From NCBI GenBank assembly GCA_905479715.1, contig CAJQNR010000112.1:1-41591 (forward strand): a stretch of DNA of 41,591 bases, written 5' to 3'. This DNA comes from an uncultured Sphingorhabdus sp. (GTDB lineage Bacteria > Pseudomonadota > Alphaproteobacteria > Sphingomonadales > Sphingomonadaceae). Position 1 is the stretch's first letter. The number at the start of each line of letters is the position of its first letter. A program made the position numbers and the translations under genes. Shown in pieces: positions 1-41,591 of this stretch. The notes under the pieces were generated by a model. The model was not told the origin of the DNA, ran no database searches, and worked only from the letters and a program-made list of their open reading frames with translations.

Positions 1-51
1 TTGGCAGCATATATCCGTTTTTCCCGCCAGAATTTTGAGAGGAACATATCA

Positions 52-1590
52 GTGCGTTACGCTTACGGAATTTCAGCAGCTTTGCTTTTGGCCGGCAGTG
101 CAGCCACCCTGACCGGGATCGGTCCGGCAGGGGCACAAACCGCAGCCAATGACAGCTCGGTCATGCGCAATGTCGTACCACGCGCGGGTGCGCCAATGAG
201 CTTTGCCGACCTGACCGAACAATTGCAGCCTGCGGTGGTCAATATATCCACCACCCAGCGCGTGCGGGTGAACACCAGCAATCCCTTTGCCGGGACGCCT
301 TTTGACGGTCTGTTTGGCAATCGCCAGGGCGGCAGCGGTGGTACACAGACCCGCGAGGCACAATCTCTGGGATCCGGCTTCATCATTTCGGCCGACGGTT
401 ATGTTGTCACCAACAACCATGTGGTTGCGCCGGGTGACCGCAATGCAACCATCGAATCGATCACGGTGATCATGCCGGATCGCACCGAATATGAGGCGGA
501 GCTCATCGGTCGCGATGCGGCATCGGATATTGCCGTTCTCAAGATCAAGGCAAACAAGCCCATGCCTTTCGTCAAATTCGGTGACAGCAACAGCGCGCGG
601 GTCGGCGACTGGGTGATTGCGATCGGCAATCCTTTTGGTCTGGGCGGAACCGTAACCACCGGTATCTTGTCGGCCATTCACCGGCGAACCGGATCGGGTG
701 CCTATGACAGCTTCCTGCAAACCGACGCGTCGATAAATCGCGGCAATAGCGGCGGGCCAATGTTTGATCTCAATGGCAATGTCATCGGTATCAACAATGC
801 GATCATTTCGCCAACCGGCGGCAATGTCGGTATCGGCTTTGCAATCCCCGCGGAAGTTGCCGCGCCAATCGTCGAAAAGCTGAAAAGCGGGCAAGCGATC
901 GAGCGCGGTTATCTTGGCGTCCAGATCAGCGCACTTTCCGAAGATCTCGCAGAATCGCTTGGTCTGGAGAAAAACCGGGGTGAATTTGTCCAACGGGTGG
1001 AACCGGGCGAAGCCGCACAAAAAGCCGGCATCCAGGCGGGCGACGTGATCACCAAGGTCAACGGCAAGAGCGTTACCCCGGATCAGACCTTGTCCTATCT
1101 GGTGGCCAACCTGCCTATCGGAACGGAAGTTCCGATCGAACTGGTCCGCGGCGGCAAGACCGTGAAAGTCACGGCGAAGCTTGGCAAACGGCCTACTGAA
1201 GAGGAACTCGCGGGCAATACATTCGATCCGGATGCGGAAGACAACGCCATGGGTCAGGACGACAATGGCGCCAGCGCACAGGCAACAGCCGATGCTCTCG
1301 GCTTGTCAGTCGTTGATCTGACGCCGGCGATTGCACGTCAGATCGGCGTTCCGTCGACGCAAAAAGGCGTCGTCGTGTCGACCGTCAATCCCAACAGCGA
1401 TGCCGCTCAAAAAGGTATCCGGCGGGGTTACCTGATCACCAGCGTCAACCGGCAGCCGGTCACCAGCGCCGCTGATCTGGACAAGGCGATCACCAGCGCG
1501 AAGCGCGCGAACCGCGAAGCCGTGCTGCTGCAGGTTCGTCGCGGTGCACGCGATCCGCTGTTTGTCGCGGTTCGTCTTCAGGACAGCTAA
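52..1590 (+). CDS. degP: Do/DegP-family periplasmic serine endoprotease
   Basis: Periplasmic protease/chaperone of the HtrA family that degrades misfolded envelope proteins. An N-terminal signal peptide (YGISAALLLAGSAATLTG, likely cleaved near GAQ-TAA) is followed by a trypsin-like domain. The catalytic triad is His123 in TNNHVV, Asp159 in ASDIAVLKI and Ser233 in NRGNSGGPMF, counted from the chosen start. Two PDZ domains follow, beginning near GYLGVQISAL and ALGLSVVDLT. The length of about 512 residues is normal for the family. I chose GTG at 52 because GAGAGG lies 9 bases upstream and the signal peptide then starts with a short positive n-region. The ORF track begins at TTG 1, which would add 17 unlikely residues. 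A strong terminator follows. DegP, DegQ and MucD orthologues cannot be told apart here. Confidence 0.93.
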   Translation: MRYAYGISAALLLAGSAATLTGIGPAGAQTAANDSSVMRNVVPRAGAPMSFADLTEQLQPAVVNISTTQRVRVNTSNPFAGTPFDGLFGNRQGGSGGTQTREAQSLGSGFIISADGYVVTNNHVVAPGDRNATIESITVIMPDRTEYEAELIGRDAASDIAVLKIKANKPMPFVKFGDSNSARVGDWVIAIGNPFGLGGTVTTGILSAIHRRTGSGAYDSFLQTDASINRGNSGGPMFDLNGNVIGINNAIISPTGGNVGIGFAIPAEVAAPIVEKLKSGQAIERGYLGVQISALSEDLAESLGLEKNRGEFVQRVEPGEAAQKAGIQAGDVITKVNGKSVTPDQTLSYLVANLPIGTEVPIELVRGGKTVKVTAKLGKRPTEEELAGNTFDPDAEDNAMGQDDNGASAQATADALGLSVVDLTPAIARQIGVPSTQKGVVVSTVNPNSDAAQKGIRRGYLITSVNRQPVTSAADLDKAITSAKRANREAVLLQVRRGARDPLFVAVRLQDS

Positions 1591-1613
1591 ACGCGTATAA
1601 ACATATGTAACAG

Positions 1614-1647
1614 AAAAAGGCCGGTGCTTGACGCCGGCCTTTTTTTT
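1614..1647 (+). terminator. Rho-independent terminator after the HtrA protease
   Basis: AAAAAGGCCGG pairs perfectly with CCGGCCTTTTT around a 9-base loop, and the T tract continues to eight or more bases. It lies 24 bases past the protease stop, so it separates that gene from the HerA-like ATPase. Confidence 0.9.
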
Positions 1648-1694
1648 GCGTCAAGCTGGGCGCAGCTTTGCAAAACAATTGAGGGAATCCGCCA

Positions 1695-3275
1695 ATGGCC
1701 GATGCAACTGAAATTTTTCTCGGACTGGGCGGCGGCCAACGGCAAAGCCTCAATCTCTCCCGTGCGAACCGCCACGGCCTGATCGCTGGCGCCACCGGCA
1801 CGGGTAAAACGGTCACCCTGCAAGGGTTGGCCGAAAGCTTCTCCGCCAATGGCGTGCCGGTCTTTGTCGCCGACGTCAAAGGCGATCTCTCCGGGGTTTC
1901 CATGGCCGGCTCGTCGCAATTCAAACATGCCGACAAGCTGGAGGAACGCGCCGCCGAACTGGGCATGAGCGATTATGCCTATTCCGACAATCCGGCAATA
2001 TTCTGGGACCTGTACGGCAAACAGGGCCATCCGATCCGGACGACGATCACGGAAATGGGTCCGCTGCTGCTGGCGCGGCTGATGGATTTGAACGACACCC
2101 AGGAAGGCGTGCTCAACATCGTGTTCCGCTTTGCCGATGAAGAAGGCTTGCTGCTGCTGAACCTGGACGACCTGCAGTCGATGCTCGCCTATACCGCAGA
2201 AAATGCAAAGCAGCTTTCCGCCAAATATGGCAATGTCAGCAAGGCCAGCGTTGGCGCGATCCAGCGCCAGTTGCTGCAACTCGACAGCCAGGGTGCGGGC
2301 CAGTTTTTTGGCGAACCGGCGCTCGAGATCGATGATTTCATCAAATGCGATGATCAGGGTCGCGGCTATATCAACATACTCGCCGCTGATCAGCTGATGC
2401 GCAGCCCGAAACTTTACGCGACATTCCTGCTCTGGCTGCTCGCCGAATTGTTCGAGACCCTGCCGGAAGTCGGCGATCCGACCAAACCGAAGCTGGTCTT
2501 CTTCTTTGACGAAGCGCATCTGCTGTTCGACGACGCCCCCAAGGCGCTGGAAGACAAGATCGAGCAAGTCGTGCGCCTGATCCGGTCGAAAGGCGTTGGC
2601 GTCTATTTCGTTACCCAGAACCCGGTCGACATTCCCCAGGAAATTGCTGGCCAGCTCGGCAATCGCGTGCAGCATGCCCTGCGCGCCTTTACCCCGCGTG
2701 ACAAGAAAGCGATCAAGGCTGCGGCGGACACCTTCCGGATCAACCCCGATCTTGATGTCGAGCAGGCGATCACCGAATTGCGCGTCGGCGAAGCGCTTGT
2801 CTCGACCCTGCTGGAAGATGGCGCTCCATCAGTGGTCGAGAGGACCCTGATCAAGCCACCGCGCTCCCGTCTCGGGCCAGTCACCGTCAAGGAACGCGCG
2901 ATCATCAATTCGATCTCGCCCTATGAAGGCAAATATGACGAAGAGGTCGACCGCCACAGCGCCGAGGAAATATTGGCGCAGAAGGTGATCGACGCCACGG
3001 AAACGGCAAAGGAAGTCGCGGAAAAGGGCGAAGCCGAAGTCGGCAAGCGCTCACGCAAGAGCAAAAGCATTTGGGAAAAGGCCTTCAGCCGCGGGACCAA
3101 GGTCGCGATGGGTTCCGCAGCAGGCATGGCTGCCTCGACCATGTTGGGGAAGAAATCGCGGGCGGACCCGATGCGATCAGGCGTGACTTCGGCGGTCGGT
3201 TCGGTCGTTACCGACCTTGCGGGACCGGTTGCCGGACGCTTCGTGCGCAACCTGATCGGCGGATTGATGCGATAA
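1695..3275 (+). CDS. HerA-like helicase/ATPase (DUF853, YjgR type)
   Basis: P-loop ATPase of the HerA/FtsK-like superfamily, closest by eye to the E. coli YjgR (DUF853) type, whose cellular role is not established. Walker A is GATGTGKT at residues 32-39 and Walker B is LVFFFDEAH with Asp272-Glu273. Between them are the family features DVKGDLSG and [16 protein letters not shown] (after Walker B, an arginine-rich sensor region). The C-terminal ~80 residues are a basic linker followed by a glycine/alanine-rich segment ([10 protein letters not shown]...NLIGGLMR). The length of 526 residues fits YjgR (about 500). ATG 1695 has GAGGGA 8 bases upstream. It appears to be a single-gene unit, bounded by a terminator before and a hairpin after. 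Confidence 0.88.
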
Positions 3276-3284
3276 CCGCTATCA

Positions 3285-3307
3285 TGCTGCGCTTCAGAAG
3301 CGCAGCA
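3285..3307. terminator. Hairpin between convergent genes
   Basis: TGCTGCGCTT pairs perfectly with AAGCGCAGCA around a 3-base loop (CAG). It lies in the 38-base gap between the HerA-like ATPase (plus strand) and the thioesterase (minus strand). There is no T tract on either side, so it may act as a bidirectional mRNA 3'-end hairpin rather than a classical terminator. Confidence 0.55.
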
Positions 3308-3313
3308 AACTAG

Positions 3314-3715
3314 CTATTCCTTGCTGCCGAAAAATCGCGCGACAATATCTTTTGCCAGGCGAGTCGGGCGCAAGGTGTCGGCATCGATGCAGCACCAGCT
3401 CGACTGTACTTCGGCAAGCACCTCTTCGCCGCGGCGAATGACCGTGCTGTAGAAGGCCCGCGCACCATGTACTTTTTCGAGCAAGACTTCGGCGATCACG
3501 TCATCGTCGAGGAACGCCGGTTTCCGGTAGGTTATCTCGTGTTTCAGAGCCACCCAAAGATGATCAGCGACCGCTTCGGAAGGCGCAAATTTCTGCCAAT
3601 GCGCGACCACAGCTTCCTGCACCCACGTCAGATAATTGGCATTGTTTACATGTCCCATGAAATCAATGTCAGACGCCTCGATGGCAATGCTGTGATGATG
3701 TGAAATGCTGTTCAT
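3314..3715 (-). CDS. Acyl-CoA thioesterase, 4-hydroxybenzoyl-CoA thioesterase (YbgC-like) family
   Basis: Single hotdog-fold thioesterase of about 133 residues that hydrolyses acyl-CoA thioesters in the cytoplasm; the substrate is unknown. The N-terminal motif DIDFMGHVNNANYLTWVQEA is the family's catalytic loop, with the probable catalytic Asp at residue 18. I chose the ATG at 3715 (MNSISHHH), which places the motif at the usual distance from the start. The ORF track's ATG at 3769 adds an unlikely PINRPPLIL extension and has a Shine-Dalgarno-like GGAG only one base away. Neither start has a good ribosome binding site. The gene lies 83 bases downstream of the GST gene on the same strand and may share its transcript. 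Confidence 0.82.
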   Translation of the reverse strand: MNSISHHHSIAIEASDIDFMGHVNNANYLTWVQEAVVAHWQKFAPSEAVADHLWVALKHEITYRKPAFLDDDVIAEVLLEKVHGARAFYSTVIRRGEEVLAEVQSSWCCIDADTLRPTRLAKDIVARFFGSKE

Positions 3716-3798
3716 ATCATCAATATATAAGATTAGCGGAGGCCGATTGATAGGGCAAACTAGATTCATGCTCCAGAATCCGGGAGCAGATCGTCAAA

Positions 3799-4887
3799 TC
3801 AGGCCAGGCCAAGCTTGAAGTTTTTGAACGCCAGTCGCCGTCCCACCGTGAAATTCCGAAACGCTGATGCGCCGTCAATCGTCGATAAAAATTCATCCAC
3901 CGCCAGTTTGTCGGCATCAGGCAAGTCCCGATAATAGTCCAGCGGCCGCTGCAGCATCCACAGACTGAACGGCGGCGCGATCCGTTGTCCGGTCACGCCC
4001 TCGACGGCAAATTCCGCCATCCCGACGGCGCGCGGAATTTCTATATCCGGATTGGCCTTGGCCCAGCTAGCTAACATATCTGCAGTGTTCTGGAGAAACG
4101 GCATTTGTTCGACCATCATCCGCTCGAGAACCGGCAACAGAGTCTGCGGAATTTCGTCATCAGGCAGAAATTCTCCGGACAATGGCGCTTTGACATCCAC
4201 CATCCGTTCAACCCAGGCGGCAACGCGCGGGGCCAGACGCTTCATGATCTCGCCCGATGCAGGATCACGGTAAAGATGGGCATATAGCGGCCCGATCAAG
4301 CCATAATCGCCGATCGAGGGCCGGGATCCCAGCAGATAATCATGGACCGCAAAATGGGCGTCGAGATCGGCGAGCAAGGCTTCATAGCTGGCTTCGATTG
4401 CCGGTATGGTCTGCGGATTGATACCGAGAACCGGACAGAAACCCTTGAAACTGGCGCCGCGTTCCCGACCCAGGGCCAATTGATCTTCCCTGCTCGCATC
4501 GGGCGCTGCGGTTGCGCCAAATTCTCCGTACACCCACTCTTCGTTATAATTCCAGCGATAGTGCATCGCCGGGATCACCAGCCATTCATCACCGAAGACT
4601 TCCATCAGCAAGGCCACCAGCCGCTGTTTCGGCGTCTCCGGATAGACCGAAGGCCCGCCGATCTCGTCTTCGAAATGGTCGATGATCAGTGTCGTATCCT
4701 GAAGCGTTTCGCCCGCCTCGGTTTCCATCACCGGAATCACGGGACGCCCAACCTTGGGAACGATGATTGTCTTGTAGACATCCGTGGAGCTCAGGATCTC
4801 TTCATATTCCACGCCCTTCCAGTCGAGATAGGCGCGGGCCTTGCCGGAATAGAGCGAAAGCGGCGCGGCGTATAATTTATGGGCCAT
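3799..4887 (-). CDS. Glutathione S-transferase family protein
   Basis: GST-fold protein of about 362 residues, longer than a classical GST (about 200-230). The N-terminal thioredoxin-like domain is recognisable in LYAAPLSLYSGKARAYLDWKGVEYEEI and in the VIPVMETEAGETLQDTTLIIDHFE segment (the family's cis-Pro and Glu/Ser glutathione-binding region). The C-terminal part has the helical GST domain (DYLLGSRPSIGDYGLIGPLYAHLYRDP) followed by about 140 extra residues. ATG 4887 overlaps the queF stop as TGATG, so translation is probably coupled. The ORF track's upstream start would run into queF. Substrate unknown; this extended GST type is common in alphaproteobacteria without an assigned role. Confidence 0.82.
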   Translation of the reverse strand: MAHKLYAAPLSLYSGKARAYLDWKGVEYEEILSSTDVYKTIIVPKVGRPVIPVMETEAGETLQDTTLIIDHFEDEIGGPSVYPETPKQRLVALLMEVFGDEWLVIPAMHYRWNYNEEWVYGEFGATAAPDASREDQLALGRERGASFKGFCPVLGINPQTIPAIEASYEALLADLDAHFAVHDYLLGSRPSIGDYGLIGPLYAHLYRDPASGEIMKRLAPRVAAWVERMVDVKAPLSGEFLPDDEIPQTLLPVLERMMVEQMPFLQNTADMLASWAKANPDIEIPRAVGMAEFAVEGVTGQRIAPPFSLWMLQRPLDYYRDLPDADKLAVDEFLSTIDGASAFRNFTVGRRLAFKNFKLGLA

Positions 4888-5357
4888 CAGCCACGCCCCC
4901 GATAAGCGGCAACGCCCTGATCGGGCAACCAAAGTCCTTTGGGTGGTTCGCCCGATTGCCAGAATATATCAATCGGAATGCCGCCGCGCGGATACCAATA
5001 GCCGCCGATCCGCAGCCATTTCGGCTGCATTTCGTCGAACAGCCGCTTGCCGATTCCGACCGTGCAGTCTTCGTGAAAGGCGGCATGATCGCGAAACGAT
5101 CCGAGAAACAGCTTGAGTGATTTCGATTCGACGATCGTCTGGTCCGGCGCATAGTCAATCACCAGATGGGCAAAATCCGGCTGACCGGTCACCGGGCAAA
5201 GCGAGGTGAATTCCGGTACGGCAAAGCGCGTCAGATAGAGCTCGCCAGCGCGAGGATTGGGGACATAATCAAGTATCGCCTCTTCGGGCGAGGCTGGCAT
5301 GGCACTCGTTTTACCCAGAAATTTCGGTGCTGGCGGAGCGGAAGGATCATCGTTCAT
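4887..5357 (-). CDS. queF: NADPH-dependent 7-cyano-7-deazaguanine reductase QueF
   Basis: Reduces preQ0 (7-cyano-7-deazaguanine) to preQ1 with NADPH in queuosine tRNA-modification synthesis. This is the short, unimodular QueF of 156 residues. Cys54 in [11 protein letters not shown] is the thioimide-forming nucleophile and Asp61 is the proton donor. ESKSLKLFL carries the family's Glu77, and FHEDC has His95-Glu96; the spacing matches the Bacillus enzyme. It is the first gene of a minus-strand pair with the GST protein (1-base overlap). A second queuosine-related gene, gluQ, lies about 16 kb away at 21.1-22.0 kb; no other queuosine synthesis gene is in the window. Confidence 0.95.
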
Positions 5358-5460
5358 GCAGATTATCTAGTGCACAGGGCGCCTCATGTCATCACTCCTG
5401 CTGCATTCATCGGCGGTTCAGCGCTTCGGGCTGCAAATCAATCCGGGAATGCACAGGGAC

Positions 5461-6672
5461 ATGGTTGTTTTTCAGTCGATCGCACATAATCGCTTCAGGA
5501 ATATTCTAACGGGCGCAGCGTTGCTGCTGTTACCGTGTGCTGCGGCTGTGGCGCAAACGTCGGTTGATGAACCGCTCCCCAACCCGCAATCCCGGCCATC
5601 GGTGGAAAGCTATTCGCTACCCCCCGGCACCACGCCAGACGGTAATGTTTTGCAGGGGCCTGCTGACGCCGAAATCCCCCTTGTCAGACCATCTGTTGTT
5701 GCCCCACGAACCGCGCCTGACAAAGCACCGGCGGAATCCACCACTCCGGCGGTGGAGCCTGGCATCACCGACAACGGGAACAGGAATGGGCAAGGACAGC
5801 AACCCGTCGAACAGGCCCCGCCCCGCCCGCAAGTCACACGCGACATTTCCCCGCCGACACCCGAACCACCGATAGAAGAATCAACACCCGCATCAGACCA
5901 ACCTCCCGTGTCCACTGACGCCCCTGCGTCAATCATCGCTCCGGACTCACCTCCATCTGAATCCCTGCCGGAATCCCCACCGGAACCTGCAGCGGCAAAG
6001 CAGGCCAGCCAATGGTATCTTCTGCTGCTCGCGGGTCTGCTCTTCATTCTGCTTGGCGCGTTATTTTTCTGGCGCGCACGCCGGGCAACCGCCGGACAAT
6101 CAACCTCCACAGCAGCAGATCGAGTGGAAACCAGCCCGACGGACGATAGCGCCCAACGCGTGAAACCACTCCCCGCCGTTTTTTCACCCCCGCCTGCCAT
6201 TGCCATTGGCTTTCGACCACATGCGGCAAATGCAACGCTGTTCAACGCCGTATTGGGATTCGAACTCACCCTGTCGAACCACGGCGGCGAAGCGCTGACG
6301 GGCATCAGGGTTTCTGGTTCCATGGATCAGGCGGGCGAGCAGACAACCGGCGATCCCGCCCTCCCCGACGACTCCGCATTCGGAGAAATAGCGGCGCTTG
6401 AGCCGGGAGAAACCGAGACAATCGTTGCGGAATTTCGCATCCCCTTGGCCAGCATCCGCCCGATCGCCTTCCGATCCCAGGCCTTGTTCATCCCGCAGGT
6501 CCAATTCTCGATCGAATATACCGATGACTCCGGCTTCCGGCATTTTCAGACAGTGGCCTATCTGGTCGGACAGGAACATCAGCCACCACGCCAGAAAATG
6601 GCGCCTTTCCGGCTGGATATGGGCCCGCGCAGCTTTACGCCACTTGGCCATCGCCTGCTCGCAGCGGGGTGA
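5461..6672 (+). CDS. Proline-rich single-pass membrane protein of unknown function
   Basis: I do not recognise this family. From the chosen ATG the protein has about 403 residues. A signal-like N-terminus (FRNILTGAALLLLPCAAAVAQ) is followed by a long low-complexity Pro/Glu/Ser-rich region (about 35-180) with repeats such as SPPSESLPESPPEP. One strong membrane helix follows (WYLLLLAGLLFILLGALFFW, about 184-204), then a basic RARR stop-transfer patch, and a C-terminal ~150 residues that look like a beta-sandwich (FNAVLGFELTLSNHGGEALTG). This implies a periplasmic stalk and a cytoplasmic C-terminal domain. ATG 5386 is an alternative with AGGG six bases upstream, but it would leave only 28 bases to the divergent queF start; ATG 5449 is also possible. 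Confidence 0.7.
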   Translation: MVVFQSIAHNRFRNILTGAALLLLPCAAAVAQTSVDEPLPNPQSRPSVESYSLPPGTTPDGNVLQGPADAEIPLVRPSVVAPRTAPDKAPAESTTPAVEPGITDNGNRNGQGQQPVEQAPPRPQVTRDISPPTPEPPIEESTPASDQPPVSTDAPASIIAPDSPPSESLPESPPEPAAAKQASQWYLLLLAGLLFILLGALFFWRARRATAGQSTSTAADRVETSPTDDSAQRVKPLPAVFSPPPAIAIGFRPHAANATLFNAVLGFELTLSNHGGEALTGIRVSGSMDQAGEQTTGDPALPDDSAFGEIAALEPGETETIVAEFRIPLASIRPIAFRSQALFIPQVQFSIEYTDDSGFRHFQTVAYLVGQEHQPPRQKMAPFRLDMGPRSFTPLGHRLLAAG

Positions 6673-6865
6673 TATTTTCCCGGTCCGCGAATGACGGGCG
6701 CGGATCGCATTGCAAACCGTGCCGAGTGCCAATGGTGCCCCGTGTAAAAAAACAACATAAGCGGTGGATTCGGCGGGCGATGCGTTATAGCCTCGACGTC
6801 TGGAAATCGAATCGCTAAACGGCGGGGCGAGTAGCGCAAATGGTTGCGGGCATGAGGAGTTTATT

Positions 6866-7702
6866 ATGGAATTGTTGGTATCGACCGACTGGCTAGCCAA
6901 CGAACTGGGTGCGTCTGACTTGCGGATTGTCGACGCGACCAAATTTTTGGCCGATGCAGGACGCGATCCTGCCGCTGAATATGAAGCGGGTCACATCCCC
7001 GGCGCGGTATTCATGGACCTCAGCGATTTGACCGATACCAGCAACCCGGTCGAAAACATGCTGCCTCCGGCTGAAAAATTTGCCAGTCGCATGCAATCTC
7101 TCGGCCTGGGCGATGGCAGCCGTGTGGTCCTCTATGATGACAGTCCACTTAAGAGCGCAGCCCGCGCATGGTGGATGCTGACCATTTTCGGTGCGCATGA
7201 AGTGGCGCTGCTGGACGGCGGCATTGCCAAGTGGAAGGCCGAAGGCCGGCCGCTTGAAACCGGCAAGGAAGCGCTGCGTCACCGCCATTTCACTGTCTGG
7301 AAAGATGACAAGGACGTCCGTTCCAAGGCGGACATGCTCGCCAATCTGCACAGCAAGAATGAGCAGGTCGTAGACGCCCGCCCTGCCGACCGGTTCAGCG
7401 GTGAAGCACCCGATATTCGCAGCACCACGGCGCCCGGCCACATTCCCGGTTCAACCAATATTCCGCACGGCAACTTTTTCAATGCCGACGGCACATGGAA
7501 GAGCAGCGACGAGATCAAGGCAATTTTCAGCGATGCCGGCGTGGATCTTTCCAAGCCCCTGATCACGACCTGCGGTTCGGGCATGACGGCAGCGGTAATA
7601 TCCTTTGCCGCGGCGCTTGCCGGAGCCGAAAAAACCGCACTTTATGATGGCAGCTGGGCCGAATGGGGCGCCGACGCGGACACCCCGAAAGAAACTGGCT
7701 GA
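6866..7702 (+). CDS. sseA: 3-mercaptopyruvate sulfurtransferase (rhodanese family)
   Basis: Two tandem rhodanese domains in 278 residues; transfers sulfur from 3-mercaptopyruvate (or thiosulfate) to an acceptor. The first domain is inactive in character (EYEAGHIPGAVFMDL...). The second carries the active-site loop CGSGMTA with Cys236. The CGSG(V/M)TA loop fits mercaptopyruvate sulfurtransferases rather than thiosulfate rhodaneses (CRKGVTA). ATG 6866 has GAGGAG 7-8 bases upstream. The gene is followed after 26 bases by the cystathionine beta-lyase gene, which suggests a sulfur-amino-acid operon. Confidence 0.93.
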   Translation: MELLVSTDWLANELGASDLRIVDATKFLADAGRDPAAEYEAGHIPGAVFMDLSDLTDTSNPVENMLPPAEKFASRMQSLGLGDGSRVVLYDDSPLKSAARAWWMLTIFGAHEVALLDGGIAKWKAEGRPLETGKEALRHRHFTVWKDDKDVRSKADMLANLHSKNEQVVDARPADRFSGEAPDIRSTTAPGHIPGSTNIPHGNFFNADGTWKSSDEIKAIFSDAGVDLSKPLITTCGSGMTAAVISFAAALAGAEKTALYDGSWAEWGADADTPKETG

Positions 7703-7728
7703 AGATGCCTTTGCGGCTGGATCGATAA

Positions 7729-8928
7729 TTGGCCGATAACGACTCCGGGGCAAAAAATCCTGCGACGCAGGTCGTTACCGGCGGACGCCGGAAAGAGTGG
7801 ACCGGATCCGTGGTCAATCCGCCTGTCTGGCGGGGAAGCACGCATTTATACGAAAATGTCGCGCATCTCCGGGACGGCGTAAAATCCAACGCAGACGGTC
7901 GTTTCTTCTATGGCCGCCGCGGCTCCCCGACCCAATGGTCACTCGCCGAAGCGCTCACCGAAATGGAACCCGGCGCGGCCGGAACCATGCTCTATCCTTC
8001 CGGCGTCGCCGCCATTTCCTGCGCGTTGCTCGCTGTCCTGAATCCCGGCGACGAAATCCTGCTGGCCGACAGCAGCTATGACCCGAGCCGCAGCTTCGCC
8101 GATGCCTTTCTGAAACGCATGGGCATTTCAGCCCGCTATTATGATCCGACAATGGGCGCCGATATCGCCGAACTATTCGCCCCGAATACAAAGGCCATAT
8201 TGATGGAAAGCCCCGGCAGCCTGACCTTCGAGGTTCAGGATATCCCGGCGATCTGCAGGGTGGCGCGCGACGCGGGCATCGTGACATTGCTCGACAATAC
8301 ATGGGCAACGTCGCGCTTTTTCCCGGCGCTGGAACATGGGGTTGATATCGCGATAACCGCTGCCACCAAATATATCGTCGGACATAGCGACGTAATGATG
8401 GGAGCGGTGACCACCCATAGCAAATATTGGACTTCTCTCCGGCGCACCGCGCAACAGCTCGGACAGGTGGTCTCGCCGGATGACGCCTATCTCGCAGCGC
8501 GCGGCCTGAGAACCCTGGATGTCCGGCTGCGCCAGCACGAAGCCAGCGCGCTGAAAATTGCCCATTGGTTGAAGGACCGGCCCGAGGTCGGCCTCGTCCT
8601 CCATCCTGCCCTGCCCGACTGTCCGGGCCATGCAATATGGAAACGCGATTTCAAGGGATCATCCGGCCTCTTTTCGTTCGAACTGGCGGATGGTGACGAC
8701 CAGTCCCGTGCCGCGTTCATCGATGCGCTGACGCTGTTCGGCATCGGTTACAGCTGGGGTGGCTTCGAAAGCCTCGCGCTCCCGGTGGATCCGGAAAAAC
8801 ATCGGTCGGCAACCAAATGGACCGGAAAGGGCCCGCTGGTGCGATTAAATATCGGCCTCGAGGATCCCGACGATTTGATAGCAGACCTTGCCAAAGGCTT
8901 TGAACATTATCACAGTGCACGATCATGA
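7729..8928 (+). CDS. metC: Cystathionine beta-lyase (PLP-dependent)
   Basis: PLP enzyme of the Cys/Met metabolism family (399 residues) that cleaves cystathionine to homocysteine, pyruvate and ammonia. FFYGRRGSPTQWSLAEAL near the N-terminus matches the MetC signature YGRRGTPT. The PLP-binding lysine is Lys214 in AATKYIVGHSDVMMG, and LLDNTWATSRFF contains the conserved Asp. The start appears to be TTG at 7729: no ATG exists in frame before the conserved YENVAHLRDG region, and GGAT lies about 8 bases upstream. It sits between sseA (26-base gap) and an mscS-family gene (ATGA overlap), so the three are probably one operon. Confidence 0.92.
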   Translation: MADNDSGAKNPATQVVTGGRRKEWTGSVVNPPVWRGSTHLYENVAHLRDGVKSNADGRFFYGRRGSPTQWSLAEALTEMEPGAAGTMLYPSGVAAISCALLAVLNPGDEILLADSSYDPSRSFADAFLKRMGISARYYDPTMGADIAELFAPNTKAILMESPGSLTFEVQDIPAICRVARDAGIVTLLDNTWATSRFFPALEHGVDIAITAATKYIVGHSDVMMGAVTTHSKYWTSLRRTAQQLGQVVSPDDAYLAARGLRTLDVRLRQHEASALKIAHWLKDRPEVGLVLHPALPDCPGHAIWKRDFKGSSGLFSFELADGDDQSRAAFIDALTLFGIGYSWGGFESLALPVDPEKHRSATKWTGKGPLVRLNIGLEDPDDLIADLAKGFEHYHSARS

Positions 8929-10262
8929 TCCAAAATGCCCTCAACTATCTGGAAAGTCTGGCTCCTGACACGCCCAAGAACGTCCAGTATATTGAAGGTA
9001 TTATCGCTGCAGTACTGGTCGCACTTGCGCTGACCGCCGGCTGGTATCTAAGCAAATATATCGGCCCCAGACTGCGCCACTTGTGGGAAGCCCGCGCAGG
9101 CTATGAGAGCGAACTGGCCGGCCGCCGTATCCGCGACATGACGCGGCGTGCCACCACATTCATTTTGTGCGGCATTTTCCTGTCTTTCTATCCCTGGCAT
9201 CTGATCGCCCAGGTGGTCTTTTCCCTGACCATTGCGATAACCGTCGGCCTGTTTGCCAATGACCTGATCCGCGGCGTCCGGATGCCGGACTGGCTGGGCA
9301 CGGTCATTGGCCTCACTCTTTTCGTCAGTATCGGTTCGGGACTGGTGGGCGGCATCGAACCGATAACGGAGGCCATGGACAAGGTCGGCTTCAGCCTCGG
9401 CTCAAGAAGGATCTCGCTGCTCTGGATTGTGACGCTGGCCATGACCGCCGTGATCATGCTCGCGGTGGCGCGGGTGCTGATGAAGCTGGTCACTTATATT
9501 ATCGGCAACAGCGAACTGGATGGCGCACAAAAGGTTCTGGGCCAGAAGCTCGCCACCGTTGCTATTCTGGGCGGAGCCTTTGTGCTCGGCCTCGACATCG
9601 TCGGGATCGATCTTACGGCTCTGGCGGTCTTCTCCGGTGCCTTCGGCCTCGCCATCGGGTTCGGCATGCAGAAGACGATCGGTAACCTGATCGCCGGGAT
9701 CATCCTGCTGATGGACCGTTCGATCAAGCCCGGGGACGTAATTGCGGTCGGAGATACGTACGGCTGGGTCAACAAGATCGGTGTGCGCGCGGTGTCCATC
9801 CTCACCCGTGCAGGCAAGGAACATCTGATCCCGAACGAGGATCTGATGACACGCGAAGTGGAAAACTGGTCCTATTCCAGCCCCAATGTCCGGATCAGCA
9901 TTCCGGTTGGCGTTTCCTATAATACCGACATGGATCAGGCGATTGAACTGATGAAACAGGCCTGTGTCGACGTACCGCGCGTGCTCAACCATCCCAAGCC
10001 CGTGGTCTGGATGCTCGAATTCGGTGACAGTAGTGTCAATTTCGAAATCCGCTGCTGGATCAAGGACCCGCAATCGGGCGTCGGCAATTTCAAGGCAGCG
10101 ATCCTGAAACGGGTCTGGGATCTGTTCAAGGAACATGGCGTCGAAATCCCCTTCCCGCAGCGCGACATTCATATCAAATCACTGCCCGAGGGCGGAGCGG
10201 TCAGTCTCAAAGCCGGAACGAAAAAGCCTGCGCCCAAAAAAGGAACGGCCGCACCCGGCTAA
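8925..10262 (+). CDS. Mechanosensitive ion channel (MscS family)
   Basis: Membrane channel of about 445 residues that opens under membrane tension. Several hydrophobic helices fill the N-terminal 270 residues. The pore-lining helix and start of the beta domain are recognisable in FSGAFGLAIGFGMQKTIGNLIAGIILLMDRSIKPGDVI, the MscS core signature. The C-terminal cytoplasmic domain follows (HLIPNEDLMTREVENWSYSSPNVRISIPVGVSY) and ends in a basic, Pro/Lys-rich tail. The start ATG overlaps the metC stop (ATGA), so it is translationally coupled to a sulfur operon. It has more N-terminal helices than E. coli MscS (286 residues). Confidence 0.92.
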   Translation: MIQNALNYLESLAPDTPKNVQYIEGIIAAVLVALALTAGWYLSKYIGPRLRHLWEARAGYESELAGRRIRDMTRRATTFILCGIFLSFYPWHLIAQVVFSLTIAITVGLFANDLIRGVRMPDWLGTVIGLTLFVSIGSGLVGGIEPITEAMDKVGFSLGSRRISLLWIVTLAMTAVIMLAVARVLMKLVTYIIGNSELDGAQKVLGQKLATVAILGGAFVLGLDIVGIDLTALAVFSGAFGLAIGFGMQKTIGNLIAGIILLMDRSIKPGDVIAVGDTYGWVNKIGVRAVSILTRAGKEHLIPNEDLMTREVENWSYSSPNVRISIPVGVSYNTDMDQAIELMKQACVDVPRVLNHPKPVVWMLEFGDSSVNFEIRCWIKDPQSGVGNFKAAILKRVWDLFKEHGVEIPFPQRDIHIKSLPEGGAVSLKAGTKKPAPKKGTAAPG

Positions 10263-10567
10263 CGCGGGACATTGCCGGATCACGCAGCCGACGAGATGCG
10301 ATAGATGATGAAATGACGCTTTTTTAGTCAGCCTGAATCAAATTCGCCTAAATTTTAAGCGTTCAGAAACAGGTTTGTGGCGCAAGTGCAACACGTCACA
10401 ATTATGTCACCTTTGCTGTCATGTTCTATCTTGTGCAGCGCAACAATATAGAGCAGCTTTCTGGTGCATGTTTAAAGACTGTTCGCGTTCGGGGCATCTG
10501 GCGCAATAAAAAAACAGCTGAAACAATAGCAGGAGGGGCGACACGCATTAACGAGAAAGGTATTTCC
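10263..10567. other. Intergenic region upstream of the TorF-like porin
   Basis: 305 bases without a convincing gene. The stretch is noticeably AT-richer than its surroundings (CAAATTTTAAGCG, ACAATAT) and contains the direct repeat GTCACAATTATGTCAC near 10396-10411, a possible regulator site. The ORF track starts the porin frame at 10421, but those residues (FYLVQRNNIEQLSG...) do not look like a protein N-terminus. I infer a promoter and leader for the porin but cannot fix a -35/-10 pair. Confidence 0.5.
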
Positions 10568-11347
10568 ATGCGCACGTCCAATAAAATTACCCTTGGCGGA
10601 AAAGCCAAATCAACTGTTCTCGGCCTCTCGGCCATCTTGCTGGCCTCTACGGCTGCACCAGCCTTCGCGCAGGATGCAGAAGAATCTGCCAGCGCTTTCA
10701 CAATTTCCGGAAACGCAGCGGTTACAACCGACTATCGCTTCCGCGGTGTCGCTCAATCGGGCGGCGATGTAGCCATTCAAGGTGGTATCGACGTTGGCCA
10801 TGAAAGCGGCTTTTATGTCGGAACATGGGGCTCTTCGATCAACTTTGCCGGCGGTACCGAGCTTGACATCTACGGCGGTTGGTCTGGTGAAATCGCCTCC
10901 GGCATTAGCGCAGACGTTGGCCTGCTCTATTATTTCTACCCTGACGCCGGCGGTGTTGGCGGTGGTGCAACCGATTTCTTTGAACCTTATGCATCCGTTT
11001 CAGCGACTCTGGGTCCAGTTGAAGCCACAGTCGGTGCTGCCTATGCCTGGGGCGGGCAAAGCGCTTTGGCCGACGACGATAATATCTATCTTTACACAGA
11101 CCTGAGCGCGGGCATCCCGGATACTCCGGTAACCCTGAATGCTCATTTGGGCTATTCGGATGGCGACAGTTTTCTCAGTACCCTGCAGGGAACGGACAAC
11201 AATTACGTCGATTGGTCGCTGGGTGTCGATTATGCCATCACCCCGAATCTGACCATGGGAGTGGCCTATACGGACACGGATGATTCCCCGTCACAGAAAG
11301 ATTTCACCGACTCTGCATTTATCTTTACTCTCGGCGTATCCTTCTAA
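10568..11347 (+). CDS. TorF-family putative outer-membrane porin
   Basis: Outer-membrane beta-barrel of the TorF (Gcw_chp) family, common in alphaproteobacteria; transport specificity unknown. The chosen ATG at 10568 has GAGAAAGG 7 bases upstream and gives a clean signal peptide (KSTVLGLSAILLASTAAPAFAQ) with an AFA-Q cleavage site. The mature protein opens with the family signature FTISGNAAVTTDYRFRGVAQS. It continues as alternating aromatic/polar strands (GFYVGTWGSSINFAGGTELDIYGG) and ends in FIFTLGVSF, with the terminal Phe expected of barrels recognised by BamA. Length of 259 residues is typical. The gene is monocistronic, with a long AT-rich leader before it and a terminator after it. Confidence 0.9.
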   Translation: MRTSNKITLGGKAKSTVLGLSAILLASTAAPAFAQDAEESASAFTISGNAAVTTDYRFRGVAQSGGDVAIQGGIDVGHESGFYVGTWGSSINFAGGTELDIYGGWSGEIASGISADVGLLYYFYPDAGGVGGGATDFFEPYASVSATLGPVEATVGAAYAWGGQSALADDDNIYLYTDLSAGIPDTPVTLNAHLGYSDGDSFLSTLQGTDNNYVDWSLGVDYAITPNLTMGVAYTDTDDSPSQKDFTDSAFIFTLGVSF

Positions 11348-11365
11348 ATTCACATCGTCACGCTG

Positions 11366-11405
11366 AAAAAGGGGCCACTCGGGAAACCGTGTGGTCCCTT
11401 TTTTA
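11366..11405. terminator. Rho-independent terminator between porin and ABC operon
   Basis: AAAAAGGGGCCAC ... GTGGTCCCTTTTTT forms a stem with one G-T pair and a 12-base loop, with A and T tracts on the two sides. It sits between convergent genes and could serve both: the plus-strand porin (T tract to 11405) and the minus-strand ABC operon (A tract read as T). Confidence 0.85.
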
Positions 11406-12953
11406 TTAGCTGGCGGCGACCAGCCTTTGCGTCGCCGGGTGCCGGGGATCGTCGATCACGGCCTGCATCGCGCCAGTTTCAACGATCCGCCCCTCGTCCA
11501 TCACCGCGATCCGGTGACAAAGCCGGCGGGCAGCCGCGATGTCATGGGTAATGAATAGCAAGCTCAGCCCGTTCTCTGCCTGGAGTCTGGCCAGCAGCAT
11601 CAGAATCTCCGCGCCGACCAGCGGATCAAGCGCGGATGTCGCCTCGTCCAGCACCAGCAGTTGCGGTGCCGCAATGATCGCCCGCGCTATCGCGACCCGT
11701 TGCGCCTGACCACCGGACAGGCTGGTGGGCATACGGGTCAGAAAATCTTCCGCCAGATCAACATTGGACAACGCTCGTCGCGCCAGATCCTCGCGTTCGG
11801 CCCTTGTCAGATCAGGCCGCAGATTGCGCAGCGGTTCGGTGACGATGTCGCGAACCTGCCATTGCGGATCGAGACTGGCGACCGGATCCTGAAATACGGG
11901 CTGGATCAACCGGCGCATTTCCAGACTGCGCGCGCGGCGCTCCGGAAGCGCGCTGCCTTGCCACAGGACTCCCCCCCTGGTCACCGGCCCGATACCGGCA
12001 ATAGCGCGCCCGAGTGTCGATTTTCCGGAACCGGAGCCACCAACCAACGCAAGGGCTTCGCCCTGTCTCACCATGATGCTTGCGTCCACGACGGCAGAGA
12101 TTGTTCCGCGCCGCCAGCCGGGCCGTTGAAATTCAACAGCAACATCTCCGGTTTCGAGCAGGACATCACCGAGCTCCACTAGCTTCGGCGACGGCTCGTT
12201 CAGACGCGGCGTGGCGGTGATGAGCTTCCGGGTATAATCTTCGGCAGGATTGGCAATGACATCACCGACCGGGCCGGTTTCCACCACCCTGCCCTTGTCC
12301 ATCACCACCAGTTGATCGGCATGGCCCTCAACCGAGGCAAGGTCATGGCTGACCAGCAGCATCCCCAGCCCCTGCTCCGCGCGCAATTCATCAAGCAGGT
12401 CCATGATCTCGGTGCGCAAGGAAGCATCAAGCGCGCTGGTCGGTTCATCGGCGATCAGCAATTTTGGATCATGGGCGATGGCAGCGGCGATCATCACCCG
12501 CTGACGTTCCCCGCCGGATAGCCGGTGCGGGAACTGGTCGAGCCGCTCGTCGGGACGGGACAGGCCGACACGTTCCAGTTTCTGCACCAGCTCCAGACGC
12601 GAAGGCCGCGCCGACCCAGCCTGCATCGTCGCTTCCTGCAATTGCGCGCCCACCGTCAAATGGGGTGTCAGCGCCGTCAGCGGTTGCTGGAAAATAAATC
12701 CGGTCAGCCGGCGGCGTGCATCGCGCAGCTGGCCGGCGTCAGCACCGACTAGGTCAACGCCATCGAGCAGCATCGAACCGGAAGCGCTACCCGGAGTCAG
12801 GCCAAAGGGCGTCAGGCAGGTCAGGCTCTTTCCGGAACCGGATGCCCCGATGATCGCGGTACACCGACCGGCTTCAACCGTCAGACTGACTTCTTCAACC
12901 AGTCGATTGCCGGCAATATCCACCGCCATATTCCGGATTTCATAGAGGCTCAC
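11406..12953 (-). CDS. Peptide-type ABC importer ATPase with two fused nucleotide-binding domains (YejF/DppDF-like)
   Basis: Energises a dipeptide/oligopeptide-type importer in the cytoplasm. About 515 residues hold two complete ATPase domains. The first has Walker A GASGSGKS (about 36), signature LSGGERQRV and Walker B LLIADEPTSALD. The second has GGSGSGKS, LSGGQAQRV and LLVLDEATSALD. Length and layout match YejF. The ORF track's start at 13322 gives 123 low-complexity residues antisense to the permease and is wrong. GTG 12953 overlaps the permease stop as GTGA, giving VSLYEIRNMAVDI, a normal domain start. It is the last gene of the epoxide hydrolase-permease-permease-ATPase run. Confidence 0.92.
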   Translation of the reverse strand: MSLYEIRNMAVDIAGNRLVEEVSLTVEAGRCTAIIGASGSGKSLTCLTPFGLTPGSASGSMLLDGVDLVGADAGQLRDARRRLTGFIFQQPLTALTPHLTVGAQLQEATMQAGSARPSRLELVQKLERVGLSRPDERLDQFPHRLSGGERQRVMIAAAIAHDPKLLIADEPTSALDASLRTEIMDLLDELRAEQGLGMLLVSHDLASVEGHADQLVVMDKGRVVETGPVGDVIANPAEDYTRKLITATPRLNEPSPKLVELGDVLLETGDVAVEFQRPGWRRGTISAVVDASIMVRQGEALALVGGSGSGKSTLGRAIAGIGPVTRGGVLWQGSALPERRARSLEMRRLIQPVFQDPVASLDPQWQVRDIVTEPLRNLRPDLTRAEREDLARRALSNVDLAEDFLTRMPTSLSGGQAQRVAIARAIIAAPQLLVLDEATSALDPLVGAEILMLLARLQAENGLSLLFITHDIAAARRLCHRIAVMDEGRIVETGAMQAVIDDPRHPATQRLVAAS

Positions 12954-13738
12954 GAGAAGCGGTCTCTCAGCCGTTCGCCCTCGATCGTCAGGCATACTAG
13001 TATCAACACCAGCAGTCCGCCGGGCAGCAGCAGTCCGAGCGGCGCCATATCCATGTCGTCGGCACCCTCCTTGACCAATATGCCAAGCGAGGTCAGCGGT
13101 TCCTGCACGCCCAGGCCGAGGAAGGAGAGAAAGCTCTCGACCATCACCACCTGTGGCACGGTCAGCATCAGATAGGCGAGCGCAACACCCGCGATATTCG
13201 GTAATATATGACGCAGCATGATCACCATCGACGGCGTCCCCGCCGCCTCGGCCGCCAGAATGAACGGCCGCTGCTTCAGCGCCATCACCTGTCCCCGGAC
13301 CACGCGAGCCATGGTCAGCCATTCGACCAGCCCGATGCCGACGAAGACCAGCAAGATCGACCGACCGAAGACCACCATCAGCAGAATGACGATGAACATG
13401 AACGGGAGCGCATACAGGCCATCGACGATACGCATCATCGCTTCGTCAACCCGGCCGCCGACCCAGCCGGCGGTCGCGCCCCAGGCGATACCGACGATCA
13501 GGGACACCAAGGCCGCCGCGATCGCGACCATCAACGTGACCTGCGTGCCCGCCGCCAGTCGCGCCAGACGGTCTCGGCCAATTTCATCGGTGCCGAATAT
13601 GTGCGATCCGTTGAACGCCGGTGCACGGACGGCGTCCCAGTCGATCTGGTCATAGGTCCAGGGCAGAAGAAACGGCAGCACCAGCGCCAGCATCACGATA
13701 AGCAGAACAAGAATGAGGGGGAAATGGCGTTTCAGCAT
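12950..13738 (-). CDS. ABC transporter permease, DppC/YejE type
   Basis: Inner-membrane permease subunit of about 262 residues for the adjacent peptide-type importer. It has the N-terminal helix LILVLLIVMLALVLPFLLPW, then the DppC-family segment FGTDEIGRDRLARLAAGTQVTL, several helices, and the EAA loop AAEAAGTPSMVIMLRHILPNI that docks to the ATPase. It ends EGERLRDRF, as usual for OppC/DppC proteins. I chose ATG 13738 (MLKRHFPL), 4 bases after the preceding permease stop. The ORF-track start at 13792 lies inside that gene. Confidence 0.92.
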   Translation of the reverse strand: MLKRHFPLILVLLIVMLALVLPFLLPWTYDQIDWDAVRAPAFNGSHIFGTDEIGRDRLARLAAGTQVTLMVAIAAALVSLIVGIAWGATAGWVGGRVDEAMMRIVDGLYALPFMFIVILLMVVFGRSILLVFVGIGLVEWLTMARVVRGQVMALKQRPFILAAEAAGTPSMVIMLRHILPNIAGVALAYLMLTVPQVVMVESFLSFLGLGVQEPLTSLGILVKEGADDMDMAPLGLLLPGGLLVLILVCLTIEGERLRDRFS

Positions 13739-13742
13739 CGCT

Positions 13743-14663
13743 TCACCCCTCCCGCATGCGGGGATCGAGCCAGCCGTAGACCAGATCGGCAAACAGATTG
13801 AACAGGATGATCAGCGCCGCATAAAGCGTGACCACACCGAGCACGAGCGGATAGTCGCGATTGAGCGCACCCTGAACGAAATAACGCCCCAGCCCGGGCA
13901 GGCCAAAGACCGTCTCGACCACCACCGCCCCGGTCAACAGGCCTGCTGCCGCCGGCCCGAGATAGCTGGCAACCGGTACCAGAGCGGGACGCAGTCCGTG
14001 CTTGAACAGGATTTTGGTTTCCGACAGGCCGCGTGCCCGTGCGGTGCGGATATGGTCCTGCTTGAGCACGCTGGCCAGTCCGGCACGGGTAAGCTTGGCG
14101 ATTGCCCCCGACACCGGCAGCGCCAGCGCCACGACCGGCATGATCAGCCATGCTCCACCTTCACCGGTCCCCGAGACCGGCAGCAATCCAAGCCATAGAC
14201 CGAAGCAAAGCGCCAAAGCAGGTCCGGTGACAAAAGTCGGCAGCGCGGTCGCAACCGTCGCCAGCATCATGATCATCTTGTCTGCTGCCTTTCCCGCTCG
14301 CACAGCGGCAAAAAGACCAGCCGTTACCCCGATTATCAGCGCCAGCATTATCGCCAGCCCACCGAGAGTCAGGGAAATCGGCAGGCCCTGCGCGATCAGT
14401 TCCGAGACGGAAAAATCGCGATAGACCAGCGAGGGTCCGAAATCGCCCTGCACCAGTCGAGAAATATAGAGCCACGCCTGTTCCCACAGCGGCCGGTCCA
14501 GGCCGTAGGCCTGCTGCAATGCCGCCTGTGTTGCGGGATCGAGCGGGCGTTCGCCGTCAAATGGTCCGCCCGGCGCCAGTCGCATCAAGAAGAAAGAAGC
14601 CAATATGATCACCAGCAGCGTCGGGATTGCCGTCATCAGCCGCCGGGTGATCAGGGAAAGCAC
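13743..14663 (-). CDS. ABC transporter permease, DppB/YejB type
   Basis: First permease subunit (306 residues) of the importer. It opens with the family's RRLMTAIPTLLVIILASFFLMRLAPGGPFDGERPLDP and includes QAYGLDRPLWEQAWLYISRLVQGDFGPS, the standard OppB/DppB region. The EAA loop is ARGLSETKILFKHGLRPALVP. The start is GTG at 14663, 6 bases after the epoxide hydrolase stop, so the four genes are probably co-transcribed. No substrate-binding protein gene is nearby, so the substrate cannot be inferred from this window. Confidence 0.91.
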   Translation of the reverse strand: MLSLITRRLMTAIPTLLVIILASFFLMRLAPGGPFDGERPLDPATQAALQQAYGLDRPLWEQAWLYISRLVQGDFGPSLVYRDFSVSELIAQGLPISLTLGGLAIMLALIIGVTAGLFAAVRAGKAADKMIMMLATVATALPTFVTGPALALCFGLWLGLLPVSGTGEGGAWLIMPVVALALPVSGAIAKLTRAGLASVLKQDHIRTARARGLSETKILFKHGLRPALVPVASYLGPAAAGLLTGAVVVETVFGLPGLGRYFVQGALNRDYPLVLGVVTLYAALIILFNLFADLVYGWLDPRMREG

Positions 14664-14669
14664 GCGCCG

Positions 14670-15815
14670 CTAGAGCTCCATCCCGGCAAAGCAGGCGCGC
14701 ACTTCCTGCACAAACAGCTCCGGCACTTCCATCGCGGCGAAATGCCCGCCTTTTTCCGGCTCGCTCCAATATTTCAGATTCTTGAACCGTTGCTCAGCCC
14801 AGCGGCGCGAGGGGGTGATGATCTCGTGGGGAAATATGCTGCATCCGGATGCAATGCTGACGGGGTCGATATTGGGTGCGCCGAAACTTTCGCGGTAGAG
14901 TCGCGCCGAGGATGCGCCTGCGTTGTTGAGCCAGTAGATCATGACATTGTCGAGCAGGCGATCACAGTCGAAGTTTTCATCCGGCGCTTTGGCGTCTTCC
15001 GCCCATCCCTGGAATTTCTCCATGATCCATGCCATCTGCCCGACCGGGGAATCGGCCAGACCATAGCCGAGCGTCTGCGGCCGGGTCCGCTGGATTTCCG
15101 CATAGCCCGTGCCTTGCGACTGGTAGACGGCAAAATGCGCCAGCGCTGCCTGTTCTGCCGGCGTCGGATTGGTCATCATCTCTTCGGACGGGGGCCCAAC
15201 CACCACGAGATTGACATGGATTCCGGCACAATGACCCAGATTTTGCGCGCCGATAACCGACGTCACCATCCCGCCCCAGTCACCACCCTGCGCAAAATAG
15301 CGGTCATAGCCGAGCCGGGTCATCAGCACATCCCATGCCTGCGCGATTTTTTCCATGCCCCATCCGGTGGTGGTCGGCTTGCCCGAAAAACCGTAGCCGG
15401 GCAGTGATGGCACGACCAGATGATAGGCATCTTTTGCCTCGCCGCCATGGGCCACGGGATCGGTCAGCGGACCGATCACATCCATGAACTCGACGATCGA
15501 CCCCGGCCAGCCGTGGGTCATCAGCAAAGGCCGCGCATCGGCTTCCGGCGAACGGATATGCATGAAGTGGATATCGACGCCGTCAATCTTGGTCAGATGA
15601 TGGCTATATTGATTGAGCTCATGCTCGCAACGCCGCCAGTCATAGCTGGTCCGCCAATGTTCGACGATGGTTTTGACATATTCGAGCGGAATACCCTGCG
15701 ACCAGTCCTCGACCGGCTCCGGATCAGGCCAGCGAACGTGCCGCAGGCGAATGTCGAGATCGTCCAGCGCGGTCTTCGGGATGTCGATATTAAAGTCTCT
15801 GATGTCGTCGCTCAT
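14670..15815 (-). CDS. Epoxide hydrolase (EHN-domain alpha/beta hydrolase)
   Basis: Alpha/beta hydrolase of the microsomal-type epoxide hydrolase family (381 residues), expected to open epoxides to diols. The N-terminal ~110 residues are the EHN domain (FNIDIPKTALDDLDIRLRHVRWPDPEPVEDWSQGIPLEYVK). The hydrolase core has the oxyanion motif HGWPGS (101-106), nucleophile Asp179 in GGDWGG and catalytic His358 in GGHFAAME. Tyr307 in SARLYRESF is a likely epoxide-polarising residue. It heads a minus-strand run with three peptide-type ABC transporter genes (6-base gap), an unusual partnership. The natural substrate is unknown. Confidence 0.9.
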   Translation of the reverse strand: MSDDIRDFNIDIPKTALDDLDIRLRHVRWPDPEPVEDWSQGIPLEYVKTIVEHWRTSYDWRRCEHELNQYSHHLTKIDGVDIHFMHIRSPEADARPLLMTHGWPGSIVEFMDVIGPLTDPVAHGGEAKDAYHLVVPSLPGYGFSGKPTTTGWGMEKIAQAWDVLMTRLGYDRYFAQGGDWGGMVTSVIGAQNLGHCAGIHVNLVVVGPPSEEMMTNPTPAEQAALAHFAVYQSQGTGYAEIQRTRPQTLGYGLADSPVGQMAWIMEKFQGWAEDAKAPDENFDCDRLLDNVMIYWLNNAGASSARLYRESFGAPNIDPVSIASGCSIFPHEIITPSRRWAEQRFKNLKYWSEPEKGGHFAAMEVPELFVQEVRACFAGMEL

Positions 15816-15875
15816 AATATGTCATCCTCTATCCGTTCGACCTGAGCCTGCCACAGGACGATAACTTTATTCTGG

Positions 15876-15908
15876 CCGTTCATCCCGTAGAAAGAACGGG
15901 ATGAACGG
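15876..15908. terminator. Perfect 12-bp hairpin between hbd and the epoxide hydrolase gene
   Basis: CCGTTCATCCCG pairs perfectly with CGGGATGAACGG around the 9-base loop TAGAAAGAA. It begins 8 bases past the 3-hydroxyacyl-CoA dehydrogenase stop (minus strand). Reading that strand, the next bases (CCAGAATAAAGTTAT) are AT-rich but lack a clear T run, so it is a probable terminator or processing hairpin. Confidence 0.6.
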
Positions 15909-15916
15909 TCATTCGC

Positions 15917-16786
15917 TTACATCGTAGGGACTGGCACTTCGCCCGAATAATCATAAAAGCCCTTGCCGGTCTTGCGACCGAGCCAGCCCGCCTCGACATA
16001 TTTCATCAGGATCGGTGCAGGACGATATTTAGGGTCGCCGAAATCATTTTGCAGCACGCGCAGGATTTCCAGCAATGTGTCGAGACCGATCAGATCGGCC
16101 AGCGTGATCGGTCCCATCGGATGACCGAGACCAAGCTCAACACCGCGATCAATATCCTCCATCGACGCCGTACCTTCTCCCAGCGCGAAAAACGCTTCGT
16201 TGAGCATCGGCAGCAGGATGCGGTTGACCACGAAACAGGGCGAATCCTTTGCCATCACCGCTGTCTTGCCAACAGCTTTGGCGAATTCGCTCGCCATCAC
16301 CGCCGTCTGGTCGCTGGTTGCCAGCCCGCGGATGACTTCGACCAGTCCCATCAGCGGAACCGGGTTGAAGAAATGGACACCGACGAAGCGCGCGGGATCC
16401 TTGACCGACTGGGCCAGCCGGGTGATCGAAATCGATGATGTGTTACTCGCCAGGATCGCCTGATGGCCCAGAACTTCGGAAGCCGCCGCAAATATCTGCC
16501 GCTTGATGTCTTCACGCTCTGTGGCAGCTTCGATGATGATATCGGCATTGGCCATCGGGTCGAGCTGGACAATCGGTTCGATCCGGCCAAGGGTGGTGTC
16601 GGCCGCCTGCTGATCAATTTTTTCCTTATCAACCAGTCGCGTCAGTTGCTTGGCGATGCCCGCCTTGCTGCGTTCGGCAATCTCCATGCTCACGTCTGAC
16701 AGATAGACATGATAGCCTGCCTGCGCCGAAACCTGTGCGATACCGGCGCCCATTTGCCCCGATCCAATAATGCCGATTGCTTTCAT
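15917..16786 (-). CDS. 3-hydroxybutyryl-CoA (3-hydroxyacyl-CoA) dehydrogenase
   Basis: NAD(P)-dependent oxidation/reduction of 3-hydroxyacyl-CoA and 3-oxoacyl-CoA in fatty acid or butanoate metabolism. The Rossmann motif is [15 protein letters not shown] at the N-terminus. [20 protein letters not shown] holds the catalytic His, and the C-terminal domain has [22 protein letters not shown] and [12 protein letters not shown]. At 289 residues it is the stand-alone short form (Hbd/PaaH/FadB2 type), not fused to a hydratase. It is a single-gene unit with a hairpin downstream. Confidence 0.93.
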
Positions 16787-16862
16787 TTCATGCCTTTCAA
16801 GCTATTCACTATGATTCAACAAGCCACTAGCGATTGTCGGTCAAACTGGCTAGATTGCAATT

Positions 16863-17960
16863 ATGCCCCCTATCAGTTTCATCGTCGGAATATTCGCCTC
16901 AATCGCCGCAACAGCCGCACTACCGGTGCCACAACCCGGCGACCTCCACACATTCAAGGACTGGACAGTCGGCTGTGACAATGGCGGCAATTGCGAAGCA
17001 GTGTCCCTAGTCCCGGATGAAGGCGGAGCGAATTATGACGCGTGGGATGGTCCCATTTCCATTGTCCGAACCGGCAGCAGCGATGATATTTTTAAAATCC
17101 GGGTGATCTTCGAAACCAAGGACATGGACCGCTACAAGATGACCATCGATGGCGATCTGGTCGACACCGGGCCGATCGTACCGGGTGATTATCCGATCGA
17201 GATTGTCGGCGAAGACGCGAAGAAAGTCGCCGCAGCGATTATCAATGGCCATCGCCTGGTCGTGCAGGGACCAATGGGTGAAAATATTACCCAGATTTCG
17301 CTGGCAGGATCGGCAGCGGCGTTGCGCTATATCGACCAGAAGCAAAATCGTGCGGGCACCGAAACCGCACTGGTTGCCAAAGGTTCGCGGGACTTTGAAC
17401 CGGCTTCCACCGAAGTTCCAACGATTATCATCGACCAATGGAAGAGCGCGACACTGGTCCCGGATGCCGGTGCCCTTGTCGCTTTGGTCGAGGGTTCAGA
17501 TTGCAAGAACAACCGCTATGGACTGGTCGAGGATCAGGCCTATCCCTTGGGCAAGCGTGGCAATAAATTCCGGGCGCTGGTGCTGATATCCTGCGGTTCG
17601 GGTGCGTATAATTTTTCCAGCGCGCCCTTTATTGGCGAATATATCGAAAACGAACGCGCCACCAGTGGCTGGACATTCACGCCTGCGAAATTCGATCGTC
17701 AGCCGAGCTGGGGCGGAGAAGGCGGCCTGCCCCTGTTGGTCAATGCCAACTGGGATGAGCAGAACCAGACGCTCAGCAGCTATGGCAAAGGCCGCGGACT
17801 CGGCGATTGCGGCAGCGCCCAGAATTATATCTGGGATGGCGAGCAATTTCGCATGATCGATGCAAGCGCGATGGATGAATGCCGGGGTGCCTATGAATGG
17901 ATCACCATCTGGCGGGCAAAATATCGCAAAATGGAAACGGTTTCAGCAACCGGCAAATAA
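16863..17960 (+). CDS. DUF1176 domain-containing secreted protein
   Basis: About 365 residues with a short signal sequence (FIVGIFASIAATAAL). The family signature FKDWTVGCDNGGNCEAVSLVPDE follows directly. Family members are envelope proteins of unknown function in proteobacteria. The C-terminal half includes the characteristic GRGLGDCGSAQNYIWDGEQFRMIDASAMDECRG with paired cysteines, as expected for an exported, disulfide-bonded protein. The start at ATG 16863 is chosen from the signal peptide; no clear ribosome binding site is visible. The gene is divergent from the hydroxyacyl-CoA dehydrogenase (76-base gap) and convergent with egtD (3-base gap). Confidence 0.85.
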   Translation: MPPISFIVGIFASIAATAALPVPQPGDLHTFKDWTVGCDNGGNCEAVSLVPDEGGANYDAWDGPISIVRTGSSDDIFKIRVIFETKDMDRYKMTIDGDLVDTGPIVPGDYPIEIVGEDAKKVAAAIINGHRLVVQGPMGENITQISLAGSAAALRYIDQKQNRAGTETALVAKGSRDFEPASTEVPTIIIDQWKSATLVPDAGALVALVEGSDCKNNRYGLVEDQAYPLGKRGNKFRALVLISCGSGAYNFSSAPFIGEYIENERATSGWTFTPAKFDRQPSWGGEGGLPLLVNANWDEQNQTLSSYGKGRGLGDCGSAQNYIWDGEQFRMIDASAMDECRGAYEWITIWRAKYRKMETVSATGK

Positions 17961-17963
17961 TTT

Positions 17964-18923
17964 TTATGGCGCGTGCTTGTAAGGGTGCGCTTCCACCAGC
18001 ATGAGCGTGAAATAATCTCGCTCGTCACTCCATTCATGCAATGGTGTCCAGCCCCCCGCCCGCAACATCAGCCGGGCATCGCGCAAGCCATATTTATGGC
18101 TGTTTTCGACATGAAGTTTCTGGCCCTTGACCATCTCATGAACATGTCCGTCGATTGAAAATCGCATATCGGCCTGCGCTTCGAGATAAATTTCAATCCG
18201 CGCGTAAAGATCATTCCAGACGGCCCTGTGGCGAAACTGTTCGACCGGCATATCACCGTCCAGTTCGCGATTGATCCGGTGGAGCAGATTGAGCGAAAAT
18301 TGCGCCGTTACCCCCGCGCTGTCGTCATAGGCATCGACCAATATTTCCGGGTCCTTGATCCGGTCAAATCCGATCAGAAGTTGTGCGCCCTCACCCAATG
18401 TTTCGCGCATGAAACGGAGCAGGTCGACCGAGGTGCGGGCGATCATGTTGCCGATCGTGGAGCCGGGAAAGAAACCCAGCTTCGGCATGTTGGCAACCGC
18501 GGCAGGCAGTTCCACCCGCTTCATGAAATCGGCTTCGACCGGATGTATCGGCAGGTCCGGAAATTCCTCCTGCAACAGCGAAGCGCTATGTTCCAGGAAC
18601 TCGCCGCTAATATCGATCGGCACATAGGCCGCAGGATCAATCGCCTTCAACAAATGCGGGGTCTTGGTCGAACTTCCGGACCCGAATTCGATTACGGCGC
18701 GATTGGACCCGACAGCCTCTGCAAAAGCCGGTCCATTTGCCTTGAGAAGCTTTGTCTCCGTGCGGGTCGGATAATATTCGGGAAGCTCGGTAATTTCCTC
18801 GAACAGTTCCGATCCGCGCCGGTCATAAAGCCAGCGTGCCGGAATGGCATAGGTCCGTTTTTCAAAACAGCGTCTGACATCCTTGTGAAACGTATGATCG
18901 ACGAGCGTGGTGGTCATATCCAT
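17964..18923 (-). CDS. egtD: L-histidine N-alpha-methyltransferase EgtD
   Basis: SAM-dependent trimethylation of histidine to hercynine, the first step of ergothioneine synthesis, in the cytoplasm. The 319 residues carry the EgtD signatures YAIPARWLYDRRGSELFEEITELPEYYPTRTE near the N-terminus, EFGSGSSTKTPHLL (SAM-binding) and LGFFPGSTIGNM. The gene follows egtB by 17 bases on the same strand, so hercynine production and its sulfoxidation are expected to be co-expressed. Confidence is high because the substrate-binding N-terminal motif is nearly invariant in the family. Confidence 0.95.
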   Translation of the reverse strand: MDMTTTLVDHTFHKDVRRCFEKRTYAIPARWLYDRRGSELFEEITELPEYYPTRTETKLLKANGPAFAEAVGSNRAVIEFGSGSSTKTPHLLKAIDPAAYVPIDISGEFLEHSASLLQEEFPDLPIHPVEADFMKRVELPAAVANMPKLGFFPGSTIGNMIARTSVDLLRFMRETLGEGAQLLIGFDRIKDPEILVDAYDDSAGVTAQFSLNLLHRINRELDGDMPVEQFRHRAVWNDLYARIEIYLEAQADMRFSIDGHVHEMVKGQKLHVENSHKYGLRDARLMLRAGGWTPLHEWSDERDYFTLMLVEAHPYKHAP

Positions 18924-18940
18924 GGGGGCGGTCCTTTACG

Positions 18941-20167
18941 TTAAAGGTCTCGGGCAAGCCGCAGTCCACAATACTGCCAGCGCTGGTGAGGGTAGAAAAA
19001 ATTGCGGTAGCTCGACCGGATATGGCCGGGCGGCGTCGCGATACTGCCGCCCTTGAGGACGGACTGTCCCGACATGAATTTGCCATTATATTCGCCGACG
19101 GCTCCATCGGCGGGTTTGAAACCGGGATAGGGCAGATAGGCGCTGCTCGTCCATTCCCACACGCTACCGGTGCCGGGCAGGCCATCATTGGCCGCGACTT
19201 CCCATTCCGCTTCGGTCGGCAAACGTGCACCGGCCCAGCTTGCATAGGCATCGGCTTCGTAAAGGCTGACATGCTTGACCGGTGCTACCGGATCGAGCGG
19301 CAAATCGCCAGCCAGACCAAATTCGGTCCATCCCCGATCAGGCGACCGGTTCCAGTACAGGGGCGCATCAATCTGTTCCCGTTGCACCCAGGTCCAGCCA
19401 TCGGACAGCCAGTGCCGGGACTGGCGATAGCCGCCATCCTCAATAAATGCGAGCCATTCGCCGTTGGTCACCGGACGGTCGGCGATCGCATGGGGATGCA
19501 GCAGCACGTCGTGGCGCGGACCTTCGCAATCAAAGGCAAAGTCCGCGCCACCATGTCCGATCTGGTGAACGCCTGTCCGGCCCTCAATCCATTGCAGCGC
19601 TCCGGATTCCACCGCGTGCGCCGGCATCTTGTCCGAATAGGCAGGTTTAAGGGGGTTGCGCGAGAAAAGGTGGAGGATATCGGTCAGCAGCAATTCCTGA
19701 TGCTGCTGTTCGTGATGGAGGCCGAGTTCGACCAGATCGAGCAATTCTTCCGAAAAACCCGCCATCGCATTCGCCATCGCCTCGTCGGCATGGCTACGAT
19801 AGGCCATTATCTCTGCCAGCGACGGGCGAGTAAGCAAACCCCGTTCCGGCCGCGCATGCCTGGCCCCCTCGGCTTCGTAATAGCTGTTGAACAAATAGGG
19901 ATAGGCTTCGTCAAACAGACGATAGTCTGCAACATGATCGCGCAGCAGAAAGGTTTCGAAAAACCAGCTGCTATGCGCCAGATGCCATTTCGCCGGCGAC
20001 GCATCGGGCATTGATTGCGCGGTTGCATCGGCATCGCTCAGATCTTCGACGAGAAGAACCGAACGGCTTCTCACTTCACCGAAGCGTTCCAGCAAAACGC
20101 TCGAACGGGGAAGATTCTCTGTATCGGGCGAAGGCGAAAACGGGCGTTGCGGTTGGCTGGCGATCAA
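18941..20167 (-). CDS. egtB: Ergothioneine biosynthesis sulfoxide synthase EgtB
   Basis: Non-haem iron enzyme that joins hercynine to a cysteine-containing substrate using oxygen. The N-terminal DinB-like domain supplies the three-His iron site: His62 in WHLAHSSWFFE, and His152 and His156 in HHEQQHQE. The C-terminal half is an FGE-sulfatase-like domain (RLPTEAEWEVAA, GSVWEWTSSAY, KGGSIATPPGHIRSSYRNFFYPHQRW, CGLRLARDL). The start is TTG at 20167 with GGAG 5 bases upstream; the next ATG would delete part of the DinB domain. Length of 408 residues is normal. Arg103, Arg106 and Arg109 lie where gamma-glutamylcysteine-using enzymes have binding arginines, but the thiol substrate cannot be settled by eye. 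Confidence 0.94.
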   Translation of the reverse strand: MIASQPQRPFSPSPDTENLPRSSVLLERFGEVRSRSVLLVEDLSDADATAQSMPDASPAKWHLAHSSWFFETFLLRDHVADYRLFDEAYPYLFNSYYEAEGARHARPERGLLTRPSLAEIMAYRSHADEAMANAMAGFSEELLDLVELGLHHEQQHQELLLTDILHLFSRNPLKPAYSDKMPAHAVESGALQWIEGRTGVHQIGHGGADFAFDCEGPRHDVLLHPHAIADRPVTNGEWLAFIEDGGYRQSRHWLSDGWTWVQREQIDAPLYWNRSPDRGWTEFGLAGDLPLDPVAPVKHVSLYEADAYASWAGARLPTEAEWEVAANDGLPGTGSVWEWTSSAYLPYPGFKPADGAVGEYNGKFMSGQSVLKGGSIATPPGHIRSSYRNFFYPHQRWQYCGLRLARDL

Positions 20168-20286
20168 TCCTACTCCGGTGGCGGCTTTTGTTCTTTCCAG
20201 AACATAGAGCGAACAATGATAAGGTCAACAACGCATATTTGCGCCAGATGGTTGCAAAAATTCGAAAAACGTCGGGAAACTGCTGT

Positions 20287-20865
20287 CTAGCGCGACGCGC
20301 CGGGTACCCATAAAATATCGTCTGCCCCGCCATTGTTCAGCGCCCGTCCAAGCACGAATAAATAATCGGAAAGACGATTGATATAGGCCAAAGCCTGCGG
20401 ATTGATGCTCATTTCCTGAGCAGCGGCAACACAGGTGCGCTCGGTGCGCCGGGCCATTGCGCGCGCGCAATGAATGGCCGCAGCTGCTTTCGACCCGCCA
20501 GGCAGGATGAAACTGGTCAGGGGATTGAGATTGGCATTGACCGCATCAATTTCTGTTTCCAGCCGCTCGACCTGCGACGGCACGACCCGGAGAACCATGG
20601 CCGAAGGAGCGAAATCATCACCCTCTGCTGCCGGTGTTGCCAGATCGGCACCGAGATCGAACAGATCATTCTGGACAATCCGCAATGTCTTGACCAGCGC
20701 GCCATCGGTGATTTCGCAAATCGCAAGGCCGAGGGCACTGTTCAGTTCATCGACATCACCAATCGCCGCCATACGCGGATTGTTTTTGGCAATCCGCGAG
20801 CCGTCGACCAAGCCTGTCGTGCCGTCGTCACCCGTTTTTGTGTAAATCTTGTTGAGTTTTACCAT
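20287..20865 (-). CDS. Cob(I)alamin adenosyltransferase, PduO type
   Basis: Transfers adenosyl from ATP to cob(I)alamin, giving coenzyme B12. The family's N-terminal ATP-binding motif is KIYTKTGDDGTTGL, followed by RMAAIGDVDELNSALGLA and, near the C-terminus, FILPGGSKAAAAIHCARAMARRTERT. At 192 residues it is the stand-alone PduO/MMAB form. It is the third gene of a tight minus-strand run after gluQ and the HIG1 protein (12-base gap). No corrin synthesis genes are in the window, so it probably serves salvage or adenosylcobalamin-dependent enzymes elsewhere. Confidence 0.93.
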   Translation of the reverse strand: MVKLNKIYTKTGDDGTTGLVDGSRIAKNNPRMAAIGDVDELNSALGLAICEITDGALVKTLRIVQNDLFDLGADLATPAAEGDDFAPSAMVLRVVPSQVERLETEIDAVNANLNPLTSFILPGGSKAAAAIHCARAMARRTERTCVAAAQEMSINPQALAYINRLSDYLFVLGRALNNGGADDILWVPGASR

Positions 20866-20877
20866 CGGGGGAGCGGA

Positions 20878-21108
20878 CTAGCTCTGACCCCCCGCAAGAA
20901 CCAGCAAGATAACCACCAGCACAATTGCGATAGCCTGATATTTGACGCGGGCAAACATCATCTCATTCTGCTTCTTGTGCGAAGCCGTGATGCCGTCTGC
21001 ATCGACGTCACCCGGTTCCATATTGGCAAAGGCGATCAGGCCGCGAACCAGTGCATAAACAACAGCACCTGCGGCTGCGACGATCATCAATATCAAAACA
21101 TAGCTCAT
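20878..21108 (-). CDS. HIG1-domain small inner-membrane protein
   Basis: A 76-residue protein with two membrane helices (YVLILMIVAAAGAVVYALVRGLIAF and AIAIVLVVILLVLAGG) joined by a loop with KKQNEMMFARVKYQAIAI. That loop resembles the HIG1 (hypoxia-induced) motif, a short Q/R-rich stretch before helix two. HIG1 relatives in mitochondria are respiratory supercomplex factors (Rcf1); a similar role with cytochrome oxidase is possible but inferred. It sits between gluQ (9-base gap) and the cobalamin adenosyltransferase gene (12-base gap). Confidence 0.72.
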   Translation of the reverse strand: MSYVLILMIVAAAGAVVYALVRGLIAFANMEPGDVDADGITASHKKQNEMMFARVKYQAIAIVLVVILLVLAGGQS

Positions 21109-21117
21109 AAATTCACC

Positions 21118-22008
21118 TTAAGCCTTAGAAAGAGAGATTCCAACCGGGAAGATGCCCCTACGTAAATCTTGCAACAACGCATAGCCGTCGCGGCCCTTCT
21201 GCCGCAATACGGACAAAGAGGCAGAATCCCGACTTTTCGAGAGTTTTGATCCGCTTTCATCGAGCAGCAGCGGATGGTGCAAGTAGATCGGCGTCGGCAA
21301 ATCCAGCAGCGCCTGGAGCAGGCGATGAATATCGGTCGAAGCAAAAAGATCGTCACCGCGTACCACATGGCTAATCCCGTCCCGCGCATCGTCCAGCGTC
21401 ACCGCCAGATGATAGGCAACCGGCGTGTCTTTCGGCACGATGATGACATCGCCAAGTTCCTCGCCGCAGGTCACCTGCTGGCCATGCCGTTCGTCCCGCC
21501 ATTCGAGCGGCCCGGTCATGGCGGCCGCTTTGGCAACGTCAAGCCGCCAGCTATGCGGCTCGCTTCGCGCCCGTTCTGCGGCGAAATCGGGGTCGAGATG
21601 ACGGCAGGTGCCCGCATATATCGGACCATCCGGTCCGTCGATCTGCGAACCGGCTTCCTGCGCCAGCCTCATGCTGCTCCGGGTGCAGAAACAGCGATAG
21701 AGCACGCCCATAGCTTTCAATCGGTCGATGGCGCGGGCATAGCTTTCAAAGCGGTCAGACTGGAAAATCACGTCCCCGTCCCACGCCAGCCCGAGCCAGC
21801 GCAAGTCCGCCAATATCGCCTCGACAAATTCCGGCCGGCTGCGGGCGCTATCGATATCCTCGATTCGAAGCAGGAACCGCCCACCGCGCTCACGGGCAAA
21901 ATCATGGGCGACCATGGCGGCATATGCGTGCCCCAAATGCAACAATCCATTGGGGCTCGGTGCAAAACGTACCACAATATCTCGATTCAATTGCGGACTT
22001 GACGTCAT
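21118..22008 (-). CDS. gluQ: Glutamyl-Q tRNA(Asp) synthetase
   Basis: Class I aminoacyl-tRNA synthetase paralogue that attaches glutamate to queuosine at position 34 of tRNA-Asp. The HIGH-type motif is LLHLGHAYAA (His24-His27) and the KMSKS-type motif is KLSKS. CFCTRS...GTCRHL supplies zinc ligands in the usual place. At 296 residues it lacks the anticodon-binding domain of GluRS, as expected for GluQ. It depends on queuosine, and queF is also in the window. It heads a minus-strand run with the HIG1 protein and the adenosyltransferase. Confidence 0.94.
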   Translation of the reverse strand: MTSSPQLNRDIVVRFAPSPNGLLHLGHAYAAMVAHDFARERGGRFLLRIEDIDSARSRPEFVEAILADLRWLGLAWDGDVIFQSDRFESYARAIDRLKAMGVLYRCFCTRSSMRLAQEAGSQIDGPDGPIYAGTCRHLDPDFAAERARSEPHSWRLDVAKAAAMTGPLEWRDERHGQQVTCGEELGDVIIVPKDTPVAYHLAVTLDDARDGISHVVRGDDLFASTDIHRLLQALLDLPTPIYLHHPLLLDESGSKLSKSRDSASLSVLRQKGRDGYALLQDLRRGIFPVGISLSKA

Positions 22009-22045
22009 GAAGAGGATATTGTTCTTTGTGTCATAGTCATGTCAC

Positions 22046-22064
22046 GTTCTTAGGGATAAAGAAC
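22046..22064. promoter_or_regulatory. Small inverted repeat in the gluQ/HNH divergent promoter region
   Basis: GTTCTT AGGGATA AAGAAC forms a 6-bp inverted repeat with a 7-base centre in the 86-base gap between two divergent genes. It could be an operator or chance; no regulator is adjacent. Confidence 0.3.
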
Positions 22065-22094
22065 GGGCAGTAAAGGACAAGGGAGACCGTACTT

Positions 22095-22661
22095 ATGTAT
22101 CACCCCGACTTGCTCCGGCATCCGGAAAGCTGCCCTTCGCTCGTCCTCAACGCAGACTATACACCTCTTTCTTATTATCCACTCAGCTTGTGGCCTTGGC
22201 AAACCGCGATAAAAGCGGTGTTTCTCGACCGGGTCGATATTGTCTCAAGCTATGAGCGCGAGGTCCACAGCCCCAATCTCGACATGAAAATCCCGTCGGT
22301 GATTGCGCTCAAGAAATATATCAAGCCGTCCGAATATCCCGCCTTCACCCGCTTCAACCTGTTCCTGCGCGACAAGTTTGAATGCCAATATTGCGGATCG
22401 CCCGACAATCTGACCTTTGACCATGTTATCCCGCGCCGCCAGCAAGGCCGCACAACCTGGGAGAATGTTACCACGGCGTGTCTGCCTTGCAATCTCAAGA
22501 AGGGCGGCCGGACGCCCAAGGAAGCGCATATGCAGCTCGCCAATCGTCCGATCAAGCCGACCAGCTGGCATCTGCAGGAACACGGCCGCGGCTTCCCGCC
22601 CAATTTCCTCCACGATACGTGGCACGACTGGCTCTACTGGGATATCGAGCTGGAAAGTTAG
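22095..22661 (+). CDS. HNH endonuclease family protein
   Basis: A 188-residue protein with a C-terminal HNH nuclease fold: CQYCG and CLPCN form a zinc-binding pair, DHVIPRRQQGRTTWENVTTAC supplies the catalytic His and metal ligands, and NLKKGGRTP ends the domain. The N-terminal part (SLVLNADYTPLSYYPLSLWPWQTAIKAVFLDRVDIV) is a conserved extension of this alphaproteobacterial family. It is a solitary chromosomal gene, not within a phage or restriction cassette, so a housekeeping DNA-processing role is more likely than defence; this is inference. A terminator follows immediately. Confidence 0.88.
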   Translation: MYHPDLLRHPESCPSLVLNADYTPLSYYPLSLWPWQTAIKAVFLDRVDIVSSYEREVHSPNLDMKIPSVIALKKYIKPSEYPAFTRFNLFLRDKFECQYCGSPDNLTFDHVIPRRQQGRTTWENVTTACLPCNLKKGGRTPKEAHMQLANRPIKPTSWHLQEHGRGFPPNFLHDTWHDWLYWDIELES

Positions 22662-22696
22662 GGCCTTTTCGATCCAATAACGGGAAGGCCTTTTTT
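22662..22696 (+). terminator. Rho-independent terminator after the HNH gene
   Basis: GGCCTTTTC ... GGGAAGGCC with a G-T pair, a loop of about 14 bases, then TTTTTT. It begins right at the stop codon. Confidence 0.8.
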
Positions 22697-22827
22697 CGCC
22701 TCGTCTGATTTGACCTTTCGGGACCACTCCGCGTCCAGACTCGATATTATGACCAATTTGCGCTATAGTTCGCGACGTAATGTTGCGTATCTGATGAGTC
22801 CCACCACCTGACCTTCGGGAGGCTTAT

Positions 22828-24528
22828 ATGAGCAAACCATATCTGACATTAGGCGTCGCGCTACTTGCTATAACTGCTTACGGCGCACCTGCAGAAGCCC
22901 AATCCGGTTCTGTTGCCGCTACAAGCATGACTGATGCCGAGATCGCCCAAAATGCCGGCGCACCGCTATTTGACGGCATGGGCAATTATAGTCGCAAAAT
23001 TTCGACCCGTTCGAAGGTCGCCAATCGCTATTTCAATCAGGGCATGGTGCTGGCATTTGGCTTCAACCACGCCGAAAGCATCCGATCCTTCCGTGCGGCC
23101 CAGCGGCTCGACCCCGGTTGCGCGATGTGCTTCTGGGGGGAGGCTCTGGCGACCGGTCCCAATATCAATGTGACCAGCAAGGGCAAAGCGGTGATGAGCG
23201 AGGCCGACCGCAAGTCCGCCTTCGCCGCCATCAATCGCGCCTTGGCTTTGAAAGACACGGCCACACCTCTCGAACAGGCACTGATCGAAGCCCAGGCCAG
23301 GCGCTATAACGGCGACGCGTCAACCGCCCGCGAACCTCTGGATCTCGCTTATGCCGAGGCCATGGAAAAATTCGTGGCAGCCCACCCGGAAGATGACGAT
23401 GCGGCGGCCATCTACGCCGAAGCATTGATGAACACGATGCCCTGGGATTATTGGTCAACTGACGGCACAGCAAAGCCGGAGACGGAGAAAGTCATTTCCA
23501 CACTGGAACGGATTATCGCCCGCAGTCCGCAACATCCGCTCGCGCTCCATCTGTATATCCATGCCGTCGAGGCATCCGATAGCCCGGGACGGGCAGAAGA
23601 CGAAGCGGACGCGCTGGCCAGTCTGGTGCCCGGATCAGGGCATCTTGTGCATATGCCAGCCCATATTTACTGGCGGGTCGGACGATATGACGATGCGGCC
23701 ACGGCCAATGTCCGGGCGGCATCCGTCGACGAAGAATATATCGCGGCCTGCAACGCGCAGGGATTCTACCCGGCGATGTATTATCCGCATAATATCCACT
23801 TTCTCTGGGCAGCAACCAGCATGGCGGGTCAAAGTAAGATGGCTCTCCAATCGGCACGCAAAGTCGCCGCAAATGTCCGGCTGGAACAGATTGAACAATT
23901 CCCGACGGTCGAGTTTTTCAAGACCATTCCGCTGCAAACGCTCGCCCAGTTTGGCAAATGGCCGGACATCATGGCCGAACCGGCTCCGCCCGAGAATCTT
24001 GATTATTCCAACGCGATCTGGCGCTATGCACGCGGTCTTGCGATGGCAAATATGGATGACATCAACGGTGCACAGACTGAACGCGCAAAGCTCGCGGCGG
24101 TTAAGGACTCTGTACAGATACGCTTTCTCGACAGTGCGGATTATCCCGCCAGCCTATTGCTCAATATCGCGGATGATCTGTTGCAGGGCGAAATAGCGCT
24201 TAAATCGGACAACCCCGATCTGGCGGTCAGCCATTTTGAACGGGCTGTAGAGAAGCAGGATAGCCTGCCCTATATGGAACCACCTTTCTGGTATTATCCC
24301 ACCCGGCAGTCGCTAGGTCAGGCGCTGCTTGAAGCCGGGCGGTTTGCCGAAGCGGAAGCGGTGTATCGGAAGGACCTGGAAGACTATCCACGCAACGGCT
24401 GGTCGATGTCGGGACTCGCCACTGCACTTGAGCGGCAAGGGAAGATGGACGAGGCCAAAGAAGCGAGAAGCGCCTTTGCCCTCATCTGGGCCAAAGCAGA
24501 TGTGGAAATTAATGGATCGCGGCTCTAG
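22828..24528 (+). CDS. Secreted tetratricopeptide-repeat protein
   Basis: About 566 residues with a signal peptide (YLTLGVALLAITAYGAPAEAQ). Helical repeats begin with RYFNQGMVLAFGFNHAESIRSFRAAQRLDPGCAMCFWGEALATGPNIN, a TPR-like unit with a CxxC pair. Later repeats include FAEAEAVYRKDLEDYPRNGWSMSGLATALERQGKMDEA near the C-terminus. The central region has conserved His-rich segments (HPLALHLYIHAVEAS, GHLVHMPAHIYWRVGRYDDA) that look more like a ligand or metal site than simple repeats. The role is unknown; members are common in proteobacteria. ATG 22828 has GGGAGG 7 bases upstream. The gene stands alone. Confidence 0.83.
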   Translation: MSKPYLTLGVALLAITAYGAPAEAQSGSVAATSMTDAEIAQNAGAPLFDGMGNYSRKISTRSKVANRYFNQGMVLAFGFNHAESIRSFRAAQRLDPGCAMCFWGEALATGPNINVTSKGKAVMSEADRKSAFAAINRALALKDTATPLEQALIEAQARRYNGDASTAREPLDLAYAEAMEKFVAAHPEDDDAAAIYAEALMNTMPWDYWSTDGTAKPETEKVISTLERIIARSPQHPLALHLYIHAVEASDSPGRAEDEADALASLVPGSGHLVHMPAHIYWRVGRYDDAATANVRAASVDEEYIAACNAQGFYPAMYYPHNIHFLWAATSMAGQSKMALQSARKVAANVRLEQIEQFPTVEFFKTIPLQTLAQFGKWPDIMAEPAPPENLDYSNAIWRYARGLAMANMDDINGAQTERAKLAAVKDSVQIRFLDSADYPASLLLNIADDLLQGEIALKSDNPDLAVSHFERAVEKQDSLPYMEPPFWYYPTRQSLGQALLEAGRFAEAEAVYRKDLEDYPRNGWSMSGLATALERQGKMDEAKEARSAFALIWAKADVEINGSRL

Positions 24529-24569
24529 TTTGGCTTGACCGATTATCTGATGCGGTGCAGCATATCGTC

Positions 24570-27257
24570 ATGACAAATTCCCTTACGGTAAGCCAAAGTC
24601 CTGACATCAAATACCTCGGCAAGTTGCTGGGCGACGTCATTCGTTCCTATGGCGGAGAAGAGCTCTACCGGCGTACGGAATATATCCGGTCGACCAGTGT
24701 CGATCGCCATCGCGGGCTGGCCGATGCGGATGCGATTGATCCCGGCCTTGATGCCCTGTCGCTCGACGAAACATTGGACTTTGTCCGTGGATTCATGCTG
24801 TTTTCCCTGCTCGCGAATCTCGCCGAGGACCGCCAGGGCGTGGCAGCGGAAAAAGGCGCGACCGTGGTCGAAGCAATCGAATTGCTCGCCAGCGAAGGGG
24901 TCGACCGGCAAGCAATATTGGATCTGCTCGACGATGCGCTGATCGCGCCGGTACTCACCGCTCACCCGACCGAGGTCCGGCGCAAGAGCATCATCGATCA
25001 CAAGTCGCGGATTGCCGAACTTTTGTTGATGAAAGACGAGGGGAATAAAGAAACCCCGGACGGTGATATTCTGGACGCCGCAATACTGCGCCAGATCGCC
25101 CTGCTCTGGCAGACGCGTCCGCTGCGCCGCGAGCGGCTGTTCGTCACCGACGAAGTCCAGATTTCGCAAAGCTATATGAAGGACGTGTTCCTCCCCGTCC
25201 TGCCCCGGCTCTATGCCAAATGGGAACGGATATTGGGCGCCCGCCTGCCCAGTTTCCTCAAGCTGAACAGCTGGATCGGCGGCGACCGGGACGGCAATCC
25301 CTTCGTCGACGCCGGTGCGATGGAAGAGGCGCTGTCGCGCGCCGCCGAAACCGTGATCGGCTATTATCTGATGCGCGTTCATGCGCTGGGGGCCGAGCTG
25401 TCCATCTCGACCGAACTCGCTGAAGTGCCCGATGCAGTGATCGCGCTTGCTGACGCGAGCGGTGACAATTCGATCAATCGCAAGGACGAACCCTATCGCC
25501 GGGCGCTGTCGGGCATCTACGCACGGCTGTCGGCGACCCATCTCAAACTGTGCGGTCATGTCCCTGGCCGCCCTTCACCGATTTCTGCCGAACCCTACGA
25601 CAATCCGCAGCAATTGCGTGAGGAACTGACCATATTGGCGCACGGGCTCAAGTCATCGGGCAAGGGCGTCTTCGCCACCTCCGGCGCGCTCGGCCGCCTG
25701 ATCCGGACTGTCGAACTTTTTGGTTTCCATCTCGCGACCCTCGACATGCGCCAGAACAGCCGGGTGCATGAACGGGTGGTCGCCGAACTGCTTGCGCAGG
25801 CCGGCGTGGAAAAGGATTATCTCGCGCTGGATGAGGCGGCACGGGTAGCACGACTGCGTGCAGAACTTGCCAATAACCGCCCGCTGGCCAGCCCGTGGAT
25901 TGAATATAGCGAAGAGACGGCCAAGGAATTGTCGATCATCCGTGCCGCCGCCGAGGCGCACCGGAAATATGGCCCCGAAGTCATCACCAATTATAATATC
26001 AGCAACGGCGAAAGCGTTTCCGATATTTTGGAAGTCTATGTCCTGCTGATGGAAACGGGCCTCTATCACGCGCCGACCGACGAGAATGCGGCGCCCTCCT
26101 GCCCGGTCATGGCAGTACCGCTGTTCGAAACCGTCGCCGATCTGGAAAATGCCCCCGAAGTGATGACGGAATTCTTCGCCCTTCCCGAAATGCACGCGTT
26201 GGCCAAGGGCCGCGGCCATCAGGAAGTGATGATCGGCTATTCGGACAGCAACAAGGATGGCGGCTATCTGACCTCGACCTGGAGCCTGTTCAAGGCGAGC
26301 GATGCGCTGACCCCGATCTTTGCCAAGGCCGGAATCAAAATGCAGCTGTTCCACGGACGGGGCGGTGCCGTGGGACGGGGCGGTGGTTCGGCCTTTGGCG
26401 CAATCAAGGCGCAGCCCAAGGGCACCGTCGCCGGCCGCATCCGGATCACCGAACAGGGTGAGGTTATTGCCGCGAAATATGGTACAGAAGACGGCGCAGA
26501 AGCCAATCTGGAAGCGATGACCTCGGCGGTGCTGATCAATTCGCTGGAACCCGACCAAACCGACAGCAAGGTGCAGGCCGAATATGCCCGCGCGATGGAT
26601 GAAATCTCGCAAGTTGCCTTCACCGAATATCGCGATCTGGTCTATGGCGACGACAGTTTCCGGACCTTCTTCCGGCAAATGACTCCCCTGACCGAAATTG
26701 CCAAACTGAAAATCGGTTCGCGCCCTGCGAGCCGCACGAAAAGCGACAAGATCGAGGATTTGCGCGCCATTCCATGGGTATTCAGCTGGGCACAAGCCCG
26801 GGTGATGCTACCTGGCTGGTACGGCGTCGGACAGGCGCTCACGGCGTTTGAAGACAAAGCGAAGCTGAAAGACATGGCGCAAAGCTGGCCGTTTTTTCAG
26901 GCATCCTTATCGAATATGGAAATGGTCCTGGCGAAATCCGACATGGGGATCGCCGCGCGCTATGCGGAACTGGTCGAAGACAAGGAAATGGGTCAGGCCT
27001 TTTTCAACCGCATCCGTTCCGGCTGGTATCAGACACGGGACATATTGCTCGAAATCACCGATCAGCCCCATTTGCTGGCAAAAAGCCCATCGCTGTTCAA
27101 CAGTATCGAATTGCGCCTGCCCTATATCGAGCCGCTCAACCATCTCCAGATCGAGCTGATGAAGCGTCTGCGCGCCGGGGAAGACGATCCCCGCATCGGA
27201 GAAGGCATCCAGCTGTCGCTCAACGCGATTGCGACCGCGCTTCGCAATAGTGGCTGA
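24570..27257 (+). CDS. ppc: Phosphoenolpyruvate carboxylase
   Basis: Carboxylates phosphoenolpyruvate to oxaloacetate, replenishing the TCA cycle. At about 895 residues it is full length. Catalytic motifs are visible in order: TAHPTEVRR with His132, GGDRDGNPFVDA, VMIGYSDSNKDGGYLTS, and the glycine loop FHGRGGAVGRGGG. The C-terminus ends ALRNSG, as usual for bacterial enzymes (NTG-like). I chose ATG 24570 (TNSLTVSQ); GTG 24555 is an alternative, and neither has an obvious ribosome binding site. The gene lies 41 bases after the TPR gene but looks functionally separate. Confidence 0.96.
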   Translation: MTNSLTVSQSPDIKYLGKLLGDVIRSYGGEELYRRTEYIRSTSVDRHRGLADADAIDPGLDALSLDETLDFVRGFMLFSLLANLAEDRQGVAAEKGATVVEAIELLASEGVDRQAILDLLDDALIAPVLTAHPTEVRRKSIIDHKSRIAELLLMKDEGNKETPDGDILDAAILRQIALLWQTRPLRRERLFVTDEVQISQSYMKDVFLPVLPRLYAKWERILGARLPSFLKLNSWIGGDRDGNPFVDAGAMEEALSRAAETVIGYYLMRVHALGAELSISTELAEVPDAVIALADASGDNSINRKDEPYRRALSGIYARLSATHLKLCGHVPGRPSPISAEPYDNPQQLREELTILAHGLKSSGKGVFATSGALGRLIRTVELFGFHLATLDMRQNSRVHERVVAELLAQAGVEKDYLALDEAARVARLRAELANNRPLASPWIEYSEETAKELSIIRAAAEAHRKYGPEVITNYNISNGESVSDILEVYVLLMETGLYHAPTDENAAPSCPVMAVPLFETVADLENAPEVMTEFFALPEMHALAKGRGHQEVMIGYSDSNKDGGYLTSTWSLFKASDALTPIFAKAGIKMQLFHGRGGAVGRGGGSAFGAIKAQPKGTVAGRIRITEQGEVIAAKYGTEDGAEANLEAMTSAVLINSLEPDQTDSKVQAEYARAMDEISQVAFTEYRDLVYGDDSFRTFFRQMTPLTEIAKLKIGSRPASRTKSDKIEDLRAIPWVFSWAQARVMLPGWYGVGQALTAFEDKAKLKDMAQSWPFFQASLSNMEMVLAKSDMGIAARYAELVEDKEMGQAFFNRIRSGWYQTRDILLEITDQPHLLAKSPSLFNSIELRLPYIEPLNHLQIELMKRLRAGEDDPRIGEGIQLSLNAIATALRNSG

Positions 27258-27387
27258 TTTACGCGTAGCTTGCTGACGCAAAGGCCGAATCGGAACATCG
27301 TCTCGCACCGGGTACCTTCCGAGCATTTTTGTCAGTCGCTTGCGCTGTCATCCCTGCCTAGACTTCTCCGAAATTAGGAGAGATTCA

Positions 27388-29526
27388 ATGGCCGTCGAAA
27401 CCAAGCGTAGCTTTTGTCGTTTTTGTCATGCCAGCTGCGCGATGCTGGTGGATGTCGAAGATGACAAGGTGGTTGCCGTGCGCGGCGACAAGGAAGACCA
27501 TCTGTTCCACGGCTATACCTGCATCAAGGGTCGCCAACTGCCCGACATGCACAATCTGCCCGACCGGATGATCACCAGCAAGATACGCCAGCCCGACGGC
27601 AGCTTCAAGGATATCGCGACCGCTGAAGCGCTCAGGCTGGCCGGCGCGCAAATGAAGAAAATGGTTGAGGAACACGGTCCCCACAGCATTGCGGTCTATT
27701 GCGGCACCAATGCCTTCCAGAACAGCGCCGTGCTTGGCACATCCTATGCCTTTGCCCAGGGCATCGGGTCGCGCAACTGGTATACCAGCGTCACCGTCGA
27801 CCAGCCGGCCAAGGTATTCACCACCGCGCGCTATGGCATGTGGATGGGCGGCGGCAATGCCTTCACCGAATCCGATGTGGCGATGTTTGTCGGCAATAAT
27901 CCGATCGTCTCCCACTATTCCGGCGGCATGCCGACATCCTCTCCGTCCCGCGGTCTGAGAGACGCCAAGGCCCGCGGCATGAAGGTCATCGTGGCCGATC
28001 CACGGGTCAGCGAAATGGGCAAATTGGCGGACATTTATCTACCGGTCAAACCGGGTGAGGACCCCGCTCTGCTCGCCGGCATGCTCAACGTGATTTTCGA
28101 AGAGAAGCTCTATGACCAGAATTTCGTCGCTGCCCATGTCGATGGCGTGGAAGAGCTGGAAGCGGCGGTCAAATCGATGACACCCGATGTCGCGGCAAAA
28201 CGCGCCGGGGTCGAAAAAGATCAGCTGGTCGCCGCTGCCCGGATGTTCGCCGGTGCCAGCAAGGGCCGTGTCGTTACCGGCACCGGTCCGGAAATGGCCG
28301 GCAATGGCACGCTCACCGAATATCTCGTGGCCTCGCTCAATATCCTCTGCGCCCGCTTCAATCAGGAAGGCGAAAAAGTCTCCGCGCCAATGGTCTTCAA
28401 CCCGCTGATGGGCGGACCGAGAAAGGCGCAAGTCGCTCCAAAAATGCCAACCTTTGGCGAAGGCTTCCCCAAATCACGGATTCGCGGCCTCGGCCATCTC
28501 GGCAAGGAAATGCCGTGCAACGTGCTCGCTGACGAAATCCTGACTCCCGGCGATGGCCAGATCAGGGCGTTCATCTCGATTGGCGGCAATCCCGAAATTG
28601 CCTTCCCCGACCAGCAGAAAGTCCGCCGCGCGCTCGATGAATGCGAACTCTATATCCAGGTCGATCCATGGATGTCGGCCAGCGCCAAGCGCGCCGACAT
28701 CATCCTTGCGCCGAGCATGTGTCTGGAACGCGAAGATATCAACAATGTCTCCGATGCCTTCACCGAGGAAGCCTATGGCCATTATACCGAAGCCATGGTG
28801 CCCGCGCCCGGCGACACGATGGACGAATATGAAATGCTGTGGTGGCTAGCCAAGCATATGGGCATCGAAATGAACTTCCCCGGCGGTCCTGCCTCAATGG
28901 AATCATGCCCGGACAAGGCAACCGTCCTTGATCTGATTTCCGAAGGCTCGCTGCTCAAACCGAGCAAGGCCAAGGCCGATGCCGCAGCGCTCGAACGCCA
29001 GGGCGCTGCGATCACCTATGAGGAATTGCATCCGGTGGTCAGCCCGGCCGATCCGGACGCGGAGGAAAAATTCGATCTCGCCGCCGGCGCCATGCCCAGC
29101 GAACTGATCGACTATGCCGCCAATGATCCGGTCGATCAGGGCTTCGACTTCCGCCTGATCTCGCGCCGGTCCAAGCATCGTTACAACAGCAACGGCCACA
29201 CTTTCCCCAAGCTGGTCGAGAAAATGCCGACCAATCCTGCCTTCTTCAATCCCGCTGATCTTGCGGCAGCGGGCTTGGAAGATGGCGCGATCATCGAGAT
29301 CAGCTCTCCCACAGCCTCGATTTTCGGGCTGGCCAAAGCAGATGATAAAGTCCGTCCCGGCGTTATCTCGATGAGCCATGCTTTCGGTGACAGCGAGGCC
29401 GGCAAGGGTGACGTGATGACCAAAGGCGGCTCGACCAACCGCCTGATCGTTGACGATGCCAATATCGATCCGATCACCGGACAGGCGATGCAGAGCGCGA
29501 TCCCGGTGCGGGTGAGCGCGGCCTAG
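27388..29526 (+). CDS. Molybdopterin-dependent oxidoreductase (formate dehydrogenase-like superfamily)
   Basis: A 712-residue member of the DMSO reductase superfamily with bis-molybdopterin fold. The N-terminal 4Fe-4S site is Cys10-x2-Cys13-x3-Cys17-x27-Cys45 (FCRFCHASC...GYTCIKGRQL). MPT-binding landmarks include AMFVGNNPIVSHYSGG, KVIVADPRVSEMGKLADIYLPVKPGEDPAL and the C-terminal domain RSKHRYNSNGHTF...GAIIEISSP. At the position where formate dehydrogenases carry Cys or Sec (near VTVDQPAKVFTTARYG) I see neither, so a different metal ligand is likely. There is no Tat signal, so it is probably cytoplasmic. ATG 27388 has AGGAGA upstream. Its electron partner and substrate are unknown. Confidence 0.88.
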   Translation: MAVETKRSFCRFCHASCAMLVDVEDDKVVAVRGDKEDHLFHGYTCIKGRQLPDMHNLPDRMITSKIRQPDGSFKDIATAEALRLAGAQMKKMVEEHGPHSIAVYCGTNAFQNSAVLGTSYAFAQGIGSRNWYTSVTVDQPAKVFTTARYGMWMGGGNAFTESDVAMFVGNNPIVSHYSGGMPTSSPSRGLRDAKARGMKVIVADPRVSEMGKLADIYLPVKPGEDPALLAGMLNVIFEEKLYDQNFVAAHVDGVEELEAAVKSMTPDVAAKRAGVEKDQLVAAARMFAGASKGRVVTGTGPEMAGNGTLTEYLVASLNILCARFNQEGEKVSAPMVFNPLMGGPRKAQVAPKMPTFGEGFPKSRIRGLGHLGKEMPCNVLADEILTPGDGQIRAFISIGGNPEIAFPDQQKVRRALDECELYIQVDPWMSASAKRADIILAPSMCLEREDINNVSDAFTEEAYGHYTEAMVPAPGDTMDEYEMLWWLAKHMGIEMNFPGGPASMESCPDKATVLDLISEGSLLKPSKAKADAAALERQGAAITYEELHPVVSPADPDAEEKFDLAAGAMPSELIDYAANDPVDQGFDFRLISRRSKHRYNSNGHTFPKLVEKMPTNPAFFNPADLAAAGLEDGAIIEISSPTASIFGLAKADDKVRPGVISMSHAFGDSEAGKGDVMTKGGSTNRLIVDDANIDPITGQAMQSAIPVRVSAA

Positions 29527-29551
29527 GGGGTTATCCCGACACTTATGTCGA

Positions 29552-30451
29552 TCAGGCTGCTTGAGGCTCCCATCCTCCGTCCAGGACTGGCCGCTCTGTG
29601 CCGTTGGCCAATCCGGCCAGCCACAGCGCGCCAATGGCGAGATCAAGTTCTGGCGGATCAAACGGGTCCAGTCCGGAGCCGGGATAGAATGTCACTTCGC
29701 CGAACCTGGGTTCTCCCGCTATTTCGTAAAAATCAACACGAGCGAAATCAAAGCCATTGGCGAGTTTTTCTGCGCTATCCAGAATTTTTCCCAGATGCTT
29801 CGGGGCAGAAGGAAGGTCGTTGTCTGACAATCTGGAAATCTGTTCCCATTGCCGGTCGAACAAGATCCACCGATGGTCGGAACAACGGTCAAGATGAACT
29901 TGAATGAAGGCTGCCTTGCCGGCGAACACATAGATCTTGTAATCAACCGGAAGCGCGGAAATGCTGCCAAGATAGGGTTCCACGATATAGCCTCGCGGAA
30001 TATCGCGATACGCCCATTCATCAAGCCAGAGCCCGTAAGGCGCGCGTGTCCATCCGGCCGAGCGTCGACGCGCTTTATCCCAATCGGCCCGATCGCGGCA
30101 GATGATATTCTGATTACAGCCATGACTTGCTTTCAGGATGAATGGATAGGGCCATGACGGCTGTTCAGGCAGCTTCCGGCCACTCCAGTAAGTTGGAATG
30201 GTCCATGCACTGCCCAGAATCTTTTTCACCTGCTTCTTTACCGCGATCTTGTCCGCCATGATCGGCATCCTCGGGTCGCGATCATGCAGTTTTCGCCACT
30301 GGACCAGTTCTGTGAAGCGCCGGGGATTGAGCAGGTTCGGCAATCTGCCATGCCGCCACAGGTAGATGATATATATTCTCATGCGGGCAGACGGGATCAG
30401 CCAGCTTGGCAGGGAAGGCAGTATCCGGAGGTTCACCCCTGTCTTACGCAT
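29552..30451 (-). CDS. ATP-grasp protein of the TupA type (polysaccharide/teichuronopeptide-like synthesis)
   Basis: A 299-residue ATP-grasp protein. The family landmarks are the N-terminal NPRRFTELVQWRKLHDRDPRMPIMADKIAVKKQVKKILG, then FILKASHGCNQNIIC (nucleotide-binding loop), YIVEPYLG, PVDYKIYVFAGKAAFIQVHLDR and, near the C-terminus, FARVDFYEIAGEPRFGEVTFYPGSGLDPFDP (metal-binding Glu). TupA-type proteins form amide or ester bonds during cell-surface polymer synthesis. No glycosyltransferases or exporters are next to it, so its polymer is unknown. It is oriented against both neighbours, an isolated insertion between two oxidoreductase genes. Confidence 0.85.
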   Translation of the reverse strand: MRKTGVNLRILPSLPSWLIPSARMRIYIIYLWRHGRLPNLLNPRRFTELVQWRKLHDRDPRMPIMADKIAVKKQVKKILGSAWTIPTYWSGRKLPEQPSWPYPFILKASHGCNQNIICRDRADWDKARRRSAGWTRAPYGLWLDEWAYRDIPRGYIVEPYLGSISALPVDYKIYVFAGKAAFIQVHLDRCSDHRWILFDRQWEQISRLSDNDLPSAPKHLGKILDSAEKLANGFDFARVDFYEIAGEPRFGEVTFYPGSGLDPFDPPELDLAIGALWLAGLANGTERPVLDGGWEPQAA

Positions 30452-30578
30452 GGAAGGCCTTCCGGTTCCTGTCTTTTGTATCCGGAATGCCTCGGCATGG
30501 CTCCCGGTCTATCATATTTGTCAATCGACTTTGGCTCACCAATAGCGTCTTTCTTGTCACAGGAAGAGGACTAAAATT

Positions 30579-31880
30579 ATGCCGATGACGCACACCTATA
30601 TCGATCAGATGAAACGCCTGATGGAATGGGAGGCTGCGCGCACGGCCCCGCCGGAAGGTTTTCCGCGTCTGCCCGACCTCCCGGCTGGTCGCTATACCAG
30701 CCAGAAATATTACGATCTCGAGCAGCGATATCTGTGGAAGAAGAGCTGGCTGTTTGCCGGGCATATTGACGAAGTGCCGGAACCCGGATGCTTCATGAAA
30801 TGGGAACAGGTCGGCGACCCGATTGTCATCGTCCACGGCATGGATGGCGAGGTCCGCGCCTTTTACAACACCTGCCGTCACCGCGGCGCACCGGTGGTAA
30901 CCGAAGAAAAAGGCAAGGCCCCGCGGCTGATGTGCGGTTATCACAACTGGACCTACAAGACCGATGGCAGTCTCGTCGGCGTCCCGGAAAAGCAGGATTT
31001 TGGCCCCGATTTTGACATGTCCTGCCGCAGCCTGATTCCGGTAAAATGCGAGATGCTGGGCAATCTGATTTTCGTGAATTTCGATGAAGACGCGATGCCC
31101 CTGAAAGAGTGGCTGGGGCCAGTCTGGGATGAATGGAAGGAATTCCGCTTCGACAAGATCAGGCTGGCGGCGCGTCACAGCTTCGACCTGCAGTGCAACT
31201 GGAAGGTCGCGATGGAGGCCAATATGGAGGTCTATCATGTCCCCTTCATCCATCCCGACACGGTCTCCCCCCTGGTCGACAGCAAGCGCAATGTGAATAC
31301 CCTCTATCCCAATGGTCACGCCCGGATGCTTGCCCCTGCGCCTCAGGACACCGACCGCGAACATGTCCGCGCTATCGATTCGCCGCCACACTGGCAGGAA
31401 ATCGAAGGCGTCGGCGAATTTGGCCGAACCTGCACCCAAAGTTACACGATGTTCCCCAACTGGGTGTCGCCGCTGAGCAATTTTTTCGTCCCGCCACTGA
31501 TCTTCTGGCCGACCTCTCTGAACACAACCCGGCTGGAACTGGTGACGATGGCGATGGACTGGGGCGATGGCCCGGCACCGGATCTGTGGACCGTGCCGGA
31601 CGAGAGCAAGCCCAATGGCCGCAATATGTCGCAGATCATCCTTGAGGACACGCAATTTGGCGAAATGATCCAGAAATCGATGGAAAGCGACGGCTTCAAA
31701 AGCGTTCCGCTGAGCTATCAGGAAGCGCGCATCTACAGTTTCCACCAGAATTGCGACAAGATGATTGGTCTCAACCGCGTGCCCGAAGAACTTGCCGTTG
31801 AACAGGTGATTGGCGAGGAATGGGTCTACCCCAATGATCCCCGCGTCGCCCAGATGGAACAGCTGGAAGCCGCTGAATAA
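30579..31880 (+). CDS. Rieske non-haem iron aromatic-ring-hydroxylating oxygenase, alpha subunit
   Basis: Oxygenase component of 433 residues that hydroxylates or demethylates an organic substrate. The Rieske 2Fe-2S site is Cys99-x-His101-x17-Cys119-x2-His122 (NTCRHRGAP...LMCGYHNW). The mononuclear iron site is in NWKVAMEANMEVYHVPFIH, with His220 and His225; the usual bridging Asp is Glu217 (NMEVYH). That Glu is also seen in carnitine- and betaine-type monooxygenases, so the substrate may not be an aromatic ring. It is followed by an SDR gene (16-base gap). No beta subunit, ferredoxin or reductase gene is nearby. Confidence 0.92.
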   Translation: MPMTHTYIDQMKRLMEWEAARTAPPEGFPRLPDLPAGRYTSQKYYDLEQRYLWKKSWLFAGHIDEVPEPGCFMKWEQVGDPIVIVHGMDGEVRAFYNTCRHRGAPVVTEEKGKAPRLMCGYHNWTYKTDGSLVGVPEKQDFGPDFDMSCRSLIPVKCEMLGNLIFVNFDEDAMPLKEWLGPVWDEWKEFRFDKIRLAARHSFDLQCNWKVAMEANMEVYHVPFIHPDTVSPLVDSKRNVNTLYPNGHARMLAPAPQDTDREHVRAIDSPPHWQEIEGVGEFGRTCTQSYTMFPNWVSPLSNFFVPPLIFWPTSLNTTRLELVTMAMDWGDGPAPDLWTVPDESKPNGRNMSQIILEDTQFGEMIQKSMESDGFKSVPLSYQEARIYSFHQNCDKMIGLNRVPEELAVEQVIGEEWVYPNDPRVAQMEQLEAAE

Positions 31881-31896
31881 TAACCGGGAGAGAGTA

Positions 31897-32652
31897 ATGG
31901 GACGCGTACAGGACAAGATCATATTGCTGACCGGTGGCGCGATGGGGTTGGGCAAGGCGGCCGCGCAACGCCTGATCGACGAAGGCGCGCGCATTGTGAT
32001 CACCGATCACAATAGCGAAGCCGGAGCCGCTACGGCAGCGGAACTTGGCGACCATGCCGAATTTCTGGAACAGGATGTAACCAATCCGGATCGCTGGACC
32101 GAAGTGATCGCCCATGTCGAAGCCAAATATGGTCGCCTCGACGTACTGGTAAACAACGCCGCGGTCACCGTTTTCGGTTCGATAGCGGACGTGAGCTATG
32201 AGGATTTCAAACGCTGTTACACCGTCGATGTCGACTCGATATTTCTCGGCTGCAAGACGGCCCTGCCGCTGATGGGCAAGACGGGCGGATCGATCATCAA
32301 CCTGTCCTCGGCCGCCGCAATCAATGCCAGTGCCGATCTGGTCGCCTATAATAGCGCAAAAGCCGCGATCCCGATGCTGACCAAATCCGTCGCCCTCTAC
32401 TGCGCGCGCGAGAAAAACAGGGTCCGGGTCAACGCCGTACTGCCCGGCACCATCATGACCCCCAATGTCCGCAGCGTTATCGATGGGACGCCAAATCCAG
32501 CTGAAACAGAGGAATCCTTTCAGCTGGCCCAGCCGGTCGGACATATGGGCGAACCGGACGACATCGCGCATCTGATTGTTTATCTGGCGTCGGAAGAAAG
32601 CAAATTTGCCACCGGTGCGGCCTTTGCTGTCGATGGTGGTCTCAGCATCTGA
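31897..32652 (+). CDS. Short-chain dehydrogenase/reductase (SDR)
   Basis: NAD(P)-dependent oxidoreductase of 251 residues, classical SDR. TGGAMGLG (12-19) binds the cofactor; DHNS following a beta strand (TDHNS) has an Asp typical of NAD preference. NNAAV is at about 86-90, and the catalytic Ser138 (NLSSAAA), Tyr151 and Lys155 (YNSAK) are in order. The C-terminus reads GAAFAVDGGLSI. ATG 31897 has GGGAGAGAG upstream; the ORF-track start at 31810 is inside the Rieske gene. It forms a two-gene unit with the oxygenase and probably oxidises or reduces its product; the substrate is unknown. Confidence 0.93.
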   Translation: MGRVQDKIILLTGGAMGLGKAAAQRLIDEGARIVITDHNSEAGAATAAELGDHAEFLEQDVTNPDRWTEVIAHVEAKYGRLDVLVNNAAVTVFGSIADVSYEDFKRCYTVDVDSIFLGCKTALPLMGKTGGSIINLSSAAAINASADLVAYNSAKAAIPMLTKSVALYCAREKNRVRVNAVLPGTIMTPNVRSVIDGTPNPAETEESFQLAQPVGHMGEPDDIAHLIVYLASEESKFATGAAFAVDGGLSI

Positions 32653-32708
32653 TCTGTCCGCTGGAACCGTGGGTTTGGGCAATGTCGTTATATTGCAGCA
32701 AAGCCTAG

Positions 32709-34912
<2,204 letters not shown>

Positions 34913-34917
34913 GATAT

Positions 34918-35850
34918 ATGGCCGGATCGACGCAAAAAACCATAGCCCTCACCGGCGCAACCGGTTTTGTCGGCAGCCGGATGCTCGATCTGGTCGTGCG
35001 GGCGGGATATCAGGTGCGTGCGCTGACCCGGCGCAAACAGGATGATCGGCCCAATGTGACGTGGGTGCGCGGTGCTCTGGATGATGCGGCCGGTCTCGCA
35101 AATCTGTGCAATGGCGCAGATGTGGTCGTGCACATTGCCGGGGTAGTCAATGCACCGGACACAGCCGGGTTTGAAGCCGGCAATGTCGCCGGTACGCTCG
35201 CTGTTGTCGAAGCGGCGAAACAGGCCGGGACGAGACGCTTTGTCCACGTCTCGTCGCTCGCAGCCACCCGACCGGAGCTGTCAATCTACGGCAAGACCAA
35301 GGCCAAAGCCGAAAAAATTGTCGCGACCAGCGGTCTCGACTGGACAGTCATCCGTCCGCCCGCCGTCTATGGCCCCGGCGATGGCGAGATGCTGGAACTC
35401 TTCAAAATGGCAAAACTGGGTTTTATCACCCTGCCCCCGGATGCCGATGGCCGTATGTCCGTCATCCACGTCGAGGATCTGTGTCAGGCACTGCTTGCGC
35501 TTTTGCAGGAACGGGAAGATTTTACCGCCGGGATATTCGAGGTCGACGACGGCAAGCCGGACGGCTGGACCCAGGCCAGTTTTGCAAAGGCTATCGGCTG
35601 GGCGATGGGCAAACGCATTACGCCCGTCGGCATGCCCAAATTGCTGCTGCGTCTCGGTGCCAGGGCTGACCGTCTGGTACGCCGCGGCAATGCAAAGCTG
35701 ACCGAAGACAGAGTCAATTATTTTTGCCATGACGACTGGACGATTGACCCGAACAAGCGTCTGCCGACACAATTTTGGCAACCGCAAATCGAAACCCGCA
35801 AAGGCCTGAAAGATACCGCACAATGGTATCGCCAGAATGACTGGCTGTAG
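34918..35850 (+). CDS. NAD-dependent epimerase/dehydratase family protein, probable CerR-like ceramide reductase
   Basis: Extended SDR of about 310 residues, NDUFA9/nucleoside-diphosphate-sugar-epimerase type. TGATGFVGSRMLDLVVRAGYQVRALTR binds the cofactor, and YGKTKAKAE carries the Tyr-Lys pair. ATG 34918 has AGGA four bases upstream; the ORF-track start at 34810 lies inside proB. In Caulobacter a protein of this kind next to spt and acp (CerR) reduces 3-oxo-ceramide in sphingolipid synthesis; I recall this from the literature. Here it sits two genes before acp-spt but immediately after proB (5-base gap), so it is probably co-transcribed with obgE-proB. The CerR role is inferred from context and fold. 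Confidence 0.75.
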   Translation: MAGSTQKTIALTGATGFVGSRMLDLVVRAGYQVRALTRRKQDDRPNVTWVRGALDDAAGLANLCNGADVVVHIAGVVNAPDTAGFEAGNVAGTLAVVEAAKQAGTRRFVHVSSLAATRPELSIYGKTKAKAEKIVATSGLDWTVIRPPAVYGPGDGEMLELFKMAKLGFITLPPDADGRMSVIHVEDLCQALLALLQEREDFTAGIFEVDDGKPDGWTQASFAKAIGWAMGKRITPVGMPKLLLRLGARADRLVRRGNAKLTEDRVNYFCHDDWTIDPNKRLPTQFWQPQIETRKGLKDTAQWYRQNDWL

Positions 35851-35856
35851 CGCCTC

Positions 35857-36375
35857 CTACATGATCGGCCCGGCGAACTGTTCATACACATAGGCGACGA
35901 AGGTCAGGGTCAAGCCGACCAGAAACACCCGATAGGCCCAGCCCAGGAAACGGTATTTTTTGCGTTCAAGAACCTGACCCATTTGATAGATGTCGCGAAG
36001 CATGGCGCGATAGGTTGATTCCTGGCTGCGCAATTCCTGGAGCAACAGACGGTCGATAAACTCGCCTTCACTGAGATCTGAAAAGCCACCGAAAAACAGC
36101 ATATTTGGCGAATGATCCTGCCAGGGGGTAACGGATGGCATCACCGCCAATGCGGACAGCCCGGCTGATAAAAACGCGGAGATAGCAAGGATAAGAAGCG
36201 GCAGGGACATGTTGCCCGCCTGGCTTTGACCAACAGCAAGCGTGAACACGACAAATGTTGCTCCAATCAGCATATTCGCCTTGTTATCAGCCATAACACT
36301 CAATTGCACATGATGGCGCTGCGTCGTGCCTAGCGCATAAACGACCTCATCTGGCCATTTGTTGGCATCATCCAT
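35857..36375 (-). CDS. Pycsar effector-family (PycTM, DUF5706-like) membrane protein
   Basis: A 172-residue protein whose core HVQLSVMADNKANMLIGATFVVFTLAVG is the DUF5706/PycTM signature (A-D-x-K-A-N-x-L-I). Helices are at about 35-50, 58-80 and 145-164. The middle NMLFFGGFSDLSEGEF and DIYQMGQVLERKKYRFLGWAY match the alphaproteobacterial effector type. In Pycsar defence such proteins are activated by cyclic UMP/CMP and damage the membrane. No pyrimidine cyclase gene is in the window, so this is an orphan. It lies convergent with the CerR-like gene (6-base gap) and divergent from acp, inside the sphingolipid locus. A non-defence role linked to membrane lipids is possible but inferred. Confidence 0.8.
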   Translation of the reverse strand: MDDANKWPDEVVYALGTTQRHHVQLSVMADNKANMLIGATFVVFTLAVGQSQAGNMSLPLLILAISAFLSAGLSALAVMPSVTPWQDHSPNMLFFGGFSDLSEGEFIDRLLLQELRSQESTYRAMLRDIYQMGQVLERKKYRFLGWAYRVFLVGLTLTFVAYVYEQFAGPIM

Positions 36376-36481
36376 ATATTACTCTCCGGAAGGTTGAAAC
36401 GCGATACGGCCAAAGAGTGGCAGAAAGCACGCCCACGGGCAAGACAAGGCGCGCATTATGCCGCTTTTGCGCCTTATTCGC

Positions 36482-36508
36482 TTGCCAATGGTGCGCATGT
36501 CTTGGCAA
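36482..36508. promoter_or_regulatory. Inverted repeat upstream of acp, possible operator
   Basis: TTGCCAA and TTGGCAA form a perfect 7-bp inverted repeat with centres 20 bases apart, in the 165-base gap between the PycTM gene and acp. It lies 32 bases before the acp start, with an AT-rich palindrome (AATAATTATT, 36520-36529) between the two. The spacing of two helical turns suits a dimeric regulator. The promoter itself is not clear. Confidence 0.4.
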
Positions 36509-36540
36509 AGGTCAGGAATAATAATTATTGGAAGCAATAT

Positions 36541-36786
36541 ATGGCAAATCGCGAAGACATCATGGCCAAGGTCAGCGGACTGATCGGGCCGTTCAACAAC
36601 AAGGGCGTCGCCTTGTCGGCAGACACGACCTTTCAGGGCGATCTCGAATGGGACAGCCTGACCGTCATGGACTTTGTCGCTGCTGTGGAAGATGAATTTG
36701 ATATCATCATCACCATGAACATGCAGGCCGAAATAGAAAGCGTCGGCCAACTCGCCGATGCCGTCGCCAAGTTGATGGAAAACTGA
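36541..36786 (+). CDS. Acyl carrier protein for sphingolipid synthesis
   Basis: An 81-residue ACP that presents an acyl chain, by context to serine palmitoyltransferase. The phosphopantetheine site is Ser39 in LEWDSLTVMDF, and the helix 3-4 region is FDIIITMNMQAEIESVGQLADAVAKLM. I chose ATG 36541 (GGAAG about 8 bases upstream); the ORF-track start at 36394 adds 49 implausible residues. It lies 91 bases before spt. In sphingomonads and Caulobacter a dedicated ACP is found beside SPT and is distinct from the fatty-acid-synthesis ACP. Confidence 0.93.
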   Translation: MANREDIMAKVSGLIGPFNNKGVALSADTTFQGDLEWDSLTVMDFVAAVEDEFDIIITMNMQAEIESVGQLADAVAKLMEN

Positions 36787-36790
36787 AGCC

Positions 36791-36840
36791 AAACACCCGC
36801 TCGCCCTGAGCTAGTTGAGGGGTCGCTCGAGCGGGTGTTT
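36791..36840. terminator. 13-bp hairpin with REP-like arms between acp and spt
   Basis: AAACACCCGCTCG pairs perfectly with CGAGCGGGTGTTT (loop of 24 bases), followed by TATAC. It acts as a possible terminator or attenuator between acp and spt. The loop contains CCCTGAGCTAGTTGAGGGG, and downstream CTTCAACAGGCTCAGGACTAACGG (36846-36869) is its near-complement, a degenerate sphingomonad-type CCTGAGC...GCTCAGG palindrome. Confidence 0.65.
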
Positions 36841-36869
36841 TATACTTCAACAGGCTCAGGACTAACGGA
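36804..36869. repeat. Degenerate REP-like palindrome (CCTGAGC...GCTCAGG)
   Basis: Left arm CCCTGAGCTAGTTGAGGGG and right arm CTTCAACAGGCTCAGGACTAACGG are inverted with several mismatches. They resemble the TCGCCCTGAGCTTGTCGAAGG / CTTCGACAGGCTCAGGACGAACGG element that I recall as widespread in sphingomonad genomes. It overlaps the acp-spt hairpin; only one copy is clear in this window. Confidence 0.55.
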
Positions 36870-36877
36870 AGTAAAGA

Positions 36878-38077
36878 ATGACCGATTTATTGAGTAAATT
36901 CGACCCGCTGATCAAGGAGCGCGAGACGCTTCTGGCCACCGGCGTCAGGGACCCCTTCTCGCTGGTGATGGACGAAGTGCTCTCGCCAACCGTCGCGATC
37001 TGCGATGGCAAGGAAACCATCCTGCTTGGCACCTATAATTATATGGGCATGACCTTTGATGATGATGTGCGTGAAGCAGGCATCAAGGCGCTGGAAGAAT
37101 TTGGCTCCGGCACCACCGGTAGCCGGGTGCTCAACGGCACCTATGCAGGCCATCGCGATTGCGAAGAGGCTCTGAAAGAATTTTACGCAATGGACCATGC
37201 GATGGTCTTTTCCACCGGCTATCAGGCCAATCTCGGGATCATTTCCACGCTCGCAGGCAAAGGGGATTATGTGATCCTCGACATCGACAGCCATGCGTCC
37301 ATCTATGATGGTTGCGCGATGGGCAATGCCGAGATTGTCGCCTTCCGTCACAATGATATTGAAGCGCTGGAAAAACGGCTGAAACGCCTCCCTGCCGAAG
37401 CCGGGAAGCTGGTTGTCCTGGAAGGCGTCTATTCGATGCTCGGCGATGTCGCGCCGCTCAAGGAAATGGTCCGCATCTGCAAGGAAAACGGCGCGATGGT
37501 ACTGGTCGACGAAGCCCACTCGATGGGCTTTATCGGCGAAAATGGCCGCGGCGTCTGCGAAGCGCAGGGCGTGATCGACGATGTCGATTTCATCATCGGC
37601 ACGTTCAGCAAGAGCGTCGGCACGGTTGGCGGCTTCTGCGTGTCCAATCACCCGAAATTCGAAATATTGCGACTGGTTTGCCGCCCCTATGTGTTCACCG
37701 CCTCGCTTCCGCCGAGCGTCATGGCAACCGCCAGCACCTCGATCCGCAAGCTGATGCACAGCGGCAACAAGCGCGCACATCTCTGGGAAAATAGCAAGAA
37801 ACTGCACCAGGGCCTGCGCGACCTCGGCTTCACCCTCGGTACCCCCGAGGCGCAAAGCGCGATCATCGCAGTGATCATGCCCGACCTCGAGAAAGGCGCC
37901 ATGATGTGGCAGGCCTTGCTCGCCGAAGGGCTTTACGTGAATCTGGCACGGCCGCCAGCAACACCGGCCAATATGACCCTGCTCCGCTGTTCGCTCTGCG
38001 CGGAACATAGCAGCGAGCAGGTCGACCAGATTCTGGGCATGTTCGAAGCGGCCGGGAAAGCGGTCGGGGCAATTTGA
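36878..38077 (+). CDS. spt: Serine palmitoyltransferase
   Basis: PLP enzyme (399 residues, alpha-oxoamine synthase family) that condenses serine with an acyl thioester to 3-ketodihydrosphingosine, the committed step of sphingolipid synthesis. FGSGTTGSRVLNGTYAGHRDCEEALKEFY closely resembles the Sphingomonas paucimobilis enzyme. Lys245 in GTFSKSVGTVGG forms the PLP aldimine, DEAHSMGFIG supplies the Asp, and DSHASIYDG the stacking His. It is the soluble homodimeric bacterial type with no membrane segment. It is preceded by its ACP and a hairpin, and followed by an enoyl-CoA hydratase-like gene. Confidence 0.96.
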   Translation: MTDLLSKFDPLIKERETLLATGVRDPFSLVMDEVLSPTVAICDGKETILLGTYNYMGMTFDDDVREAGIKALEEFGSGTTGSRVLNGTYAGHRDCEEALKEFYAMDHAMVFSTGYQANLGIISTLAGKGDYVILDIDSHASIYDGCAMGNAEIVAFRHNDIEALEKRLKRLPAEAGKLVVLEGVYSMLGDVAPLKEMVRICKENGAMVLVDEAHSMGFIGENGRGVCEAQGVIDDVDFIIGTFSKSVGTVGGFCVSNHPKFEILRLVCRPYVFTASLPPSVMATASTSIRKLMHSGNKRAHLWENSKKLHQGLRDLGFTLGTPEAQSAIIAVIMPDLEKGAMMWQALLAEGLYVNLARPPATPANMTLLRCSLCAEHSSEQVDQILGMFEAAGKAVGAI

Positions 38078-38082
38078 CCAAA

Positions 38083-38877
38083 ATGACCAACTCCATCAAC
38101 ATCGAACAACGCGGCGCGATTGAAATATTGACGCTCAACCGCCCCGAAAAACTCAATACGATGAACGAGGATATGATCTTCGCGCTGCAGGATTATTTCC
38201 GCGGCCTCCAGAAGCGCCTCGATGTCCGCGTTGTCCTGTTCCGCGCAGAAGGCCGGGCCTTTTGCGCCGGCCTCGACATTGGCGGCTGGACAAATGACGG
38301 CTCGGCCGGGCCGGTACAGCATGTCTGGCGTACGCAGCGCTCGATCGCCACCGTGATGCAGCTGATGCGGCAATGCCCGCAGCCGATTATCGCGTTGGCG
38401 CAAGGTGCCGCCTGCGGTGGCGGCTTCTCGCTATTGCTCGCCAGCGACGTTCGCTTTGGTGTGCCGTCGCTCAAGATGAATGCGGCCTATATCAAGATCG
38501 GTCTCGGCGGCTGCGATATGGGATCAAGCTATTTCCTGCCGCGCATGGTTGGCGCGTCGATCGCGTCCGAACTCATCCTGACCGGTCGCTTCATCCATGC
38601 CGAACGGGCCGAAAAATACGGCCTGATCAGCGAAATGGTCGACGAGGACAAGCTGCTCCCGACCGGATTGTCGCTGGCCGAGGAAATGCTCGACACCGCG
38701 CCGATGGGTCTGCGCCTGTCGAAAGATGCGCTCAATCGCAATATTGACGCGCAAAGTTTCGAGGCTGCGCTGGCGATCGAAGACCGGCAGCAGGTGATGC
38801 TCTCAATGACCGAGGACAGCCGCGAGGCGGCCAAGGCGTTTTTTGCGAAGCGGAAGCCGGATTACAAGGATCGCTGA
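38083..38877 (+). CDS. Enoyl-CoA hydratase/isomerase (crotonase) family protein
   Basis: Crotonase-fold enzyme of about 264 residues. LTLNRPEKLNTMN, FRAEGRAFCAGLDIGG and ALAQGAACGGGFSLLLASDVRFG supply the CoA-binding and oxyanion-hole regions. GGCDMGSSYFLPRMVG replaces the segment that carries catalytic glutamates in classical hydratases (GA..E..LP), so the reaction is uncertain. It starts 5 bases after spt; TTG 38074 overlaps the spt stop and is an alternative start. Co-transcription with acp-spt suggests a role in acyl-chain processing for sphingolipids, but this is inference. Confidence 0.88.
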   Translation: MTNSINIEQRGAIEILTLNRPEKLNTMNEDMIFALQDYFRGLQKRLDVRVVLFRAEGRAFCAGLDIGGWTNDGSAGPVQHVWRTQRSIATVMQLMRQCPQPIIALAQGAACGGGFSLLLASDVRFGVPSLKMNAAYIKIGLGGCDMGSSYFLPRMVGASIASELILTGRFIHAERAEKYGLISEMVDEDKLLPTGLSLAEEMLDTAPMGLRLSKDALNRNIDAQSFEAALAIEDRQQVMLSMTEDSREAAKAFFAKRKPDYKDR

Positions 38878-38879
38878 TA

Positions 38880-38905
38880 TTCCGACAAGCTGAACCTGAT
38901 CGGAA
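38880..38905. terminator. Weak hairpin between convergent genes
   Basis: TTCCGA...TCGGAA, a 6-bp stem with a 14-base loop in the 42-base gap between the crotonase (plus) and cupin (minus) genes. No T tract, so support is weak. Confidence 0.3.
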
Positions 38906-38919
38906 ATGACAAAAGCGGC

Positions 38920-39315
38920 CTACCGTTCCCGATGCTCCGTGCCTTCGCCGGCGGTTATGAATAGGGCCGTTGCAGAAACTTCGATGTCCGCCGTATGCCA
39001 GACGCCGGGTGCGTTCACGGCATATTCGCCGGACGACAACGTGCTGCGCCGCTGCAAGCCGTCAGCCATTTCCTGAATCAATGTAATTTCACCGGCCGTA
39101 CACAAGACCACCTCCGCGCCATTGGGATGCATTTCCCAGACATTCCAGTTTTCGGTGAAGCTATGCATGGAAACCAGCCTGCCCTCTGCGCCATCCTTGC
39201 CATGGCGCGCGCCATAGCCTGCATACCAGTCCAGATCACCGGTCATTTCCGGCTCAATTTCTGCCGTTGCCCCTAGACCAAGATGGATCGGATTTATCTC
39301 TAGCCTGCGAACCAT
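38920..39315 (-). CDS. Cupin-domain protein
   Basis: A 131-residue single-cupin protein: WNVWEMHPNGAEVVLCTAGEITLIQE and SGEYAVNAPGVWHTADI give the two cupin motifs. The metal-binding residues are only partly matched (HPNGAE, His in VWHTAD), so it may bind a small molecule rather than act as an enzyme. ATG 39315 has AGGAG 7 bases upstream, better than the GTG at 39321. It is the last gene of a minus-strand run with the Tam41-like and lipid-kinase-like genes (26-base gap). Confidence 0.78.
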   Translation of the reverse strand: MVRRLEINPIHLGLGATAEIEPEMTGDLDWYAGYGARHGKDGAEGRLVSMHSFTENWNVWEMHPNGAEVVLCTAGEITLIQEMADGLQRRSTLSSGEYAVNAPGVWHTADIEVSATALFITAGEGTEHRER

Positions 39316-39341
39316 GGTCACTCTCCTTGGAAAGGTTGATA

Positions 39342-40259
39342 TTATTTAATCGCGCCGCCCATAATCAAACGCGGCAACATGACCAACGCGCCCAGGATCG
39401 GCCAGTTCCTTTGCCATGGCTTAATCACATATTCAGTGCCGGCATGGCGGTTTATCTTCCAAGCGAGATAATCAATGCCGCCAGCGTAAGTGGCGGATGC
39501 CTTGGCCAGTCTCGCCAGCGTCAGCAGCTTGCCATTGCGCCGCAATTGCCGCCATCTTTTCTCGACCGTGTCGCGAGAGGTGATGATCTTTAGTTTCTTG
39601 CCCTGAGCCTTGTTCCGCTCCGCGATCGCCGCCAGGACGGCCGGTCCAAACCGGGCATAGCGCTCGGGATCCGCATCGACGACCGAATCGGAACGGTCCT
39701 TGCGCTCGGCGCGCAATTCTGCGCCATAGGTCAGTTCAAAACCGCGTTTCCAGAGATCCGCTATGCTGTATTCCTTGCCAATATCCATCATCGGGAAAGT
39801 CAGGTCGAACAGGGTTATCGCTGCGCCTTCAATCGCCTCAACGACTTGGGACTTGGCCTGTGCATCCGCATGCCAGACCAGCCGGGACGGTTGTGCAAAT
39901 CGCGCCCAGACGCTGACCGCGCTCGCGGTAATCCGGTTCAGCTTGTAAAAATCCTGCTCGCTCAACACCGCGACCTTGGCGACCAGCCCATCATGCTCTG
40001 CCGGGAACACATTGGGAGGCAGACGCTTGTTCGCAGCCACCAGCCAGCTCTTGCCATAGGCTGCTTCATAGCTCGACACGATCAGGTAGAAATCAAGCAT
40101 CTGCCCGTCGAGCTCGGTTGTCCGCAGGCAGGATCCATAGAAAAGGACAGAGCGCGACGCATCGCCATATTGCTCGGCAATCGAGGCCGCAAAAGCCGAG
40201 ACCCGCGAATCCACAGGCTGAGTCAGTTCTTCTGCAATCAAGGATTTGAGTTCGCTCAC
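39342..40259 (-). CDS. Tam41-like nucleotidyltransferase (CDP-lipid or CDP-metabolite synthase candidate)
   Basis: A 305-residue protein with a nucleotidyltransferase opening, LFYGSCLRTTELDGQMLDFYLIV: Gly42-Ser43 and Asp56 lie as in the GS...D motif of Tam41, the mitochondrial CDP-diacylglycerol synthase. Further downstream KVAVLSEQDFYKLNRITASAVSVWARFAQPSRLVW and KRGFELTYGAELRAERKDRSDSVVDADPERYARF resemble Tam41 segments of the same order. It is sandwiched between a DAG-kinase-like gene (15-base gap) and a cupin gene. In context it may make a CDP-activated intermediate for a sphingolipid head group; Caulobacter uses a cytidylyltransferase (CpgD) for ceramide diphosphoglycerate. The exact substrate is unknown. 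Confidence 0.65.
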   Translation of the reverse strand: MSELKSLIAEELTQPVDSRVSAFAASIAEQYGDASRSVLFYGSCLRTTELDGQMLDFYLIVSSYEAAYGKSWLVAANKRLPPNVFPAEHDGLVAKVAVLSEQDFYKLNRITASAVSVWARFAQPSRLVWHADAQAKSQVVEAIEGAAITLFDLTFPMMDIGKEYSIADLWKRGFELTYGAELRAERKDRSDSVVDADPERYARFGPAVLAAIAERNKAQGKKLKIITSRDTVEKRWRQLRRNGKLLTLARLAKASATYAGGIDYLAWKINRHAGTEYVIKPWQRNWPILGALVMLPRLIMGGAIK

Positions 40260-40274
40260 GCGAGCCGTCCTAGC

Positions 40275-41249
40275 TCAAGCGGCAAGCCGAAGGAAGGACA
40301 CTGGTTTGGTGGATTTCAGTACAATCGGATGCCCCGGCTGGGCGCTGAACAATTCACCGTCCATCAGCACATTGCTGCCGTCGCCCTCGATGCGGATCAT
40401 ATCGCCGCGTTCGAGATGAATGCCCTTCTGTACCGTTTTTCCCAACCGGCCAAAAATCACCGACAGCAGAAAGCGCATAATGGCCCCGGCTTGCTGATCG
40501 ATCGCCAGAAACTGCATCCGCCCGATTGCATTTTTATTCCGCATGGATCGCTTCATCAGCAAAAGTCGCTCCAGCGTGGTGACAATCAGTACCGCAAAAT
40601 TGCCCTGAAACTGGCCATCCCGGATCAGTGATATTTTGACCGGCGTCGACCGTTTGGGCAGGAATTTTGCCCGAATGCCGAACAGAACGGATGCAAGTGC
40701 GGCAAATACGGTCAGCACATGGGCCGCGGCGTTCGGCAGTCCGAGCGGATAAATCTTGTGACGGCAATAGAGGATGAACTCCGACAAGCCCGCCCCGCCG
40801 AGGAACATGCCCAGCACGACCTTGCTGTCCTTGCCGCCGTCGGAAAGCGCGATCAGTTCGCGGTCGACGAGATGTTCGTGCAAATCATGTTTGGCCAGTT
40901 CGACAATCCGTTCGAGCGCCTTGAGCGGATTGCCTTCGGATCCGAGATCGAGGGCAATCAAATTGGTCTTGCCATTGGGCAGAACTGCAACCGGAGGCGG
41001 GTTGTCCCCGAAATGGCCACCCTGGTATAATTCGGTCAACGCCGCCTGGACGGTCCCGTCACCGCCATTGATGACCAGCACTTTCGGTTTGACCCGTGCA
41101 ATCGTCTCCAGAGCCTTGGCAATTTCGTCGACATGATCGACTTCATAATGGAAGACATCACTGTTCTTCACGCAATAGGAACGGACATCCGGAAGAATCG
41201 CCCGGTTCCCCGTTGAATTGGGATTGGAAAGAAGTGCGACATTTGCCAT
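40275..41249 (-). CDS. Diacylglycerol/sphingosine-kinase-like lipid kinase, possible ceramide kinase
   Basis: A 324-residue lipid kinase of the DAGK catalytic family. NPNST near the N-terminus and NGGDGTVQAAL (61-71) are the ATP-binding motifs. The normally PxGTxND loop reads LPNGKTNLIA, lacking the usual Thr and Asp. The C-terminus holds IEGDGSNVLMDGELF, the family's DGE motif. In Caulobacter a DAGK-like protein in the sphingolipid locus (CpgB) phosphorylates ceramide; here the gene is next to a Tam41-like gene in a similar locus, so ceramide phosphorylation is the leading inference. It starts 33 bases after the DUF2141 gene. Confidence 0.85.
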   Translation of the reverse strand: MANVALLSNPNSTGNRAILPDVRSYCVKNSDVFHYEVDHVDEIAKALETIARVKPKVLVINGGDGTVQAALTELYQGGHFGDNPPPVAVLPNGKTNLIALDLGSEGNPLKALERIVELAKHDLHEHLVDRELIALSDGGKDSKVVLGMFLGGAGLSEFILYCRHKIYPLGLPNAAAHVLTVFAALASVLFGIRAKFLPKRSTPVKISLIRDGQFQGNFAVLIVTTLERLLLMKRSMRNKNAIGRMQFLAIDQQAGAIMRFLLSVIFGRLGKTVQKGIHLERGDMIRIEGDGSNVLMDGELFSAQPGHPIVLKSTKPVSFLRLAA

Positions 41250-41282
41250 TTATTGGGCCCTATCCCCGGTAACAGATTTTCA

Positions 41283-41591
41283 TCATCTGTATTTCATGCT
41301 GATGTTGATCGATTTGACTTCATTGCCGACGTTGAAAGCCGTTTTCTTGTAACTCGGCTTGCCGAGATTGAAGATGTTGATGCTTGGATTGTTCGACATA
41401 CCGCCGCCATCGCTGGTGATATCGGTTTTGCCGTTACCATTGAGATCGTGGCGAACCGCAATCGCATATTCGCCGGCCTGACTGAACGGCAGGCAGAAGG
41501 TCATGTTTTTCGCGCTGACCGGCACTTCGATACGGCTCAGCCATGCACCACTCTTGAGCCATTCGTCCTTGGTGCCGCGATAGCTTTGGAC
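41283..41591 (-). CDS. DUF2141 domain-containing protein (partial, N-terminus beyond the window)
   Basis: The reading frame is open to the window edge, so the N-terminus is missing. The visible 102 residues (SYRGTKDEWLKSGAWLSRIEVPVSAKNMTF...) include the DUF2141 signature AIAVRHDLNGNGKTDI followed by GGGMSNNPSI and KSINISMKYR at the end. DUF2141 proteins are small secreted or periplasmic proteins of unknown function. It is transcribed into the lipid kinase, Tam41-like and cupin genes on the same strand. The ORF-track start at 41525 (GTG) is internal. Confidence 0.8.
   Translation of the reverse strand, partial: VQSYRGTKDEWLKSGAWLSRIEVPVSAKNMTFCLPFSQAGEYAIAVRHDLNGNGKTDITSDGGGMSNNPSINIFNLGKPSYKKTAFNVGNEVKSINISMKYR

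Follow-up and report, generated by a model that had tools for sequence, protein, structure and literature searches.

The window, by which we mean the whole stretch of 41,591 nucleotides analyzed here, carries near its end a pair of genes on the reverse strand. The downstream gene of the pair (39342-40259) encodes a 305-residue Tam41-like nucleotidyltransferase of probable CpgC type (here, NT), identified from its open reading frame, from a family of 62 aligned members, and from an AlphaFold (AF2) model. The gene starts with GTG, about 10 bases downstream of an AGGA sequence. The protein consists of a nucleotidyltransferase domain (approximately residues 30 to 135), a helical middle part (residues 136 to 218), and a basic C-terminal part (residues 229 to 305; computed net charge, +11). 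The upstream gene (40275-41249) encodes a DAGK_cat lipid kinase of the CpgB (ceramide kinase) type, 324 residues long (PF00781, 53.7 bits; cutoff, 23.6), with GGDG at residues 62 to 65; it lacks the CxxxCxxC that eukaryotic ceramide kinases have. The initial annotation had placed NT 15 bases after a DAGK-like gene, and both the gap and the kinase assignment are confirmed. Next to the kinase, a reverse-strand gene for a DUF2141 protein (41283-41591; PF09912, 65.2 bits) is truncated by the end of the window; judging by gene order in relatives, such a gene usually lies upstream of the pair in Sphingomonadales, ahead of LptF2/LptG2.

On the forward strand, and convergent with NT, lies a gene encoding a serine palmitoyltransferase (Spt) of 399 residues (36878-38077; NF047603, 796.8 bits; cutoff, 670). 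It is preceded by an AcpR-type acyl carrier protein of the ceramide operon (36394-36786, forward strand), assigned by PF00550 (36.4 bits) and by its position beside Spt, the true start of which is probably internal to the open reading frame, and by a CerR-type NAD-dependent epimerase/dehydratase (34810-35850, forward strand; PF01370, 94.9 bits), which is also present in the Spt clusters of relatives. The kinase-NT pair thus belongs to a locus for ceramide synthesis in a Sphingomonadaceae bacterium. As the closest named relatives, we found an uncultured Sphingomonadaceae genome and Parasphingorhabdus flavimaris (88% identical). Two further genes keep their places in relatives. A Pycsar-effector-type membrane protein (35857-36375, reverse strand; PF18967, 84 bits) is retained between CerR and the acyl carrier protein, and an enoyl-CoA hydratase-like gene (38074-38877, forward strand), sharing 4 bases with the end of spt, is likewise conserved at this position in close relatives and possibly contributes to the sphingoid base's acyl chain.

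The same genome contains, at positions 1 to 803 of another contig (C179; locus L127), the C-terminal 68 residues of a second, different NT of the Erythrobacteraceae type. This fragment is convergent with a second copy of the DUF2141 gene, which is followed by LptG2/LptF2, a desaturase, and CerS clearly of the window's genus. Either the assembly mixes strains or the genome has a second kinase-NT pair; two NTs in one genome were not found in any other searched member of the genus.

NT homologs were collected from 117 loci, some of which hold the same gene twice, and 62 diverse ones were aligned (alignment A1). Seventeen residues are invariant in the 62 members (Y41, G42, S43, D56, P82, K95, R120, Q123, P124, E181, R183, E185, L251, K253, T257, Y264, and K268). 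Among them are Y41, G42, S43, and D56 of the opening segment, YGSCLRTTELDGQMLDF (residues 41 to 57), which the initial annotation had recognized as a "GS...D" opening common to NT and Tam41. The window NT has no match in Pfam or NCBIfam, and the Tam41 model, PF09139, has none in the whole genome of the window or in the Caulobacter control genome. A Tam41 relationship is nonetheless detectable by this model in one relative: L074, which is 30% identical to the window NT and lies beside spt, scores 29.0 bits against a cutoff of 24 and is the sole member of the 62 to pass, while L075 falls narrowly below (23.2 bits). An HMM search with the Tam41 family, as envisaged in the initial annotation, thus fails for the window protein itself and succeeds for its relative. 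In a PF09139 search of 289 alphaproteobacteria, the fast first pass of which also missed L074, no classical Tam41 was found, and the sole match was a member of the NT family.

Profile comparison connects the two families more directly. Aligned by hhalign with three Tam41 sequences, the NT profile scored 57.7 (E value, 1e-7; 191 columns), against a maximum of 21.2 for 100 column-shuffled profiles (mean, 13.5; standard deviation, 2.5), 8.5 for the reversed profile, and 12.4 for the kinase family. The Tam41 set used here is small, comprising two chains from PDB alignments and a human sequence, the correctness of which is backed by a match (1e-55) with a Tam41 chain. In this alignment, Y41, G42, S43, D56, K95, R120, P124, and R183 of NT match identical residues in each of the three Tam41s, and E181 is conservatively aligned with Asp, so that the several later segments that the initial annotation had described as common to NT and Tam41 hold as well. 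Searching PDB sequences directly with the window NT, the NT profile, and L074 returned no Tam41; homology therefore rests on the profile-profile comparison, Pfam, and the fold, and for the window NT, which lacks a Pfam match, the link runs through relatives (L074) and the fold.

The AF2 model of the window NT (mean pLDDT, 92.4) has Tam41 structures, including 6ig4, 7ecd, and 6ig2, as all five of its best PDB matches (E values, 2.7e-7 to 4.9e-6; TM scores, 0.47 to 0.58); for 6ig4 and 7ecd, the E value is 3e-7 and the probability is 1.00, with TM scores of 0.49 to 0.58 over about 280 columns. The predicted structure agrees with the Tam41 likeness proposed at the outset, with Tam41 crystal structures as the top match and with both a palm-type nucleotidyltransferase fold and the active-site Asp present. 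At the D-x-D site, NT has a single acid (D56-F-Y; D-F-I in Tam41), which agrees with a review of the fold (PMC11646218), where Tam41 is said to retain only one of the three usual acids. Within the NT family, the C-terminal 75 residues are highly conserved; they show no alignment with the available Tam41 stretches. Given a sequence identity of only 12 to 18% and a TM score of about 0.55, the substrate of NT could differ from that of Tam41. NT is a conserved proteobacterial family, a remote and distinct branch related to Tam41 and not a member of it by Pfam's test.

Our analysis shows that NT is tightly linked to the kinase and to sphingolipid genes. Kinase and NT are on the same strand in all 111 loci compared and no more than 120 bases apart in 110 of them (duplicate genes counted), and the Spt cluster adjoins the pair in most loci. 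A search of 190 alphaproteobacterial genomes found Spt in 25 (at least 430 bits; the next score, 263, belongs to a group taken to be other members of the enzyme superfamily). NT is present in 21 of the 190 genomes, all of which are among the 25 with Spt (hypergeometric P of about 3e-24, a statistic that ignores relatedness). In the full cluster L096, acyl-ACP synthetase-like (aas), CerR, and Spt genes are followed by convergent genes for NT, the kinase, and a CDP-alcohol phosphotransferase, and then by genes for a metallophosphoesterase, CpgD-like and 1153-like nucleotidyltransferases, a CerS-like protein, and a fatty acid hydroxylase. Near-complete clusters are carried by plasmids of Pseudomonas sp. 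JS425 (pPNP1; L156) and Roseomonas mucosa (p1; L158), where NT is annotated as "hypothetical protein," and the Diaphorobacter plasmid pDCB2 (L157) carries the modification half of a cluster.

The next structural family after Tam41 comprises the aminoglycoside (antibiotic) nucleotidyltransferases (TM score of about 0.30), which would suit an enzyme that nucleotidylates a protein or a non-lipid small molecule, its linkage to the kinase being regulatory or accidental. In many genera, and on plasmids, NT is tightly linked to sphingolipid genes and co-occurs with them, which, together with the lipid phenotype of the Caulobacter counterpart mutant (see below), makes this reading highly improbable. 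It is also quite unlikely that NT is a second CDP-diacylglycerol (CDP-DAG) synthase, with true Tam41 activity, for phospholipid synthesis. Homology to Tam41 favors such a role, and bacterial Tam41 is able to produce CDP-DAG (work cited in PMC11646218), but a housekeeping CDP-DAG synthase, CdsA, is already encoded in the genome (192 bits), the distribution of NT tracks Spt and not phospholipid genes, and the loss of the Caulobacter counterpart, CC_1161, abolishes ceramide phosphoglycerate (CPG), which the gene in trans restores (PMC11324152).

The plasmid clusters have features of their own. Those of L156, L157, and L158 include dedicated LptF/LptG copies; pDCB2 is a conjugative IncP plasmid, and mercury or sulfonamide resistance genes lie nearby on two of the three plasmids. 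Anionic sphingolipid synthesis thus looks horizontally movable. A HIT-family (nucleotide hydrolase/transferase) protein encoded beside LptF/LptG in two of them (L157, 9378-9821; L158, 9963-10430) could act on a CDP-lipid or on CDP-glycerate.

The corresponding Caulobacter cluster was published as CC_1152-CC_1168 (PMC11324152). In the full clusters (L096, L156, and L158), its enzyme genes are matched by other genes, an elimination that leaves NT at the place of CC_1161, and CC_1161 is reported to carry an InterPro CDP-DAG synthase domain (PMC11324152). On the basis of gene order and this published annotation, the NT gene is probably the counterpart of CpgC (CC_1161) in a Sphingomonadaceae bacterium. 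CpgC is needed for the conversion of ceramide-1-phosphate to CPG, by a mechanism called "unidentified" in reports of 2025 and 2026 (PMC12275187, PMC13228409). As its product, an NDP-activated ceramide was proposed in one paragraph by Olea-Ozuna et al. in 2024, the base not being chosen (PMC11324152); the term "CDP-ceramide" was not found in the 5.39 million papers searched. The initial annotation, which regarded a CDP-ceramide route as new, therefore overstated its novelty: neither the kind of gene nor the idea of an NDP-ceramide route is new (PMC11324152). What our computation adds is the evidence from the Tam41 fold and motifs, the strict co-occurrence with Spt, and a kinase-NT module without CpgA and CpgD.

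This module emerges from a comparison within the window's genus. A CpgA-like protein is encoded in 14 of the 33 genomes searched, 13 of which also have a clear CpgD-like protein. In the remaining 19, among them the window's own genome and 12 near-complete ones, CpgA and CpgD find only paralog-level matches, yet NT is kept, and the kinase is beside NT in the 30 genus loci examined. Because NT is kept in the 19 genomes without CpgA and CpgD, it works upstream of, and independently of, both; together with the kinase it thus forms a module that stands on its own, ahead of CpgA/CpgD. A CC_1153-like nucleotidyltransferase (G000:C181:15266-16030) is kept in the genus even where CpgA and CpgD have been lost, and it may therefore act in the mono-phospho branch and not in CPG2 synthesis only; it may also be part of the remaining pathway.

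Several lines of published evidence bear on which molecule NT would activate. CPG contains one phosphorus (C37H72O9NP), and its formation requires the ceramide kinase (PMC11324152), CpgB having been shown to be that kinase in earlier work, and in Caulobacter the CDP-glycerate made by CpgD is not required for CPG. The simplest reading is therefore that CPG keeps the phosphate that the kinase places on ceramide. For this phosphate to be joined to a hydroxyl of glycerate, activation is needed, which a Tam41-type CTP enzyme would provide. The initial annotation had offered, as an alternative, that the enzyme activates the head group, as CpgD does: NT would use CTP and phosphoglycerate, or a similar small phosphate, and the CDP-head-group would be passed to the lipid. 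Such CTP-dependent activation does exist in the CPG pathway (CpgD; PMC12275187), and enzymes of the nucleotidyltransferase fold take many acceptors. CpgD, however, has an unrelated fold (COG1213 type) and its own gene in the full clusters, a CDP-glycerate donor would either give a two-phosphate product from ceramide-1-phosphate or make the kinase unnecessary, and Tam41, the nearest fold neighbor, acts on a lipid phosphate. We therefore hold head-group activation to be improbable; the evidence points to the lipid phosphate as what is activated.

We infer that the kinase would phosphorylate ceramide to ceramide-1-phosphate and that NT, as a peripheral membrane protein, would transfer CMP from CTP to it, giving CDP-ceramide and pyrophosphate, in parallel with the conversion of phosphatidic acid to CDP-DAG by Tam41. 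A CDP-alcohol phosphotransferase, possibly a housekeeping one, would then replace the CMP of CDP-ceramide with a head-group hydroxyl, e.g., that of glycerate, and the final lipid of the organism would be a ceramide phospho-head-group lipid (CPG in Caulobacter). NT is thus probably a CTP:ceramide-1-phosphate cytidylyltransferase. The two-step path of the initial annotation stands as regards the Tam41-like fold, the operon with a ceramide-kinase-type kinase, and the logic of a kinase followed by CTP-dependent activation, whereas the formation of CDP-ceramide itself is our reading of these data. In a different chemistry, NT might place UMP, AMP, or GMP on ceramide-1-phosphate or transfer the latter in another way, e.g., by direct condensation with glycerate via a transient enzyme-bound nucleotide. 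The proposal of NDP-ceramide with no base chosen (PMC11324152) accommodates the former. Against both possibilities, CTP is the nucleotide used by Tam41, which has the closest fold and makes only a liponucleotide. A direct reaction would explain why no separate glycerate transferase was found; to our knowledge, glycerate addition by nucleotidyltransferase-fold enzymes has not been described. We judge this group of reactions to be unlikely.

For the transferase that would use CDP-ceramide, the candidates are PgsA, PssA, or an unrecognized enzyme. The genome's third PF01066 protein, a CDP-alcohol phosphotransferase of 200 residues (contig C122), was rejected because it does not track NT: it is common where Spt and NT are missing, and only about 7 of the 21 genomes with NT give a strong match. 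CpgA is ruled out as the partner in the window's subgroup, where it is absent.

By placing CpgC as a Tam41-type enzyme, our analysis supplies a precise reaction to test for the CpgC step, and an NT acting as the ceramide-phosphate activator would fill a known gap in bacterial anionic sphingolipid synthesis. The dedicated Tam41-type branch and the genomes with the kinase-NT pair but without CpgA and CpgD add evidence for the NDP-ceramide route. On balance, we lean toward the view that CDP-ceramide is the activated intermediate for phosphosphingolipids in Proteobacteria, made by a dedicated, Tam41-related sphingolipid branch in a CDP-DAG-like pathway on ceramide. If so, bacteria activate ceramide as cells activate diacylglycerol, routes open to many head groups of phosphosphingolipids, which can partly replace lipopolysaccharide, and the range of the Tam41 family, whose known role is in cardiolipin synthesis, extends to sphingolipids.

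Among known systems, the kinase resembles Caulobacter CpgB (CCNA_01218), a DAGK_cat ceramide kinase that likewise has GGDG and lacks CxxxCxxC (PMC10331486) and whose counterparts are paired with NT; compared with its counterpart in a full cluster, the window kinase shows about 27% identity, and a CpgB-type activity is predicted. CpgD (CCNA_01210), a CTP:phosphoglycerate cytidylyltransferase, has in common with the reaction proposed for NT the use of CTP and a place in the Caulobacter CPG pathway, but it is a separate gene product with a MobA/COG1213-type fold and is needed for CPG2, not CPG. Pfam and NCBIfam searches of the window NT gave no match to a MobA/COG1213-type domain, which in full clusters resides on a separate gene, and no CpgD-like ortholog was found in the subgroup of the window's genome. 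The window copy shares with CpgC (CC_1161/CCNA_01219) its location beside a ceramide kinase gene and spt, and the published annotation of CpgC is CDP-DAG synthase-like; it differs in being convergent with spt and in belonging to a subgroup without cpgA and cpgD. With Tam41/Mmp37 (PF09139; PDB 6ig4, 6ig2, and 7ecd), the mitochondrial and bacterial CDP-DAG synthase, NT has in common the fold, the YGS...(L/I)DF opening with its single acid, and the K-Y, R-F-x-x-P, and Y-x-x-[DE]-x-R motifs in the same order. It differs from Tam41 in the low identity given above, which leaves the window NT below Pfam detection, in a conserved C-terminal block of its own (GK...RL.K...T..GG.DY..WK..RH), and in a gene context that is sphingolipid, not phospholipid.
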